Positions 1 to 64,000 of a stretch of 64,000 nucleotides of DNA are shown here, one piece after another; position 1 is the first letter of the stretch; the number at the start of each line of letters is the position of its first letter. Both the position numbers and the translations under genes were made by a program. The DNA lies in contig NZ_JACXXN010000003.1 in assembly GCF_014904695.1 (NCBI RefSeq), forward strand, positions 62,001 to 126,000. Reading direction: 5' to 3'. The notes below the pieces were generated by a model. That model saw only the letters and a program-made list of their open reading frames with translations, did no database searches and was not told the DNA's origin. The DNA comes from Nostoc sp. MG11 (lineage in GTDB: Bacteria > Cyanobacteriota > Cyanobacteriia > Cyanobacteriales > Nostocaceae).

Positions 1-138
1 TGCTATGGTTATTATAGGAATCAAAAAAGTAAAAGCACAAAAAGACTTCAAAAAAACTGAAGCTAGATTAATATGCTTCTTGTGCTCTGGTAAATCCCCT
101 TCAATTCGCTATATTTTGTAGCGAAAATACAAAGCCAA

Positions 139-806
139 ATGAAGCAAGATATTAAGCTTGGTAATAACTTGAAGTTAATTCAGAACTTGACTGGGTATAA
201 GCCAGCAAGAGTTGGCTAACATAGCTAGCATTACCTACCAGATGCGATCACTCTTTTAGTCTGGGAAGAAAGACTTTTAGTATAGTCTGGGAAGCAGATA
301 GAAATTCAAAACTGTTAATGACTTAGTGCAAGCGGTAGCGACCATTTATAACCGTGAACTAGGTTTCAGCAGTTGCATATTTTTGGAACGAAAACTTCAA
401 TAAAAGCAGGTGTCGTTCCTTAATATCCAGAAATTTAACCATATTGTCAAAAGTCACCAAGATGTTTCCCAAATCTTATGCCAATTTAAAAAAAGAATGT
501 GACAGATAGACCATGTAGAGACGTTGCAATGCAACGTCTCTACTAAAGGATTTGTTGCAATCATTAATTAAATCGGTATTAGTATCAGAGGTTGCTGATG
601 CTTACATCAGCACAACATCTGTAGCTATCGGCTTTGGGTTGGAATTTATTCCCCTACATCAGTCACAATCCGATTGATTCTCAAGGAATACTTGCAAGAA
701 ACGCTAGTACAGCAGTTGCTCAGTACTTGGGGATATTGATTGGTTGCGCTCGTAATTAGAAGTTCTTGGCAACTATGACACAAGCAAAATCGAGGAAGTT
801 GTAGCG
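139..806 (+). pseudogene. Decayed XRE / molybdate-type PBP-domain regulator
   Basis: The remains of one gene can be read only by changing frame. From the ATG at 139 the frame gives MKQDIKLGNNLKLIQNLTG; a shift near 195 gives QQELANIASIT, which is the recognition-helix region of XRE-type helix-turn-helix domains. Around 591-660 the frame gives AYISTTSVAIGFGLEFIPL; after a shift, LILKEYLQETLVQQLL; after another shift near 760, LEVLGNYDTSKIEEVV. These match the order of the C-terminal end of the PBP-like domain (COG1910, molybdate-binding type): GLDFIPL, then DLVIPKEYL, then LGGYDTSKTGE. The middle is too short and unrecognisable, so an internal deletion is likely. A 29-bp palindrome lies inside the remnant. 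Seen: the motifs and frameshifts. Inferred: the ancestor was a metal-oxyanion-responsive repressor. Confident that this is dead; less sure of its exact family. Confidence 0.65.
515..543. repeat. 29-bp palindrome, copy 1 of 3
   Basis: Perfect inverted repeat with arms GTAGAGACGTTGCA and TGCAACGTCTCTAC around a central A. Copies with the same arms occur at 25076-25104 (one mismatch) and 38325-38353. Here it sits inside the decayed regulator gene. Confidence 0.8.
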
Positions 807-2175
<1,369 letters not shown>

Positions 2176-2183
2176 GCAATACT

Positions 2184-2209
2184 TTAGGGTGGGTAGCAGC
2201 CCACCCTAA
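2184..2209 (+). terminator. Hairpin terminator after nifH
   Basis: Perfect 10-bp arms TTAGGGTGGG and CCCACCCTAA around TAGCAG, starting 9 bases after the nifH stop codon and followed by a T-rich run. This suggests nifH is transcribed alone. Confidence 0.8.
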
Positions 2210-2265
2210 CTTTAATTGTTAAAGGCTATGTAGAAGAATAGACTTTTTACAAAAGCCGGAGTACG

Positions 2266-2292
2266 GGGAAAGGTATAGAATATTCCTTTCCC
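2266..2292. other. Inverted repeat between convergent genes
   Basis: Arms GGGAAAGG (2266-2273) and CCTTTCCC (2285-2292) lie just beyond the stop of the leftward gene at 2309. No clear T-run follows, so its role as terminator is only possible. Confidence 0.4.
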
Positions 2293-2308
2293 ATTCTTCA
2301 TATAACTC

Positions 2309-2629
2309 TTAGCCAACATCTTGCAAACTTGATAAACCCTGGAGTTCATCATTCAAAGGGCGATCCTGGATACTGCTCAAACAAAATTTAATATGAGAAC
2401 GGATAGCTCGCTCATAAACTACAGTTTGCTCTGTGCGTATTCCTACAGGCTGATATATCAAGTTAATTTCTGGAAATTCGTGCCAATACATTAAAAAAAT
2501 GTCCTTGGCTGGAGTAGTTATTTCATAATTATTCTCTTTTCTTTTTTTTCTGAGCCTACAATTATTGAGTTGTAATTTTTCTCTAAATAGTTTTTCAAAA
2601 TCTGGAACTCGATTTGAAGTAGTTTGCAT
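2309..2629 (-). CDS. Hypothetical protein, 106 aa
   Basis: I do not recognise this protein. It has a basic patch RLRKKRKENN near residues 26-35, no signal peptide and no membrane segment. The C-terminal half is mixed, with single tryptophan and histidine residues in MYWHEFPEIN. It converges on nifH and stands alone. The reading frame is full-length from an ATG and there is no competing frame, but codon use is AT-rich and a spurious call cannot be excluded. Confidence 0.5.
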   Translation of the reverse strand: MQTTSNRVPDFEKLFREKLQLNNCRLRKKRKENNYEITTPAKDIFLMYWHEFPEINLIYQPVGIRTEQTVVYERAIRSHIKFCLSSIQDRPLNDELQGLSSLQDVG

Positions 2630-3527
2630 AGTTTATACACGTTAATAACGTATTAATTAGGCGAACACTATCTTGTGATGCTACTTTAAGTATGACACTT
2701 TAGCTACCTATCATAAGAATAGTGTATCAGTTAGAGAGTATTTAAGAAATATGAGTTTATTTTTCCTTTTCAGGGTAACAGAAAAAGGCTAATTCCAGCT
2801 AATTTTATTGCAGCCTTTCGCTAATCTGCCTTGTTTATTGACCACAGATTAGGAAAGTTGAAAATTAGTTTCAGATTATGAATTTACTAAACCGCAACTT
2901 TTTGTTATTCTTCTATCCCAGCTTAAGTAAATCAGCGTCAAAATTTGCACTTTGTTTTATCCACGTTTCTGAAGAAAAGCTTTGGGACGAATTTGGCATA
3001 TAAAAAGGCGTGGTTAACTTAACAAAAATTTTCTTGCAAACCGATTGCCACTTCAGTGATGTTCTATTTTGGGCAGAAAAGAGATTAGAGACATTGAGTA
3101 GTTGTAGTGGTTAGGCAATCAAAGTCTTAAAGTTGAGTAGCGATCGCCTACAAAGTGTAGCGACGTGAGTAGAGATAAAGCTTAGCAGAGCTTTGAGCAA
3201 AAGTTGAGTGGCAACCTATTGCAAGTTTACGATTTCAGAGCCGAGTGGATGCAACCACTTTAGCCCTAAATCTGAAAAACCACTTTAACAATGAGCGAAA
3301 CGCCAGTTAGCATCCTGTATAAGGATGAATTGATAATCTACCTTGAAAGATATTTTTAAAATTAACAATAGCAAATATGCTGGTATATAGAAAACTAATT
3401 TTATTTCTTACTTTTTATTAATAGAAAAGATTAATATATCTATATCGCTATATGCTTTTATATATTTTCAATATTATGTAATGGCATCTTTAGTAATTAC
3501 CCAATCTTAATCAAATGAGGTTTTTTA
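2630..3527. other. Intergenic region, about 0.9 kb, no gene seen
   Basis: AT-rich DNA with short, stop-filled frames. The middle (3090-3300) has higher GC and one HIP1-like GCGATCGC, and could be decayed coding sequence, but nothing could be identified. The last 40 bases hold a GAGG ribosome-binding site before the ATG at 3528. Confidence 0.4.
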
Positions 3528-4265
3528 ATGAAAAACTTGATTCCCGATCGCAAAACATCTGAGGAAGAACGTTTCCAAGATGACTATTATTCTTACTTTG
3601 AAGCGCCTGAAAATGTTACCCGGTATACGCCGGCTGCTGGTTTTTTAGATAATGCTTTTCCAGAAAAGTCATTCTCTTTATTAGATTTAGGATGTGGGAA
3701 TGGGGCTTTAAGCAAATATCTACCTGCTCGATGTGACTACCTTGGAGTTGATCACAGTGAATTAGCTATTGAACAATGTTTAAAACTCTATTCAAATAGA
3801 AAGTTTATTGCCAAAGATTTATCACTTTTTCTACCTGAGATTGCTGAGAAAAATCAAAAATTTGATGCAGTCGTGCTAGCAGGTCTGCTATTTCATAGTG
3901 TTGATAAGGAAACTCAAGAAAAAAAAGATGATCAAGAAATTATTCAATTCTGTCTGGATAAAATACTCACTGATAACGGATATCTCGTGATTATTGTGCC
4001 TTTTTGCTATGGTAATCACCCATCTCATAGTTTATTTGTTCGAGCAGAGTGGTTGCAAAAGTCAGTAGAAAAAATGCTGGAAATTGCTAAGGCAAAGATT
4101 GTTCACGAAAATATCTCCATACAAATCGGCTTGGAAAAGAGGGTTGAACAGCAGAAGGCGATTCCTGACTGGTTTGTTCCTGATAGCAATGCTGATTATT
4201 CCAGTATATTTGTTGGAACATATATGGCGAGTTGGACATTTATTGCCTCTCCCTCAGCGATTTAA
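3528..4265 (+). CDS. Class I SAM-dependent methyltransferase
   Basis: Small-molecule or macromolecule methyltransferase of 245 residues. Motif I, LLDLGCGNGALSKYL (about 50-64), and the following acidic GVDHSELAI form the S-adenosylmethionine site; FDAVVLAGLLFHSV is motif IV. No substrate-specific domain is visible, so the substrate cannot be named. An ATG with GAGG 7 bases upstream sets the start. It is isolated between an AT-rich spacer and the convergent two-component pair, and its own AT-rich codon use differs a little from that of its neighbours. Confidence 0.8.
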   Translation: MKNLIPDRKTSEEERFQDDYYSYFEAPENVTRYTPAAGFLDNAFPEKSFSLLDLGCGNGALSKYLPARCDYLGVDHSELAIEQCLKLYSNRKFIAKDLSLFLPEIAEKNQKFDAVVLAGLLFHSVDKETQEKKDDQEIIQFCLDKILTDNGYLVIIVPFCYGNHPSHSLFVRAEWLQKSVEKMLEIAKAKIVHENISIQIGLEKRVEQQKAIPDWFVPDSNADYSSIFVGTYMASWTFIASPSAI

Positions 4266-4273
4266 AGTTAAAC

Positions 4274-5395
4274 TCAAGCTAAAGGCAGAAAAAACTGAAA
4301 TGTACTGCCAGTTCCCAACTTGCTTTCTACGTGAATTTGACCGCCTTGCAGTTCAATCAAGCGGCGGGAGATAGTTAAACCAATGCCGGTTCCTCCAGAA
4401 TGGCGATCGCGCGATCGGTCAGCTCGCCAGAAGCGCTCAAATACATGCGGTAAATTCTCTGGAGCAATACCAATACCTGTATCCATAACCGCAATCCAGA
4501 GTTTAAATGCTTCTGTCCAAGTGCGAATAGTAATAGAACCCTTAGTAGTGTAACGCACTGCATTACCAAGCAGATTCACTAATACCTGTTCTGTGCGGTC
4601 AACATCTGCCAACACAGGAGGCAGCACAGATGGACATTCCAAACGCATAACTGGTCCATCTTCTAATAGCTGGTCGCTAAATTTCTCCACTAATGACTCT
4701 AACAAAGGACGCAGATTTACTCGCTGTATATTAATTGGCAAATAGCCAGCTTCAGCCTTAGAAAGTTCTTGTAAATCGTTTACCAAACGTTCTAAGCGCT
4801 TAGTTTCTTTTGCTAAGCGCCGATAAATCTCAGGAGACGTTTCAATCTCCCCATCAGCCAGTTCTTCTAAGTAACCACGCACTACTGTAAGCGGTGTCCG
4901 TAGTTCATGGGTCATATCTCCAATCAGTTCCCGCCGCCGCGCTTCCACCCCTTCTAAACTGGCTGCCATCCGATTAAAACTAGCACCTAGTCTATTGAGT
5001 TCTGGAATGTCGGATAGAGGTAATCTTGCATCCATCTGACCAGCAGCAAATTTCTGGGTGATTTGTTCCATCTCGGTTAATCGCTGCATAATTCGTCTGG
5101 ATACCCAGTAGCTCAATCCTCCGGCTGCGGTAGTACCAGCTAAAACTGACCAAATAGTGCTTCGTCGCCAAGCAAGTTCAAATCCTGTAACCAATTCAGT
5201 ACGGACAGCAATTAAGTTAAATCCCCGATTTTCTAGTCGTTGCAAATGCAGGACAAACAAGCGGGGGGAAGAAACTTTGCTAATAATCACCAGACTAGCT
5301 ACCCCCACCATCATCACTACTAAGTGGGAGAAAAATAGGCGCGATGCTAAAGGTAAGGACTTCGTCCAACGCAGGCCCATCTTCATGACGCTCAC
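4274..5395 (-). CDS. Membrane sensor histidine kinase
   Basis: Two-component sensor of 373 residues. Order: membrane segment about 22-40, a short extracytoplasmic loop of about 40 residues, second membrane segment about 80-98, HAMP (about 95-150), HisKA with the phosphoacceptor H163 in MTHELRTPL, and HATPase_c with the N box (NLLGNAVRY), G1 box (DTGIGIAPENLPHVFERFWR) and G2 box (GGTGIGLTIS). The GTG start at 5395 overlaps the stop of the response regulator by 4 bases, indicating translational coupling; ATG codons at 5386 and 5380 are alternatives. The very short sensor loop suggests that it senses the membrane or a partner protein. The signal is unknown. Confidence 0.9.
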   Translation of the reverse strand: MSVMKMGLRWTKSLPLASRLFFSHLVVMMVGVASLVIISKVSSPRLFVLHLQRLENRGFNLIAVRTELVTGFELAWRRSTIWSVLAGTTAAGGLSYWVSRRIMQRLTEMEQITQKFAAGQMDARLPLSDIPELNRLGASFNRMAASLEGVEARRRELIGDMTHELRTPLTVVRGYLEELADGEIETSPEIYRRLAKETKRLERLVNDLQELSKAEAGYLPINIQRVNLRPLLESLVEKFSDQLLEDGPVMRLECPSVLPPVLADVDRTEQVLVNLLGNAVRYTTKGSITIRTWTEAFKLWIAVMDTGIGIAPENLPHVFERFWRADRSRDRHSGGTGIGLTISRRLIELQGGQIHVESKLGTGSTFQFFLPLA

Positions 5396-6102
5396 ACTAC
5401 TAGGGAATCTTCAAACTTATAGCCCACACCAACAATAGTTTTAATAAAAGTAGGATTTGCAGGGTCAGGCTCAATCTTTTTTCGCAATCGGGCTACATGA
5501 GTATCAACCACACGCTCATCACCAAAAAAGTTATCCCCCCAAAGTTTGTCAATTAATTGGGTGCGGTTCCAAACTCGACCGGGATTGCTGACAAAAGTGC
5601 TTAGCAAGTTAAATTCTAGGGTAGTTAATTCCAGAATTTCTGGTTGCTGAGAATCCATTTGGCGACTGGCAGTATGCTGGTCTACATCTACTATAAAGTG
5701 TTGGGTACGATTGACCTGATATTGTCCTCCTTGGCGGAGGCTACGCCGCAATAGGGCCCGCACCCTAGCTACCAACTCTCTGGGACTAAAGGGCTTGACC
5801 ATGTAATCATCAGCACCAGTAGACAAGCCAATAACGCGATCAATTTCTTCACCCTTAGCCGTGAGCATCAAAATGTAAGGATCTTTTGCACCTGGTTTTT
5901 GGCGAATTCTGGCACAAACTTCCAACCCATCCAAACCAGGAATCATTAAATCGAGGATGATTAAATCAGGTTGTTGCTCCTGAAACATCTGCAAGGCATT
6001 CATGCCATCGCAGCTAATGCGACAGAAAAATCCTTCTTTTTCTAAAGAAAGTTGGATTAAATGAGCAATTTCTGGTTCGTCTTCAACTATTAAAATATCC
6101 AT
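5392..6102 (-). CDS. OmpR/PhoB-type response regulator
   Basis: DNA-binding response regulator of 236 residues. The receiver domain (about 1-120) has the acidic pair E7/D8, the phosphoacceptor D51 in LIILDLMIPG, and the conserved lysine in YMVKPFSPRE. The winged-helix effector domain (about 140-232) has RTQLIDKLWG and VDTHVARLRKKIEPDP, typical of the OmpR family. It is the first gene of a two-gene operon with the histidine kinase, which overlaps it by 4 bases. Targets are unknown. Confidence 0.92.
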   Translation of the reverse strand: MDILIVEDEPEIAHLIQLSLEKEGFFCRISCDGMNALQMFQEQQPDLIILDLMIPGLDGLEVCARIRQKPGAKDPYILMLTAKGEEIDRVIGLSTGADDYMVKPFSPRELVARVRALLRRSLRQGGQYQVNRTQHFIVDVDQHTASRQMDSQQPEILELTTLEFNLLSTFVSNPGRVWNRTQLIDKLWGDNFFGDERVVDTHVARLRKKIEPDPANPTFIKTIVGVGYKFEDSLVV

Positions 6103-6221
6103 CTCATTTAGAGTTGAGCAAAATACACAGAATAATTTCTTGGTTTACGATTTTACTCCAAAAACTTATTAAGGCTTTTGCAATAATTTAGTGTAGACTG
6201 CGATGGATTTTAGACTTAAAT

Positions 6222-6917
6222 TTAAAGGTTTGAATTTGATGGTGCTCGATAACTATAGCCTAGATTAGTATCTTTTTGAATATGCTTTTTAATACTATCG
6301 AGGTCAATAAAGCAATCAGCAACATCAATCAAACTGTCGCTAGTCATTGTTCGTAGACTAACTACTTCTACTCGATCGCCCATTCTGCTGACAGCGTTTA
6401 CAGCGTAGGCTAGATCTCCATCTCCACTAACTAAAACCGCAGTATCGTAGTAGGGAGCTAAATTGATCATATCTACAGCAATTTCAATGTTTAAATTTGG
6501 TTTTTTTAAATTATCTGCTAGCAAAACTATATCTTTGGTAACTACACGATAGCCATGACGCCGCATCCACAATAGAAAACCTTGCTGCTTTTCATTGGTG
6601 AAATCAACGCCAATATAGAAAAAAGCCCGCAACAGTCGTGAACTATTAGTTAAACGACAAAGCAATTTAAGATAATCAATTTCAATGCCGAGTTGTAAAG
6701 CTGTATGAAGTAAGTTTAAACCATCAATAAAAATAGCAACTCGACCGCGATTTAAACCATTGAAAATAGAACTATCAGTTGTAGTATCTAGCATCTTGGG
6801 ATCTCGACCTTTGACAGCAGTATCAATTATGGGTTGCCCTGGCCAATGTGGTTTATCTCTGAGCACTTTATATTCATTAAATTCATTTGTTTGTTTGTTA
6901 GAATTAGTAATAGTCAT
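6222..6917 (-). CDS. NYN-domain protein, LabA-like
   Basis: NYN (PIN-like) domain protein of 231 residues, a family of metal-dependent nucleases. The acidic residues expected in the active site are present: D65 in AIFIDGLNLLH, the IAVDMINLA segment, and VSGDGDLAYAV. The first 55 residues are polar and probably disordered. In cyanobacteria the related LabA and LabB proteins influence clock-controlled transcription; similarity to them is from memory and the role here is inferred only. Monocistronic, leftward. Confidence 0.75.
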   Translation of the reverse strand: MTITNSNKQTNEFNEYKVLRDKPHWPGQPIIDTAVKGRDPKMLDTTTDSSIFNGLNRGRVAIFIDGLNLLHTALQLGIEIDYLKLLCRLTNSSRLLRAFFYIGVDFTNEKQQGFLLWMRRHGYRVVTKDIVLLADNLKKPNLNIEIAVDMINLAPYYDTAVLVSGDGDLAYAVNAVSRMGDRVEVVSLRTMTSDSLIDVADCFIDLDSIKKHIQKDTNLGYSYRAPSNSNL

Positions 6918-7731
6918 TTATACCTCTGGATTTTAAAGTTAGAAAAAATTTTGGTTAAATTTGCGATAGATGGTTTATGATTTGTAACCTATCAGGAAAC
7001 TAACGTAAGTTACTAAATGCAAATAAACTTAACTAGTTTATACTGCATAGAATCTAAAGTAAACAGCCCAAAGATTTTTACTAGACATAAGATATGAGGG
7101 CTGGTTTCTTTGTCTATAGATATGCTAGTATCTTGCCCTCCTGACTACAACGCGCTTGGAAAATAGGGGATTGCTATAAGGGTAGGGCTTGAATGAGCGA
7201 TCGCTATCTATATATTTTTATTTTACCTCTGTATTTCAAAAACCCTACAGCTAAAGATTTTCTGCATATTTAGGTAAGATATTTACCACATAATCAGGCA
7301 CTCAAGTATTCATATATAAAAAAATTCTGTAATTTTATCAATATGCAGCTTGTGGTTTAGTCAAAACATTTAAAAGGAATACTTTTTATACTACTCATCA
7401 TTACTCTTAATCCTCACAATAAAAGGATGAGCAAGCCTTATATAAACAATAAGAAATCTTTAACCCAGCGTACGAAGTTCATCGCTAGATAAAACTATCA
7501 AAATATGCATTGCGGCTAGACAAAGACTGGCTCAAGTAAAATCTGAGTTTATTGATTCCAACACTCTCCAGTTATTGATAGTAGCTGTGGAATTTACTCA
7601 CGTTAACTTGTAAACTCCCCTCGGATTTGCAGCCAAGGGGAGCGATCGCTAATATAAACAATATGAAATATATGCGGAAATTGGTACTCAGCCTTACCTG
7701 TGAAAAATTCGTGAGCTTTGCTAATTGTCAA
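6918..7731. other. Intergenic region, about 0.8 kb
   Basis: No gene was recognised. An imperfect hairpin at 7615-7642 (CTCCCCTCGG / CCAAGGGGAG) could end transcription of the leftward outer-membrane gene whose stop is at 7732. Otherwise the stretch is AT-rich and stop-filled. Confidence 0.4.
7615..7642 (-). terminator. Possible terminator of the outer-membrane gene
   Basis: Arms CTCCCCTCGG and CCAAGGGGAG pair at 9 of 10 positions; read leftward they are followed by TTTAC. It lies about 90 bases past the stop codon at 7732. Confidence 0.4.
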
Positions 7732-8226
7732 TTAAAATCTCAAGCCAACACCACCCTGTACGGAAACAGCTGCACCACCGCTGTCACGATAAGCATCAAA
7801 AGCAATGATAGCGTTGCCAAAAATCACAGTATTACTATTTGGGACAACGTAATCAACTCCCGGCTGTAAGGCAAAACTAATTTTGTCGCCCACAGGAGAA
7901 GAGTTACCACCACCAGCCAACACCAACCCAGCTCCTAAGTAGGCATCTGTATGCCAGTTAAGAGGGAGGTCATAAGAAACCGTTGGTACAATTGCTGTAT
8001 TTTGTCCTATTAAAGCTTGGGCGCGGAAAGAAATTGGTGCTTCCAGCAGCTTGTAGCGGGCTGCTACAACTCCGCCCAATTGGATACCGTCAGTAATACC
8101 AACAGTCGGCCCTATACCAACATAACTCCCGTATGCTACTTGAGCCTGTGCTGCTTGATTGCTAATAGCCAGATTCAACATCAAGCTAGCTCCCACAACT
8201 GAAACCCAACAAGGAAAATATTTCAT
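7732..8226 (-). CDS. Predicted small outer-membrane beta-barrel protein
   Basis: A 164-residue exported protein. Residues 1-29 form a signal peptide (basic MKYF, hydrophobic core, cleavage after NQAAQA). The mature part alternates short polar and hydrophobic strands rich in G, A, V and Y and ends in GVGLRF; a terminal phenylalanine is usual for outer-membrane barrels. The ATG at 8226 is chosen because GAGGAG stands 7 bases upstream; the longer frame would need a TTG at 8268 and would put polar residues before the signal peptide. No family name recognised. The ribosome-binding site overlaps an 11-base perfect complement of the Yfr1 small-RNA core, so translation is probably riboregulated. Confidence 0.7.
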   Translation of the reverse strand: MKYFPCWVSVVGASLMLNLAISNQAAQAQVAYGSYVGIGPTVGITDGIQLGGVVAARYKLLEAPISFRAQALIGQNTAIVPTVSYDLPLNWHTDAYLGAGLVLAGGGNSSPVGDKISFALQPGVDYVVPNSNTVIFGNAIIAFDAYRDSGGAAVSVQGGVGLRF

Positions 8227-8232
8227 TACCCT

Positions 8233-8243
8233 ACTCCTCACAC
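8233..8243 (-). promoter_or_regulatory. Putative Yfr1 small-RNA target site over the RBS
   Basis: The mRNA of the outer-membrane gene reads GUGUGAGGAGU here, the exact complement of ACUCCUCACAC, the conserved single-stranded core of the cyanobacterial small RNA Yfr1. The site covers the GAGGAG ribosome-binding site. In Prochlorococcus, Yfr1 is reported to pair with leaders of outer-membrane protein mRNAs. The match is seen; the regulation is inferred. Confidence 0.6.
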
Positions 8244-8269
8244 CATTTTTGATTTTTTCATTTGTCAAG

Positions 8270-8345
8270 GGTCAAAGGTCAAGAGTCAGTAATTTATTCC
8301 CCTTGTGCTCCCCTGCTCCCCTACTCCCCTACTCCCCACCTCATT
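8270..8345. repeat. Heptamer and pyrimidine-rich spacer repeat
   Basis: GTCAAGG/GTCAAAG/GTCAAGA heptamers are followed by several units of CTCCCCTGCTCCCCTAC type. The same two-part pattern occurs at 41345-41425, and the C-rich part in reverse forms the linker of ModBC at 26026-26121. Confidence 0.6.
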
Positions 8346-10517
8346 TTATGGGCAACGGGGATGAATGCCTCCTTGAGTACAAATGTAAGCCAGTTGCTTG
8401 GCATCTAAATTTTTGGCTTGACTAAAATCAACTCCTTGTACTACAGCAGACTGTGAGCCGGTATCTGGAGTTTGTACAAATTGATCCGCTGGATCTTGTT
8501 TGCTAGGAGCGAGAATTGTCCCCTGAAAATCTGCTCCTGCTACATTTGCTCCTTGTAAATCTACAAGACTCAGGTCAGCATTCCGCAAGTTGGCGTTTTC
8601 CATATAGGCAGAGCGCAAGACAGCACCAGTTAGACGAGTAGCGCTTAAGTTGGCATTGCTCAGATTAGCATGATCCAAATAGGCTCCTGATAAATCTGCT
8701 CCTTGCCAGTCGGTTTTGGTTAAGTTGGCGTGAGATAATATTGTTCCTATTGCAATCACACGACCTAAACGAGCTGCGTACAAATTGGCTTCGTTCAATT
8801 TGGCGTCACCTAAATCAGCCCCAGTCAAGCTAGCATTTTCTAAGACTGCGCGATGCATATCGGCTCCCACTAGCTGAGTACTACTGAGGTTCGCATCAAC
8901 TAGACGCGCATCAGATAAGTTTGCTCTATTGAGAGTGGCGCGGCTTAAATCGCTACCATTCATCAAGACGCGGCTAAGATTAGCATCAGTCAGATTAGCT
9001 TGCTTCAACTGAGCTTGGCTCAAATTGGCGATCGTATCGTCGTAGGTATCCCAGCGTCCATCCTCACCCACGCCCCGAAAGCGACTACCCTTAAAACTGG
9101 CTTGGTTAAGATTTGTAGATTTGAACTTAATGCCAGATAAATCAACATTGTCTAATACTAAGTTGAAAAAGGAACTTCCTTCGGAGCCGCTGCGACCTAA
9201 CTGGGTACGACTGAGATCGATACCATTAGTTTGACCACTGGAAACAGCGAGAATCTTGTTGATTGTTCCTTGGTTAATTTGTAACCGCTTTTGTCTCAAT
9301 TCCTGCTCTTGGGAAGCGCTGTTACCTACAGATTCGATCTCGCCAGCTAGAAACTGATTCTTGGTTTTTAATTCAGGGATGGCTTTTAGACCGACAGTTA
9401 CCAAAGCTTGTTGAGTTGTATCTAAAAGAGTGGGGTTAGTTTCGTTAACCAGAAGATCTACTAGAAATTGGATCGCCTGCGGGTCATTGAGACTACCCAT
9501 AGCTAAAATTGCACTCCGGCGCTCCTCATTGGTAGCACCAGAGTTAGGATTTAACTGTTTGACGAGTGCGAGAAACTGTTGGCTATTAATTTGCTTAGTT
9601 GTCCGCTGGGTTTGCTGGGTTTGGATGTAGACTTGAGTACCTATTAAAGTGGCTAATACAGCAGTCATGCTCACTAACGCCACTCCAAACAAAATTAGAT
9701 TGGGGTTTTGCTGTATCCGCCGCCACAAGGTAGGGGAAGTGTTACTAGACATCGCTATTGATGCAGTAGCTACTTGCTCATTTCCCTCTTGCCATTCATC
9801 GGTTTCATTGTCTCTGGCAGACTGACTCCGGCTTTTGCCATCCTCGTTTTTGGGTGGCAAAGGGCGAGTAGCATCGGTAACGTAAGTACCTGCAAGTTGA
9901 TCGTGCAGTGCGCGACGTCCCCGGCGCAACGGCAAGCCCATCCCTTCTCCTAATACCATCAATACAGCCAAAAATGTGAATAGCCCTAAATTGGGAAAGG
10001 CAAAGCTATAGCGCCACAGAAAATAGGCGATGGATGTGGGTACAGCCCAACGACCAATTCCTTCTCTAATCACAACTGCTCCCAAACCAGGCGGCTTCCC
10101 TTGCTCATTGACAACCCGCACGCCCAACCTACGCTTGGGAATTGTACTACCAGTTTTACCTAGTAAATATAATTGCCACCAAGAGAGAGTTACAGGTGCG
10201 AATAGAGCTAATGTCCACAAGAAATTAGTTGGCCATGCTACGTTACGGATGCCATAACTGACAGGTAAAGCCAAAGGCCTAGCGATCGCTCTTTCCGTTA
10301 CTACCAGCACGGGATTAAGTGGCACTCGGTTAAAATCGCTTCTAGAATTCGCATACACACCAATGCTAAAGGGAATCAATCCACTGGCAACTACTAGTGT
10401 GATTTCTGCTGCCCAAGCCGCAAAACGCCTAGTTGCTAACGGCAGCGAATTGGCTCTCGTCGGTTCTTTTGAGCGACTAGATTCATTACTACTTCTCCTC
10501 ACAATTGGGGTCGCCAT
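8346..10517 (-). CDS. RDD-family membrane protein with pentapeptide repeats
   Basis: A 723-residue membrane protein of composite build. Residues about 25-205 are an RDD domain with several membrane segments and the RRLGVRVVNEQGKPPG stretch typical of RDD proteins. A polar linker, a further membrane segment (about 275-297, ILFGVALVSMTAVLATLIG) and a HEAT-like helical part (about 310-370) follow. From about 440 to 690 there are long runs of A(D/N)LXX pentapeptide repeats, which fold as a right-handed quadrilateral helix. Both parts are common in cyanobacteria; I know of no established function for the combination. The start has AAAGGA upstream. It probably shares a transcript with the small membrane gene ending 59 bases upstream. 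Confidence 0.85.
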   Translation of the reverse strand: MATPIVRRSSNESSRSKEPTRANSLPLATRRFAAWAAEITLVVASGLIPFSIGVYANSRSDFNRVPLNPVLVVTERAIARPLALPVSYGIRNVAWPTNFLWTLALFAPVTLSWWQLYLLGKTGSTIPKRRLGVRVVNEQGKPPGLGAVVIREGIGRWAVPTSIAYFLWRYSFAFPNLGLFTFLAVLMVLGEGMGLPLRRGRRALHDQLAGTYVTDATRPLPPKNEDGKSRSQSARDNETDEWQEGNEQVATASIAMSSNTSPTLWRRIQQNPNLILFGVALVSMTAVLATLIGTQVYIQTQQTQRTTKQINSQQFLALVKQLNPNSGATNEERRSAILAMGSLNDPQAIQFLVDLLVNETNPTLLDTTQQALVTVGLKAIPELKTKNQFLAGEIESVGNSASQEQELRQKRLQINQGTINKILAVSSGQTNGIDLSRTQLGRSGSEGSSFFNLVLDNVDLSGIKFKSTNLNQASFKGSRFRGVGEDGRWDTYDDTIANLSQAQLKQANLTDANLSRVLMNGSDLSRATLNRANLSDARLVDANLSSTQLVGADMHRAVLENASLTGADLGDAKLNEANLYAARLGRVIAIGTILSHANLTKTDWQGADLSGAYLDHANLSNANLSATRLTGAVLRSAYMENANLRNADLSLVDLQGANVAGADFQGTILAPSKQDPADQFVQTPDTGSQSAVVQGVDFSQAKNLDAKQLAYICTQGGIHPRCP

Positions 10518-10576
10518 CGTATAATTTCCTTTGACTTTAATTTCTACGCCGCTACTAACGCAGTTAAATTAGACTA

Positions 10577-10915
10577 TTACTTACGTTGAAAGTTACTAGA
10601 TACAAAAAATTTGTATCCAACATACACCAACACTGCCAACAGTGCCAGACTAACAACAGATACAACCAGTTTGAATACTACTTGCAGCATCGCAAAGCCT
10701 ATTAGCACTGCTACACCAGAAAATATCCACTTTTTTGTCCCAGATAAGCTGTTGAACCAGCTTTGAAATCGCTCTAGATAGAAGTTAAAGCTAGCACCAG
10801 ACTGAGGGGTCTGTTTTTGTTCTTGTAGTTGGGGAACCACCTCAGATGGAGTATTAATCTCTGCCTCTAGCTTTTCGAGGCGATGCTGCAAGTCTTCTTC
10901 AGGTTGAGAATTCAT
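10577..10915 (-). CDS. Small coiled-coil membrane protein
   Basis: A 112-residue protein not assigned to a named family. Residues 1-30 are charged and predicted coiled coil (LQHRLEKLEAEI); residues about 63-107 are a long hydrophobic stretch that can form two membrane helices, ending with a short basic tail. It lies 59 bases upstream of the RDD/pentapeptide gene on the same strand and is probably in one operon with it. Confidence 0.65.
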   Translation of the reverse strand: MNSQPEEDLQHRLEKLEAEINTPSEVVPQLQEQKQTPQSGASFNFYLERFQSWFNSLSGTKKWIFSGVAVLIGFAMLQVVFKLVVSVVSLALLAVLVYVGYKFFVSSNFQRK

Positions 10916-11323
10916 AAATTTTTTCTACCTCAGCTAGGCCACTTATTCAACAACAGAGCAACCAAATCTCATTTTTGGCAGCTTTCTTAGTGATTTTAGC
11001 TAATGTTTATATGTACAAAACCTTTGTATGCAGAGAAAAATCATGCTTTTCTCTTGTTGCCTTCCAAGAGGTGATGTCACTTAAATTTACTAGTGATTAG
11101 TTATTTACACCAAGGTGGTCAGGGATTAGTAATTGGGATGAGACTTCTTATAGTCACCGAGTACAGCATCATTTTTGAATATTTAGTCATATAGCAATTA
11201 AGTTACAAAATAAAAAATTATACGACGCTTTTCGGAACAAACACCGTTAGCTGTCGTCTAAAAAAATAGACTATGTATAATACCACAATATTGCTCTAAA
11301 AACAGTCGGGAGCATTAATTAAA
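10916..11323. other. Intergenic region between divergent genes
   Basis: About 400 bases holding the divergent promoters of the leftward membrane protein gene and the rightward exported protein gene. No RNA, repeat or gene was recognised. GGGAG lies 10-14 bases before the ATG at 11324. Confidence 0.4.
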
Positions 11324-11755
11324 ATGAAGACGCTTAGGCTATTTAAGTTTGTTCCCGCAGCTTTAACTATGAGTTTGGTTCTCACCAAGGCTGGTTTCGC
11401 ACAGACACCACAGATCCAAATTAATCAAAATTTACAGCCAGATCCACTGATTTTGAACGGACAATCTGGAGGTTCTGTCAAAAGTAATTGTGGCAATATA
11501 ACTGCTGCACCTAATCAAGTTATCCAGGTTACAGAGTCACTGCCTTACTTGCGATTAACAGTTGAAAGTAAGGGACAGCCAACACTGTTAATTGATGGCC
11601 CTGGGGGACGCTTTTGCGTATTGGCGGATAGTTACTCTGGAGGTAAACTAGAACTTTCCGGTTACTGGCAGCCAGGAAAATATTTGCTATTTGTGGGCGA
11701 TTTATCACAACAACAACATAGCTATACCCTATCTATTTCGCAACAAAAGAAATAG
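11324..11755 (+). CDS. Exported hypothetical protein, 143 aa
   Basis: Begins with a clear signal peptide (residues 1-26, cleavage after GFA). The mature protein has two cysteines, in VKSNCGNI and GRFCVLADSYSGG, that could form one disulfide, and ends QQHSYTLSISQQKK. The LTVESKGQPTLLIDGPGG and LSGYWQPGKYLLFVGD stretches suggest a small beta-sandwich of the pre-peptidase type, which is an inference from appearance only. Single gene, convergent with the next one. Confidence 0.6.
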   Translation: MKTLRLFKFVPAALTMSLVLTKAGFAQTPQIQINQNLQPDPLILNGQSGGSVKSNCGNITAAPNQVIQVTESLPYLRLTVESKGQPTLLIDGPGGRFCVLADSYSGGKLELSGYWQPGKYLLFVGDLSQQQHSYTLSISQQKK

Positions 11756-11783
11756 TCATTTGTCCTTTGTTAATGACTAATGG

Positions 11784-12155
11784 CTAATCTTCTAGTGATT
11801 TTGCTGGTACTTCGACTGCTGTGACATCAATTGTACCTTCTGGTGTGAAGCGCCGAAAATGACCATTTTGTAATAACAGAGGCTCTCCACAGTTAGGACA
11901 CTGTAATTGACTGTTATTTAAACCTGTAAATTCATATCCACAGACGGGACACTGGTCAGCAACTAAGTTGCGTTGTAGCCACCAGCGAAACCCAAAGAAG
12001 GCAACAATGGGTGCTAATAACAGCAACCCAAAAATAATTAGCAAGGAGTTAACCAACCAACCCAAGCCCAATGATGCCAGCAACCAAACAACTGCTAGTA
12101 GGGTGAGCCAAGGGCGGAGATTCAAAAGATTCAATTGAAATGTCTTAAAGCTCAT
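11784..12155 (-). CDS. Membrane protein with zinc-ribbon motif
   Basis: A 123-residue protein. Two membrane segments (about 15-55) are followed by a four-cysteine zinc ribbon, CPVCG then CPNCG 18 residues later (about 73-95), and an acidic tail. The cysteine spacing is that of zinc-binding folds; the function is unknown. It lies 58 bases from the glycosyltransferase end on the same strand, so joint transcription is possible. Confidence 0.65.
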   Translation of the reverse strand: MSFKTFQLNLLNLRPWLTLLAVVWLLASLGLGWLVNSLLIIFGLLLLAPIVAFFGFRWWLQRNLVADQCPVCGYEFTGLNNSQLQCPNCGEPLLLQNGHFRRFTPEGTIDVTAVEVPAKSLED

Positions 12156-12198
12156 TTTTTAAATGTCGTCCTGCTCTCCTTCTAGGATAGCGAGTTTA

Positions 12199-12226
12199 GT
12201 CATTGGTCATTGGTCATTTGTCATTA
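12199..12226. repeat. Heptamer tandem repeat (STRR type)
   Basis: Four GTCATTN heptamers in a row. They contain the stop codon of the glycosyltransferase gene (12214-12216) and encode its last residues, so the repeat has set the C-terminus. Confidence 0.75.
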
Positions 12227-13401
12227 TGACTTAGGAATGAGGATAGAAGCATCTGTTGCAACCGCTGTTGGAAAGCATCCATACCGAACAGAGCGATCGC
12301 CTGCTCTCGCAACCACTGACCATCACAACGCTGATTATTACCTTGCAGAATTTCTACACAAGCTGCTGCTACAGCATCTGGACTGCGGTGCGGTACTCGC
12401 CACCCTAGTTTACCATCCTGCAAGGGGTCAGCTGAACCATCGTCATCACCTGATAACACCGGAACCTGACAAGCCATCGCCTCTAGATAGACAATGCCAA
12501 AGCCTTCTTGAGAAGGCATAATGTAGGCATCAGCAAGGCGGTAATGTTCAATTAATTGCTCTGTGGGAACAAAGCCTGCAAAAACAATGCGATCGCTCAC
12601 ACCTAAATCTATTGCTAGCTGGGCTAATCGCGGTTGGTCATCGCCACGACCAATTACCAAGTATTTTACTTCTGGAAAAATCTGAGCAATTTTTGGTAGA
12701 GCTCGAATTGTGACATCTACACCTTTGTAAATATCCCCTGACCACAGCCGTGCCACAGTCATTAACACCTTGGCATCTGTTAGGCCATACTTCTCAACTA
12801 ATTCTAGCTGCTTAGAACCAGGAGTAAATTTATCCCCATCAATGGCACAAGGTATCATCTGAATAATGTTGGGGTCTAAACCATTAGCAGCACAAGCGCG
12901 ATCGCGACTGTAACGACTAATTGTCCAAATTTTAGATGCTGAGGATAAAGCGCGACGTTCTTGATTTTTGAGCGGTTCCCAAACTTCCTTGCCGTAAGTT
13001 AGGACGGTGTAGGGAATGCCCAAAGGCTGGCAAAGAGTTTGTACTAGTACTGCTAGGTTAATGTGTCCACAGAAAACGTGCTGGGGACGGTTTTGTAATA
13101 AACACTTGAGCAAAGCCGCTGCCATTTTCAGTCTCCCTATCTGGGGGGACTGATTTTGAAAGTAATGAAATTTTAAATTTTGGGACTCAAAAGGATTTGA
13201 GCAGTCAGGACGATCTCGCAGTAAAAAAACTTCTGCTTTGTTGGCTTGACTCAATCCCAAATATGAACGAAAAATATCCTTCACATAAGATTGAATGCCA
13301 CCTTCACGAGCAAAAATTTCTAAGAATACGAAAATATGACTAGCTTGATTGTTAAACCTTTTACCTAAAATTAGGTTTTTTGCTACTTTATTGGTTATCA
13401 T
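12214..13401 (-). CDS. Glycosyltransferase family 4
   Basis: GT-B fold, retaining glycosyltransferase of 395 residues. The N-terminal domain has the glycine-rich acceptor loop (FAREGGIQSYVKDI); the C-terminal domain has the nucleotide-sugar site LMTVARLWSGDIYKGVD and the E-X7-E motif in EGFGIVYLEAMACQVPVL. The sugar donor cannot be read from sequence; adjacency to a GDP-mannose dehydratase gene 90 bases upstream makes a role in exopolysaccharide or lipopolysaccharide synthesis likely. Its C-terminal residues SHNDK come from a heptamer repeat. Confidence 0.88.
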   Translation of the reverse strand: MITNKVAKNLILGKRFNNQASHIFVFLEIFAREGGIQSYVKDIFRSYLGLSQANKAEVFLLRDRPDCSNPFESQNLKFHYFQNQSPQIGRLKMAAALLKCLLQNRPQHVFCGHINLAVLVQTLCQPLGIPYTVLTYGKEVWEPLKNQERRALSSASKIWTISRYSRDRACAANGLDPNIIQMIPCAIDGDKFTPGSKQLELVEKYGLTDAKVLMTVARLWSGDIYKGVDVTIRALPKIAQIFPEVKYLVIGRGDDQPRLAQLAIDLGVSDRIVFAGFVPTEQLIEHYRLADAYIMPSQEGFGIVYLEAMACQVPVLSGDDDGSADPLQDGKLGWRVPHRSPDAVAAACVEILQGNNQRCDGQWLREQAIALFGMDAFQQRLQQMLLSSFLSHNDK

Positions 13402-13490
13402 ACTTGTCTATTTAAAATCGCGGTAAAAGTGCGATCGCTTGATGCGCCTTGCCCGGCTTTCTTTCAAGAAGCCTGCCCGTTTCGTTTCTT

Positions 13491-14489
13491 CTAGGGTGAA
13501 CCCTTCGGGGCTATACAGGCGATCGCACCGCTTTGTAGAAGCTCTAAATCTGTTTTTACCATTTTCTCTAAAAGCTGCTCAAAGCTGACTTGGGGTTCCC
13601 AGTCAAGGTTTCTTTTGGCTTTACTGGGGTTGGCAACCAGTTGAAAATGTTCATCTGTCCGCAATAAATTTGTATTGATAATTACATGCTGCGTCCAGTC
13701 TAGTCCTACAGATTCAAAGGCTATGGCAACTAACTCTCTAACACTATGCAGCTTACCTGTACCAATCACGTATTCTTCTGGTTCATTCACCTGTAACATC
13801 CGCCACATCACTTCGACATAATCACCTGCAAAGCCCCAGTCACGTTTGGCATCCAAGTTACCCATTTCCAAGGTGTCGATTAAACCCAATTTAATTGATG
13901 CAGCTGCCAAAGAAACTTTGCGCGTAACAAACTGAGGTGGGCGTAGAGGAGATTCGTGATTATACAAAATTCCACTACAGGCAAATAGACCATAGCGCTG
14001 TCGGTGATGCACCATTGTCCAGTGAGCGTGCAATTTTGCCGCAGCATAAGGATTTTTAGGGCAAAAGGGGGTTTCTTCATCTTGAGGCGAAAGCAAAACA
14101 TCCCCAAACATTTCTGAACTGCTGGCTTGATAAAATCGCGTAGACAAACCAACTTGTCGCACAGCTTCTAATAGCCTGGTAGCTGTACCAGTTATTAAAT
14201 CCAGGGTTCCCAAGGGGTCGTTCCACGAATCGGGTACGAAACTGGGAGCCGCTAAATTATAAATTTCTTGAGGACGGAGTTGTTCAACTGCGGTTAACAG
14301 CGCTGTACTATCTCTCAAGTCAACAGTGTAAATTTCTACCTGATTTGCGAGAGTTCCTAGTTTTGTTAAATTAGGTTGTCGATGTGGGGATACCAATCCC
14401 ACAACTCGATAACCCTCATTGAGGAGCAAACGGCTAAGATAGTAGCCATCTTGACCAGTAATTCCTGTAATTAGGGCTGTCTTAATCAT
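13491..14489 (-). CDS. gmd: GDP-mannose 4,6-dehydratase
   Basis: Extended short-chain dehydrogenase of 332 residues that makes GDP-4-keto-6-deoxymannose, the precursor of GDP-fucose and GDP-rhamnose. Visible are the NAD(P) loop TGITGQDGYYL (8-18), the catalytic serine in FYQASSSEMFG, the YAAAK pair, and the family block NHESPLRPPQFVTRK with GNLDAKRDWGFAGDYVE. It is slightly shorter than the usual 340-370 residues. The neighbouring GT4 gene lies downstream in the same direction. Its tail overlaps HIP1-rich spacer sequence. Confidence 0.88.
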   Translation of the reverse strand: MIKTALITGITGQDGYYLSRLLLNEGYRVVGLVSPHRQPNLTKLGTLANQVEIYTVDLRDSTALLTAVEQLRPQEIYNLAAPSFVPDSWNDPLGTLDLITGTATRLLEAVRQVGLSTRFYQASSSEMFGDVLLSPQDEETPFCPKNPYAAAKLHAHWTMVHHRQRYGLFACSGILYNHESPLRPPQFVTRKVSLAAASIKLGLIDTLEMGNLDAKRDWGFAGDYVEVMWRMLQVNEPEEYVIGTGKLHSVRELVAIAFESVGLDWTQHVIINTNLLRTDEHFQLVANPSKAKRNLDWEPQVSFEQLLEKMVKTDLELLQSGAIACIAPKGSP

Positions 14490-14916
14490 CTTTTGTACCC
14501 TACATCTCTGTCTTTTTAAGCACTAGATAGCACGTGTTGGAGAACAAAAATCAGGCTACCAACACTGCTGACAAATCCTAGCAAAGGAGCTACTACAACT
14601 CGAATGCTGACTTTACTGTACTAACTATTTTTTTTTATACATACATATAGGAATAAATAATCAAAAGTACGACCAAGTAGTCAAAGAACGATATCAACAC
14701 TAAAAGCAATATTACATAGGTGAGGGCTGGTTTTATGACCCGCCTAAAGGAGTCAATTATTACAATGCTTGAATGCTTGGGCAATTCACTATAGCCTTTT
14801 CTGGCTCGAGCAGATTGATTCTCAATCTGCTCCAGATTTTATTAGAACAATCAACTCTTATCGAATAAAAAAGTAAGCCCACACCAAAACGTTAAGCGAT
14901 GGTGTGGGTAATTAGT
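14490..14916. other. Intergenic region with terminator
   Basis: About 430 bases. Apart from the hairpin terminator at 14878-14908 nothing was recognised. Confidence 0.4.
14861..14908 (-). terminator. Intrinsic terminator of the anti-sigma-type ATPase gene
   Basis: Perfect 9-bp arms CCCACACCA (14878-14886) and TGGTGTGGG (14900-14908); read leftward the stem is followed by GCTTACTTTTTTATT. It begins 8 bases after the stop codon. Confidence 0.85.
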
Positions 14917-15357
14917 TCACTGTTCTTCTACACAGTATTTGACGATGAGCAGACAATTCCTACCATCCGCACCACGTTCGTAGACGACACGATCTGCTAG
15001 GCGTCGTAAGAGAAACCATCCATACCCACCTACTTGCAGAGTACCTGGTGCAGGCTCAGCGATCGCATCAGGATTGAAAGGTTTTCCATGATCCCAAATT
15101 TTAATCTCTAGCCGATCAATCCATAGATAAACGTCAATTTCAATGGTTGTTTCCGGGGGTAAAGCATGATGAGCGTGACGAACAGCGTTGGTAAAGCCTT
15201 CTGCTAATGCCAAGTTGAGGCGATAAAGTTGGGTTTCTGACCAGCCAAGTTGAGACAAATGTTGCAGACAAAATTGCTCAAACCATTGTTGCACCTGGTT
15301 TAGGAGCTTGAGTTCGCTCTTCACCGTCAGATGGTCTTGCTCCACTATGCTAAGCAT
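14917..15357 (-). CDS. Anti-sigma regulatory factor-type ATPase (HATPase_c_2)
   Basis: A 146-residue protein of the RsbW/SpoIIAB class: an ATP-binding serine kinase fold that in Firmicutes phosphorylates an anti-sigma antagonist. The N box LALAEGFTNAVRHAH, the G1-like IWDHGKPFNPDA and the glycine-rich GGYGWFLLRRLAD are present. No sigma or antagonist gene is adjacent, so its partner is unknown. Monocistronic, with its own terminator. Confidence 0.82.
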   Translation of the reverse strand: MLSIVEQDHLTVKSELKLLNQVQQWFEQFCLQHLSQLGWSETQLYRLNLALAEGFTNAVRHAHHALPPETTIEIDVYLWIDRLEIKIWDHGKPFNPDAIAEPAPGTLQVGGYGWFLLRRLADRVVYERGADGRNCLLIVKYCVEEQ

Positions 15358-15482
15358 TGACCGTGACTTGAATTAAGTTAAGTGAGAATTGTTTGTGTTT
15401 GTTAGCTTTTAATGATTTTAGCTTTTGGAATAGCTTTTCCATCCAAAACTTAAAATCCAAGATGCAACCTAGACTATTAAAA

Positions 15483-15546
15483 TTGACGCCTGTTGATTTT
15501 TCTCAAAAGCACATCTGCACATGCTCTTGAAACTCACAGGCGTCAA
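15483..15546 (-). terminator. Nested-stem terminator after petD
   Basis: Outer arms TTGACGCCTGT (15483-15493) and ACAGGCGTCAA (15536-15546) pair perfectly; inside them TCAAAAGCA and TGCTCTTGA pair at 8 of 9 positions. Read leftward, TTTTAATAG follows. The structure is longer than a simple terminator and may also protect the 3' end of the petBD mRNA. Confidence 0.75.
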
Positions 15547-15566
15547 AGCACTTTGTGGTGACTAAT

Positions 15567-16049
15567 TTAGAACAGTCCCAAGGTCAAAGATTTATCTAAT
15601 GGGAGGGCTGCACCAATACCTAGCCACAGGGTAACAAGAGTACCAAAGAGAAACACCGTGGTCGCAACTGGACGACGGAAGGGGTTCTGGAACTTATTAA
15701 CATTCTCAATAAACGGAATGAGGATCAGTCCCAGAGGTACGGACGCCATTGCTAACACTCCTAAGAGTTTATTAGGAAGCGATCGCAAAATCTGGAAGAC
15801 CGGATATAAGTACCACTCTGGCAGAATTTCCAATGGGGTGGCGAAAGGATTTGCTGGTTCACCTGTCATAGCAGGATCTAGCACAGCTAGAGCCACGATC
15901 GCAGCAAAGGAACCCATGATCACTATTGGAAATACGTAAAGTAGGTCATTAGGCCAAGCTGGTTCACCGTAGTAGTTGTGACCCATACCTTGAGCGAGTT
16001 TAGCTCTTAACTTCGGATCGCTAAGGTCAGGTTTTTTCTGTGTTGCCAT
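15567..16049 (-). CDS. petD: Cytochrome b6-f complex subunit IV
   Basis: Subunit IV of 160 residues with three membrane helices in the thylakoid. With cytochrome b6 it forms the equivalent of cytochrome b of the bc1 complex and helps form the Qo plastoquinol site; the [13 protein letters not shown] segment is the conserved PEWY motif. It follows petB on the same strand after a 217-base spacer, the standard cyanobacterial order, and ends before a strong terminator. Confidence 0.97.
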
Positions 16050-16266
16050 ATTTAAATGTGCTCTCCTGCTTAAATTAAGTTAAAGCATTTGTGAAAGCTA
16101 TTAGCTATTAGGCAAGCCGCCCCAGGGCTTTTACAGCTTTCAGTTTAAGATGCAAGTGTTCGTCTTTGTGTAACTTATCTGTCACTAAATTCTTATTTTT
16201 CATAAGTTTAGAACAAACAACTCCATCTTGGAACTGATATTTGTTGCCTTTCGCTGATAGCTGAGA

Positions 16267-16914
16267 TTACAAAGGGCCGGAAATGCCTTGCTTGCGGATC
16301 ATTAAGAAGTGAAACAGCATGAAGACTGCAATCAACCAAGGCAATACAAAGGTGTGTGCGCTGTAGTAGCGAGTTAAGGTTGCTTGACCAACACTTGAAC
16401 CGCCGCGTAGCAGGTCAGAGATAAGAACGCCGACAACGGGAATTGCTTCTGGTACGCCGCTGACAATTTTCACAGCCCAGTATCCTACTTGATCCCAAGG
16501 CAGAGAATAGCCAGTGACGCCAAAGGAAACGGTGATTACAGCCAGGATAACACCACTTATCCAAGTCAATTCACGGGGCTTTTTGAAACCACCGGTTAGG
16601 TAAACTCGAAAGGTGTGCAAAATCATCATCAGCACCATCATGCTGGCAGACCAGCGGTGAATGGAGCGAATTAGCCAACCGAAGTTGACTTCATTCATGA
16701 TGTACTCTACTGAGGAGTAAGCTTCGGCTACAGTTGGCTTGTAGTAGAATGTCATCGCAAATCCAGTTGCAAACTGGATCAAAAAGCAAGTTAGGGTAAT
16801 TCCACCCAGGCAGTAAAAGATATTGACGTGGGGAGGGACATACTTGCTAGTAACGTCTTCAGCGATCGCCTCAATCTCTAAGCGTTCCTCGAACCAGTCA
16901 TAAACGTTGGCCAT
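16267..16914 (-). CDS. petB: Cytochrome b6
   Basis: Core subunit of the b6f complex, 215 residues and four membrane helices, carrying two b hemes and heme ci. The b-heme histidines lie in [22 protein letters not shown] and in [24 protein letters not shown]; the heme-ci cysteine is in [13 protein letters not shown] near residue 35. First gene of petB-petD. The leader (16991-17102) contains CGACCAT/ATGGTCG repeats able to form a stem. Confidence 0.97.
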
Positions 16915-17456
16915 ACAATCTCAAGTTCCTAAAAAGCGGTTGCGGTTGATAAATTCCGAAGTTCTGAATCGGCGATCGTTCGCCTAGCCTCGACCATAGA
17001 AAAAATTTCGATGGTCGCAAGCCTCAGATTGAAAAGTCCAGATCGGACACTGAATTTCTGTTTGCCTCTATCCGACACTCAGAGTTCTCGCAAACCGACC
17101 ATCTGGCTTTTCGCTCCGCTCAGACTTCTCTCCCAATTAGCAATTTTGGGATTTTAGCAAAGAGGAATCTGTTCGTTTGTTTGTCAGCTTTCAGAGCGGT
17201 CAAAGTTTTAAGGAACTTAACACTCTGTAAACACCGAATATATTGCTATCTCTTTGCAACCTAGCACCAAAAATGGTGGTAACAAAGTAGATTTTATCGT
17301 CTAGTGAGTGGGATCTACTTGCACCAGTTGAGGAAACAACTAGATGAGAGCAATGCACCACTTCTATAAAAAAAGTAACATAGTCGAGAGATAGATTTCA
17401 TAAACAACAAGGTAACTGGGCAGTTCTAGGCAATTTGGGTTGAGGTGGAATTTAAA
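16915..17456. other. Divergent petB / ctpA promoter region
   Basis: About 540 bases. CGACCAT (16991-16997) can pair with ATGGTCG (17011-17017), and CGACCAT recurs at 17096-17102; TCGGACACT (17043-) and TCCGACACT (17081-) are related direct repeats. These lie in the petB leader. No gene was seen. TTGAGGTGG lies upstream of the ctpA start. Confidence 0.45.
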
Positions 17457-18701
17457 ATGGGGTTCATGCACACAAAAGCTTTTCGGTTAGGATTTTCATT
17501 GTTAGTGACGGTTTGGTTGGCGCTGGGCACACTTATTCAACCAGCAGCGGCTTTGACGGGGGAACAAAAACTTGTTTCAGAAGTTTGGCGAATTGTCAAT
17601 CGCACTTATCTAGATGAGACATTTAATCATCAAAACTGGGCAGCAGTCAGGCAAAAAGCTCTAGAGAAGCCGCTGCAAGACAATCAAGCCGCTTATGGAG
17701 CAATTCAGAAGATGCTCAAGAGTCTCAACGACCCGTTTACCCGCTTTTTAGACCCAGAGCAATACCGCAGTTTACAAGTAAATACTTCTGGAGAACTGAC
17801 GGGGGTGGGGTTGCAAATTGCTTTGAATCCTGATACTGGTAAATTAGAAGTAGTAGCTCCTATAGAAGGTTCCCCAGCAGATAAAGCCGGGATTAGACCA
17901 CGCGATCGCATCATCAAAATTGAGGGTACTTCCACTGAAAATTTGACTCTCGATGAAGCTGCGACCAGGATGCGCGGGCCAATTGGCAGTCTTGTGACTC
18001 TCTTAATCGAACGAGACGGAGAGGGAGAAACAGAAATTAGAGTTACGCGCGATCGCATTGCTCTTAACCCTGTAGTATCAGAATTACGTGTTTCCCCAGA
18101 AGGTACACCCATTGGCTACATTCGCCTAACTCAATTCAACGCCAACGCCTCAATGGAATTGGCGCACACTATTTCTAGTCTAGAAAAAAAAGGCGCTGCT
18201 GCCTACGTTTTGGATTTACGAAATAATCCTGGGGGGCTATTGCAATCAGGAATTGAAATTGCTCGCTTATGGTTAGACTCCGGGACTATAGTCTATACCG
18301 TTAATCGGCAAGGCATTCAAGGAAGTTTTGAAGCCTTTGGCCCACCGCTGACAGAAGATCCTCTAGTGCTTTTGGTGAATCAAGGAACTGCTAGCGCTAG
18401 TGAAATTCTGGCCGGCGCACTGCAAGATAATGGTCGTGCTCAACTAGTAGGCGAAACCACCTTTGGTAAAGGCCTAATCCAATCCTTATTTGAATTATCA
18501 GATGGTTCAGGCTTGGCAGTAACAATCGCTAAGTACGAAACCCCCAAGCACCGAGATATTAACAAACTAGGTATTAAGCCAGACAAAGTAGTTTCCCAAG
18601 AGCTGATTAACCGTGAAAAGATTGGCACTCAAGCAGATCTACAATATCAAGCGGCGGTGGAACTTTTGGTCAAAGACTCAGTAGTAGCGGGAAAGGCGTG
18701 A
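17457..18701 (+). CDS. ctpA: Carboxyl-terminal processing protease (S41)
   Basis: Periplasmic or lumenal serine protease of 414 residues from the ATG at 17457 (a GTG at 17445 is an alternative). The signal sequence ends near LIQPAAA; the PDZ domain (about 90-180) has GVGLQIA and GSPADKAGIRPRDRI; the catalytic Ser/Lys dyad lies in GTASASEILAGAL and TFGKGLIQS. CtpA trims the C-terminal extension of the photosystem II D1 precursor; other paralogues exist in cyanobacteria, so the exact paralogue is not certain. An STRR-type heptamer array begins at its stop codon. Confidence 0.85.
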   Translation: MGFMHTKAFRLGFSLLVTVWLALGTLIQPAAALTGEQKLVSEVWRIVNRTYLDETFNHQNWAAVRQKALEKPLQDNQAAYGAIQKMLKSLNDPFTRFLDPEQYRSLQVNTSGELTGVGLQIALNPDTGKLEVVAPIEGSPADKAGIRPRDRIIKIEGTSTENLTLDEAATRMRGPIGSLVTLLIERDGEGETEIRVTRDRIALNPVVSELRVSPEGTPIGYIRLTQFNANASMELAHTISSLEKKGAAAYVLDLRNNPGGLLQSGIEIARLWLDSGTIVYTVNRQGIQGSFEAFGPPLTEDPLVLLVNQGTASASEILAGALQDNGRAQLVGETTFGKGLIQSLFELSDGSGLAVTIAKYETPKHRDINKLGIKPDKVVSQELINREKIGTQADLQYQAAVELLVKDSVVAGKA

Positions 18702-18728
18702 TTGGGAATTGGGCATGGGGCATTGGGG
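18701..18728. repeat. STRR1-type heptamer array
   Basis: Four heptamers, ATTGGGA, ATTGGGC, ATGGGGC and ATTGGGG, which read CCCCART-like on the other strand. The array starts on the last base of the ctpA stop codon. Degenerate HIP-rich filler follows to about 18890. Confidence 0.7.
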
Positions 18729-18916
18729 AAAGGGAAAGGTAAAAATCATCCCTTTACCCTTTAACCCCTTCGGGTTAACGCTCTTACGTCGCTCTAAGTG
18801 TACCTCTACGGGGAAGCAAGCTACAAAGCAGCGTCTCGTAGAGAAAACCGCGCTGGCTCACCTTTTACCCCTCTTTCTTAATAGTTTCTAGTCCCTAATC
18901 CCCAATACTCAGTCCC

Positions 18917-19648
18917 TCACAGGATGGGTTGTGACTGAAGCAAAGCCTGTAAATCTAAGCAGGCAAGGCGCTGATAAGCTTGATCTATTACACGTTTGCC
19001 TCTAAGAAAACCCGTATTAGCACCGGGACAAATATACTGGAGAGTTTCTGGTGTAAAGCGCTCAAAGAGGAGCCGAAGACTTTTAATTTGTCGGGGCCAG
19101 TGAAAGGTTTTTGCCGATCGCAATGGTACTGGTTTGCCCTGCTGATTGGGGACTAAATGGCGTCCAGAAAACAGCATACCTCCCAGGTTACTGTAGTAAA
19201 GGCAAGATGATCCAGGAGTATGACCTGGTGTCCAAATCACTTGTATTGTTGAATTGAGAGTTAATTCTTGACTAAAGGTAGTTACGGTTAAGCCTGGTAA
19301 TAAATAAGCCTCTTGCTCTTGGATGAGAATCTCGCTGTCAAAGGTTTGTTGGATTTGTGCTGTCTTGCCAATAGCACCTCGATGAGTGAGGAATAACCAA
19401 CGTACGCCTCCATGCGATCGCAAAAAATCCTGATTTGTTTGTTCTAAAGCAGGGCAATCTATGAGGATATTGCCTTCATTTCTTACAATAAAGTAAGAGG
19501 TTCCCCCTAACGTGTCCCGATTTGGTGGAAAGGCAAAAATGCTCTCAGGCGCGAAGTTCTCATTAGAGAATGAACCTTGAGCTTCGTGAGAGAACACAGC
19601 CCGTGGTGGCTTAGCTGTATGACTTGGCTGTTGAGGTAAGGGGCACAT
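18917..19648 (-). CDS. Metallo-beta-lactamase-fold protein lacking metal motif
   Basis: A 243-residue protein with the layout of a metallo-beta-lactamase fold: the strand NILIDCP, then WLFLTHRGAIGK, and later IQVIWTPGHTPGSSCLYY and GMLFSGRHLVP. The second metal-site histidine region (GHTPGSSC) and the SGRHL turn are intact, but the main HxHxDH motif is replaced by THRGAIGK, so only the first ligand remains. It may be non-catalytic or use another metal set. Isolated leftward gene. Confidence 0.75.
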   Translation of the reverse strand: MCPLPQQPSHTAKPPRAVFSHEAQGSFSNENFAPESIFAFPPNRDTLGGTSYFIVRNEGNILIDCPALEQTNQDFLRSHGGVRWLFLTHRGAIGKTAQIQQTFDSEILIQEQEAYLLPGLTVTTFSQELTLNSTIQVIWTPGHTPGSSCLYYSNLGGMLFSGRHLVPNQQGKPVPLRSAKTFHWPRQIKSLRLLFERFTPETLQYICPGANTGFLRGKRVIDQAYQRLACLDLQALLQSQPIL

Positions 19649-19841
19649 GAGAAAAAAGCCGAAATTGAGGAGTTGTGGATAATCAGGTTAAAGTGTGGAA
19701 ATTCTGAAGAATTGCAACTTGAGAGATAACTAGCACTATTAACCGTTGTTGAAAAGATCGGAGTTTGAAGTCTGCCTTGTAATTAGTACTGTGGTACTCA
19801 TCATACAGGCATGATATTCTATCAAAATTACTGAAGATAAC

Positions 19842-21323
19842 ATGGCATTTTGGTTTCTCCTTTTACTGGGGCTGGCTACTTATTTAATGGTGCAGCGCAG
19901 CGTCGCTCATATCACCCGAACACCAGTGTGGTTATTATGGCTGGTGTTAATGACACCCGCATTTGTATTGAGCGGATGGACGCTGATGTATGGGGCCAAG
20001 CAACCACCGCCGCCATCGCTGCTCATTTGGCCGTCAGTTGTGTGCCTGCTGCTATACTGGCTGTTGTTTCAATGGGGACGTCAAGCACCAAGGGACACAC
20101 AGACCCAAGCCCAAGCCCCGGAATCACAGTCGGCGACCCATCCCATAGCAGAAACAGCACCAGTGCGTCCCATTGAGCCAACAGAAGAAACCCAGCTGCG
20201 AAATTGTTTTTCCTGGTCTACATACTACGTCCAAAACATTGAGTATCGACCCCAAGCGGTAGTCTGCCGAGGTCAGTTACGAACTACACCAAATAATGCT
20301 TACCAGCAGATTAAGGCAAATGTTGAAGCACAATTTGGCGATCGCTTCTTGCTAATCTTTCAAGAAGGTTTGAATGGTAAACCCTTCTTTGTGCTGGTTC
20401 CTAACACTCAAGCTGCTAAAGAGGGAAATTTACAACGCAACCCAGAAAAGTTAACTCGACCAGGATTAGCACTTTTGCTGCTAGCAGCTACTTTGGTTAC
20501 TACTACTTTGGTGGGAGCGAAAATTGCTGGTGTTGAGCCAACGACACTGGAATCTGACCCAACTGTCCTTTTGAAGGGATTGCCCTATGCTTTAGGACTA
20601 ATGACTATTTTGGGCATTCACGAACTTGGTCACTATTTAACAGCAAGATTCTACAAAATTCGCTCGACGCTACCTTATTTTATCCCCATGCCTTTTTTCT
20701 TGGGAACTTTTGGCGCATTTATTCAGATGCGTAGTCCGATTCCCAACCGTAAAGCTTTATTTGACGTTAGCATTGCTGGGCCAATTGCAGGCTTTATTGC
20801 AAGTTTGCCATTACTAATATGGGGCTTGGCTAATTCAGAAATGGTTCCCCTCACTGAGAAAACAGGTCTGTTGAACTTTGATGCCCTCAATCCCAGATAT
20901 TCAATTTTACTAGCGTTGCTCTCGAAGTTGGCTTTAGGTAGTCAATTAACGTCAAAATCAGCTATTGATTTACATCCCTTGGCAGTAGCGGGTTTTTTGG
21001 GTCTGATTGTTACAGCATTGAATTTAATGCCAGTAGGACAACTAGATGGGGGTCACATCGTTCATGCGATTTTTGGGCAACGAACCGCAATGGCAATTGG
21101 TCAAATTTCTCGTTTGTTGTTACTAGTACTTTCGTTAGTCCAAGATGAATTTCTGTTGTGGGCAATTATCTTATTATTCATACCGTTGATTGATGAACCT
21201 GCGCTGAATGATGTCACCGAATTGGATAACGGACGTGACATTTTAGGTTTACTGGCAATGGCTTTGTTAGTTTTGATTGTATTGCCGCTACCGCAGGCGA
21301 TCGCTGGCTTGTTGCAAATTTAA
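19842..21323 (+). CDS. Site-2 protease family membrane metallopeptidase (EGY-like)
   Basis: Intramembrane zinc protease of 493 residues (family M50). The zinc motif HELGHY lies near residue 259 and the third ligand in QLDGGH near residue 400, both in hydrophobic surroundings; a GTFGAFIQMRSP loop is typical of the plant EGY and cyanobacterial branch. Residues about 80-215 form a cytoplasmic globular region with a proline- and glutamine-rich start. Substrates in this branch are largely unknown; membrane-bound regulators are likely. Confidence 0.88.
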   Translation: MAFWFLLLLGLATYLMVQRSVAHITRTPVWLLWLVLMTPAFVLSGWTLMYGAKQPPPPSLLIWPSVVCLLLYWLLFQWGRQAPRDTQTQAQAPESQSATHPIAETAPVRPIEPTEETQLRNCFSWSTYYVQNIEYRPQAVVCRGQLRTTPNNAYQQIKANVEAQFGDRFLLIFQEGLNGKPFFVLVPNTQAAKEGNLQRNPEKLTRPGLALLLLAATLVTTTLVGAKIAGVEPTTLESDPTVLLKGLPYALGLMTILGIHELGHYLTARFYKIRSTLPYFIPMPFFLGTFGAFIQMRSPIPNRKALFDVSIAGPIAGFIASLPLLIWGLANSEMVPLTEKTGLLNFDALNPRYSILLALLSKLALGSQLTSKSAIDLHPLAVAGFLGLIVTALNLMPVGQLDGGHIVHAIFGQRTAMAIGQISRLLLLVLSLVQDEFLLWAIILLFIPLIDEPALNDVTELDNGRDILGLLAMALLVLIVLPLPQAIAGLLQI

Positions 21324-21963
21324 ATAGTGACATTAAAAGAATGGCTGGTGCATCTGGGACAGATATAGCGTTTCCTAATTTGCTGAGGTATAAATTTATC
21401 TAGCTTGAAAAGTTTTGCGCCGTAAAACCCGGACGCGCAGACTTCTCTGCGCCTCCAGAACTTTTCGTTGTCTTCATCTGTGGTGAATTATTTCTTCTCG
21501 TATCTAACTCAAGTGAAAACTACTATATATCAGTCATCTATAATGTTTAAGTTGTAAATTAATAATAACAATTAGCACAAAAAGCGCAGAAATGATATAA
21601 CGAAGCTTCTGGGTGATTAAGTGTTAAATTCGATCTAAATTGACTGCTAAAGCCACTATGATTTCAATCAAGAATATCTGAACGCTTACTGATTTTAAAC
21701 GTCATTAGTTCTAAAGGTAAATGGCAAAGCTGAAATTATTATGCATGAAACTTCAGCTTTTCAAACTTTGTTGAATCGATTGCAACAAACTGAAGCTGAA
21801 CTGGCGTGACTACGGAGTAACCAAACCGTTTTCGCAAGCTAGTTCAACCTAGTACTAGGATGCTGCTATCCTTCACTACTGATCTTCCATTGCGTCATAG
21901 CTGCAAACTGGATGTAACAAAATTTCAGGTTTATGGTCACTGCTGGTTCAGCCTTCTAGATTT
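21324..21963. other. Intergenic region with hairpin and kinase-like fragment
   Basis: About 640 bases. GCGCAGA and TCTGCGC (21435-21452) form a perfect hairpin with loop CTTC. A 22-codon frame at 21741-21809 ends LLNRLQQTEAELA, resembling the coiled-coil linkers of cyanobacterial PAS kinases; it may be a decayed upstream piece of the kinase gene, but it is short. Confidence 0.35.
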
Positions 21964-24840
21964 ATGAGTTTTGAGCATCACGATCCATCTCTAACTGTAT
22001 CTGAGCAGAATGGGCCTGCTGCATCTATTGATTTTCGCGCCCTGTTTGAGGCGGTTCCCGGCTTGTATCTCGTGCTAGCAGCCGACTTATCTAAGTTTAG
22101 GATCATTGCAGTCAGCAACGCTTACTTGCAGGCAACAATGACCCAACGAGAAGAAATTTTGGGTCGCGGCATTTTTGAAGTGTTTCCCGACAACCCTAAT
22201 GATCCTACCGCGAGTGGAGTCCGCAACCTCCAAACTTCCTTAAAGGCAGTAATCCAGAGCCGAACCAGCGACGTGATGGCAGTTCAGAAATATGATATTC
22301 CCCGTCCAGAGTCTCAAGGCGGTGGTTTTGAAGAACGCTACTGGAGTCCGGTCAATTCACCTGTGTTGGGAGAAAACCAGGAGGTTGCTTACATTATTCA
22401 CCAGGTTCAGGACGTGACTGAATTTGTGCAGCTTCGACAGCAGCGCAATGAACAATATTTAGAAAATCAGGCGTTGCGAAGTCACTCTGAACTTATGGAG
22501 GCAGAGGTTTATCTCCGTGCTCAAGAATTAAAGGAGGTGAATCGACAGCTTCAGGAGGCAATGCACCACGAGCAAGAACTGCGAATGGAGGCGCAAGCTG
22601 CCAAAACAAGCTTGGATGGCGTTTTGATGAGCCTTAGCGACCAATTTTTTAGACTTGATGGGGAGTGGCGCTACACTTACGTCAATGATCGCGTGCTGGA
22701 AGTGACTGGCAAATCCAGGGAAGAACTAATCGGACAAAGCATTTGGGACTTGTTCCCGGAAATGATAAATAGCCAGTTTTACAGCGAGTTGCATCGCGTT
22801 GTTGTTGAGCAAACTCCTACCCAGTTTGAATACTTTTATTCCCACTGGCAACGTTGGTTTGAAAACCGTGTCTACCCTTCAGAAAGCGGAGTTATCATCT
22901 TTGTCACGGAAATCACCAATCGTAAGCAAACACAAGAAGATCTCCGGGAAGCTCATGTACAATTAGAGTCTGCTTTGTTGGCTGGAGCGGTTTATACTTG
23001 GCGGTGGAATCTTCTCGAAGACCGAATTACTATAGATGCAGCTTTTGCTCACTTGTTTGGATTAGACCCAGAAAGTGCAGCAAAGGGATTGCCGATTGAG
23101 ATGTTTTTGCGTGCTATGCACGAGGAAGACCGACCACGCGTCTTAGTGGCAATTAACCAGGCGATCGCCACGGGTGAGGAATATCTGGCTGAGTACCGCG
23201 TTTATACTGCCACTGGCGAGGAGCGGTGGGTTACTGCACGAGGTCATGTTGAATATGACACCGCTGGTAAACCAGTCGCTTTTCCCGGCGCACTCGCAGA
23301 CATTACCGAGCGCAGGAAAGCCGAAGAAGACCGCGATCGCTTCTTTCAACTTTCCCGTGATATGCTGGCAATCGTTAATACTGATGGGTACTTTCTACAG
23401 GCTAGCTCGGCTTGGACTAAAACGCTCGGCTATACCTTAGAAGAATTAACCACACAGCCTTACATTGAGTTTGTTCATCCAGATGATCAGGCTGCGACGC
23501 AAGTTGAAGCGCAAAAGCTAGCCCAAGGTATCCAGACCAGTGGTTTTGAGAACCGTTACCGCTGTCGAGATGGCTCCTACCGCTGGATTTTGTGGAGTGT
23601 TGCCCCTTTCCTAGAGCAAAAGCTGCTCTATTGTGTTGCGCGTGATATTACCGAACGCAAATGCGCGGAGGCAGAGCGTGAAAAACTATTAGTACGGGAA
23701 CAAGCTGCACGAGAGACAGCTGAGGCAGCAAATCGGGTCAAAGATGAGTTTTTGGCTGTGCTATCCCATGAACTCCGCACGCCCCTGAACCCGATTTTGG
23801 GATGGTCAAAGTTGCTGCAATCTCGCAAGCTAGATGAGCGGAAAACAACCTATGCACTGGAAACGATCGAGCGGAATGCTAGACTCCAGGTGCAACTAAT
23901 TGAAGACCTGCTTGATGTTTCTCGCATCTTACAGGGTAAACTTAGCTTGAATGTCGCTCCAATCAATCTTGCTATGACTATTACAGCCGCATTGGAGACT
24001 GTGCGACTGGCAGCAGAAGCCAAATCCATTCAAATTCAAACGGTACTAAAACCGGATATTGGACAAATCTTAGGCGATGCAGGTCGCCTACAGCAGGTGA
24101 TCTGGAATCTTGTCTCGAATGCCGTCAAGTTCACACCTCAAGCAGGAAAAGTAGAGGTGCGATTAGAGCGCGTTGATTGTGATGCTCAAATTCTAGTCAG
24201 CGACACTGGCAAAGGTATCCATCCTAACTTTCTTCCCCATGTGTTTGAGTATTTCCGACAAGCAGATAGTGCTACGACTCGAAAGTTTGGTGGCTTAGGG
24301 TTAGGATTAGCGATCGTCCGCCAAATCGTCGAGTTGCACGGCGGTACAGTTCAGGCAGAAAGCTTTGGAGAAGGACAGGGAGCCACCTTCACTGTCAAAC
24401 TTCCGCTGATGCAGCAACAACTAAGAATGCATCAACAAATCAGGGAATCTCAACCTTGTCCAGATTTGCAGGGCGTTACGGTTTTAGTAGTGGATGACAT
24501 GGCTGATATGCGGGAGTATATCAGTTTTATACTAGAGCAGGAAAAAGCACATGTAATTGCTGTGGCTTCGGCTGCTGAAGCCCTGGCTACTTTAGCTCAG
24601 TTTCAGCCAAGCGTGTTGGTGAGCGATATTGGCATGGCAGAGATGGACGGGTATATGCTAATGCGGCGAGTGCGAAGCTTAAAGTCTGACCAAGGCAGAA
24701 ACATTCCAGCAATTGCTTTGAGTGCCTACGCTGGAGAAATAAATGAGCAAAGGGCGATCGCGGCAGGATTTCAACGCCATCTCGCTAAACCAGTAGAGCC
24801 AGCTGCATTAATTGCAGCCATTGTGAGCATTCTTAAGTAA
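21964..24840 (+). CDS. Hybrid histidine kinase with PAS domains and receiver
   Basis: Soluble hybrid sensor kinase of 958 residues. Order: PAS (about 20-150), coiled coil (about 155-215), three further PAS/PAC units (about 215-325, 335-450, 455-570, two ending in the characteristic DITER), HisKA with phosphoacceptor near H602 (VLSHELRTPLNPILGW), HATPase_c (NLVSNAVKFTPQ, DTGKGIHPNFLPHVFEYF, GLGLGLAIV), and a C-terminal receiver with phosphoacceptor D888 in VLVSDIGMAEMDGY and K in HLAKPVEP. No membrane segment, so it senses cytoplasmic cues. No adjacent phosphotransfer or output gene. Confidence 0.93.
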   Translation: MSFEHHDPSLTVSEQNGPAASIDFRALFEAVPGLYLVLAADLSKFRIIAVSNAYLQATMTQREEILGRGIFEVFPDNPNDPTASGVRNLQTSLKAVIQSRTSDVMAVQKYDIPRPESQGGGFEERYWSPVNSPVLGENQEVAYIIHQVQDVTEFVQLRQQRNEQYLENQALRSHSELMEAEVYLRAQELKEVNRQLQEAMHHEQELRMEAQAAKTSLDGVLMSLSDQFFRLDGEWRYTYVNDRVLEVTGKSREELIGQSIWDLFPEMINSQFYSELHRVVVEQTPTQFEYFYSHWQRWFENRVYPSESGVIIFVTEITNRKQTQEDLREAHVQLESALLAGAVYTWRWNLLEDRITIDAAFAHLFGLDPESAAKGLPIEMFLRAMHEEDRPRVLVAINQAIATGEEYLAEYRVYTATGEERWVTARGHVEYDTAGKPVAFPGALADITERRKAEEDRDRFFQLSRDMLAIVNTDGYFLQASSAWTKTLGYTLEELTTQPYIEFVHPDDQAATQVEAQKLAQGIQTSGFENRYRCRDGSYRWILWSVAPFLEQKLLYCVARDITERKCAEAEREKLLVREQAARETAEAANRVKDEFLAVLSHELRTPLNPILGWSKLLQSRKLDERKTTYALETIERNARLQVQLIEDLLDVSRILQGKLSLNVAPINLAMTITAALETVRLAAEAKSIQIQTVLKPDIGQILGDAGRLQQVIWNLVSNAVKFTPQAGKVEVRLERVDCDAQILVSDTGKGIHPNFLPHVFEYFRQADSATTRKFGGLGLGLAIVRQIVELHGGTVQAESFGEGQGATFTVKLPLMQQQLRMHQQIRESQPCPDLQGVTVLVVDDMADMREYISFILEQEKAHVIAVASAAEALATLAQFQPSVLVSDIGMAEMDGYMLMRRVRSLKSDQGRNIPAIALSAYAGEINEQRAIAAGFQRHLAKPVEPAALIAAIVSILK

Positions 24841-25006
24841 AATCTATAGACTATTTTTTACAATAATTTTATTGTAGTAATTGCTACTGTTTACCAATTA
24901 TTTTGGTAGTATGATATCTGATATTCAGAGATTATTGTAGACTAATGCTCTGCTTTTAAGATTTTCTTATTATCTATTTATTACCAACTTAAAAAGACTT
25001 GAGATC

Positions 25007-25156
25007 CTAGAGCATCGATTCAGTAATCGCAAAAACCCGATTTCTTTTCGGTAAAACGACCAATTATCGTTGACTGTAGAGATATTGCAATGCAACGTCT
25101 CTACGAAATAATCGGTTTTTCTCGTCCCTATCTTGAATACTGAATCGGTGTTCTAG
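25007..25156. mobile_element. MITE-like element, 150 bp
   Basis: Terminal inverted repeats CTAGAGCATCGATTCAGTA (left) and CTAGAACACCGATTCAGTA (right, complemented) differ at two of 19 positions. Within them AAAAACCCGATT and AATCGGTTTTT pair again, and the centre is a copy of the 29-bp palindrome (25076-25104). No coding capacity. Confidence 0.65.
25076..25104. repeat. 29-bp palindrome, copy 2 of 3
   Basis: GTAGAGATATTGCA and TGCAACGTCTCTAC: same as the copies at 515 and 38325 except one changed base in the left arm. It forms the centre of the MITE-like element at 25007-25156. Confidence 0.75.
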
Positions 25157-25354
25157 AAACAAATAATCAACGCATTTTTACTTTGATGAGTAAGGATATT
25201 GGGCAACTTTTATCTGGCAATCAAGCCAAACCTGTGTTTAATAAACAATGTTTGACGCTAGCTAAGAGTTGACAAAAGAGAAATTTTAATTAGGTTAATT
25301 TGAACTATTCATAACAAATTGCATACATCAATTCTTCTACACACATCTATAAAA

Positions 25355-27184
25355 ATGGATTTATCGCCCCTCTGGATATCACTTAAAACCTCATTACTCG
25401 CTACATTTATCACCTTTTTTTTAGGCATTGCTGCTGCCTATTGGATGTTGGAATATCGCGGCAAAGGTAAATCTTTGATTGAGGGTTTATTTATTGCACC
25501 GCTCATTTTACCCCCTACAGTAATTGGTTTTTTGTTACTGCTATTTTTTGGCAAAAATGGCCCAGCAGGGAAACTGATGGAGTCTTTGAATTTTAGTATT
25601 GTTTTTACTTGGTATGGTGCAGCGATCGCAGCTACAGTTGTCGCTTTTCCATTGATGTATAAAACTGCGCTGGGAGCTTTTGAACAGATAGATGGGAATC
25701 TACTACGGGTAGCCAAAACTCTTGGTGCAAGAGATACCGCAATCTTTTGGCGCATTAGTTTACCCTTAGCATTACCTGGCATTGTAGCCGCCACAACTCT
25801 TGCTTTTGCTCGCGCTCTAGGTGAATTCGGCGCCACGTTGATGTTGGCTGGTAACATTCCTGGACAAACTCAGACAATCCCTATGGCAATTTATTTTGCT
25901 GTGGAAGCTGGAGCAATGAACGAAGCCTGGTTTTGGGCGATCGCTATTATGATAATTTCTCTATCTGGAATTATTGCAGTCAATCTTTGGCAGGAATTTA
26001 GGGAGAGAGGAGGGTATGGGGGGACAAGAGGAGCAGAGGAGCAGGGGGGGCAGAGGAGCAGGGGGAGCAGAGGAGCAGGGGGGCAGAGGAGCAGGGGGGC
26101 AGAGGAGCAGGGGGGCAGAGGATTATTTGTAGACATCGAGAAACGATTGCCGAGTTTTCATCTCCAGGTGTCATTTAATAGTAATGAGCAACCTTTGGGA
26201 TTATTGGGAGGTTCTGGAGCGGGTAAAAGTATGATTTTGCGCTGCATTGCGGGGATAGAAACACCGACTAGAGGGCGCATAGTCTTGAATGGTAGAGTAT
26301 TATTTGACTCGGAACAAGGAATTAATTTGCCAAGTCGCGATCGCCGCGTCGGTTTTTTAGTGCAGAATTATGCTCTTTTCCCACATTTGAATGTGGCGCA
26401 AAATATCGCTTTCGGTTTACCAAAGGGACTATCTGCTGGGGCTATTCGGGTACAGGTAGAAAAGCAACTAATAGCCATGCAGTTGCAGGGATTAGGCGAT
26501 CGCTTTGTGCATCAACTTTCTGGAGGACAGCAGCAACGCGTAGCCTTAGCCAGAGCATTGGCTAGTCAACCAGAAATCTTACTTTTAGATGAGCCGTTTT
26601 CTGCACTGGATACCCACTTGCGTAGTCAATTAGAACAGCAAATGACGGCAACTTTAGCTGAATATCAAGGTGTGACTCTATTTGTTACCCACAATATGGA
26701 AGAAGCTTACCGAATTTGCTCTAATCTGTTGGTATTGGAGCATGGGAAAGCAGTTCATCATAGTTCTAAATACGATATTTTTGAGCATCCTGCTAATGTG
26801 AGTGTTGCTCAATTAACTGGGTGTAAAAACTTTTCTCGTGCTGTTCTCAAATCATCAGAACAAGTAGAAGCAGTTGACTGGGGTTGTAGTCTCCAAGTTA
26901 TTGAACCGATCAAGAGCGAATTATCTCATGTCGGCATTCGCGCCCATCAGCTCACATTTACCAGAGATTCATCCTGTGAAAATACCTTTGCCTGCTGGGT
27001 AGTACGCACAAGTGAAACGCCCCACCGTATGACGTTATTTTTAAAACTGCATTCTCCTGCTCATAGCCTTCAAGATTACCATCTGCAAGCAGAAGTTTTC
27101 AAGGAAAAATGGGTGACTATAAAAGACCAACCTTTACCTTGGTATGTGCGTTTAGATCCCCTGCGGTTAATGTTGATGGAGTAA
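25355..27184 (+). CDS. modBC: Fused molybdate ABC permease-ATPase ModBC
   Basis: Fusion of 609 residues. Residues about 5-220 are ModB, with membrane helices and the permease loop EFGATLMLAGNIPGQTQ. About 250-480 are the ModC ATPase: Walker A GGSGAGKS, Q-loop LVQNYALFPH, signature LSGGQQQRVALARAL and Walker B ILLLDEPFSALD. A regulatory C-terminal part follows. The ATG at 25355 is chosen: ModB proteins begin close to DLSPLWISLKT, and the longer frame uses TTG. Fused modBC genes are known from Anabaena. The linker (about 224-255) is a translated tandem DNA repeat rich in G, R, E and Q. modA is not adjacent. Confidence 0.92.
   Translation: MDLSPLWISLKTSLLATFITFFLGIAAAYWMLEYRGKGKSLIEGLFIAPLILPPTVIGFLLLLFFGKNGPAGKLMESLNFSIVFTWYGAAIAATVVAFPLMYKTALGAFEQIDGNLLRVAKTLGARDTAIFWRISLPLALPGIVAATTLAFARALGEFGATLMLAGNIPGQTQTIPMAIYFAVEAGAMNEAWFWAIAIMIISLSGIIAVNLWQEFRERGGYGGTRGAEEQGGQRSRGSRGAGGQRSRGAEEQGGRGLFVDIEKRLPSFHLQVSFNSNEQPLGLLGGSGAGKSMILRCIAGIETPTRGRIVLNGRVLFDSEQGINLPSRDRRVGFLVQNYALFPHLNVAQNIAFGLPKGLSAGAIRVQVEKQLIAMQLQGLGDRFVHQLSGGQQQRVALARALASQPEILLLDEPFSALDTHLRSQLEQQMTATLAEYQGVTLFVTHNMEEAYRICSNLLVLEHGKAVHHSSKYDIFEHPANVSVAQLTGCKNFSRAVLKSSEQVEAVDWGCSLQVIEPIKSELSHVGIRAHQLTFTRDSSCENTFACWVVRTSETPHRMTLFLKLHSPAHSLQDYHLQAEVFKEKWVTIKDQPLPWYVRLDPLRLMLME
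26026..26121 (+). repeat. In-frame tandem repeat in the ModBC linker
   Basis: About six units of GCAGAGGAGCAGGGGG, with one-base length changes between units that alter the reading phase from unit to unit, so the protein alternates between GAEEQGG and RSRG. The reverse strand resembles the CTCCCCTGC spacer repeats at 8300-8340. Confidence 0.8.
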
Positions 27185-27222
27185 TTGGAGATAGTGACCA
27201 AATAATTATGAATTATTTTGAC

Positions 27223-27240
27223 TCCCCCGTTTCCGGGGGA
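27223..27240. terminator. Terminator between modBC and the lyase gene
   Basis: Perfect arms TCCCCCG and CGGGGGA with loop TTTC, followed rightward by TTTATT. The convergent genes end at 27184 and 27258, so it may serve both. Confidence 0.75.
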
Positions 27241-27257
27241 TTTATTAAATAGCAACA

Positions 27258-27815
27258 CTAACTCGATGCTGAATTAGCTGTTTCGGAAGCTTTCGCAGCT
27301 GGTGGAAAACCACCCATGCGAATCTCAGAAGTGAAAGAGGCTACACTGAAGCCGTCAGAACGCTTTAATACACTAGCCCGCATTCGTAAATTAGGGCTAG
27401 CAAACCACAGGCGTTCTTCAGACCAGATGGTTTCATACTCTGTAGTTAAGGTCAAAGCGCCATCACTGTCTATCGTATAACGTCTGGCTACTGGGGATTT
27501 CTCCGTATGATCCATCTCCCGGAGTAACTTGCCTTCAGCAGGATTATCTGCATCGGGTACTAAAACCAACACAGTAGAACCATTGGATTTTTCTGGCTCC
27601 GTGCCGTTCCAAGTAACTCTAGCGCCACAAGATGCTGAATCAGGAGCAATTTCGTACAGTTGACACAGTTTGATCACCTCTGGATGATCTGCTGCTAGCG
27701 TCTCAATGATGATGTCTGACTTGCCATGTTCAAATTGCTTATCAGCTAAATGGTGACTAGTACGATGGGAAAACCATTTACCAGCACTCAACTGAAAAAA
27801 TTCTTCAATATTCAT
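27258..27815 (-). CDS. cpcS: Phycobiliprotein lyase, CpcS/CpeS family
   Basis: Chromophore lyase of 185 residues that attaches phycocyanobilin to a cysteine of phycobiliproteins. The family opening [18 protein letters not shown] is intact, and the calycin-type beta-barrel strands continue through [28 protein letters not shown]. The tail ([15 protein letters not shown]) is low in complexity. It lies 67 bases downstream of the NblB-like gene on the same strand, which suggests a shared transcript joining antenna assembly with antenna turnover. Confidence 0.88.
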
Positions 27816-27882
27816 GAATGAAATTACCCTGCATCAAAATGCGAAAACCCCACTTATTATTAAAAGGTAGTAGGAACTGATA

Positions 27883-28563
27883 TTAAGCTGGATTGCCTGT
27901 TTCCTCAAGTTTCTTAAGAGAAAACCTTGCTGCCTCAGCAACGTGGTTGTGATTGTCTTTTTCTAAGTATTTTAAAGCAGAGATACTCTTGGGAGTAGGA
28001 AGATGACCCAAAGCTTCTGCAAGACGTTGCCGTACTAACCAATCATCTGATTGGGCAAAGCGCAGGATTTGATCTACAGAATCAATATCTTTTATTTCTC
28101 CTAAAGCGGAGATTGCAGCTTGTTGCAAAACTACTTCTTCGCTATCCAACGCCTTAATGAGGATTTCGTGGGCGCGGGGGTCTTTAATATTGCCTAGAGA
28201 AACGGCTGCACTAAAGCGGACTAACCAATCAGTATCTTCATAAAATGCCCGTGAAAGCACTTCAAAGGCTCTGACATCACCCAAATATCCTAAAGCACCA
28301 GCGGCATCAGCACGAATACCATAATCTGGATCGGTTTCTAGTATTCTCACTAAAAGTGGATAAGATTCTTCCGTAGGCTTGATTCCCAAGGCAAATATTG
28401 CCATAGAGCGCAGTTGCAGAGATTCATCATCCAATACCTTTTTAATCAAAGGTACTGCGTCTTCAGGGGAAACGTGACGCAGATTGGCAAGGGCTACCAT
28501 GCGATCGCGCAAATTCGGACTTTCTAACTGAGCAGAGATTTCCTGTAAACTGAGAGCGGTCAT
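27883..28563 (-). CDS. nblB: HEAT-repeat protein, NblB / CpcE-F type
   Basis: A 226-residue all-helical protein of five to six HEAT repeats (for example DPDYGIRADAAGALGYLGD and DDWLVRQRLAEALGHLP). This is the PBS-lyase HEAT family that includes the bilin lyase subunits CpcE/CpcF and the phycobilisome degradation factor NblB; length and the MTALSLQEISAQLES opening fit NblB. It stands upstream of the lyase gene in a probable operon. The symbol is the best guess within the family. Confidence 0.75.
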   Translation of the reverse strand: MTALSLQEISAQLESPNLRDRMVALANLRHVSPEDAVPLIKKVLDDESLQLRSMAIFALGIKPTEESYPLLVRILETDPDYGIRADAAGALGYLGDVRAFEVLSRAFYEDTDWLVRFSAAVSLGNIKDPRAHEILIKALDSEEVVLQQAAISALGEIKDIDSVDQILRFAQSDDWLVRQRLAEALGHLPTPKSISALKYLEKDNHNHVAEAARFSLKKLEETGNPA

Positions 28564-28755
28564 TTAGTTAAATTAGCGTTTCTTTACTTATCTTTAATTT
28601 ACCTGATTCGCCCATCAGGCTGTCGCCATACCGAAGTAGCATTTTGCCGACTTTACGAGATGGCTTGATTATGAATTACAGAAATTGAGTAATGGAGCTA
28701 ATTTATCCATGTGACTGAAAAACTAGTCTCTTGGCGTGAGATATTATCCAATTTG

Positions 28756-30021
28756 CTACTTACCGCGATCGCGTTCCAAATCATCGATGACTTTTTGTAA
28801 ATACCATTCCTCTGACATTCCAGGATAATAATCTTGTTTTTGATCAATCAATCTTTGAGCTATTTCCCAATATCCTCCAACTAATCGCAAAAGTCGCTGA
28901 CGTAGCAAGTTATCTTTTTGCTTTTTGGATTCAGGACTGAATTTTTGAATTTTTTCGAGATTATTTAAAACTTGTTGGTAATTTTCCCAATCTTCTTGTT
29001 CACAAAAAATACTTGCTGCTCGCTGATAATCTTCCACAGCGTTTTGCATTTCTTCTAATAAAGTATAAGCAATGCCCCGATTATAGTAAGCTTGGGCATC
29101 ATTTGGATTAATTTGTAATACTTGGTTGTAATCTTTAATTGCACCCAGATAATTGCCCATTGCCCGATAGACATTACCTCTGGCAACATACACTAGGATA
29201 TCTTCCGGTTGTATCTGGAGTGCTTGGTTAAAATCTGCGATCGCTCCTTGATGATCACCTAACAAATAACGTGCTTTGCCTCGGTTGCGATAAACAATTG
29301 CTTCTTGAAAATTCAGTTTTAGTGCTTGATTAAAATCTGCGATCGCTTCTCGATAATTCCCGATTTTACAACGCACAACCCCACGACAGCAGTAAGCTTG
29401 GGCATCTTGCGAATCTGCTTGTAACACCCAGTTTAAATCAGCGATCGCCTCTTGCGTATCTCCCTTTTCAGCTTTTTCTAATAATTGTGTGAAATAATCG
29501 TTTGTAGATAGGATAGGTTGAGTTTTAATTGATTGCTTAACAGCTAGCTTTTCTGGTGGTTGTAGCTTTTTAATTTGTTCTAGACAAAGGCGACAATTTT
29601 CTTTGTCCTGTTGCTCTAAATATAATTCTGCTGCTTTTTTAAAATTAGCGATCGCATCTTGAATATACCCCTGTTTGCGCCGCACAATTCCCCGCAGACT
29701 ATAAGCAGCCGCATAATTTAAATTCAGACGAATAGCGCGTTCAACATCCTCTAGCGCTCCTGGCAGATTTTTCAGCGCTACCCTGGCTAACGCACGACAA
29801 TAATATGCTTCGACACTCTCAGGATTAAGGTTGATAGCTTCGGTGTAATCTGAAACAGCCTGGAGAATTGCGCCTAAGTCATAATATGCCAAACCTCGCT
29901 GAAAGTAAGCTTCAGCAAAGTAAGGTGTTAGTTGCAAAGCATGGTTAAATTCCTTAATTGCACCAGCATAGTCTTTTTGTTTGGCTTTTTCTAATCCCTT
30001 ATAGTAAAATTCGTCATTCAT
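28756..30021 (-). CDS. Tetratricopeptide-repeat protein
   Basis: A 421-residue TPR protein from the ATG at 30021 (a GTG at 30066 would add 15 residues). About nine TPR units are seen in two blocks (about 5-135 and 180-345) with the usual YYNRGIAY and AIADFNQAL signatures. The block boundary and the C-terminal 60 residues are helical but not TPR. TPR arrays bind partner proteins; the partner is unknown. Confidence 0.85.
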   Translation of the reverse strand: MNDEFYYKGLEKAKQKDYAGAIKEFNHALQLTPYFAEAYFQRGLAYYDLGAILQAVSDYTEAINLNPESVEAYYCRALARVALKNLPGALEDVERAIRLNLNYAAAYSLRGIVRRKQGYIQDAIANFKKAAELYLEQQDKENCRLCLEQIKKLQPPEKLAVKQSIKTQPILSTNDYFTQLLEKAEKGDTQEAIADLNWVLQADSQDAQAYCCRGVVRCKIGNYREAIADFNQALKLNFQEAIVYRNRGKARYLLGDHQGAIADFNQALQIQPEDILVYVARGNVYRAMGNYLGAIKDYNQVLQINPNDAQAYYNRGIAYTLLEEMQNAVEDYQRAASIFCEQEDWENYQQVLNNLEKIQKFSPESKKQKDNLLRQRLLRLVGGYWEIAQRLIDQKQDYYPGMSEEWYLQKVIDDLERDRGK

Positions 30022-30291
30022 GGCGTTTTTTGGGGTTGAATCAGTTAGTTTAATTCCAAAAGTCACTCGCCCTTAATATTCTAAGTATTCAGCGTGACTT
30101 TCATTCATTTCCTATTTTCTGTAAAACAAAACGAATATCTATCATAAATTTTTATAAATGGTATGTACCTTATGGAATATTGTATACTTCTAGCTTTTGA
30201 AGTTAGCTTTAGTCCAAACTTACGCTAAAACAGTAATATGTATATTTTTGTTTACTTTGAGTCCTACTACTATTAATAATACTTGGTACTG

Positions 30292-31440
30292 ATGAAAATT
30301 AGAACTATCACCACAGGAATATCACTTCAATCGCTAAAAGATATAGAAAAAATTAAGCAAGCAGCTGCGTTTAATCAGCAAGCAAAGGCATTTTTTGAGC
30401 AACAAGGCTACGAAGTACAAACCACTAGAATAGCTACTAATGCTTGGTCAGAATATTCACAAGGATTATCAACAGTTGAAATTATCAGTAAAATTCAAAC
30501 TTTAGAACAAATTGGTCAAAATCTTAATATTAGCTTTTTCAATATCGGTTATGCAAGCCAACCCGAAACCATAGCTATAATTCCAGATTTTAACAAAAAT
30601 ACATCGATTATTTACTCCTCAAGCAAAATTGGCGATCGCCAGACTGGTATAAACTTTGAAAATGCTTGGGAATCTGCAAAAGCGATTAAACGCATTTCGC
30701 AAGAAACTGAAAACGGCTATGGCAATTTTCGCTTCTGCGTGTGGGCAAACTGTCCGCCAGGTATCCCATTTTTTCCTACTTCCTATCATGTAGGAAATAC
30801 ATCTTTTGCTGTAGGTTTAGAATTAGGTAACTTGGTAATGCAAGCTTTTACCCAAGCTAACAATATACAATTGGCAGAAAAAAATCTGCAATCCTTGTTG
30901 GAAATCGAATTAAATAAGATTGCTGCGATCGCCGAAAAAATATCTGATAAATTTGATATTGCTTATGGAGGTATTGATACATCTCTTACACCATCATTAG
31001 ATAAACAAAATAGTATTGCTGTTGCTTATGAAATACTAATGAATGGCAAGTTCGGACATCAAGGAACACTAGCGATTTCTGGTATGCTAACCCGTGCTTT
31101 GAAAAGTGTATCAGTAAAAATATGTGGTTACTCTGGTCTTATGCTTCCTGTTTGTGAAGATGTCGGTTTGGCTGCAAGAGCTAACGAGCAAACCTATAAT
31201 ATTACCAATTTACTATTGTATTCAGCAGTTTGTGGCTGTGGACTGGATACAGTTCCGATTCCGGGTGATATCACAACAGAAAAGATTGCAGCGTTATTAA
31301 TTGATATGGCAACTTTAGCTATTAAGCTAGATAAACCACTATCCGCAAGATTATTTCCAATACCGGATAAAAAAGCTGGGGAAATGACTGCATTCAATTC
31401 CCCATATCTTGTAGATTGTAAAATATTTTCAGTTGACTAG
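30292..31440 (+). CDS. DUF711 family protein
   Basis: A 382-residue protein of the DUF711 family, which resembles the archaeal and bacterial UPF0210 group. Typical stretches are the N-terminal IRTITTGISL, RFCVWANCPPGIPFFPTSYH, DTSLTPSL and CGCGLDTVPIPGD. The ATG at 30292 is chosen over the TTG three codons earlier. Activity is unknown. It stands alone, convergent with the dioxygenase gene 20 bases downstream. Confidence 0.78.
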   Translation: MKIRTITTGISLQSLKDIEKIKQAAAFNQQAKAFFEQQGYEVQTTRIATNAWSEYSQGLSTVEIISKIQTLEQIGQNLNISFFNIGYASQPETIAIIPDFNKNTSIIYSSSKIGDRQTGINFENAWESAKAIKRISQETENGYGNFRFCVWANCPPGIPFFPTSYHVGNTSFAVGLELGNLVMQAFTQANNIQLAEKNLQSLLEIELNKIAAIAEKISDKFDIAYGGIDTSLTPSLDKQNSIAVAYEILMNGKFGHQGTLAISGMLTRALKSVSVKICGYSGLMLPVCEDVGLAARANEQTYNITNLLLYSAVCGCGLDTVPIPGDITTEKIAALLIDMATLAIKLDKPLSARLFPIPDKKAGEMTAFNSPYLVDCKIFSVD

Positions 31441-31460
31441 AAAAGCAAGTTTTAGAATTC

Positions 31461-32129
31461 TTACTCCGAAAGTAAACTAGGTGAGGTGAGAACAAAAACG
31501 TCTCTCGTTCCCTGAGAATTTGTAACTGGTTTTATGGGAGTAGTGAAGTGGAAAAACTCATGATCGTTGACTAATACTAGTTCTCCTGGATTTAGAATTT
31601 TACTAAACACAGGCTTTTCTTTTTTAGCAGTGTATAAATGTGTTTCTCCGCCTTGAATATTATCTCGGTCAACGGAGAAAATAGCAATAAAATCAGTACC
31701 GTCTTGATGGATACCTTCCGGCGCGGGATTACCTAAATTATCGGGTGAACAGATAGTTCTAATTTGATGAACTCCGATTTCAGCTTCAGGATGAAGTTTA
31801 CAGGAATCACTAAATGCCAAAACCAGATTCTTAAATATATCAAGTTCTATGAGTGCATCATCTAATTCTGCAAACTCTCTTTTGACATCACCCAATAATG
31901 GATTATATTCTTTGCTTTGGAAGAGATAGCCATGAGGTAGCTTGATTAAATTATCTCTAGAAACTGTGAACCTAGATAATCTTCTCAAACGATAGTTACC
32001 TTTGATATAAGGGTCAACAGGTAGTTCGTTAAAAAATTGCTTAAAACCTTCTAGATTTATTGAATTTACCTTTCTCAGGGTAAATAGAAAGGCATATTCT
32101 AATTCCGTTAATCCCCATACTTTTTGCAT
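31461..32129 (-). CDS. 2OG-Fe(II) dioxygenase family protein
   Basis: A 222-residue member of the 2OG-Fe dioxygenase family (PF10014 type), which includes amino-acid hydroxylases. The iron ligands are visible: H and D in EGIHQDGTDF, and the distal H in VLVNDHEFFHF; an arginine for 2-oxoglutarate is in GTRDVFVL. The substrate is probably an amino acid or small molecule. The start has a perfect AAGGAGG 9 bases upstream, and the leader can form two competing hairpins around that site (32131-32182). Confidence 0.82.
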   Translation of the reverse strand: MQKVWGLTELEYAFLFTLRKVNSINLEGFKQFFNELPVDPYIKGNYRLRRLSRFTVSRDNLIKLPHGYLFQSKEYNPLLGDVKREFAELDDALIELDIFKNLVLAFSDSCKLHPEAEIGVHQIRTICSPDNLGNPAPEGIHQDGTDFIAIFSVDRDNIQGGETHLYTAKKEKPVFSKILNPGELVLVNDHEFFHFTTPIKPVTNSQGTRDVFVLTSPSLLSE

Positions 32130-32130
32130 A

Positions 32131-32182
32131 GGATTTACCTCCTTGCATGTTTAAATCCTCCCAAATTTTTCTTTATGGGAGG
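32131..32182 (-). promoter_or_regulatory. Leader with competing hairpins around the RBS
   Basis: Read leftward: CCTCCCA (32182-32176) can pair with TGGGAGG (32163-32157), and GGATTTA (32158-32152) can pair with TAAATCC (32137-32131), which flanks the AAGGAGG ribosome-binding site. The two stems share bases 32157-32158, and the first CCTCC can also pair with the ribosome-binding site itself. The pairings are seen; switching is inferred. Confidence 0.45.
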
Positions 32183-32448
32183 CTTATACCCTTAAGTATA
32201 TGCTACTTTTTATTAAATTGTCGTAAAAACGACTACAGAAATTGACAAATCATGATATGAGAAAGACCTTTCAAATGTACAAGATGTAATGAAACGTAAC
32301 TAATCATGTTTCCACAAGATTCTACAAACAAGGTTGCTTTGCCAAGCTGCTAAATAGCAGTAGAGTGTATGCGCTACCAGTTTTAGTTCTTCAAAGAAGA
32401 ATTACAGCAAAATCGACGTATATTTACTAGCAGCAACAAGGTTCCATA
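32183..32448. other. Divergent spacer upstream of sfsA
   Basis: No gene was seen. AGCAACAAGG lies before the sfsA ATG. Confidence 0.35.
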
Positions 32449-33174
32449 ATGATTGATTGGCTTTATCGCTATCCACCTCTGTATTCTGGTATTTTGCTCA
32501 AACGCTACAAGCGCTTTTTTGCCGATGTTCAACTTGTTTCTGGCGAAGTAGTGATAGCACACTGTCCAAATACAGGGCCAATGACTGGAGTATCAACTCC
32601 TGGTAGTGCAGTACAGCTTTCCAAAAGCGATAATCTCAACCGCAAATTGGCTTACACCTTGGAACTAATTCAGGTGCATGATAATGAGCCGACTTGGGTA
32701 GGCATAAATACTGTTTTGCCCAACCGATTGGTGAAGATAGCTTTGGCCAAACAACTTTTCCCAGAATTGGGCGAATATAACCAAATCAGGGGTGAAGTAG
32801 TTTATGGGCAAGATAAAAAAAGTCGGGTAGATTTTTTCTTGACAGGGAGTGATAAGTATCGCCCGATTTATTTAGAAGTGAAAAACACAACTTGGGCGCA
32901 GGGGAGATTAGCAGTATTTCCCGACACGGAAACGACAAGGGGACAAAAGCACTTACGGGAACTGACGGCGCTGTTACCTCTAACTCGTGCGGTGATGCTT
33001 TACTTTATCAATCGGGGAGATTGTACTGAGTTCGCCCCCGGCGATATTACAGACCCTATATATGGTAAGTTGTTGCGGGCTGCGATCGCTCTCGGTTTAG
33101 AAGTCTTACCCTGCCGTTTTGATGTCTCTCCAGAGGGTATCCGTTATTTGGGTTTAGCAAAGCTGAAAATTTGA
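32449..33174 (+). CDS. sfsA: Sugar fermentation stimulation protein homolog SfsA
   Basis: A 241-residue SfsA-family protein. The N-terminal part has the OB-like segment RYKRFFADVQL and AHCPNTGPM; the C-terminal part has SRVDFFL and YLEVKNTTW, which form the PD-(D/E)XK-like nuclease core seen in the family, with FPDTETTRGQKHL. The E. coli protein was linked to maltose gene expression and binds DNA; the biochemical role in cyanobacteria is not established. Full length. Confidence 0.92.
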   Translation: MIDWLYRYPPLYSGILLKRYKRFFADVQLVSGEVVIAHCPNTGPMTGVSTPGSAVQLSKSDNLNRKLAYTLELIQVHDNEPTWVGINTVLPNRLVKIALAKQLFPELGEYNQIRGEVVYGQDKKSRVDFFLTGSDKYRPIYLEVKNTTWAQGRLAVFPDTETTRGQKHLRELTALLPLTRAVMLYFINRGDCTEFAPGDITDPIYGKLLRAAIALGLEVLPCRFDVSPEGIRYLGLAKLKI

Positions 33175-33250
33175 TTACACAGTAATACCTCTGCATTCCT
33201 CTGCGTTCCCCTGCGTTAAAAGCAGGACACGTTTGCATCATCCCAGCTTT

Positions 33251-33286
33251 GTAAATTTTTTGTTATACTAGTTAATATAAATTTAC
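33251..33286. promoter_or_regulatory. nblA promoter candidate inside an inverted repeat
   Basis: GTAAATTT (33251-33258) and AAATTTAC (33279-33286) are a perfect 8-bp inverted repeat whose 20-base spacer includes TATACT, a good -10 hexamer. Could be the nblA promoter with an operator. Confidence 0.4.
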
Positions 33287-33287
33287 A

Positions 33288-33335
33288 GAGGGTAACACCC
33301 ATAAACAAGGAAACGCCCTCAAGTTCAATGGGTGT
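33288..33335 (+). promoter_or_regulatory. Folded nblA leader candidate
   Basis: ACACCCAT (33295-33302) pairs with ATGGGTGT (33328-33335), while GAGGG (33288-33292) can pair with CCCTC (33316-33320); the two pairings interlock, as in a pseudoknot. It lies about 85 bases before the nblA start. Confidence 0.35.
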
Positions 33336-33419
33336 AAGACTTCAACATATTTAGCTTTAGATTAAAGAAGCTATTATTAACCCTCTAGTTTTTGCCCCAG
33401 TTTGGCATAGGAGCCAGAA

Positions 33420-33617
33420 ATGAACCAGCCCATGAAATTATCTTTAGAACAAGAATTTAGCCTCCGTTGCTTTGCTGACCAAGTGCAGCAAATGTCTCGT
33501 GAACAAGCTCAGGCGTTATTACTCATGTTGTATGAGCGGATGATGATTCAAGAAAAGACTTACCAGCAATTGCTCAAGCATGAGTGGAAACTAGATTCCG
33601 ACGCAATTCCTGGGTAA
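33420..33617 (+). CDS. nblA: Phycobilisome degradation protein NblA
   Basis: A 65-residue NblA adaptor, which binds phycobiliproteins and delivers the antenna to Clp protease during nutrient starvation. The family features are intact: LSLEQEFSLRCFADQVQQM, followed by LLLMLYERMMIQEKTYQQLLKHEW. Normal length. A long leader (about 130 bases from the likely promoter) contains interlocking inverted repeats. It is transcribed alone. Confidence 0.95.
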   Translation: MNQPMKLSLEQEFSLRCFADQVQQMSREQAQALLLMLYERMMIQEKTYQQLLKHEWKLDSDAIPG

Positions 33618-33718
33618 AGCAGGGAAGTAAATATGTGGTTGATGGCGTTGGAATTCAACGTATGCGGATTTTACTTTAATGAACGTCCAACCACTCTTCT
33701 ATCAAATCAGTCAGCGTT

Positions 33719-34465
33719 TTAATTTTGGGAACTTAGGTGTGACAAGTAGAACGCTACTATTTCAGACCAAGCAGAGGTAGCAGCAGCAGAATCGTAGCGA
33801 TAACCGTCATCGCGCATGAAGGTATGTTCTGCTTCATACAAGAAAGTTTTGTGAGATACCCTAGCATTTTCCAATGCTTTAGTTAAGGTTTGACGGTCAT
33901 TCTCCGGTATATGCGGGTCAAGAGTACCCAACACAATTAGCATCTCGCCTTTGATTTCACTGACTCGCTCGATTGTATCAGCTACTCCCTTACCTAACTT
34001 ACCACTCGGAATACCAGTAGGATAGCAGCAGACTGTTGCCTTAACTTCATCCAGAAAAGCTGCTCGGAAAGCTAAGTGTCCACCAATGCAAAATCCGAGA
34101 GTGCCTATTTGTCCCGGAGAAACTGAACTTTCTTTTTTAAGAAATTCAATCACAGCACGGCAATCAGTGTCATAATCAGCTACTAGAGTTCGGCGAGCAT
34201 TGTCATTACCCCGCATCCGTCCAAGATCGTCTGGTTCAATAACTAGACCAACTGGCTCAGTTCGATGGAAAATTTCCGGGGCTGCTACTACATAGCCGCA
34301 TCCTGCTAAGTAGTTAGCCAAACGAATCATTGCACCACCTAACTGATAAATATCACTCAGAAACAAAATGCCTGGATAAAGTCCTGTTGGTTTGGGAGAT
34401 GCTACGTAAACACGCATTAAACTGTCGTCTACTCTTAACTCGACATTGCGCTTAATGATTTGCAT
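33719..34465 (-). CDS. Dienelactone hydrolase family protein
   Basis: Alpha/beta-hydrolase of 248 residues with the cysteine nucleophile of the dienelactone hydrolase family in LGFCIGGHLA, the acid in LGTLDPHIP, and the histidine in YEAEHTFMRDD. Natural substrate unknown; these enzymes hydrolyse small esters and lactones. Single gene. Confidence 0.88.
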   Translation of the reverse strand: MQIIKRNVELRVDDSLMRVYVASPKPTGLYPGILFLSDIYQLGGAMIRLANYLAGCGYVVAAPEIFHRTEPVGLVIEPDDLGRMRGNDNARRTLVADYDTDCRAVIEFLKKESSVSPGQIGTLGFCIGGHLAFRAAFLDEVKATVCCYPTGIPSGKLGKGVADTIERVSEIKGEMLIVLGTLDPHIPENDRQTLTKALENARVSHKTFLYEAEHTFMRDDGYRYDSAAATSAWSEIVAFYLSHLSSQN

Positions 34466-34713
34466 TTTGTCTCCATGTGGTGCTTGCTTTCATTAGCTTC
34501 GCCGCCCGTTTTCGCTATTGCAATTTTTTTAAAGCGAATTAACGTATACTTCAGCGCGTTGAACAAGCTAAATTTCATCTATGTTTAGCAAATGCACCCT
34601 TGACACTCCTTTGCACGGAATAAATTTACCTTGATTGCCACCAAAAAATAGTATTAATTACTACATTTTAGGTATAAATGTTCATTTTATGAGTGTGATC
34701 GCGCGAAAATTAA

Positions 34714-37044
34714 TCAGCGCTCAAGTTTACTAGTACTTCCTAACCCATACAAAGACTGATTAGGCACAAGTTGGCTTTCAAAACGGCTATAAACAATTTG
34801 GGTAGGATACCAGGGAGAAAACCAGTACAAATCTTGAATTGCTTTGTGAGGGCTGCTGGTGTCTGCCAACTCAAATTTAACTACAGCCAAATTATTTAAT
34901 CCCACCACTTCTCGTCCCTCTTGAAACCAGGGTAAATTCCAGAACATTAGCCGCTTTAACCATTTGCGTTTGTCGTTTCTTGCTTGTTGTCGGGTAGTGA
35001 TTAGCCACGGTATATTAGCTCCAAAGTCAGGAGTCCGAGTGTTTTGTCGAGGAATCCACTCTAATGCACAATACCAATCGGGTTTCATCTGTGGCTGCTG
35101 ATGGCGGCGAGATTGTTTGGCTGTTTGTTCTACCATATTGAGTGGATTAGACCATCCTATCCACCGTCTTACCTTTTCCGGTAAAAGCCAGTCTTTCAAT
35201 CGTGTATGGATGATCCGAGTAATAGTCTCTTCATTCTTCATCGCACTAGCAGTTAATTGCACCAAGACAGATTGCGTTTTAGAACTCGCAGAAGTAGCTA
35301 CATGAGACATGCGAACAACAGAACCGTAGTGGATATCTCCAGACAGAACAACAACTTGTTGGCGTTGCTCAAATAGAGTAGTTATAAATTGCGCCAATGC
35401 TTCAGTGTGAATATTCCAGGAATCCCCAACATCAGCGGCAAACACTTTATCGCGTCGCAACTGCCAATGGTGAATCCAATCAATTACTTTTAAGCTAAAT
35501 AGATTCGTAGGTGCAATTACTAATGTGGCTTGAATCTGAGGTGCTTGTTGTAGAGGTAGAGAGAGTTGTTGCTCGAAGGCTTGGGGACAAAGCAGCATCG
35601 GTGGCGCAGTTGGTTTGTCATCGGCAGGGTAGCCCCGCCATGTGCGCGTATCTAAAACAATCACTTCATGGCAATGACTCCGTACTGTATAGTGCCAAGT
35701 AAGTGCTTCAGGATGTCGCTCTAGCACAAATACTGAACCGTCTTGAACAAACTCAGGTAAGTTAGTGCTTGGGTTGGTAGGTGGCATCCCTAGATAACGG
35801 GCGATCGCATTATAAGCTGCAATATTTGTACCTTGGGAAGCAGACCACTCCTGAGCAGCTGCCAATAATTTTTCACCAGGTTGACCGACTTCAAATTGCT
35901 TGGGTGTATTGCCCCATGCCTGAGAAACTGCATAAGCTAACAGGGCGTTTTGAACAGTTCTTTGCCCCAAGGGTCGTCCCAGTACTCGTAAACACCATGC
36001 CTGATTGAGATTCCAATCATCGCTGACATCATGGTCATCAAAGATACTATACACGGGAATATTTGCGAAGGCGCGTCGCACTTTCCAGAGAGTATGGATA
36101 AACTGGCGCATCTCTCGAACTTCCCGATCCCACTGGCGACGCGCTTTGTTACCGCCCATCATCTCCCGTCCCTTGGGGAAAGTGGTCGGCCAGCACACAG
36201 GCGACCAAACCAATAAATAAGATGCGTAGTACTCACCAAGACCTAAAAGGTGACTGGCAACTTTGGCATCTTTATTGTGTAATCCGGCTGTAAAACCAGC
36301 TTGGTAAGTCGCAACTTCAACTCGCTGTCCGGGAGGTAACTGTTTGGGTGTATGGTAACTAACATTTGTAGGTTTATTCTGAGTCATTGGTAACTGTTCT
36401 TCCCAGCCCAGCAACACGTCGCCAAGCATATTAGACACCCACAATAGCGGTGCGGCAACATCGTCTCCGTAAATCTGATCGCCAGTGAGAAAAAGTTGAT
36501 GGGGACGCTTTGCTGGTTGGTTTGCAGCTTCTTCGATTAAGCAATCTAAGATAGGCAGTGCATCGAATCCATCGCCGTGGGGTTTGCGACAGGAACCATG
36601 CACAAGTCGTAAATCTTGGAGACGGCTGGGCGGCAGAACAAATGTTGGTTTTTGATGTTCAAAATAGCTGATGTTGACGTTGGGAAAGCGGTTTGAACAC
36701 AAAGCTTGCTGCAAAGATTGCTCATGAGAGGTTTGGTTAGTAAATTGGAGGTCATAAGCATATATGCGATCGCTAGTTAGGCATTCTCTACCCTTAGACT
36801 GAGCCGTTACCGCTACAATATGAAGTGATTTTCCCAGCGCAACTGTAGAGCGTCTTCCTTCTAATAGAGAGTTACCTAACACTGTACCGTCATGCGTTGT
36901 GTCGTACACCTTGAGTTCTACTTGACAAGGCTGTTTGAGTGCAACCCAGACCGTCACTGATTCGGGTTCGGTGTGTTGTAAAATTGGCCCCGCTAAAATC
37001 AATGGCAGATCTTGTAAAAACTCGTCCTCAGATTGATTGTTCAT
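34714..37044 (-). CDS. PhoD-like metallophosphatase, cytoplasmic form
   Basis: A 776-residue protein with the PhoD-like metallophosphatase core: LFLTGDQIYGDDVAAP (about 185-200), IFDDHDVSDDW (about 335-346) and VVLSGDIHYGSVVRM (about 570-584), which hold the metal ligands. There is no signal peptide or twin-arginine motif, unlike the second PhoD protein of this window, and the long N-terminal (1-150) and C-terminal (600-776) parts are extra. A cytoplasmic phosphodiesterase is likely; the substrate is unknown. Confidence 0.82.
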   Translation of the reverse strand: MNNQSEDEFLQDLPLILAGPILQHTEPESVTVWVALKQPCQVELKVYDTTHDGTVLGNSLLEGRRSTVALGKSLHIVAVTAQSKGRECLTSDRIYAYDLQFTNQTSHEQSLQQALCSNRFPNVNISYFEHQKPTFVLPPSRLQDLRLVHGSCRKPHGDGFDALPILDCLIEEAANQPAKRPHQLFLTGDQIYGDDVAAPLLWVSNMLGDVLLGWEEQLPMTQNKPTNVSYHTPKQLPPGQRVEVATYQAGFTAGLHNKDAKVASHLLGLGEYYASYLLVWSPVCWPTTFPKGREMMGGNKARRQWDREVREMRQFIHTLWKVRRAFANIPVYSIFDDHDVSDDWNLNQAWCLRVLGRPLGQRTVQNALLAYAVSQAWGNTPKQFEVGQPGEKLLAAAQEWSASQGTNIAAYNAIARYLGMPPTNPSTNLPEFVQDGSVFVLERHPEALTWHYTVRSHCHEVIVLDTRTWRGYPADDKPTAPPMLLCPQAFEQQLSLPLQQAPQIQATLVIAPTNLFSLKVIDWIHHWQLRRDKVFAADVGDSWNIHTEALAQFITTLFEQRQQVVVLSGDIHYGSVVRMSHVATSASSKTQSVLVQLTASAMKNEETITRIIHTRLKDWLLPEKVRRWIGWSNPLNMVEQTAKQSRRHQQPQMKPDWYCALEWIPRQNTRTPDFGANIPWLITTRQQARNDKRKWLKRLMFWNLPWFQEGREVVGLNNLAVVKFELADTSSPHKAIQDLYWFSPWYPTQIVYSRFESQLVPNQSLYGLGSTSKLER

Positions 37045-37493
37045 TGCATCGTCTAATATGAGGTTTTAATGTCATCAGGGCAAAGCAGTACAACATTGCC
37101 TAAAACTAAAGCTTGTAGTGTTTGATTGACACGGCGCAAACCTTGAGTATTTGATTCCAGCACAGCTTAACTTTGCCAAATTAGAAGTGAAATAGGCAAA
37201 GACTATAAAAACCGATAGCTGAAACAGTTACACAGTAGTACTTTTAGAGCTACTCTACTTTTGATGTCATGAATTCTCATATTATCCCAAACTGTAGACC
37301 TTGTGATCACCGTCTATGAGGTTTACAGAATTGTTGAGGAGGCGATGGGCTACGCCCCGCCAGAGGCGATCGCATGACTGCATATCTTAGTTGATAGGAT
37401 AAATTGACTGTGGTAACGGGTTAAGGCTTCAATTCAGTAAGTAGGCGATCGCTCAAGAGTCTTTTTATTTTCGTGTCTTTGCGCCAAATTAAT
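37045..37493. other. Intergenic region, no gene seen
   Basis: About 450 bases with short HIP1-rich filler at 37340-37450 (GGGCTACGCCCCGCCAGAGG). It contains divergent promoters of the PhoD-like and gluconokinase genes, not precisely located. Confidence 0.35.
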
Positions 37494-37976
37494 ATGATTA
37501 TTCTGGTAATGGGTGTATCTGGATCTGGCAAAACTACCATCGGGCTTCTATTAGCGGATGCATTACACTGGGAATTCAGAGACGCTGATGCTTTCCACTC
37601 GCCAGCAAATATTGAGAAAATGCGGCTTGGTATCCCCTTGAGTGATGCCGATAGAATACCTTGGTTGCAAGATTTGCAAAGAGCGATCGCCCAGTGGTTG
37701 CAAGAAAATAAAAATGTGGTGTTAGCATGTTCAGCACTCAAAGCTAACTATCGCCAGTTTTTGTCATTGGATAGCGATCGTGTCAAGTTAGTTTACCTCA
37801 AAGGATCTTTCGAGGTCATTCAAAATCGATTACAAGAACGCCACAATCATTTTATGAGCGAAAAACTCCTCAAGAGCCAATTTGATGCCCTTGAGGAGCC
37901 ACCTGATGCTATGTATATCGATGTTTCTGAGCCACCAGAAATGATCGTGGATTATCTCAAGACATATTTTGAATAG
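37494..37976 (+). CDS. gntK: Gluconokinase
   Basis: Gluconate kinase of 160 residues from the ATG at 37494 (GTG at 37473 is the longer alternative). It phosphorylates gluconate to 6-phosphogluconate. Walker A GVSGSGKTTIG (about 6-16) and the family blocks FRDADAFHSPANIEKM, GIPLSDADRIPWL and VLACSALKANYR are present. The stop is followed 4 bases later by a MITE-like element. Confidence 0.92.
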   Translation: MIILVMGVSGSGKTTIGLLLADALHWEFRDADAFHSPANIEKMRLGIPLSDADRIPWLQDLQRAIAQWLQENKNVVLACSALKANYRQFLSLDSDRVKLVYLKGSFEVIQNRLQERHNHFMSEKLLKSQFDALEEPPDAMYIDVSEPPEMIVDYLKTYFE

Positions 37977-37980
37977 ACAT

Positions 37981-38322
37981 TAGACCTCTTGCAAATGTCC
38001 GAAAGTTATTAGTGTCATTCTGACCAAAACGTAGTGGAGGGAGGAATCTCACTCCTATGTTTCGCTCCGCTCAATATGACAATTTCAGAACTTACGCACT
38101 CAGATCCCCCAACCCCCTTAGAAAGGGGGCTTTAGACGTTCCCCCCTTTTTAAGGGGAGCCAGCGCGGTCTTCTCCCTTCGCGTAGCGTCTCCAAGAGTT
38201 GGGGAGACGCAATCATGCGATGGGGTCTCCCCAAGTGGAGCGACTGGCGTGGGTTAGGGGGGATCAGGGTTTCAGGCTTCAGTGCGTAAGTCCTAAATTT
38301 AAGCATTTATGCAAGAGGTCTA
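37981..38322. mobile_element. MITE-like element, 342 bp, with nested repeat
   Basis: Terminal inverted repeats TAGACCTCTTGCA (37981-37993) and TGCAAGAGGTCTA (38310-38322) are perfect over 13 bp and extend with AAATG/CATTT. The ends are TA, as expected after insertion at a TA target of IS630/mariner-like elements; that assignment is a guess. Inside lies a copy of the ACTTACGCAC-ended repeat (38089-38291). Confidence 0.65.
38089..38291. repeat. ACTTACGCAC-ended repeat, copy 1 (uninterrupted)
   Basis: Ends AACTTACGCACT and AGTGCGTAAGT; the interior has CCCCCAACCCCCTT, CTAAGGGGG-type and CCCCTTTTTAAGGGG palindromes and the block GTGGAGCGACTGGCGTGGG. The copy at 60319-60852 is its reverse complement with two small insertions; this copy shows the empty sites, and carries about 50 extra bases (38171-38220) that the other lacks. 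Confidence 0.75.
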
Positions 38323-38324
38323 CT

Positions 38325-38353
38325 GTAGAGACGTTGCATTGCAACGTCTCTAC
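38325..38353. repeat. 29-bp palindrome, copy 3 of 3
   Basis: GTAGAGACGTTGCA and TGCAACGTCTCTAC around a T. It abuts the right end of the MITE-like element and lies 7 bases from the stop of the fructokinase-like gene, where it could serve as a terminator. Confidence 0.75.
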
Positions 38354-38360
38354 GAAATTA

Positions 38361-39338
38361 CTAAAGTTGATTTGAGGCTAGAAAAGCTTCGACTTCAGCA
38401 GATGTTGGTTGAGAAGCGATCGCTCCTGGTTTAATGGTAGTCAGCGCCCCAACAGCACTAGCATAGGTAACGATGCGTTTTGCTATTTGTGCATCCCGCA
38501 AGCTATGGATACCATGCTGACTCAGCTGGTGGATGAACCCTGCTAGAAAGCTATCTCCTGCACCTGTTGTATCGACTACGGAAATGGAAAACGAAGGTAA
38601 TTTGCCCTCATTTTCACCCAGACAATAGGCACAACCGTTTTCACCATCTGTCACCAGCACCCCTTCAACTGAAGCCAGGCGATAAGTAATGGCTCCCGGA
38701 TCGGCGGTATCAAATAGCCATTCGGCTTCTTCTTTGGAGAGTTTCAGAAAATCAACTCGCTTAAATGATTCTTGAATTTTTTGACGAGCGATGTTGGAAT
38801 CTTGCCAAAATACAGGACGCCAATTGACATCTAGGACAATTTTCAGGTCGTATTGTTCTGCCAGTTCTAGGGCGCGGTGAATTGCCTGCTCGCTTTCAGG
38901 ATAGGCTAATTCCAAAGTACCCAAAACCAGAAAATCTGCCTCTTGAAAGAGCAAATTTGGCAATTTCTTGGCTTGCAGGCGGGTGTCGGCAAATTCTGCG
39001 GTGTTATACTGACCAAATCCAGCAAAGGTGCGATCGCCTGCTAGATCTCGCGTCACGTAAACTTGCCGTGTTGGTGCTGTGGGATGGCGTTGCAACCCCG
39101 TAGTATCTACACCTACTTCTTGTAATAGCTTGACCAGTGCATTTCCTGGCTCATCTTCACCAACTGCTCCGATAAATCCTGCTGGCGTTCCCAACTTTAC
39201 TAAAGCACAGGCTACGTTAGCTGGTGCTCCTCCTGGGTAGGGAGTCCAAGATTGAACTTCTTCCAGGTTTAGCCCCAATTGATCGGCTAAACAATCAAAC
39301 AAAATTTCACCGAGGCACAAAACACGGGGATTGCTCAT
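38361..39338 (-). CDS. PfkB-family carbohydrate kinase, fructokinase-like
   Basis: Ribokinase-fold sugar kinase of 325 residues. Substrate-side motif GGAPANVACAL (about 32-42); catalytic motif DTTGAGDSFLAGF with the base D; and ATP loop GALTTIKPGA. Overall pattern (LCLGEILFDCLAD, WRPVFW) matches bacterial fructokinases, which make fructose 6-phosphate from fructose released from sucrose. Substrate assignment is by family likeness only. Confidence 0.85.
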   Translation of the reverse strand: MSNPRVLCLGEILFDCLADQLGLNLEEVQSWTPYPGGAPANVACALVKLGTPAGFIGAVGEDEPGNALVKLLQEVGVDTTGLQRHPTAPTRQVYVTRDLAGDRTFAGFGQYNTAEFADTRLQAKKLPNLLFQEADFLVLGTLELAYPESEQAIHRALELAEQYDLKIVLDVNWRPVFWQDSNIARQKIQESFKRVDFLKLSKEEAEWLFDTADPGAITYRLASVEGVLVTDGENGCAYCLGENEGKLPSFSISVVDTTGAGDSFLAGFIHQLSQHGIHSLRDAQIAKRIVTYASAVGALTTIKPGAIASQPTSAEVEAFLASNQL

Positions 39339-39796
39339 TTCATTTTAGATTTTCGATTTTGCCAAAAGTTGAGCCTGTCGTATGCGGGGAGAAGTCAAAG
39401 CGCCAGAAATCGGCGAACTGTGAACTTCGGGGGTTTCCCGACCTAGCAAACTTCTAAAGACAGATGACAAATTTCCAGTATAAAATCTACAATGTTCTCT
39501 GCTTATTTGTCGCCAGTCCTTCATACAATGAAATAGCAATTTTTACTACTCCCATATCATGTATATGCTCTGGATACTCGCTTGATTTACTCAATAATTA
39601 TACGGTAACTTTATATTCAAAAAAGCAATATTTAATACATAAAAGTTTCGTGGTTTAGATTACTGTCAATTTTAAATCCAAAGAAAATATAGATAATGGT
39701 ATTGCCACGAACACTTGAAACCCCTACCTACAAAAGAATCTTCTAGAATTAGAAAGAGCGATTAAGTACATATACCAAGGGAGGATAGAAACAGTC
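39339..39796. other. Intergenic region, no gene seen
   Basis: About 460 bases, AT-rich at 39540-39680. A GGGAGG ribosome-binding site lies at 39779-39784 ahead of the LuxR-type gene. Confidence 0.35.
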
Positions 39797-40060
39797 ATGG
39801 CTGGTGGCGAGTCTCAGACCCCTGTTACTCTGTCAGACAGAGAACTGCAAATTATCGACTTAGTGGCCGCTGGCTTAACTAACCAAGAAATTGCAGGAAA
39901 ATTGGAAATTAGCAAGCGTACAGTTGATAACCATATCAGTAATATTCTGACTAAGACCCAGACAGAAAATCGAGTAGCTCTTGTCCGCTGGGCTTTACAG
40001 TGGGGCAAAGTCTGTTTGAATGATGTCAACTGCTGTATTCTGCCTAATCAGAACGAATAA
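39797..40060 (+). CDS. Small LuxR-type regulator (PedR-like)
   Basis: An 87-residue protein that is almost only a LuxR/GerE helix-turn-helix (LSDRELQIIDLVAAGLTNQE, then KRTVDNHISNILTKTQ), with no receiver domain. Size and sequence resemble PedR of Synechocystis, a redox-responsive regulator tied to photosynthetic electron transport; this is recalled, not computed. Two adjacent-region cysteines in CLNDVNCCILPNQ at the C-terminus could be redox-active. GGGAGG lies 12 bases upstream of the ATG. Confidence 0.8.
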   Translation: MAGGESQTPVTLSDRELQIIDLVAAGLTNQEIAGKLEISKRTVDNHISNILTKTQTENRVALVRWALQWGKVCLNDVNCCILPNQNE

Positions 40061-40303
40061 ACAATTTGCTAGTAACGACGTGATTAATCTTGTCTAGTAT
40101 GCTGACAACCCAATTTTGAGATTTACTGATTGTTCTCCTCACGCCTTTATTTCAGTGTGATCACCTCTACCAATTCCGCATCCTTTACTTAGTGGGAGTT
40201 TACGCTAATGGAGCCAGCTAACCCTCGGAAGCGGAAACTATAGATTCAGAATTCCTCTCAAAATGCAGCAGAACGGATTACTAGCCTATTGGTTCTGGGT
40301 AAA
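40061..40303. other. Spacer before the structured-RNA candidate
   Basis: No gene was recognised. Part of the 570-base gap between the LuxR-type and DUF6391 genes. Confidence 0.3.
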
Positions 40304-40467
40304 GGCAGTTTTCCTTCCATCGGTACTATTATATTTCCCTAGGAAAAAAATAATTAGTACCGATGGGAAATTTCCTCAGTACTCAACTGACATTTACAAA
40401 GACGAAAAGAAAACTCACGCTAACGTGAGTCTGGAACAAGCAGTTTCCTTAAGCCGGCGAAACTGCC
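40304..40467 (+). ncRNA. Candidate structured RNA, about 165 nt
   Basis: GGCAGTTT (40304-40311) pairs with AAACTGCC (40460-40467) and closes a domain holding two hairpins: a long one at 40317-40366 with perfect 12-bp arms CCATCGGTACTA and TAGTACCGATGG that continues inward (TTTCC / GGAAA), and ACTCACG-CTAA-CGTGAGT at 40413-40430. A second GCAGTTT (40440-40446) could replace the first in the closing stem, so two folds are possible. The strand is unknown: inverted repeats are symmetrical; + is assumed from the neighbours. I do not recognise it as 6S, tmRNA, RNase P or SRP RNA. Confidence 0.45.
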
Positions 40468-40634
40468 CTTATAAATAACGTATTGCCAAAATCCATAAAG
40501 ATCTTTATTGGAATATAGCGCTCTAACTTTGTTGTCAACGAATCATCAACAAAAATTAGCAACAATCCACAGGCTCAAGCGTTACATTTGAAAGAAATCT
40601 ATGTTGCTCCATAGGCTTGGGGAGCAGTGTTCCT

Positions 40635-41336
40635 ATGAATACTTCTGCTTCTGCCAAAGGTGGTTCATCTCCCTTTGACTTTTTTGGTTTTGATTTTACA
40701 ATACCTTTATCTGGGAAAGTTCCGAGCCTCGAAGACCGACCCTTGGACTTTCCCCAACCTACACAAGATGCCGATTTACTCAAGCAGCTATCGTTTATTC
40801 CAGGTTTGAAAGAAATTTTGATGCTGCGACAGGTTCACGCCCTAGAACACGCAACTGTTTGGGTTCTAGGTGAATCAAAAAGCGCTTATTCTCCTCCACT
40901 AGCGTCTACTAATATTCAAGTTGATAACGAACTATTAAGCGGTTTGTCTACCGAACAGGGTTTCTACCTTTATGGTGAGGTAAACATTAGTGATTTGCGG
41001 CGAGCGATCGCACTTGCTCAACATCGCCTCACCAGTGGAGAATGGGATTTGGCTGTACATCCCCGTTGCGGCACCAATTTATCAGTAGCAATGCTCTTAA
41101 CAGCTGGACTAGCTGTGAGTGTGCATCTTATACTACCGTTTCGACCAATTGAGCAGCTGATAGGTTTGGGGTTAGCAGCCACCACAGCAGCCGAACTTGC
41201 ACCTGATTTGGGTTCTATGGCGCAGCGCTACTTAACAACTGCTATCCCCTTTAACCTAGCAATTGAAAATATTACCCGTACACGCGACGTTTGGGGACGA
41301 CAGGGGCATTTTGTTAAGGTGTGCTGGCAAGATTAA
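40635..41336 (+). CDS. DUF6391 family membrane protein
   Basis: A 233-residue protein of the DUF6391 family known in cyanobacteria and plastid-bearing organisms. Residues 40-65 (IPGLKEILMLRQVHALEHATVW) are a conserved helical block; two membrane-like segments lie at about 145-190 (VAMLLTAGLAVSVHLILPF and IGLGLAATTAAELAPDLG); the end is conserved (RDVWGRQGHFVKVCW). Function unknown. The ATG at 40635 is preferred over the TTG at 40617: GGGGAG lies 10 bases before it. Confidence 0.75.
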   Translation: MNTSASAKGGSSPFDFFGFDFTIPLSGKVPSLEDRPLDFPQPTQDADLLKQLSFIPGLKEILMLRQVHALEHATVWVLGESKSAYSPPLASTNIQVDNELLSGLSTEQGFYLYGEVNISDLRRAIALAQHRLTSGEWDLAVHPRCGTNLSVAMLLTAGLAVSVHLILPFRPIEQLIGLGLAATTAAELAPDLGSMAQRYLTTAIPFNLAIENITRTRDVWGRQGHFVKVCWQD

Positions 41337-41344
41337 TTAGAAGG

Positions 41345-41425
41345 AGAGGAGTCAAGAGTCAAGGGTCAAGAGTTATTTTTTCCCTTGGTTCTCCCACTTC
41401 CTCTGATTCCCCCACTTCCCCTACT
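41345..41425. repeat. Heptamer and pyrimidine-rich spacer repeat
   Basis: GTCAAGA, GTCAAGG, GTCAAGA heptamers followed by TCCCACTTCC-type pyrimidine units, the same two-part layout as 8270-8345. Confidence 0.6.
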
Positions 41426-41444
41426 CATATAAAAAAATCGTGTA

Positions 41445-42443
41445 ATGAGAAAGCTTTACTTCTTACTCCCTGGGACAGATGACAAATTTGCTTGTGGTGG
41501 TTTATTTGCAGAGTTAAAAACAGTTAATCTTGCTCAGCACTTCTGTAGTGCGGATGTTGTAACTTATCGTCAACGAGAAAAAGGCAAGCTTTTCATAGAT
41601 GATTTGCTAAAAGAGAAAGATTTAAATGATGTACTTTTTGTCATTAGCTGGGGATTTGATGTTGCTAAACTTGTCACTAAGCTCAAATCTTACAACGTAG
41701 TTTATCATGCTCATAGTGCAGGTTACCCATTTGTGCTACCTGCGAGTATTCCGATCATTACTGTGAGTCGAAATACGATGGGATATTGGGGACAAAAATC
41801 ACCCAACTCTCTGATTTACTATTTGCCTAATCAAATTCCTGAGGAATTTCAAAATTCACATATTGAGCGAGATATTGATGTTTTAGTTCAAACTCGAAAA
41901 TCTTCTGAGTATTTAATTAAGCAATTGATTCCGGCGTTACAAAAAAAATGTAAAGTATTGGTCGTTGATTCCTATGTAGAAGATTTACCTGGATTATTTA
42001 ATAGGGCTAAGGTTTATCTGTATGATTCTGCTGAATATTGGGCGAAACAGCGTGTTAGTGAAGGATTTGGACTGCAACCAATGGAAGCGATCGCCTGTGG
42101 CTGTCAAGTATTTTCTAGTGTCAATGGTGGATTGTCCGATTATTTAGATCCAGGATTTAATTGCTATAAGATTGCCGGCTATTCTCAAGAGTATGATGTA
42201 CAACGTATTTTGAAAGTGGTTAATTCTTCCATGCCACTATCCTTTTCTAAAGAGTTTTTGACTGAGTATAGAACTGAAAATATTATTCAGCGTTTCCAAG
42301 TAATAGTAGATGAATTAAATGAATTTTTTGATCACAAAATCCGGCATTCATCTAATATTAAGAGTTTGACGAAAATGCGTATGGCAAAACTAATGGCACA
42401 GAGGATATACGATAAGTTCAGCAAAAAATATTTTAGGGGTTAA
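41445..42443 (+). CDS. Glycosyltransferase-like protein, GT-B type
   Basis: A 332-residue protein whose second half looks like the donor domain of GT-B transferases: LPNQIPEEF, VYLYDSAEYW, and the acidic motif EGFGLQPMEAIACGCQVFSSVNGG. The N-terminal half (LLPGTDDKFACGGLFAELK, FVISWGFDV) is less typical. It is AT-rich and lies 55 bases before rfbB on the same strand, so the two probably act in cell-surface sugar synthesis. Confidence 0.75.
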   Translation: MRKLYFLLPGTDDKFACGGLFAELKTVNLAQHFCSADVVTYRQREKGKLFIDDLLKEKDLNDVLFVISWGFDVAKLVTKLKSYNVVYHAHSAGYPFVLPASIPIITVSRNTMGYWGQKSPNSLIYYLPNQIPEEFQNSHIERDIDVLVQTRKSSEYLIKQLIPALQKKCKVLVVDSYVEDLPGLFNRAKVYLYDSAEYWAKQRVSEGFGLQPMEAIACGCQVFSSVNGGLSDYLDPGFNCYKIAGYSQEYDVQRILKVVNSSMPLSFSKEFLTEYRTENIIQRFQVIVDELNEFFDHKIRHSSNIKSLTKMRMAKLMAQRIYDKFSKKYFRG

Positions 42444-42498
42444 TATTGTGGTGCGGCGTGAAAAAGATTGACGAACCACAAAAAAAGAGAGGAAATTA

Positions 42499-43578
42499 AT
42501 GAATCGGCGGTTATTGGTAACAGGGGGTGCGGGATTTATTGGGGCAAATTTTGTGCATCATTGGTGTCAAATTTATCCCAGTGACCGAGTGGTAGTGTTG
42601 GATGCTCTTACTTATGCTGGAAATCGTCGTAATTTAGCGCTAGTTGAAGGAAGAGAAAATTTTCGGTTTGTGCAGGGAAATATTTGCGATCGCTCTGTTG
42701 TAGAGCAGTTATTAGCAACTGAAAATATTGATATCATCGCCCATTTTGCCGCTGAATCTCACGTTGATCGCTCAATTCTCGAACCTGGCGCTTTTGTGCA
42801 AACTAATGTGGTAGGAACTTTCACTCTTCTAGAAGCTTTTCGGCAGCACTGGGAGGCAAAATCAGAGCCGTCTAGCTATCGTTTTCTACACATTTCTACT
42901 GATGAAGTCTATGGTAGTCTGAACCCAGATGAGTCAGCGTTTTGTGAAACAACGCCCTACGCTCCTAATAGTCCCTATTCAGCCTCGAAAGCTGGCAGTG
43001 ATCACTTAGTTCGTGCTTATTATCATACTTATAAACTCCCGACACTTATCACAAATTGCTCTAATAATTACGGGCCCTATCAATTTCCCGAAAAACTCAT
43101 TCCATTAATGTGTATTAACGTCTTAATGGGTAAGCCATTACCTGTTTATGGTGATGGTAAGAATGTACGAGATTGGCTTTATGTAGGCGATCATTGTCAT
43201 GCTTTAGATGTGGTGATTAATCACGGTAAACCAGGAGAAACTTACAATATTGGTGGTAACAATGAGGTAGAAAATATCAATCTTGTACAGATTTTGTGCC
43301 AGATGATGGATGAATTAGCACCTGACTTACCAGTTTTGCCCTCAAAGCAGTTAATTACTTTCATCAAAGATAGACCAGGACATGACAGGAGATATGCAAT
43401 TAATGCGAACAAAATCAAAAATCAACTTGGTTGGACGCCTTCAGTTACAATTGCTGAGGGTTTACGTTTAACTGTTGAATGGTATCTCGCTCATCGTGAT
43501 TGGTGGGAACTTTTGCTGTCTGCGGAATATCAAGCTTTTTACAGCAAAAATTATCTTGGATCGGCAAATGATCGTTGA
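42499..43578 (+). CDS. rfbB: dTDP-glucose 4,6-dehydratase
   Basis: Short-chain dehydrogenase of 359 residues making dTDP-4-keto-6-deoxyglucose, an early step to dTDP-rhamnose. NAD loop TGGAGFIGANFVHH (7-20), substrate block FAAESHVDRSI, the catalytic STDEVYGSL and YSASKAGSDHLVRAY, and NNYGPYQFPEKLIPL are intact. GAGAGGAAATTA precedes the ATG. The other rhamnose genes (rfbA, C, D) are not in the window. Confidence 0.95.
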   Translation: MNRRLLVTGGAGFIGANFVHHWCQIYPSDRVVVLDALTYAGNRRNLALVEGRENFRFVQGNICDRSVVEQLLATENIDIIAHFAAESHVDRSILEPGAFVQTNVVGTFTLLEAFRQHWEAKSEPSSYRFLHISTDEVYGSLNPDESAFCETTPYAPNSPYSASKAGSDHLVRAYYHTYKLPTLITNCSNNYGPYQFPEKLIPLMCINVLMGKPLPVYGDGKNVRDWLYVGDHCHALDVVINHGKPGETYNIGGNNEVENINLVQILCQMMDELAPDLPVLPSKQLITFIKDRPGHDRRYAINANKIKNQLGWTPSVTIAEGLRLTVEWYLAHRDWWELLLSAEYQAFYSKNYLGSANDR

Positions 43579-43685
43579 CACTAAGTTTGCTTCTCTGATT
43601 CTATCCCTCCCACAGTCTTGCGAGATAATGACTATCCTTAAATAGTAAGAGAATCAGATCAGCGTAAATTGCAAGCAGGTGTCAA

Positions 43686-44876
43686 ATGCTGCAAGCAGAG
43701 CAGATATTACAAGAGCGTTATCAAGTTCAACGCCAACTCGGCAACAATGGGATTCGTCAAACTTGGCTAGCAAAGGATTTACGAGCTTCCGATGCAGAAA
43801 ATTCGTTAGTTGTTGTCAAACTTTTGGCTTTTGGCGGTACTGTACAGTGGGATGACCTAAAACTCTTTGAGAGAGAAGCACAAATTCTTAAACAGCTAAA
43901 TCATCCCCGTATTCCTCGGTATATCGATTATTTTTGTATTGACGATCGCACACTCTGGTTTGGCTTAGTACAAGAGTATATTCCTGGTGAGTCACTCAAG
44001 GAACAACTTACTATTAGCAAAAGGTTTACCGAAAAACGAGTTAGGAAAATTGCTATTGAGGTTTTGAATATTCTCATGCATTTGCATGAGTTGAATCCAG
44101 GGGTGTTGCACCGGGATATTAAGCCAAGTAATTTAATCTGGGGTGAAGATAATCATATTTATTTAGTTGATTTTGGCGCAGTTCAGGATAAGGCGGCAAA
44201 AGAAGGCGTTACTTTTACCATTGTGGGTACTTATGGTTATGCTCCAATGGAACAATTTGGTGGTAGAGCGGTTCCAGCATCGGATCTCTATGCACTGGGA
44301 GCAACTTTGATTCATTTGTTAACTGGTATCTCCCCTTCTGATTTACCGCAGCAAGATTTGCGGTTGCAATTTACTGAGCGAGTTAACCTGAGTCCGAGTT
44401 TGATCAGCTGGTTACAAAAGTTAACTGAACCGGCTCCAGAGCAGCGCTTTGCTAGTGCTCGTCAAGCGTTGAATGCTCTCAAATCTGGTTTGGCTGTCAA
44501 ACCTGCCAAGAATCAGCTTTTGCCATTAAAACAAGTCACCAACAATTCTGGATGCGGAATCAATAATTACACTGAAGCCGTCCCAGAGGAAATTCTGGGG
44601 TGGAATTGGGGGGCGTTTCTACTACCTTGGTTATGGTTGTGGCCTAATCAAGTGTGGTTTGGGCTATTCTGTTTCGTACCACAAATTGGCTGGGTAATGG
44701 CGATCGCTCTCGGTGCAAAGGGCAATGAATGGGCTTGGAAAAGTAGGCCGTGGCGCAGTATTGAACACTTCAAAGCCCATCAAAGAGGCTGGGCGATCGC
44801 CGGTGTCCTCATTGGAGCACCTATAAGTATTGCATTGTGGACGTGGGCGATCGCTTTGCTCAAATCTGCATTGTAA
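43686..44876 (+). CDS. Serine/threonine protein kinase with membrane tail
   Basis: A 396-residue Hanks-type kinase. Catalytic loop LHRDIKPSNLIW, DFG in YLVDFGAVQ, and the activation segment GTYGYAPMEQFGG are present. The glycine-rich loop is degenerate (LGNNGIRQTWLA), although the VVVKLL lysine remains. Residues about 305-395 form a membrane domain with tryptophan-rich helices (WGAFLLPWLWLWPNQVWFGLF), followed by KGNEWAWKSRPW, a module found on several cyanobacterial kinases. Target unknown. Confidence 0.87.
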   Translation: MLQAEQILQERYQVQRQLGNNGIRQTWLAKDLRASDAENSLVVVKLLAFGGTVQWDDLKLFEREAQILKQLNHPRIPRYIDYFCIDDRTLWFGLVQEYIPGESLKEQLTISKRFTEKRVRKIAIEVLNILMHLHELNPGVLHRDIKPSNLIWGEDNHIYLVDFGAVQDKAAKEGVTFTIVGTYGYAPMEQFGGRAVPASDLYALGATLIHLLTGISPSDLPQQDLRLQFTERVNLSPSLISWLQKLTEPAPEQRFASARQALNALKSGLAVKPAKNQLLPLKQVTNNSGCGINNYTEAVPEEILGWNWGAFLLPWLWLWPNQVWFGLFCFVPQIGWVMAIALGAKGNEWAWKSRPWRSIEHFKAHQRGWAIAGVLIGAPISIALWTWAIALLKSAL

Positions 44877-44885
44877 GAAGAAGGC

Positions 44886-44929
44886 AGTCAGGAGACAGTG
44901 GGGTATTCTTCCCCTGCTCTCTTCTGACT
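44886..44929. terminator. Bidirectional terminator between kinase and msrA
   Basis: Imperfect long stem: AGTCAGGAGACAGTGGGG (44886-44903) with CCCCTGCTCTCTTCTGACT (44911-44929). It lies between convergent genes ending at 44876 and 44939. Confidence 0.55.
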
Positions 44930-44938
44930 CCTGTTCTT

Positions 44939-45607
44939 CTAACTCCTTACTTGCGATTCAACTACACCCACAGGACAAGCAACGTTTGTACCACCCAAAC
45001 CACAATAACCATTGGGGTTTTTAGCTAAATACTGCTGATGGTAAGCTTCTGCGTAATAGAATTCAGGTGCATCCAAGATTTCTGTAGTTATCTCGCCATA
45101 ACCTGATTTGTTGAGAGCTTGCTGATAAGCTTTTCGTGATGCTTCTGCTAGCTGCTTTTGACTTTCAGAATACACATATATTCCAGAACGGTACTGAGTG
45201 CCGCTGTCATTACCCTGACGCATTCCTTGGGTGGGGTTGTGGCTTTCCCAGAAGACTTTTAGCAGTTCGCCATAACTAATTTCTTTGGGGTCAAACACAA
45301 CTAATACGACTTCATTGTGACCAGTCCGTCCACTACATACCTCTTCATAGGTAGGATTGGGCGTGAACCCGGCAGCATATCCTACGGCGGTGGTGTAAAC
45401 TCCGTTCAGTTGCCAAAATTTACGTTCTGCACCCCAAAAACAGCCCAAACCAAACAATGCTTTTTCCAATCCATCGGGAAAAGGAGGTTTTAGGGGATTC
45501 TTATTAACATAGTGATGAGTGGGTACTTGTATAGACTGTGCCCTTCCTGGCAAAGCTTCTTCAGGAGTGGGCATAACCTGTTTTTTGCCAAATCCAAATA
45601 GCACCAT
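44939..45607 (-). CDS. msrA: Peptide-methionine (S)-S-oxide reductase
   Basis: MsrA of 222 residues, which repairs methionine-S-sulfoxide in proteins. The catalytic cysteine lies in [13 protein letters not shown]; other family blocks are [53 protein letters not shown] and the C-terminal [12 protein letters not shown] with a further cysteine. An extra N-terminal 45 residues precede the domain; no signal peptide. Confidence 0.95.
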
Positions 45608-45786
45608 TGATTCTGACTCTGATATACATCTTTATCTTATTTAATATTGTAAAGATTTTAGCGATCGCTTGGGATTTTCTCAAAATCCTCAATATCGCAA
45701 GTTTTGCGTAAGTTCTGATTCTATTGCGTGTGTGTTTTGCAACACTTGCAGAAATTTTTAAATGCGTGGAATACGTATTATTGTAG

Positions 45787-45806
45787 GGACACAATATATT
45801 GTGTCC
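45787..45806. repeat. 20-bp perfect palindrome
   Basis: GGACACAATATATTGTGTCC is its own reverse complement and is flanked by GTAG on the left. Similar palindromes are frequent as dispersed repeats in Nostocales. Confidence 0.7.
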
Positions 45807-45879
45807 ATATGCGTAAGTCCTAGTTAATTGAAAAATAATGTATATTTTTCTCCAATAATAAAATTTTTATACACAAAAA

Positions 45880-45910
45880 AGTACTTGAGAGTCTTGCTCA
45901 CTCAAGCACT
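45880..45910. terminator. Hairpin AGTACTTGAG / CTCAAGCACT
   Basis: Ten-base arms with one mismatch around an 11-base loop. Its orientation and the gene it would serve are unclear; no coding sequence ends nearby on either strand. Confidence 0.35.
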
Positions 45911-45963
45911 TTCCCGTATAACTTTATACCAAACCACTTTTGCTCTGTAACATTTTAAATCTA

Positions 45964-45989
45964 CAATACTCCCCTAACAGGGAGTATTG
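45964..45989. terminator. Hairpin CAATACTCCC / GGGAGTATTG
   Basis: Perfect 10-bp arms around CTAACA. Could end a small non-coding transcript or be a dispersed repeat; no coding sequence ends nearby. Confidence 0.4.
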
Positions 45990-46431
45990 CGAGGATAAAT
46001 TGTGACAAACATGTGGTGAAATGGTATCACTCCTTGCACTAAATAAGAATATCTTTTCTGCTATAAAACGGGGAATCTAGTGAGTGACAGTTTATCAACT
46101 GAACACTAAAAAAACTCATCATGGATAGTAACGAATAAAACAAAGCATAATTTGAGAAAATTTATATATTTAGTATATAAAAATTATATTTATTGGCGTT
46201 CACTTGCGTTTAGGAGCAAATCAGACAGTTTCGCAACGTGCAAAATGCAGTTATATAAATTACTCACCTTATGTAGTAAATACGCTGTGAGCTATCGGCA
46301 AAGAATCGCCATTGAGTATGCGAGAGATAGCTTATGTATTTAAATTACAATTTTAATGATCAACTAATTGAAATTCTCAGAAATAATCGCTTGTAATTTT
46401 TTTCAAATTTAATATTTAAAACCGACGATTT

Positions 46432-47319
46432 ATGCAAAAAAAGCAAGTTAACAAAGCTGTGATTCCGGCGGCTGGTTTCGGCACTCGCTTGTTTCCAGCT
46501 ACTAAAGTTGTCAAAAAAGAACTTTTTCCGATTATTGATCAAGATGGCAGGGCAAAACCTGTGATTCTAGCAATTGTTGAAGAGGCAATCAGTGCTGGAA
46601 TTACAGAAATTGGAATAGTAGTGCAGCCAGATGATCAAGAAATCTTTGAAGATTTATTTAAAAATCCACCAAAAAAAGAACTTTTCGACAAACTGTCACC
46701 ACAGAATCAAGAATATAGCCGATATCTCCAAGAGTTAGGCAGCAAGGTCACAATTTTAACGCAAAAGGAGCAAGCCGGCTACGGTCATGCAGTCTTTTGT
46801 GCCAAGGACTGGGTGCAAGATGAGCCATTTCTGTTGATGCTGGGCGATCATATTTATGCATCTGACACAGAAAAATCTTGTGCACGTCAAGTTTTAGATG
46901 TTTACGAACAAGTTAATAAAAGCGTTGTTAGTTTAACTACAATGCCAGCAGAGATGATTCATAAAGCTGGATGTGTAACAGGAATTTGGCAAGAATTAAA
47001 TTCAATTATTGAAGTAACACAACTCTCTGAAAAACCCACCCTTGAGTATGCATATCAGCATTTGCGTGTAGAAGGAATGGCAAAAGATAAATTTTTATGT
47101 ATATTTGGCTTATATTTATTGACGCCGGAAATTTTTGATTTTCTGGCAGAACACATCAATAAAAATTTCCGGGAACGGGGTGAATTTCAGTTAACGTCTT
47201 GTCTTGATAGATTGTGTCAGCAAAAGGGAATGACAGGATATGTTGTTAAAGGTAAGTGTTTTGATACAGGATTGCCAGATGCTTATCGCCAGACGATGAT
47301 TGATTTTAGAAATATATAA
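46432..47319 (+). CDS. galU: UTP-glucose-1-phosphate uridylyltransferase-like
   Basis: Nucleotidyltransferase of 295 residues resembling GalU, which makes UDP-glucose from UTP and glucose 1-phosphate. Present are the signature AVIPAAGFGTRLFPATK, the KE pair of the active site (KVVKKELFPI), GYGHAVFCAKD, and LLMLGDHIYASD with the metal-binding aspartate. The stretch IIDQDGRAKPVILAIVEEAI is somewhat unlike E. coli GalU, so a relative acting on another sugar is possible. Single gene. Confidence 0.8.
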   Translation: MQKKQVNKAVIPAAGFGTRLFPATKVVKKELFPIIDQDGRAKPVILAIVEEAISAGITEIGIVVQPDDQEIFEDLFKNPPKKELFDKLSPQNQEYSRYLQELGSKVTILTQKEQAGYGHAVFCAKDWVQDEPFLLMLGDHIYASDTEKSCARQVLDVYEQVNKSVVSLTTMPAEMIHKAGCVTGIWQELNSIIEVTQLSEKPTLEYAYQHLRVEGMAKDKFLCIFGLYLLTPEIFDFLAEHINKNFRERGEFQLTSCLDRLCQQKGMTGYVVKGKCFDTGLPDAYRQTMIDFRNI

Positions 47320-47427
47320 ATAAAACATAATAATTAAGCGATCACCCATAATTTAGGTGTTGAAATCACCCCGTGTCAGAGAAAATATAATCAGGCGATC
47401 ACTCGTAGGGTAAAAATTACCTCTGTG

Positions 47428-48471
47428 TTATTCTGAACTGACAGCTACCTCTAACATTCGTATTGTTCCAAAATTGGCATCTATTTCCACTTCTACACCA
47501 ATTGGTAGGGTAAATTTATCCTTAATATGACCAATCATTGAACCGTACCAAGCGGGAATGTTTAGGGGAATTATATGGTCTTGTAATACTTGCATTAAGG
47601 TAAATGATGGTTCATCCCCAGGACTACAATTAGTACATTGCCCAAATATAAAGCCAGCGATTTGGTTAAGAATACCAGCAGTTTTTAACTGCGTCAGCAT
47701 CCGGTCTAAACGATAAACATCCTCGCCAATTTCTTCTATAAACAGGATGCTTTTATTCCAGGAAGGCAGGTAAGGTGATCCTACCATCGCTGCTAACACT
47801 GACAAATTACCACCCACAAGTTTACCCCTTGCCTTTCCGGGTGCGATCATCTCCACTGGTACTTCTCTGGGATTAAGATTTTGCATTGTCACCGCTTCAG
47901 CATTAAATAAAATGCGCTTAAGGTAATCTACCGTTAACTGATTCCAAGTAGACGTAGCAACTGGCCCATGAAAAGTAATTACCCGACTGCGGGCATTAAT
48001 TGCTAACAATAGAGAAGTAATATCGCTGTACCCCATGAGGATTTTGGGATGGGAACGGATCAGCGAGTAGTTAAGTAAAGGTAAAATGCGACTACAACCC
48101 CAGCCTCCACGCATAGCAATAATTGCTTTCACTGAGCGATCGCTAAACATCACGTTAACATCCTCGGCGCGATCGGCATCTTTACCAGCTAAATAGCCGT
48201 AGCGATCTAAAATATGCTTCCCTAGCTTGACTTTTAAGCCTAACTGTGATATCGATTTCTTTGCTGCTTCGATGTCTTTAGCGTCAATGATACCCGCAGG
48301 GGCAATCAATCCTACCGTATCACCTATTTGCAGGCGGGATGGTTTGAGGATGATGTTCGGGGATAGCTGACCGTGGGCAACAAGTGGAGGGCTTTGGGTA
48401 GCTAAGGCAGCTAACCCACAGGTTGTGATAAATTGTCGGCGCTTGATAGTCATGATGGGATAGCGTAACAT
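47428..48471 (-). CDS. LD-carboxypeptidase (S66, LdcA/MccF family)
   Basis: Serine peptidase of 347 residues. The nucleophile Ser is in LMGYSDITSLLLA, the Glu in FIEEIGEDVYRLDRML and the His in SMIGHIKDKFTLP, the S66 Ser-Glu-His triad. The N-terminus has KRRQFITTCGLAALA, a twin-arginine-like motif with a hydrophobic stretch, so it is probably exported for peptidoglycan turnover. ATG at 48471 has GGGTGG upstream; the ATG at 48453 is possible. Confidence 0.85.
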   Translation of the reverse strand: MLRYPIMTIKRRQFITTCGLAALATQSPPLVAHGQLSPNIILKPSRLQIGDTVGLIAPAGIIDAKDIEAAKKSISQLGLKVKLGKHILDRYGYLAGKDADRAEDVNVMFSDRSVKAIIAMRGGWGCSRILPLLNYSLIRSHPKILMGYSDITSLLLAINARSRVITFHGPVATSTWNQLTVDYLKRILFNAEAVTMQNLNPREVPVEMIAPGKARGKLVGGNLSVLAAMVGSPYLPSWNKSILFIEEIGEDVYRLDRMLTQLKTAGILNQIAGFIFGQCTNCSPGDEPSFTLMQVLQDHIIPLNIPAWYGSMIGHIKDKFTLPIGVEVEIDANFGTIRMLEVAVSSE

Positions 48472-48573
48472 TTACCACCCATCTTGAGAAGTTCTGGGAA
48501 GAAGTTTTCTTTGGAAATCAAAGACACGATGACGCCAAGAGTTAAATTGCGATCGTGTCCGTTACCATTTTCT

Positions 48574-51195
48574 CTAAGCGACTACAAAATTCACCAACTT
48601 CCCAGGCACTACAATCACCTTTTTAATTTCCTTACCTGCGATGTAACGTTGGGCGACTTCTGATTCACAGGCATACTTTTCCTGCGCTGCTTTATCTGTT
48701 TGCGTTGGCACTTGAATCACGCCGCGAAATTTGCCGTTAATCTGAATCGTCAAAGTGATTTCATCAGCTACTAAAGCAGCAGGGTCAAAAGACGGCCAAG
48801 TTTGAGTGTGGACTGAATTACTCTCACCCAACAAATGCCACAATTCATCAGCAATGTGTGGCGCAAAAGGAGCTAGCAACGCTACCAAAGTCTGAATTCC
48901 TTCTGCATAAATTGGTGAATTTTTGCACTTGGCATCAGTTAAGGCGTTACTCAACTTCATCAATTCTGAAATAGCTGTGTTGAATTGATATTCGTCCTCC
49001 AAATCTTCTGTCACAGCTTTAATAGCAGTGTGAATCGCCCGCCGCAATTCCTTTTCCGGCTGAGACAAATCAGATAGTTGGGCTTTTTTACGGGATACTC
49101 CAGCAGCAACATAATCTGTCACCAAGCGCCACACCCGATTTAAGAAGCGGAATTGTCCTTCTACATCAGCTTCATCCCATTCCAGGTCTTTTTCTGGCGG
49201 TGCTTTGAACAAGATGAACATCCGTGCTGTATCTATGCCATATTTGCCAATGACATCTTCCGGCGCGACACCATTACCCTTAGATTTGGACATGGTGGCA
49301 TAAAGGCGTTGCAGTGGTTCACCTGTCTGGGGGTCACGAGGATCAGCTGGATTCACAAGATTCGAGGGAATCCATTTATCTTTACCGCCCTTGTTGGGAT
49401 TTAAGTAAGTTAAGCCCTGTACCATGCCTTGAGTCAACAGACGTTGGAAAGGTTCATCAAAATTCAACAAGCCTCTATCCCGCAACACCTTAGTAAAGAA
49501 CCGCGAATACAACAAATGCAAAATCGCGTGTTCAATCCCACCCACATACTGATCAACTGGCATCCAGTCGTTGGTTTTACTGGAATCAAAAACCTGCTGC
49601 TCGTTCTTGGCATCAGGAAACCGCAAGAAATACCACGAAGAATCAATAAAGGTGTCCATCGTGTCGGTTTCTCGCTTCGCTGGAGTGCCACAAGTCGGAC
49701 AAGGCACATTTACCCAGCTTTCTAACTGAGTCAAAGGTGAACCACCACGTCCGGTAAATTCTACATCTTCCGGCAACTGCACTGGCAAATCTTGATCGGG
49801 GACTGGCACTATTCCACAGTTGGGACAGTGAATAACTGGGATGGGTGCTCCCCAGTACCGCTGGCGCGAAATCAACCAATCTCGCAGGCGATATTGTACG
49901 CGCACCTTCCCAAAACCTTGTTTTTCGGCGTATTCAACGATCGCTTGCTTAGCATCTGTAGAATTCATACCAGTAAAAGGCCCGGAATTAATTAAAATTC
50001 CTGGTTCAGTGTATGCCTGGTTATATTCAATCTGAATAATTTGTGTGACTTCATCTATCTCTGATGTTGGAGTTAAGTCAAAATCTGTAACATCATCTGG
50101 CGAAGCGATGACAAAATCAATCGGTAAATCATAAGTTTGGGCAAATTTAAAATCCCGCACATCATGAGCAGGCACACCCATAACTGCCCCAGTACCATAC
50201 TCATACAGTACATAATCAGCAATCCAGATGGGGACTTCTTCCCCTGTAAAGGGGTTAATTACCTTACCACCTGTAGGAATACCCCGCTTCGGTTTATCTT
50301 CCGCAGTGCGTTCCAATTCGCTTTGATTAGAAACCTCTTTAATAAAGGTTTCTACTGCGGCTTGTTGTTCTTTTGTGGTAACGCGCTTTGTGAAAGGATG
50401 TTCTGGTGCTAACACCAAGTAGCTGACACCATAAACTGTATCTGGGCGTGTAGTGTATACAGCGATTTTTTCATCCAACCCAACGATGGGGAATTCCAAG
50501 TAAGCGCCTGTTGATTTGCCAATCCAGTTTGCCTGCATCAACTTGACGCGTTCAGGCCAACCTGTCAACTTATCCAAATCATTAAGCAATTCTTCGGCGT
50601 AGTCGGTAATCTTCAAAAACCACTGCCGCAATAATTTACGCTCAACTGTTGCCCCACTGCGCCAGGAACGGCCTTCGTTATCAACTTGCTCGTTTGCTAA
50701 CACAGTTTGGTCAATGGGATCCCAGTTTACCGCTGCTTCTTTTTGATAGGCTAACCCCGCTTGCAAAAACTGCAAGAAAATCCACTGTGTCCACTTGTAA
50801 TAATCTGATGAACAGGTAGCAACTTCGCTGTCCCAGTCTATAGACAAACCAAGACGCTGCAATTGCTGCCGCATCTGAGTAATATTTTGATAAGTCCACT
50901 TTGCTGGTGGAACGCCACGGTCAATGGCGGCATTCTCTGCTGGCAAGCCAAAGGCATCCCAACCCATTGGGTGCAACACTCGATAGCCCTGCATTCGTTT
51001 AAGGCGGGCAATTACGTCAGTAATCGTATAATTACGGACGTGACCCATGTGCAGGCTGCCCGATGGATAAGGAAACATAGACAGAGCGTAGAATTTGGGC
51101 TTATTGCTTGCTGCGGATGTCTTATCTAAGCCAAGTTCTGCCCATGTTTTTTGCCATTTTTCCTCAATTGCTGCTGGGTTATATCGGGAATCCAC
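48574..51195 (-). CDS. leuS: Leucyl-tRNA synthetase
   Basis: Class Ia synthetase of 873 residues that charges tRNA-Leu. The HIGH motif variant HMGH in [15 protein letters not shown] (about 43-57), the editing domain (about 230-430) with [20 protein letters not shown], the Zn-like cysteines in [11 protein letters not shown] and VPCPTCGTP, and KMSKS in [15 protein letters not shown] are all present. Full length. Confidence 0.98.
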
Positions 51196-51281
51196 CAGAA
51201 AATTCTCCTACTGGGTCTGTAATCGTATCTGCCTCCATATTGTAGATGCTAGGCAAAGCAATCAGTTGGTTAAAATAAGCG

Positions 51282-51722
51282 ATGGCTGAATCAAAAATAA
51301 AATTTTCTGGTTTGGTACGGGTTTTTGTCTACGGCACACTCAAACCAGGGGAAGCTAATTATAAAAAATACTGCGCTGGCAAGGTAGCAGATGCCAAACC
51401 AGCTATGTTAACAGGTAAACTGTTTGCTCTACCGATGGGTTATCCAGCGATGACCCTAGGAGATAGCCAAGTCCACGGATATTTACTTTCTTTTACTAAC
51501 CCAGAGATTTTAAAACAGCTAGATGTGCTGGAAGATTACCAGCCACATAGACAAATGTCAGAAAACCTCTATAATCGCTAAATTATCGAGGTTTACGATC
51601 CAAAAGGACTATCCCTGGGTTACGCTTGGGTCTACTTAATGTCTCCAGAGCGGGTTTACCAATTTGGAGGGGTTCCTCAACCTGACGGCTGGTGGAGTAA
51701 CTCTGGTTTCACTCCAAATTAG
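51282..51722 (+). pseudogene. Gamma-glutamylcyclotransferase gene with in-frame stop
   Basis: The first 99 codons encode the start of a GGCT-fold protein (VRVFVYGTLKPGEANY, then GYLLSFTNPEILKQLDVLEDYQPHR), ending ENLYNR. The next codon is TAA (51579-51581); the same frame then stays open for 46 codons (IIEVYDPKGLSLGYAWVY, ending in QPDGWWSNSGF) to TAG at 51720-51722, completing the expected domain length of about 146 residues. A single change CAA to TAA would explain it. Either a recent nonsense mutation, a sequencing error, or read-through. It converges with the anti-sigma gene, whose end overlaps by 4 bases. Confidence 0.8.
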
Positions 51723-52336
51723 TTTATATCCTGTTTGGTATCTCGCTGTTGTGGCTGTATGTGATTTAATTGATTTTCCGCAGGAGCCACTGCTGCTTTA
51801 GGAATTTCAATCACTGGGTTATTTAGTCCCACCATCAGCGGGGAAGCGGGGGGAACAATAGACGCTGAAGTCGTTTGTGTCGGTTCTATTAGTGGCTTTT
51901 GCGCCAGTTGCGGCGCCCTTGTACCACCCGGTAGCACGCCAGATACCGCGCCGATAACGCAAGCAGCAATAGCCGCACCTCCAAATGTCCAGGCTAACTG
52001 AGTACGGCGGCGCAAACGTGCCAATACTTGTTGGACTGCTGCTTCTGGCGACTGTTGTGTTGCTGGTACTGGCAAAGTTCGCAAGCCTTGGCGTAGCTTT
52101 AATAGTCGCGCATACAAGCATTGAACGGAGGCATCGTTTGCCAACCATTCTTCTACTTGCCTGCGTTCTGCTGCTGTTACCTCACCATCGAGGTAAGCAC
52201 TTAATAACTCGAAGCGATCGCGCTTCACCATATCCATAAAACCCGTTGATTCATTGGTATGCTTAGCCATTCCATTTGGCAAATTTTTAGGTAGTTGCGA
52301 GCGGGAACGGTCATAAAACTGAGAATCAGTAGTCAT
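51719..52336 (-). CDS. Anti-sigma factor, membrane-anchored
   Basis: A 205-residue protein. Residues about 38-110 (DRFELLSAYLDGEVTAAERRQVEEWLAND) match the cytoplasmic sigma-binding part of anti-sigma factors, but the zinc-finger HxxxCxxC motif is not seen. A membrane helix (about 117-137, WTFGGAAIAACVIGAVSGV) and a proline-rich extracytoplasmic tail follow. It lies 158 bases downstream of the ECF sigma gene on the same strand, its most likely target. Confidence 0.82.
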   Translation of the reverse strand: MTTDSQFYDRSRSQLPKNLPNGMAKHTNESTGFMDMVKRDRFELLSAYLDGEVTAAERRQVEEWLANDASVQCLYARLLKLRQGLRTLPVPATQQSPEAAVQQVLARLRRRTQLAWTFGGAAIAACVIGAVSGVLPGGTRAPQLAQKPLIEPTQTTSASIVPPASPLMVGLNNPVIEIPKAAVAPAENQLNHIQPQQRDTKQDIN

Positions 52337-52494
52337 CTTAACATTATTACCAATTCATACACGGGTAAAAGGATTCTAACAACCCGGAGAAATTAATCAT
52401 TTTTCCTCCTGATGATAGAAGTAATCTGCTTTTTCCTCACAATTCTTAATCAATGCTTAAATTCTGTTAATGGTTAAAGGAAAGATACTGTAAA

Positions 52495-53151
52495 TTAGGT
52501 ATCTAGATAATTTTGCAATTGAGCTTGTAATCTAGATCTTGCTCTGGCTATTCTCGACTTCACAGTTCCCAAGGAAACTCCAGTGATTTCGGCAATTTCT
52601 TCATACGCCATGCCTTCAATTTCTCTAAGGACAATAGTAGTACGAAACACTTCTGGTAAATCCGCGATCGCCTCCCGTAGTTGTTCGTAAAATTCTCTAG
52701 TGGTAAGTGCTTCCTCTGGGCCTGGAGTATCTCCGGCAATTTCCCAATCCATCTCGCCATCCTCTACTGAGCGAGGTGCATCCAGCGACAAGGGACTGAC
52801 AACTCGCTTGCGTTTTCGCAACTCATCGTAAAACAAGTTGGTAGCAATGCGGCTTAACCAGCCTCGAAATTTAGAAGGCTCTTGCAATCGGTTAATATTC
52901 CGATACACGCGAATCCAAACTTCTTGAGCCAAATCAGCTCTGTCTGACCAATCGGGAGCCAGGTGGTATAGAACCCTATCGACTTGTGTCTGATAGCGGC
53001 GCAATAGTTCTGCAAACGCAGCACGATCAGGGCGCAGTCCTACTTGACAACGCAAAATTAGATCATGATTAGAGAGTTTGTCAACTTGCACTGATGCTTC
53101 TGGATACCTTGCATCAACAGTTGACCAGGATACAGTAATCGACTGACTCAT
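52495..53151 (-). CDS. sigG: ECF RNA polymerase sigma factor (SigG-like)
   Basis: Sigma factor of 218 residues from the ATG at 53151 (a GTG at 53289 would add 46 residues). Region 2 is visible in FAELLRRYQTQVDRVLYHL through DLAQEVWIRVYRNINRL and WLSRIATNLFYDELRKRKR; region 4 in LPEVFRTTIVLREIEGMAYEEIAEITGVSLGT. Group-4 (ECF) architecture. Resembles SigG of Anabaena and Synechocystis, which acts in envelope stress; symbol by likeness. Together with the downstream anti-sigma gene and nearby envelope enzymes it suggests a cell-wall stress circuit. Confidence 0.88.
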   Translation of the reverse strand: MSQSITVSWSTVDARYPEASVQVDKLSNHDLILRCQVGLRPDRAAFAELLRRYQTQVDRVLYHLAPDWSDRADLAQEVWIRVYRNINRLQEPSKFRGWLSRIATNLFYDELRKRKRVVSPLSLDAPRSVEDGEMDWEIAGDTPGPEEALTTREFYEQLREAIADLPEVFRTTIVLREIEGMAYEEIAEITGVSLGTVKSRIARARSRLQAQLQNYLDT

Positions 53152-53289
53152 AGATCGTACTGGCTTTAAATCATCCCTTCCTATTAGACCTGCTAATGAG
53201 CAGGAAGTTCCTTGGTAAGGTGACGGATTTATGACTGGAACACTGAAGTATACAAGTTTGGGTACATTATTAGCAACGGTAAGAGCCAC

Positions 53290-53981
53290 TGTCTCCTTAT
53301 GCTGCTTGCATAGTTGCCTTTTTGTTTATCAGTTAACAGTTGGCAAGGGAATAGCAATGTTACGTAGCTTTGTGCTAATTATGGCAACTGGATACACACG
53401 CTTGACAAAAATAATTAGATATGGTTTTAAAGATGAGGGATCAAAATTTTTCACTTTTAAATTGATATCTCATACTTTATCCTGGATCTAAGGCGTAAGA
53501 TTTGATACCCTTAACCAGGTGAGAATTTTTGTAATTTATGCTGCTGTATTTACTATGACTATTATTTTTTGGGATTTGCCACCAGAATAGTTAATGTTTT
53601 TTCTGAGTGCTGTTGGTAATTACCAAAATTAGTGTGTTCGGGTACACGAACTTGAAAAAAGAAATTGAGGGAAAATGTAATTGTGACTGTTAGCAATAAT
53701 TTTTCAAACATGGTCTTTCTTTCACCCACACCATTAATGATTGATTGCTACATTTCGAGAGTTCCAGAAAGCATTCAAAGCAAAGGCTTCCGACCTTTGG
53801 AACTTCACAGAAATGAAGTTTTTTACCTAGATTTCTGCTGGCAAAGTCTACATAGCTTTAGTTTGCCCAGAGCTATTAGCAGATTCATAATGAAACTGAT
53901 AAGTATTTATAAATTTTTGATACTTGGAGCATGAGCGCATTCAATTTGTTTGCTGGATATGTCAGGGATAAACAATAAGCG
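53290..53981. other. Divergent spacer of sigma and L,D-transpeptidase genes
   Basis: About 700 bases. Short open frames exist but have no domain likeness. No repeat or RNA was recognised. Confidence 0.4.
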
Positions 53982-54806
53982 ATGGCAATGGTAAGAAATG
54001 AATCAGTAGGGCGTATGGTAATGATGCTCTGTTTTGGCACAGCAATTTTATCTCTGGCTGTCCATTGGCGCATTACTTCAGCTGAACCGTATTTGGGACA
54101 ACCTGCGTCTGCTTCGTTGCGGCGAGATTCCAATAATCCTCAAGAAAGCCGCCCAAAGGCTGTTTATGGAAATCTCTCGCAAGTGGGCTTAGGGGATACG
54201 CTGGGTGAGTCTGTGTCTACTAGAGGTGTAACAGAAAAGAAGGTGTCTAAATCAAATTCTGCTATTAGCAAAAATGTAGCTAAAGCGACTAACCTTCCAA
54301 GCAAGACTCGATTAGTAGCGCAAGCACAAAAAGATAATATAACTAAAGACAGTTGGCCAAAGTCTTTATTAGCTCAGGCTTTACCTCAACAAAAAACCTC
54401 TAATCAGAAGACCTCTGTCAACACGCAAGTTATTGTTGATTTGAGCGATCGCCGCGCCTATGTCTACGCCAAAGATGAAGTGATAGCCAGTTATCCGATT
54501 GCTATAGGTAAGAAAGGTTGGGAAACACCTACGGGCGATTTTCAGGTGATGCACATGCAACATCATCCTATTTGGCGTCACCCAATTACTGGCAAAGTAT
54601 TTGAAGCTGGTACTGACAGTCCTTTAGGAGATAGATGGATTGGCTTTTGGTCAGATGGACGCAATCATATTGGCTTTCACGGTACGCCGGAGGTGGAAGT
54701 GATAGGAACAGCTGTATCCCACGGCTGCTTAAGAATGCGTAATCCTGATGTCCGAATGTTGTATGAGCAAATCAAGGTGGGCACAACTGTAATAGTGCGT
54801 GATTAG
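53982..54806 (+). CDS. L,D-transpeptidase (YkuD family)
   Basis: A 274-residue cell-wall enzyme. Residues about 10-30 form a signal anchor; 35-145 are low-complexity and basic; the YkuD domain (about 148-272) starts at VIVDLSDRRAYVYA and ends with the catalytic motif IGTAVSHGCLRMRNPDV, holding the nucleophile cysteine and histidine. Likely forms 3-3 cross-links or attaches proteins to peptidoglycan. Single rightward gene between the sigma and ComFB genes. Confidence 0.9.
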   Translation: MAMVRNESVGRMVMMLCFGTAILSLAVHWRITSAEPYLGQPASASLRRDSNNPQESRPKAVYGNLSQVGLGDTLGESVSTRGVTEKKVSKSNSAISKNVAKATNLPSKTRLVAQAQKDNITKDSWPKSLLAQALPQQKTSNQKTSVNTQVIVDLSDRRAYVYAKDEVIASYPIAIGKKGWETPTGDFQVMHMQHHPIWRHPITGKVFEAGTDSPLGDRWIGFWSDGRNHIGFHGTPEVEVIGTAVSHGCLRMRNPDVRMLYEQIKVGTTVIVRD

Positions 54807-54811
54807 ACAAA

Positions 54812-54872
54812 AGTCATTAGTCATTAGTCATTAGTAATTTGTCTAACAACTAATGACTAATAACAAATGACT
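54812..54872. repeat. Heptamer repeats forming an inverted repeat
   Basis: Three AGTCATT heptamers (54812-54835) are followed by complementary ACTAATGACTAAT and ATGACT (54849-54872). The stem lies between convergent genes and can terminate both; it touches the stop of the ComFB gene. Confidence 0.6.
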
Positions 54873-55422
54873 ATAAAGATTGTGGTGATTTTTGCTCAAA
54901 GTTAGGTGCGTGTGCCTGAAGTAAAGCACTGACTTGGCGTACAACATCATTAGCAGTATTTTTACCCAAGTCCTGACGTTCTGGAAAGAAATTGGGTCGA
55001 TCTAGGTAACGACCAATCGCTTCGCCGACTTGCTGAGAAATTAATTCTTGAAGTTCTGTCTTAGCTCTTTGACGCTGGTAGTTAGCACCTTCTTCGGTGG
55101 TAGCATACAAGGGTGGCAGACGGTTGAGGGCGTAAGCGGCAATATCTCCGACATCCAGAGAACTTTCGCTGGTAGCTTCAATTTCTGCTACACGGGCGAT
55201 CGCTTCTGTCAGTACCAGTTCTTCCATGACGTTAATAAATTGTTTGCGAGGTACCGCCACTACCTCACCAGTCAACAGTGACCCCATCAGCCGATCCAGC
55301 GCCATGTACTCTTCAATTGAGAGTTCTGAGGCATTATCACAAATTCGTCCGACTTCTGCTTCCATTGCTGGTGTCAAATAACCATCCTGGAGAGCTTGTT
55401 CTACAATTTTTTCGATACTCAT
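54871..55422 (-). CDS. ComFB-type cyclic dinucleotide-binding protein (CdgR-like)
   Basis: A 183-residue protein from the ATG at 55422 (ATGs at 55434 and 55431, and the longer frame from 55470, are alternatives). The ComFB domain (about 1-130) shows EKIVEQALQDGYLTPAMEAEVGRICD and DVGDIAAYALNRLPPLYATTEEG, with an acidic N-terminal segment. Cyanobacterial ComFB proteins have recently been described as c-di-GMP/c-di-AMP receptors (CdgR, cell size in Anabaena); assignment here is by recalled likeness. Confidence 0.78.
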   Translation of the reverse strand: MSIEKIVEQALQDGYLTPAMEAEVGRICDNASELSIEEYMALDRLMGSLLTGEVVAVPRKQFINVMEELVLTEAIARVAEIEATSESSLDVGDIAAYALNRLPPLYATTEEGANYQRQRAKTELQELISQQVGEAIGRYLDRPNFFPERQDLGKNTANDVVRQVSALLQAHAPNFEQKSPQSL

Positions 55423-55543
55423 AACGCTCATCATCTTTACTCTAGCCAAGCAAGGTAGGGACGGTATCAATCTAATTTATTTTGTCTAATTCTCGGCAAA
55501 AAAACACACAAGCTATTTACCGAAATGATCAACTGAGTCTCTA

Positions 55544-56479
55544 CTAATTAAAGACATTGGTTCGCCAGGGTGTTGGATCAACAGATTGTCCATTGACATA
55601 TAGACCCCAGTGCAAATGCGGCCCTGTAGAAGCACCTGTTGAACCCACTGCGCCAATTAATTGACCAGGTTTCACAAAATCACCTTCTTTAACATTAATA
55701 CGACTCAGGTGCATGAAAATACTGGTTACTCCATGACCGTGGTCGATGCCAACTACGTTCCCGTGAACCCGAAACCCTTGAGATACCCTACCTACCAAAG
55801 CAACTCGCCCTGCGGCTGGGGCAATTACAGGCGAACCCGTTGCACCAGCGTAGTCAACGCCACGATGGTAGTAGTCCTTTGCAAATTTACCATTATAGTA
55901 GCGACGTACACCATAGATCGTACTAATCCGCCCTGCGTTGGGTTTGAGGAAGCCACCACTCCAATATTTTTGTGGTGTTTGTAGTGCCTTCAAAGCTGCT
56001 ACGCGTGTAAGCTCTAACTTTGTCGCTTGTACTCCGGCTTTTCCAGGTGGTAGATTAATGCGTTGTACGGGGAATTTGCGATCGCTCACTTTCACTGCTA
56101 AGTTTTGCACCTGACCATCCCCGGAAATCCTAAACTTTCTAATTCCCGCTGTTTCTAAGGGAGTTGTGGGAATAAAAGCTCGATACCGACTGGGTGCAAT
56201 TGCAAATGCTGGGTAAGTTTTCTGGCCAATAGCCACCGTTGGATTGCTACCACTTTCGGGATTATCTAGATTAATCTCTAATGATAGAGTATCCCCTAAT
56301 TTAGGATTAGTCGGAGTCACTTTTACTTGCAAAGCATCCACAGGCAATGCCATGACGGGGATAGCGGCAAACATTCCCACTAACAAATTTACTGTTCGGT
56401 AATTTCCTGTCAAAACTTTGACACCACAACTAAGTAAATTTTTGTTTAAATTACTAGCGAGACATTCCATCATAGACAT
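55544..56479 (-). CDS. M23 family peptidase (LytM)
   Basis: Zinc peptidoglycan hydrolase of 311 residues. A hydrophobic segment (about 30-50, VNLLVGMFAAIPVMALP) is a signal; a beta-rich N-terminal domain (about 50-140, VTPTNPKLGDTLSLEINL) precedes the LytM core with HRGVDYAGATGSPVIA and the metal motif HLHWGLY. Likely exported and acting on the cell wall. It is upstream of the ComFB gene on the same strand (121 bases). Confidence 0.87.
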   Translation of the reverse strand: MSMMECLASNLNKNLLSCGVKVLTGNYRTVNLLVGMFAAIPVMALPVDALQVKVTPTNPKLGDTLSLEINLDNPESGSNPTVAIGQKTYPAFAIAPSRYRAFIPTTPLETAGIRKFRISGDGQVQNLAVKVSDRKFPVQRINLPPGKAGVQATKLELTRVAALKALQTPQKYWSGGFLKPNAGRISTIYGVRRYYNGKFAKDYYHRGVDYAGATGSPVIAPAAGRVALVGRVSQGFRVHGNVVGIDHGHGVTSIFMHLSRINVKEGDFVKPGQLIGAVGSTGASTGPHLHWGLYVNGQSVDPTPWRTNVFN

Positions 56480-56793
56480 ATAAAAAATTCCTTGCTTCTG
56501 TTGAAAAATAGACTAGCTTATTACTACTAGTGTTTCATTCTGGAAGCAGATGTTTTGGGAAACTATAAAAGTTGCGAAACCTCCTAGAGACTTAACTTTT
56601 ATAACCGAGGTGTATGACATTAGGAACGAGAATATAATTTAGCTTGAACAACTTGTTTTAGGCATCATTTTTGTTTTGCTCAGACTTTTCAAGATCAAGG
56701 CTAGTGTAACTGTTTTTTAGCTTGATAGATCTATCCCAGTTTCCAAGCCATAGAATCTTGAGCAGAAATTATTGCATCTTCTGGATTTCAACC
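56480..56793. other. Spacer with hairpin
   Basis: About 310 bases. TATAAAAGTT (56564-56573) and AACTTTTATA (56594-56603) form perfect 10-bp arms, perhaps a terminator of the AEC transporter gene. No other feature. Confidence 0.4.
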
Positions 56794-57783
56794 TTAGCCA
56801 AACCAAGCAAGCCAGAGGGGAAGTGCGAAAAACAACCCTACAAAAGTCAAAGCGATACTGCTAGCCAACAAGTTTCGATCTAGGTCATAAACTTCTGCCA
56901 AAATCAGTACAGAAAGCCCTGTGGGTGTTCCAGACATTAGCACTAGTACAAGTCGGTGTTCGCCAGTCACGCCTAAATAGGTAGCGCCTAATCCCACCAA
57001 CGCTGGCACAATGAAGACTTTCAATACGCTAGCGATTGAGGCGATTTCCAGACTTTTCCATCCTTTAATTGTCCCAAGTCGCAGACCAACCAGTAACAAA
57101 GCAAAAGCGATTACAACCCAAACGGCTTGGTCTAGTCCTGACTCAACCACCGCTGGCAATTTTACAAACTGAGTATTTAAGCCAATGAAAAATGCCCACA
57201 AACTAGGAACAGTTGCAAGATCCCGTAACTGAGTCCACCAAGAGTTTTGGGTTTGACTTTTACCAAAATAGCTGGCGATTAAGATAGCAATACCGTATGT
57301 GCCTACAACATTGTTGGTAACGCTGAATAATACTGCCCAATCAGTATTTTCAGGACTGGTTAGCACCTGTGTGAGTGTTAATCCGACAAAGCCTGTATTG
57401 CCTAAAATTGTAGCCAGAATAAAGCTGCCCAAACTTGCCCGCACTAACGAGTTAAAACCGGAAGATGAAGCATTAAGTGACAGATCCAAACTCTCTTGTT
57501 TCGGCTGCTCTTTTAGACTGATTAACCATTGTCGTCCCCACCAGATTAACAAGGCTAGAACCAGACTCAGCAACAAAATTACTATTGCTATTCCAGGTAT
57601 TAGTCCACCATTGGACAAGTTAGTATGACGTGCTAGAACGAAAAGTTGTAGTGGAATTCCAACCCAGTAAAGCCCATAACCCAGTAGCTTCAGAAAACTA
57701 TCTGGGATGAACCGAGATACCAGAAAACCTAAACCTATCCAGGTAAGTAAAGGGGTGTAGGCATGAAATAAGGTTTCCATCAT
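56794..57783 (-). CDS. AEC family transporter
   Basis: A 329-residue membrane protein of the auxin-efflux-carrier (AEC) family with about ten helices in two five-helix halves and a charged loop near 95-115. Permeases of this family carry organic acids or related anions; the substrate is unknown. The ATG at 57783 is used; the frame opens with a GTG at 57795. GAGGG lies upstream. Confidence 0.85.
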   Translation of the reverse strand: MMETLFHAYTPLLTWIGLGFLVSRFIPDSFLKLLGYGLYWVGIPLQLFVLARHTNLSNGGLIPGIAIVILLLSLVLALLIWWGRQWLISLKEQPKQESLDLSLNASSSGFNSLVRASLGSFILATILGNTGFVGLTLTQVLTSPENTDWAVLFSVTNNVVGTYGIAILIASYFGKSQTQNSWWTQLRDLATVPSLWAFFIGLNTQFVKLPAVVESGLDQAVWVVIAFALLLVGLRLGTIKGWKSLEIASIASVLKVFIVPALVGLGATYLGVTGEHRLVLVLMSGTPTGLSVLILAEVYDLDRNLLASSIALTFVGLFFALPLWLAWFG

Positions 57784-58401
57784 GTAAAGTTGCACCCTCT
57801 ATTGAACCTGTTTGTACTCTCATGGCTGAAAGCCGATAGCATTAATGAGTTCTCGTCACGAGCGTCTGGGATTTTATTAACTCACAAATCACAAGTCAAA
57901 AGCAAAAATTTGCTCTTTTACTAGACAAAGACGCGATTTTGCTTGTAACTCTACTTAAAGCCTATCCGAAAAGTCACTATAAATTTTCTAGGGTAGATGA
58001 TGTGAGGCGCTCACCAGTGACTATTTTGTTTATCTCTACACAGAAGTTGTCCACTTCAGAGATCAGATTCCCGACTTTTTTAAAAAGTCGGGAATCTTGT
58101 GAAAAAGAGCTTTCTAAGAAAGTGTTCATCTGTGGTTTAATTTGTAATTTTATTCTTAGTCTAAATTAGAGATACATAAGAATTAAGTTGATATTAACGA
58201 TTTCTTTGTATAGAATTAATCTCCTCCTAGTAGGTTGTTATAGGGCAACAGAACATCTAACACATTGATACCAGTGTAAAAACTGGAAATTCAAACCTGA
58301 TTTTGCTAAGGGCGTTAGCTATGAAGTTTGCTTACGACTACCCTGCCTTCTTCGTGTTAGTTGTTGCTGTGCTTTAACTTACCTGTTAGTCAGGAGTACA
58401 G
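57784..58401. other. Spacer with perfect palindrome
   Basis: About 620 bases. Holds the 33-bp palindrome at 58065-58097. No gene recognised. Upstream of the PhoD gene only a weak AGGAG (58392-58396) is seen. Confidence 0.45.
58065..58097. repeat. 33-bp palindrome
   Basis: Arms AGATTCCCGACTTTTT and AAAAAGTCGGGAATCT around a central T, perfect over 16 bp. It resembles a dispersed repeat rather than a terminator, since no gene ends beside it. Confidence 0.8.
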
Positions 58402-59994
58402 ATGTTAGATTACCGGAATTTTGAGCAGTTCTTGCACAGTCGGATCAAACGACGTAACTTAATTATTGGGGCAGGAGCATTTACTGGATTAGCGATCGCC
58501 AATCAATTTTCTCATCAACCAGTGCTCGCTAGAGGCAGATTTTCCAATTATCCTTTCACTTTGGGTGTAGCGTCGGGTGAACCTTATCCTACCAGCGTAG
58601 TGATTTGGACTCGTCTGGCTCCCGAACCTTTAAATGGGGGTGGAATGCCGTATGCAAATGTACCAATTCGCTGGGAAGTGGCAACTGATCCTGACATGAG
58701 GCGTATTGTCTCTAGAGGTACTGTAATTGCGACTCCACAACTAGCTCACTCTGTTCGAGTTGTAGTAGAGGGACTGCGATCCGATAGTTGGTATTGGTAT
58801 AGGTTTATTGTCGGCCGAGACGCTAGCCCCATTGGACGTACTCGTACAGCTCCTCTAACAGGCATCTACTTAAGTGAATTTAACTTTGCACTTGTCTCCT
58901 GCCAAAACTATGAGCAAGGGTACTATACTGCCTACAAATATCTGGCCCAAGAGAAAGACCTCAGCCTAGTAGTGCATGTTGGCGACTATATATATGAGGG
59001 AGGCATCAGAACAGACCGGGTAAGACAGCACAATAGTCCAGAAATTGTGACTTTGGAAGATTACCGCAACCGTCACGCCCTCTATAAAACCGATTCCAAT
59101 CTGCAAGCGGCTCATGCAGCGTTTCCCTGGATTGTCACCTGGGATGACCACGAGGTAGAAAATAACTACGCTAACAACATCTCAGAACTTGATACTGAAC
59201 CAGATCAAGACCGGGCAATTTTCCTCCAGCGGCGAGCAGTTGCTTATCAGGCTTACTACGAACACATGCCATTGCGTCCCTTCTCACGACCCACTGGCCC
59301 CGATATGCAACTTTTCCGACGGCTGGACTTTGGTAACTTAGCGACCTTCCATGTTTTAGATACTCGCCAGTATCGTACCGATCAGCCCTGTGGTGATGGT
59401 ACTAAAGAACGTTGCCCAGAAAACTTTGATCCAAAGGCAACGATTACTGGTAAGTCACAGGAAGATTGGTTATTCCAAGGTCTAAATAGCTCACAGACCA
59501 AATGGAACGTTTTAGCTCAGCAAGTACCTATTGCTCAGCGAGACATGACACCAGGGGAAGGCGGAACCTTCAGTATGGATAAGTGGGATGGTTATCTGGC
59601 TTCGCGCGATCGCCTGATGGCTTTTCTGGAACAGCGCCAGCCCTCTAATCCAGTATCCTTGGCAGGTGATGTGCATTCTAACTGGGCCATGAATCTGAAG
59701 GCTAATTTTGATCAGCCAGAATCCGCTACCGTTGGAAGTGAATTCGTCTGTACTTCAATTAGCTCTGGTGGAGATGGAGCAGACACCACCCCCACGGTTG
59801 AAGCTTACTTACCGGATAATCCTCACATTAAATTCTTCAACGCTCAACGGGGATATGTTCGTTGTGCGCTGACTCCCACAACCTGGAAGACAGACTATCT
59901 AGTTTTATCAGATGTGACAACCCAATCTGGAACAATTAGTAAGCGTGCTTCATTTGTGGTTGAAGATGGTCGTCCAGGAGTACAGCAAGTCTAA
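58402..59994 (+). CDS. phoD: PhoD-type alkaline phosphatase, Tat-exported
   Basis: A 530-residue phosphodiesterase/alkaline phosphatase. The N-terminus has the twin-arginine motif in RIKRRNLIIGAGAF (about 14-27) with a hydrophobic core, then a PhoD_N domain (about 45-150) and the metallophosphatase core: VVHVGDYIYEGG, VTWDDHEVENNYANN and SLAGDVHSNWAM. Such enzymes release phosphate outside the cytoplasm and need calcium and iron. No Pho box was identified upstream. Confidence 0.92.
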   Translation: MLDYRNFEQFLHSRIKRRNLIIGAGAFTGLAIANQFSHQPVLARGRFSNYPFTLGVASGEPYPTSVVIWTRLAPEPLNGGGMPYANVPIRWEVATDPDMRRIVSRGTVIATPQLAHSVRVVVEGLRSDSWYWYRFIVGRDASPIGRTRTAPLTGIYLSEFNFALVSCQNYEQGYYTAYKYLAQEKDLSLVVHVGDYIYEGGIRTDRVRQHNSPEIVTLEDYRNRHALYKTDSNLQAAHAAFPWIVTWDDHEVENNYANNISELDTEPDQDRAIFLQRRAVAYQAYYEHMPLRPFSRPTGPDMQLFRRLDFGNLATFHVLDTRQYRTDQPCGDGTKERCPENFDPKATITGKSQEDWLFQGLNSSQTKWNVLAQQVPIAQRDMTPGEGGTFSMDKWDGYLASRDRLMAFLEQRQPSNPVSLAGDVHSNWAMNLKANFDQPESATVGSEFVCTSISSGGDGADTTPTVEAYLPDNPHIKFFNAQRGYVRCALTPTTWKTDYLVLSDVTTQSGTISKRASFVVEDGRPGVQQV

Positions 59995-60131
59995 CTTGCA
60001 CTCTTGTCCGATAGACCTGCTTTGAAAATGGTTGTGGGCAATAAGACACCAACGTATTTTTTCCGATTATTATCAAAGCATAGACGCATACCAGTTGATC
60101 GCCAGACATCACCTTTAGATCTCGGATGTTG

Positions 60132-60236
60132 GAGTTCTGAACACGAACTTCCGAGTTCTGAGCACGAACTTCCGAGTTCTGAGCACGAACTTCCGAGTTC
60201 TGAGCACGAACTTCCGAGTTCTGAGCACGAACTTCC
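60132..60236. repeat. Five 21-bp tandem repeats
   Basis: Unit GAGTTCTGAGCACGAACTTCC, five copies; copy 1 has A for G at one position. The unit length is a multiple of three, so frames stay open on both strands, but these frames have no domain and are not called. Confidence 0.9.
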
Positions 60237-60416
60237 GAGTATTGCTTCTACGAGTGCATTCAATACCTTTCGGTTAAAGGAAAAAGGCTGAATTTATCCC
60301 TTCCCCTTTACCCTTAAAACTTACGCACTGAAGCCTGAAACCCTGATCCCTCCTTAACCCACGCCAGTCGCTCCACTTGGGGAGACCCCAAGACCGCGCT
60401 GGCTCCCCTTAAAAAG

Positions 60417-60583
60417 GCTACGGTGTACACACAAGTCTTTTAGAGTTGCCCCACAGGCTTTTGATCCCCCCAACCCCCCTTCAAAAGGGGGGCAAAAACC
60501 TCTCAAAGTCCCCCTTTTGAAGGGGGATTTAGGAGGATATACAACGATTTTGGTTTTGTACAAAGATGTGTGTACACCGTAGC
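60417..60583. mobile_element. MITE-like insertion B, 167 bp
   Basis: Terminal inverted repeats GCTACGGTGTACACAC (60417-60432) and its complement (60568-60583), flanked by an 8-bp duplication TTAAAAAG (60409-60416 and 60584-60591). The empty site CCCCTTAAAAAGGGGG is present once in copy 1 at 38 kb. Non-coding; interior has CCCCTT/AAGGGG hairpins. Confidence 0.8.
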
Positions 60584-60605
60584 TTAAAAAGGGGGAACGT
60601 CTAAA

Positions 60606-60799
60606 CATTGGTGTCAACTTCAGCTCAAACACTCAATTTCCAGTAGTTTCAGATCCCCCAACCCCCTTCAAAAGGGGGCATTCGATTCTAATTCCCCCCT
60701 TTTTAAGGGGGGTTAGGGGGGATCTCAAGTCTAGGTGGTACATCGAAAAACTTTGAAATGCTTATCAGACTAGGCTTTCACGTTAAGTTGACACCAATG
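60606..60799. mobile_element. MITE-like insertion C, 194 bp
   Basis: Terminal inverted repeats CATTGGTGTCAACTT (60606-60620) and AAGTTGACACCAATG (60785-60799), flanked by ACGTCTAAA (60597-60605) and ACGTTTAAA (60800-60808), a 9-bp duplication with one change. Copy 1 has ACGTCTAAAG with no insert on the equivalent strand. Non-coding. Confidence 0.75.
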
Positions 60800-60896
60800 A
60801 CGTTTAAAACCCCCTTAGAAAGGGGGTTGGGGGATCTGAGTGCGTAAGTTCTGACCCTTTAACTTTTTCCCAGCCCACATTAAAGATAAGAAGTGC

Positions 60897-63842
60897 TTAT
60901 CCAAAAACTATTGCGAATGCATCTGTTGTCTTGCTGGTAGCTACCTGCTCCTGCAAATCTTGCCAGCAAACATCTTCCAGACTAGATAAAACTACATTAG
61001 CTCTACCCACTCGCTCAACTGGGCCAATCCCCACAGCCGACATGCCAGCAGCATGAGCAGCTTCTATACCCGCTGCGGCATCTTCCACTACAACACACTG
61101 TGACGGTGATAGGCCAAGTTGCTGGGCAGCAAATAGAAAGATGTCTGGTGCTGGTTTCGGTTGAGAGACGCTGTAGCCATCGGCTATAGCATCGAATTTA
61201 TCTCTAATACCCAATAGCTCAATTACAGTTTGGGCATTTTTACTTGATGAACCTAACGCTACTTTTATCCCAGCAGCTTGCAAGTCCTGTAATAAGTTTT
61301 TCACTCCTGGCAGTAAATCTGCGGTCGTAATTTTCTGCATTAATTCCAGGTAATAGCGGTTTTTCCGCTCCATCATCTCCTGAATTTTCTCTTCAGTGGC
61401 GGGGCGATCGCCTAAAATTTCCAGGAGTGATTCCCGTCTAGGCAATCCTCGCATCGCCTCGTTTGCTTCTCGATTAAAGGGGATACCTTCTTCATCCGCT
61501 AATTGCTTCCACCCCAGATAGTGAAACTCTGAAGTATCAGTTAACACCCCATCTAAGTCAAAGATTACACCGCTAATTGTCGGATGTGTATCTACCATGG
61601 GAACTTTTACTTCCTGGTTGCCTTCCATTTCTTTTTCGGCTCCCAAGTCGAAGTCATACCACTCGTTACGCCATTGCAGTCGAAATTTCAGACGCGTCCA
61701 ACCAGGGGGCAGATTTGCACAAGCAATCGGGCCAAATTGAGTCATCCGAATGCCGCCAAACCCGAAAACTACTGCCTGCCAAACTCCTCCAGCACTGGCG
61801 GCGTGAATTCCTTCAGCTGCGTTAAGTCTGACATCCTCCAAATCTACCAATGCTGCCCGGATAAAGTGGGTGTAGGCTTGGGTTGGTTGATTGAGGTCAC
61901 AAGCTAAAATAGCGTGAATTGCCGGGCCTAATGAGGAACCATAGCTGTGATCGGTGCGCTGGTTGTAATAATCCCAGTTAGTGGCGAGGGTGTTATAGTC
62001 ATAGCGATCGCGCAACAAGTAAAGCAGCATCAACACATCCGGTTGCTTGAGAATCTGCTTTTGGCTAGTAGCTTCAATTCCTAGCAGTCCTTGCAGAGAT
62101 TTGCTACGCGGTTCGTAATCAGCAAGATTGACGTGTTCTAGTTGGAAAAAGCCTTCAAACTGCTCAATCAAACCTGTTTGGGCATCTTCATTGATAAACA
62201 GACGTTCTTGAATTTCCGCCCATTGGTGCAGACGTTCTGTGGTTAAGTTGAGTTTTTGCACCAGTTGTGCTGAAGCTTCGGGATAAGCTTGCTTAAACCA
62301 GTCCCAAAGTGCTAAAGCAGATTGTAAATGCCACTGTACCATGAGATTGGTGAAGGCGTTATTATCGACGCGATCGTGATTTTCATCTGGCCCAATCACA
62401 TCGAGGATGTCGTAACTGTTGCGTTCTGGGTTCCACTCAACTCGACTTTCCCAGAAAACAGCCGTATCGAGGATAATTTCTGCACCATAATCCCGCATCC
62501 AATGATCATCGTCGGTGGTTTGCCAGTAGTGCCACACAGCATAAGCTACATCAGCAGTGATATGTACTTCAATGTCACCACACCAAATACGGATTTGTTC
62601 ACCGTTAGCACCTGGTACCCACCGGGGAGTTACTTCATCGCCAGTGGTAGCACTTTCCCAAGCAAACATCGCTCCTTGATACCCCGCTTCTTGGGCTTTG
62701 CGTCGTGCTCCTGGTAAAGTGTGGTAACGGTAAGTGAGCAAATTACGCGCTAGCGCTGGTTGAGTTAAGGTCAAGAAGGGAAGGATAAAAATTTCTGTGT
62801 CCCAAAAGATGTGTCCGCTATAGGCAAAACCAGAAAGAGTTTTGGGAGGGATACTAACGCGCTCGTCGTGACGTGGTGCAGCCGCTAGTAATTGGAAGAG
62901 ATTATAACGGACACTCAATTGAGAGAGGCGATCGCCTTCGATAATAATGTCACTGTCTTGCCATACCTGATCCCATGCGGTAATGTGAGCCGCTAGTAGG
63001 GTTGTGTACTTAGGTTCATCAGCTAACCTTTGTAAAGCTGCTGTCATCGGGGTTTCTGTCTCCCGTGACGTAAATAGGGTGACAATCTTTTCTACAGTTA
63101 CCGTTTTTCCTTTTAGTAACTCAAAGGTGGTTGCCAAGCTGGGAGAATTAGAAGTATTCTCAACACGCATAGATACACCATCGTCACCCTCTATCACTAA
63201 CTTAGCTGCCATGCCGAGTTGAGCGCCTGAGTAGAGCGTTTGGCTGTGCAGCCAGATTATATTATCTGCACCACCTTGATTTAAGGTTTGCCAATGTTGA
63301 ATACCTTGAGTGTCCGGTTGGGCGTCAAATCCAGCTTCGACGGTAATTTCACCCTCAAAATCTACGGATGTAATTTGACAGCGGATTGCCAAAACATGTT
63401 GGTCTGCTAAACTGACAAAACGCTCGAAGTGAAAATCCAAAGTATGACCAGTAGGACTACGCCAACGCAGATCACGGCTAACTAGACCTAAACGCAGGTC
63501 AAGCCGACGCTCGTAGTTGAGAATCTCACCACTATCCATGCTAAAGCGTTGACCTGCCACTTTTACCACTAATGGCAGCCAGTTGGGGCAGTTGACTAGT
63601 TGGGTGTAGGAAATTTTCACATCATCATACACACCGTGGATGAGTGTTGCAGTAAAATCCTGGGGATACCCTTCCTCGAAAGTACCCCGCGTTCCTAAGA
63701 AACCATTGCCAAGTGTGAAGACAGTTTCTTTATGGTGGAGTTGCGTGGGGTCAAACTCCGTTTCAATAACGTTCCAGTTAGTAGCGTCAAGCAGTGGTTG
63801 ATTTTCTTGAGAGTTAGGAACTGACAGATTGAGCATGAGCAA
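60897..63842 (-). CDS. GH65 phosphorylase fused to beta-phosphoglucomutase
   Basis: A 981-residue fusion. Residues about 15-745 are a glycoside hydrolase family 65 disaccharide phosphorylase (maltose/trehalose/kojibiose type): N-terminal beta-sandwich, (alpha/alpha)6 barrel with the catalytic acid in LDVIGPDENHDR, and phosphate-site-like SHGSS-type segment seen as DHSYGSSLGPAIHA. Residues about 755-975 are a HAD-fold beta-phosphoglucomutase: GVIFDLDGVLTDTSEFH, GSSSKNAQTVIELLG and VVVEDAAAGIEAAHAAG. The first domain would release beta-glucose 1-phosphate and the second convert it to glucose 6-phosphate. Substrate of the first is open. Confidence 0.93.
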   Translation of the reverse strand: MLMLNLSVPNSQENQPLLDATNWNVIETEFDPTQLHHKETVFTLGNGFLGTRGTFEEGYPQDFTATLIHGVYDDVKISYTQLVNCPNWLPLVVKVAGQRFSMDSGEILNYERRLDLRLGLVSRDLRWRSPTGHTLDFHFERFVSLADQHVLAIRCQITSVDFEGEITVEAGFDAQPDTQGIQHWQTLNQGGADNIIWLHSQTLYSGAQLGMAAKLVIEGDDGVSMRVENTSNSPSLATTFELLKGKTVTVEKIVTLFTSRETETPMTAALQRLADEPKYTTLLAAHITAWDQVWQDSDIIIEGDRLSQLSVRYNLFQLLAAAPRHDERVSIPPKTLSGFAYSGHIFWDTEIFILPFLTLTQPALARNLLTYRYHTLPGARRKAQEAGYQGAMFAWESATTGDEVTPRWVPGANGEQIRIWCGDIEVHITADVAYAVWHYWQTTDDDHWMRDYGAEIILDTAVFWESRVEWNPERNSYDILDVIGPDENHDRVDNNAFTNLMVQWHLQSALALWDWFKQAYPEASAQLVQKLNLTTERLHQWAEIQERLFINEDAQTGLIEQFEGFFQLEHVNLADYEPRSKSLQGLLGIEATSQKQILKQPDVLMLLYLLRDRYDYNTLATNWDYYNQRTDHSYGSSLGPAIHAILACDLNQPTQAYTHFIRAALVDLEDVRLNAAEGIHAASAGGVWQAVVFGFGGIRMTQFGPIACANLPPGWTRLKFRLQWRNEWYDFDLGAEKEMEGNQEVKVPMVDTHPTISGVIFDLDGVLTDTSEFHYLGWKQLADEEGIPFNREANEAMRGLPRRESLLEILGDRPATEEKIQEMMERKNRYYLELMQKITTADLLPGVKNLLQDLQAAGIKVALGSSSKNAQTVIELLGIRDKFDAIADGYSVSQPKPAPDIFLFAAQQLGLSPSQCVVVEDAAAGIEAAHAAGMSAVGIGPVERVGRANVVLSSLEDVCWQDLQEQVATSKTTDAFAIVFG

Positions 63843-64000
63843 TAAAACTTATAGTCTGGGGTAGTTGTGGGTAGAATGAAACACAATTTGTCGGAGTTTC
63901 AAAGTAATTCGCTCCTTTCCTTTGCTGTTTAGACTTGGATGCAGTTTAAACAGCGAACATTGACGTTCCGCTAACAGAAACGTTCCTGATTTCATCCCTC
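63843..64000. other. Upstream region of the GH65 fusion gene
   Basis: About 160 bases with the promoter side of the leftward fusion gene; nothing specific recognised before the window ends. Confidence 0.3.

Follow-up and report, generated by a model that had tools for sequence, protein, structure and literature searches.

A small barrel gene and the Yfr1-complementary site in its leader

The window, a stretch of 64,000 nucleotides from a contig of Nostoc sp. MG11 (NZ_JACXXN010000003.1), carried on its minus strand a gene for a small protein, in whose leader a site complementary to the small RNA Yfr1 overlapped a Shine-Dalgarno-like sequence and a two-codon frame (Table 1).

Table 1. Features of the barrel gene and its leader, with coordinates given as positions in the window.
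Feature	Coordinates	Strand	Remarks
164-aa ORF	7732..8226	minus	Signal-like N-terminus; predicted eight-stranded outer-membrane beta-barrel; terminal F
Yfr1-complementary site UGGUGUGAGGAGU	8233..8245	minus	13 contiguous Watson-Crick pairs, -19 to -7 before the AUG
Shine-Dalgarno-like GAGGAG, within the pairing site	8234..8239	minus	Read from the sequence
AUG-GUG-UGA, two-codon frame overlapping the Yfr1 site	8238..8246	minus	Intact in 42/86 distinct near-homologue leaders

No Pfam or NCBIfam family was found for the 164-residue protein (the Pfam scan used the sequence minus its first residue), and a PDB sequence search returned nothing better than E = 0.34. Modelling with AlphaFold2 on a 41-sequence alignment yielded, in the best model, an N-terminal helix and eight strands (pLDDT 84.5, pTM 0.72); three of the five models had a pLDDT above 80, while two were poor (65.5 and 37.1). 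The best PDB matches of the model in Foldseek were the OmpA, NspA and OmpX barrels (E = 4.3e-5, 1.1e-4 and 1.9e-4, respectively), with TM-scores of 0.50-0.58 by query length and identities of 14-16%. The protein is therefore predicted to share the eight-stranded fold of OmpA, NspA and OmpX, whereas no sequence relation to them was detectable. Together with the signal-like N-terminus and the terminal phenylalanine, both recognized by inspection, the model and its matches agreed with the earlier description of the product as a small beta-barrel, for which a location in the outer membrane would be expected.

The 19 bases 5' of the barrel-gene AUG on the minus strand were UGGUGUGAGGAGUAGGGUA. An earlier note on this DNA had placed in the leader an 11-mer that pairs with the whole Yfr1 core and covers the ribosome-binding site. 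The 11-mer, GTGTGAGGAGT, was found at 8243-8233 of the minus strand, with the AUG beginning at 8226; the interval first given for it (8226-8243) extends from the A of the start codon to the first base of the 11-mer. Its eleven complementary bases were correct but understated the complement, as TGGTGTGAGGAGT (8245-8233) is complementary over 13 contiguous bases to the linker ACUCCUCACACCA of the Yfr1 encoded in the same genome (L001). The Shine-Dalgarno-like GAGGAG (8239-8234) falls inside this 13-base run, and the likely ribosome-binding site is thus covered, as had been proposed.

Two other features were observed in the vicinity of the site. Across 84 near-homologue leaders, each of the bases GGGU at -5 to -2 (8228-8231) was retained in 62-92% of cases, a conservation that Yfr1 pairing does not explain. 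Upstream of the site (8246-8290 in the window), short direct repeats (e.g. CCCAATG, GACAAAT) were seen by eye in several relatives (L021-L037), which suggests sequence turnover near the pairing site.

Yfr1 and Yfr2 genes in the genome

A yfr1 gene was sought in the genome of the barrel gene and was found at L001 1479-1543, where the covariance model RF01116 scored 61.8 bits against a gathering cut-off of 38. The match (C108:23015) included both hairpins and the linker ACUCCUCACACCACACUCC, and contained an intact core, ACUCCUCACAC, which is the perfectly conserved 11-mer of Yfr1 according to the available part of PMC2190773. The gene was flanked by a GuaB3-family IMP-dehydrogenase-related gene and a thioredoxin gene, both above their NCBIfam cut-offs, an order that fits the guaB-yfr1-trxA synteny described in the same part of that paper (PMC2190773) and, with the score, identifies the locus as Yfr1. 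The linker CCUCACACCACACUCC (L001 1504-1519) is also a perfect 16-base mirror palindrome.

At the level of the host family, RF01116 was above the cut-off in 205 of 208 genomes. Of the 30 Yfr1 loci examined, 29 had an unaltered core and in the remaining one it was not located by the search pattern; CACAUUCC replaced CACACUCC in five of the 30.

Concerning Yfr2, the model used was RF01701 (Cyano-1), on the basis of the available part of PMC8400943, in which the Yfr2 family is described by the Cyano-1 motif. Another model, RF01117, was discarded, as it turned out to be a different family. Four Cyano-1 matches were obtained in this genome, a tandem of three on C98 and a single match, below the cut-off, on C161, and all four carried the Yfr1-complementary string GUGUGAGGAG.

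Rarity and ranking of the match within the genome

When up to one mismatch to the 11-mer was allowed, the window contained one match (the exact one) for 0.69 expected, a count that is uninformative by itself. Genome-wide, the 11-mer occurred five times, about the expected number according to an arithmetic estimate, and no excess was seen either for GTGTGAGG with an ATG 4-16 bases downstream (21 sites vs 26 for the reversed pattern). Genomic rarity is therefore not the argument for the site. The 12-mer ACTCCTCACACC was present at two places in the 8.41 Mb genome, namely yfr1 (C108:23015) and, as its complement, the barrel leader. What sets this match apart from chance is its position and its conservation combined.

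The pairing potential with the Yfr1 linker was compared across 347 ORF leaders from the window and a further 400 kb of the genome, in which ORFs were called by a home-made procedure. Based on raw duplex energy, the barrel leader ranked second (-24.8 kcal/mol), behind a gene at L246:16169 (-33.3 kcal/mol) assigned to murC (NCBIfam TIGR01082). Based on accessibility-corrected energy, in which a simplified, crude IntaRNA-like model subtracts the opening cost of both RNAs, the order was reversed, the barrel leader being predicted first (-21.7 kcal/mol) and murC second (-8.4 kcal/mol). The pairing is thus predicted to remain favourable after opening costs, relative to the 347 sampled leaders, and the IntaRNA-type comparison over leaders that had been put forward for this gene, even in this crude form, placed it at the top. 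The corrected energy of murC includes a charge of 16.8 kcal/mol for opening Yfr1, which we read as a sign that this simple method carries the predicted pairing on into the Yfr1 terminator stem. As murC is one of the eleven validated Yfr1 targets of Nostoc PCC 7120 in the available text of PMC6974561, the ranking recovered a known target unprompted.

In the murC leader itself (L246:16137-16168), GGTGTGGTGTGGTGT stands before AAGAGGAG, matching the distal Yfr1 linker and the core. GTGTGGTG was present in all 30 host-family murC loci, and the full 15-mer in 12 of them.

Conservation of the site in relatives

Homologues of the barrel protein, including paralogue-level matches, were found in 214 of 217 host-family genomes and, in a sample of 388 genomes of the class, in 224. 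Near-homologue loci were the best-scoring loci, with at least 73.8% identity, and represent fewer than all of the 214 genomes with a match. The leaders of 110 such loci (30 from host-family genomes and 80 named ones taken regardless of family, the two sets overlapping) gave 86 distinct 40-base leaders. The class background consisted of 326 leaders from 20 other genomes of the class.

A run of at least 10 bases complementary to the Yfr1 linker was present in 61 of the 86 near-homologue leaders, compared to 1 of 326 in the class background; within this genome's own background it was present in 2 of 347 leaders, the barrel gene counted. Runs of at least 11 bases were found in 56 of the 86 distinct leaders vs 1 of the 347 sampled leaders of this genome, and runs of at least 13 bases in 32 of the 86. 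The 13-base motif matched the near-homologue leaders with a mean of 11.8 of 13 positions, the best mean of 500 permutations being 9.98. When 84 distinct leaders were profiled relative to the start codon, the most informative stretch was -20 to -9, with GGUGU, directly 5' of GAGGAG, kept at 68-87% per position. The A-rich stretch from -30 to -21 was intermediate (0.12 to 0.93 bits), and nine of the ten positions from -40 to -31 carried less than 0.3 bits.

Outside the host family, 49 of the 50 fetched loci were used (L219 was left out, its start not being found), with starts picked automatically, a few of which look wrong. In this set, a run of at least 8 bases was present in 26 of 49 homologue leaders vs 3 of 326 in the background, and UGAGGAGU lay no more than 30 bases before the start in 21 of 49 vs 0 of 326. 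The Yfr1 site is therefore conserved in orthologues both inside and outside the host family, with exceptions. Among the objections to which the earlier note had exposed its reading of the leader, a genome devoid of yfr1 and poor conservation of the 11-mer in orthologous leaders were examined, and the reading survived both.

The exceptions were of several kinds. In terms of energy, 69 of 91 near-homologue leaders beat the 5th percentile of the background and 22 fell short. The site was seemingly lost in L095 and L103, such leaders being few. Ten distinct near-homologue leaders possessed UGUCAGGAG, in which one pair would be broken mid-site (Anabaena, 4; Dolichospermum, 2; Cylindrospermum, Cuspidothrix, Sphaerospermopsis and Richelia, 1 each). 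In the stretch read upstream of the starts of two paralogues in this genome (L139 and L140; 37-38% identical), no Yfr1 site was seen by eye.

As conservation near a start may have other causes, control genes were inspected over the same positions. Mean information from -19 to -7 was 1.12 bits for the barrel gene, 1.03 bits for the RDD/pentapeptide neighbour and 1.28 bits for trxA. Leader conservation alone was accordingly rejected as evidence, these two genes being about equally conserved near the start, and only the identity of the kept bases counts. Runs complementary to the Yfr1 linker did not exceed 6 bases in 54 of the 55 distinct leaders of the RDD/pentapeptide neighbour (9 in the other one) or 7 bases in any of the 27 distinct trxA leaders, while the longest run was 9-10 in all 28 murC leaders (three of which do not end at ATG, at least two of these being mis-anchored). 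With the reversed and the sense Yfr1 linker, the longest run was at most 6 across the 86 near-homologue leaders. A further control, the linker read as its complement (at least 10 in 58 of 86), was set aside, since the mirror-palindromic nature of CCUCACACCACACUCC makes it invalid as a null.

Proposed regulation and alternative explanations

We consider it likely, and hold this with good confidence, that the leader is a Yfr1 target, in which pairing would block the 30S subunit and lower the barrel protein, and Yfr2 would relieve the block. The single-stranded Yfr1 linker, located between the two hairpins, would pair with 13 bases of the mRNA, including the Shine-Dalgarno-like sequence, and thereby prevent 30S binding at the barrel start; less of the small outer-membrane beta-barrel would then be synthesized. 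Repression is the expected sign, since the site covers the likely ribosome-binding site, and the barrel gene very probably belongs with the other envelope genes that Yfr1 switches down. The Yfr2-type RNAs of the same genome, through GUGUGAGGAG, would compete for Yfr1 and probably relieve its block on the barrel gene, for example under nitrogen limitation.

The same bases could instead have been kept as a strong, spacing-constrained ribosome-binding site, the Yfr1 match being a by-product of the anti-Shine-Dalgarno-like character of the Yfr1 core. GAGGAG is indeed Shine-Dalgarno-like, the deepest out-of-family conservation, that of UGAGGAGU (21/49, -30 to -1), overlaps it, and start-proximal conservation is also seen in the leaders of other genes. 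This explanation nevertheless appears improbable, as GAGGAG is rare among leaders (7/347 in this genome and 5/326 in the class background) and GAGGAGU rarer still (1/347, the barrel gene itself, and 1/326). Moreover, the conserved stretch extends 5' of GAGGAG into GGUGU, and the final U of GAGGAGU has a partner in Yfr1 but none in the anti-Shine-Dalgarno sequence of the 16S tail. The position of the validated target murC, first or second of 347 in the same ranking, also argues for Yfr1 rather than the ribosome as the source of the match.

Two further explanations were judged very unlikely, to a similar degree. The site might be used mainly by another small RNA with the same motif, of the Yfr10 type, given that Yfr10 of Prochlorococcus MED4 contains the motif of Yfr1 and that the targets of the two RNAs overlap (available part of PMC6778093). 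In the genome studied here, however, a search with the full 12-mer ACTCCTCACACC retrieved yfr1 and the barrel-leader complement only. Alternatively, barrel translation might be governed by the AUG-GUG-UGA frame, which terminates on the Shine-Dalgarno sequence and is present in the window and in the near-homologue leaders counted in Table 1. Against this, the base preceding UGGUGUGA varies (A in 42, U in 10, G in 1 and C in 1 of 54), so that the AUG is conserved less well than the complement to Yfr1, and out-of-family leaders retain UGAGGAGU in 21 of 49 cases but GUGUGAGG in only one of 49. The overlap of this frame with the Yfr1 site is probably incidental.

Other candidate targets and relation to known Yfr1 systems

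Among the 21 sites with GTGTGAGG then ATG, eight precede an ORF of at least 50 codons, including the barrel gene. The others were two OprB/SLH porins, a PGA_cap gene, a radical-SAM gene and three further frames, one amidohydrolase-like, one of 234 codons with no Pfam match and one a GTG frame of 52 codons. In the PGA_cap (capsule synthesis) gene (L120; G000:C98:4707-4725), GTGTGAGGAGT starts 16 bases before the ATG, making this gene another candidate Yfr1 target as far as its sequence indicates. GTGTGAGGA also stands just before the start of both OprB/SLH porin genes (L123 and L132, the latter also matching the NCBIfam iron-uptake porin), in keeping with the targeting of porins by Yfr1.

In Nostoc sp. 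PCC 7120, the targets of Yfr1 given in the available text of PMC6974561 include murC, mraY, alr0834, alr4550, alr2269 and others, and 10 of the 11 fusions tested in E. coli reporters were repressed by Nostoc Yfr1. Most of the predicted sites fall where translation begins, whereas that of the one activated target lies far upstream; for murC and mraY, the authors favoured translational interference, and Nostoc Yfr2 was reported to rise under nitrogen deprivation (same part of PMC6974561). In Prochlorococcus MED4, Yfr1 controls the porins PMM1119 and PMM1121, a PMM1121 reporter being repressed in E. coli, and Yfr2 counteracts Yfr1 in a reporter (available part of PMC6778093). Control by Yfr1, which the earlier note had described for outer-membrane protein mRNAs of Prochlorococcus, is thus not confined to that genus, control of envelope genes having already been demonstrated in a heterocyst-forming Nostoc (PMC6974561, in the part available); Yfr1 control of outer-membrane and cell-wall mRNAs in heterocyst formers is already published.

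The barrel leader resembles these PCC 7120 targets, as described in the available text, by the same core, by a site in the initiation region, as for most of them, by the envelope function of the genes and by the heterocyst-forming relatives concerned. It differs from murC (run of 9-10 in the 28 leaders above) by a run of 13 contiguous bases, and from the targets described in that portion of PMC6974561 in that it precedes a gene for a small, predicted eight-stranded barrel. With PMM1119 and PMM1121 of MED4 it shares the same small RNA acting, here by proposal, at an outer-membrane-type mRNA (available part of PMC6778093), but those genes encode porins, whereas the barrel is small and its lineage distant. 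Finally, the leader carries the same Yfr1-complementary string as Yfr2 (Rfam Cyano-1) and in this respect resembles a Yfr2 bait, its contiguous pairing being three bases longer (13 vs 10 pairs); unlike Yfr2, a non-coding Yfr1 antagonist, it is an mRNA translation start.

A small eight-stranded barrel is not mentioned in the available text of PMC6974561, whose Table S1/CopraRNA list may already hold an orthologue, and among the titles listed for the Yfr1 literature none names a small-barrel target. The barrel gene would therefore be new to the known Yfr1 regulon, unless Table S1 of PMC6974561 already lists an orthologue. A bolder proposal, which we regard as rather doubtful, is that the barrel is among the oldest and strongest cyanobacterial Yfr1 targets, that the complement predates the split of the orders and that the need to silence this gene partly explains the invariant undecamer.

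Nearly all cyanobacteria possess Yfr1, with a core described as perfectly conserved, and yet different functions have been reported for it in Prochlorococcus and in Nostoc. As its site is widespread in near relatives and shorter in other families, the barrel gene could serve as a common test gene for the role of Yfr1. As a Yfr1 target, it would tie a small barrel of unassigned function to envelope control and, via Yfr2, to nitrogen status.
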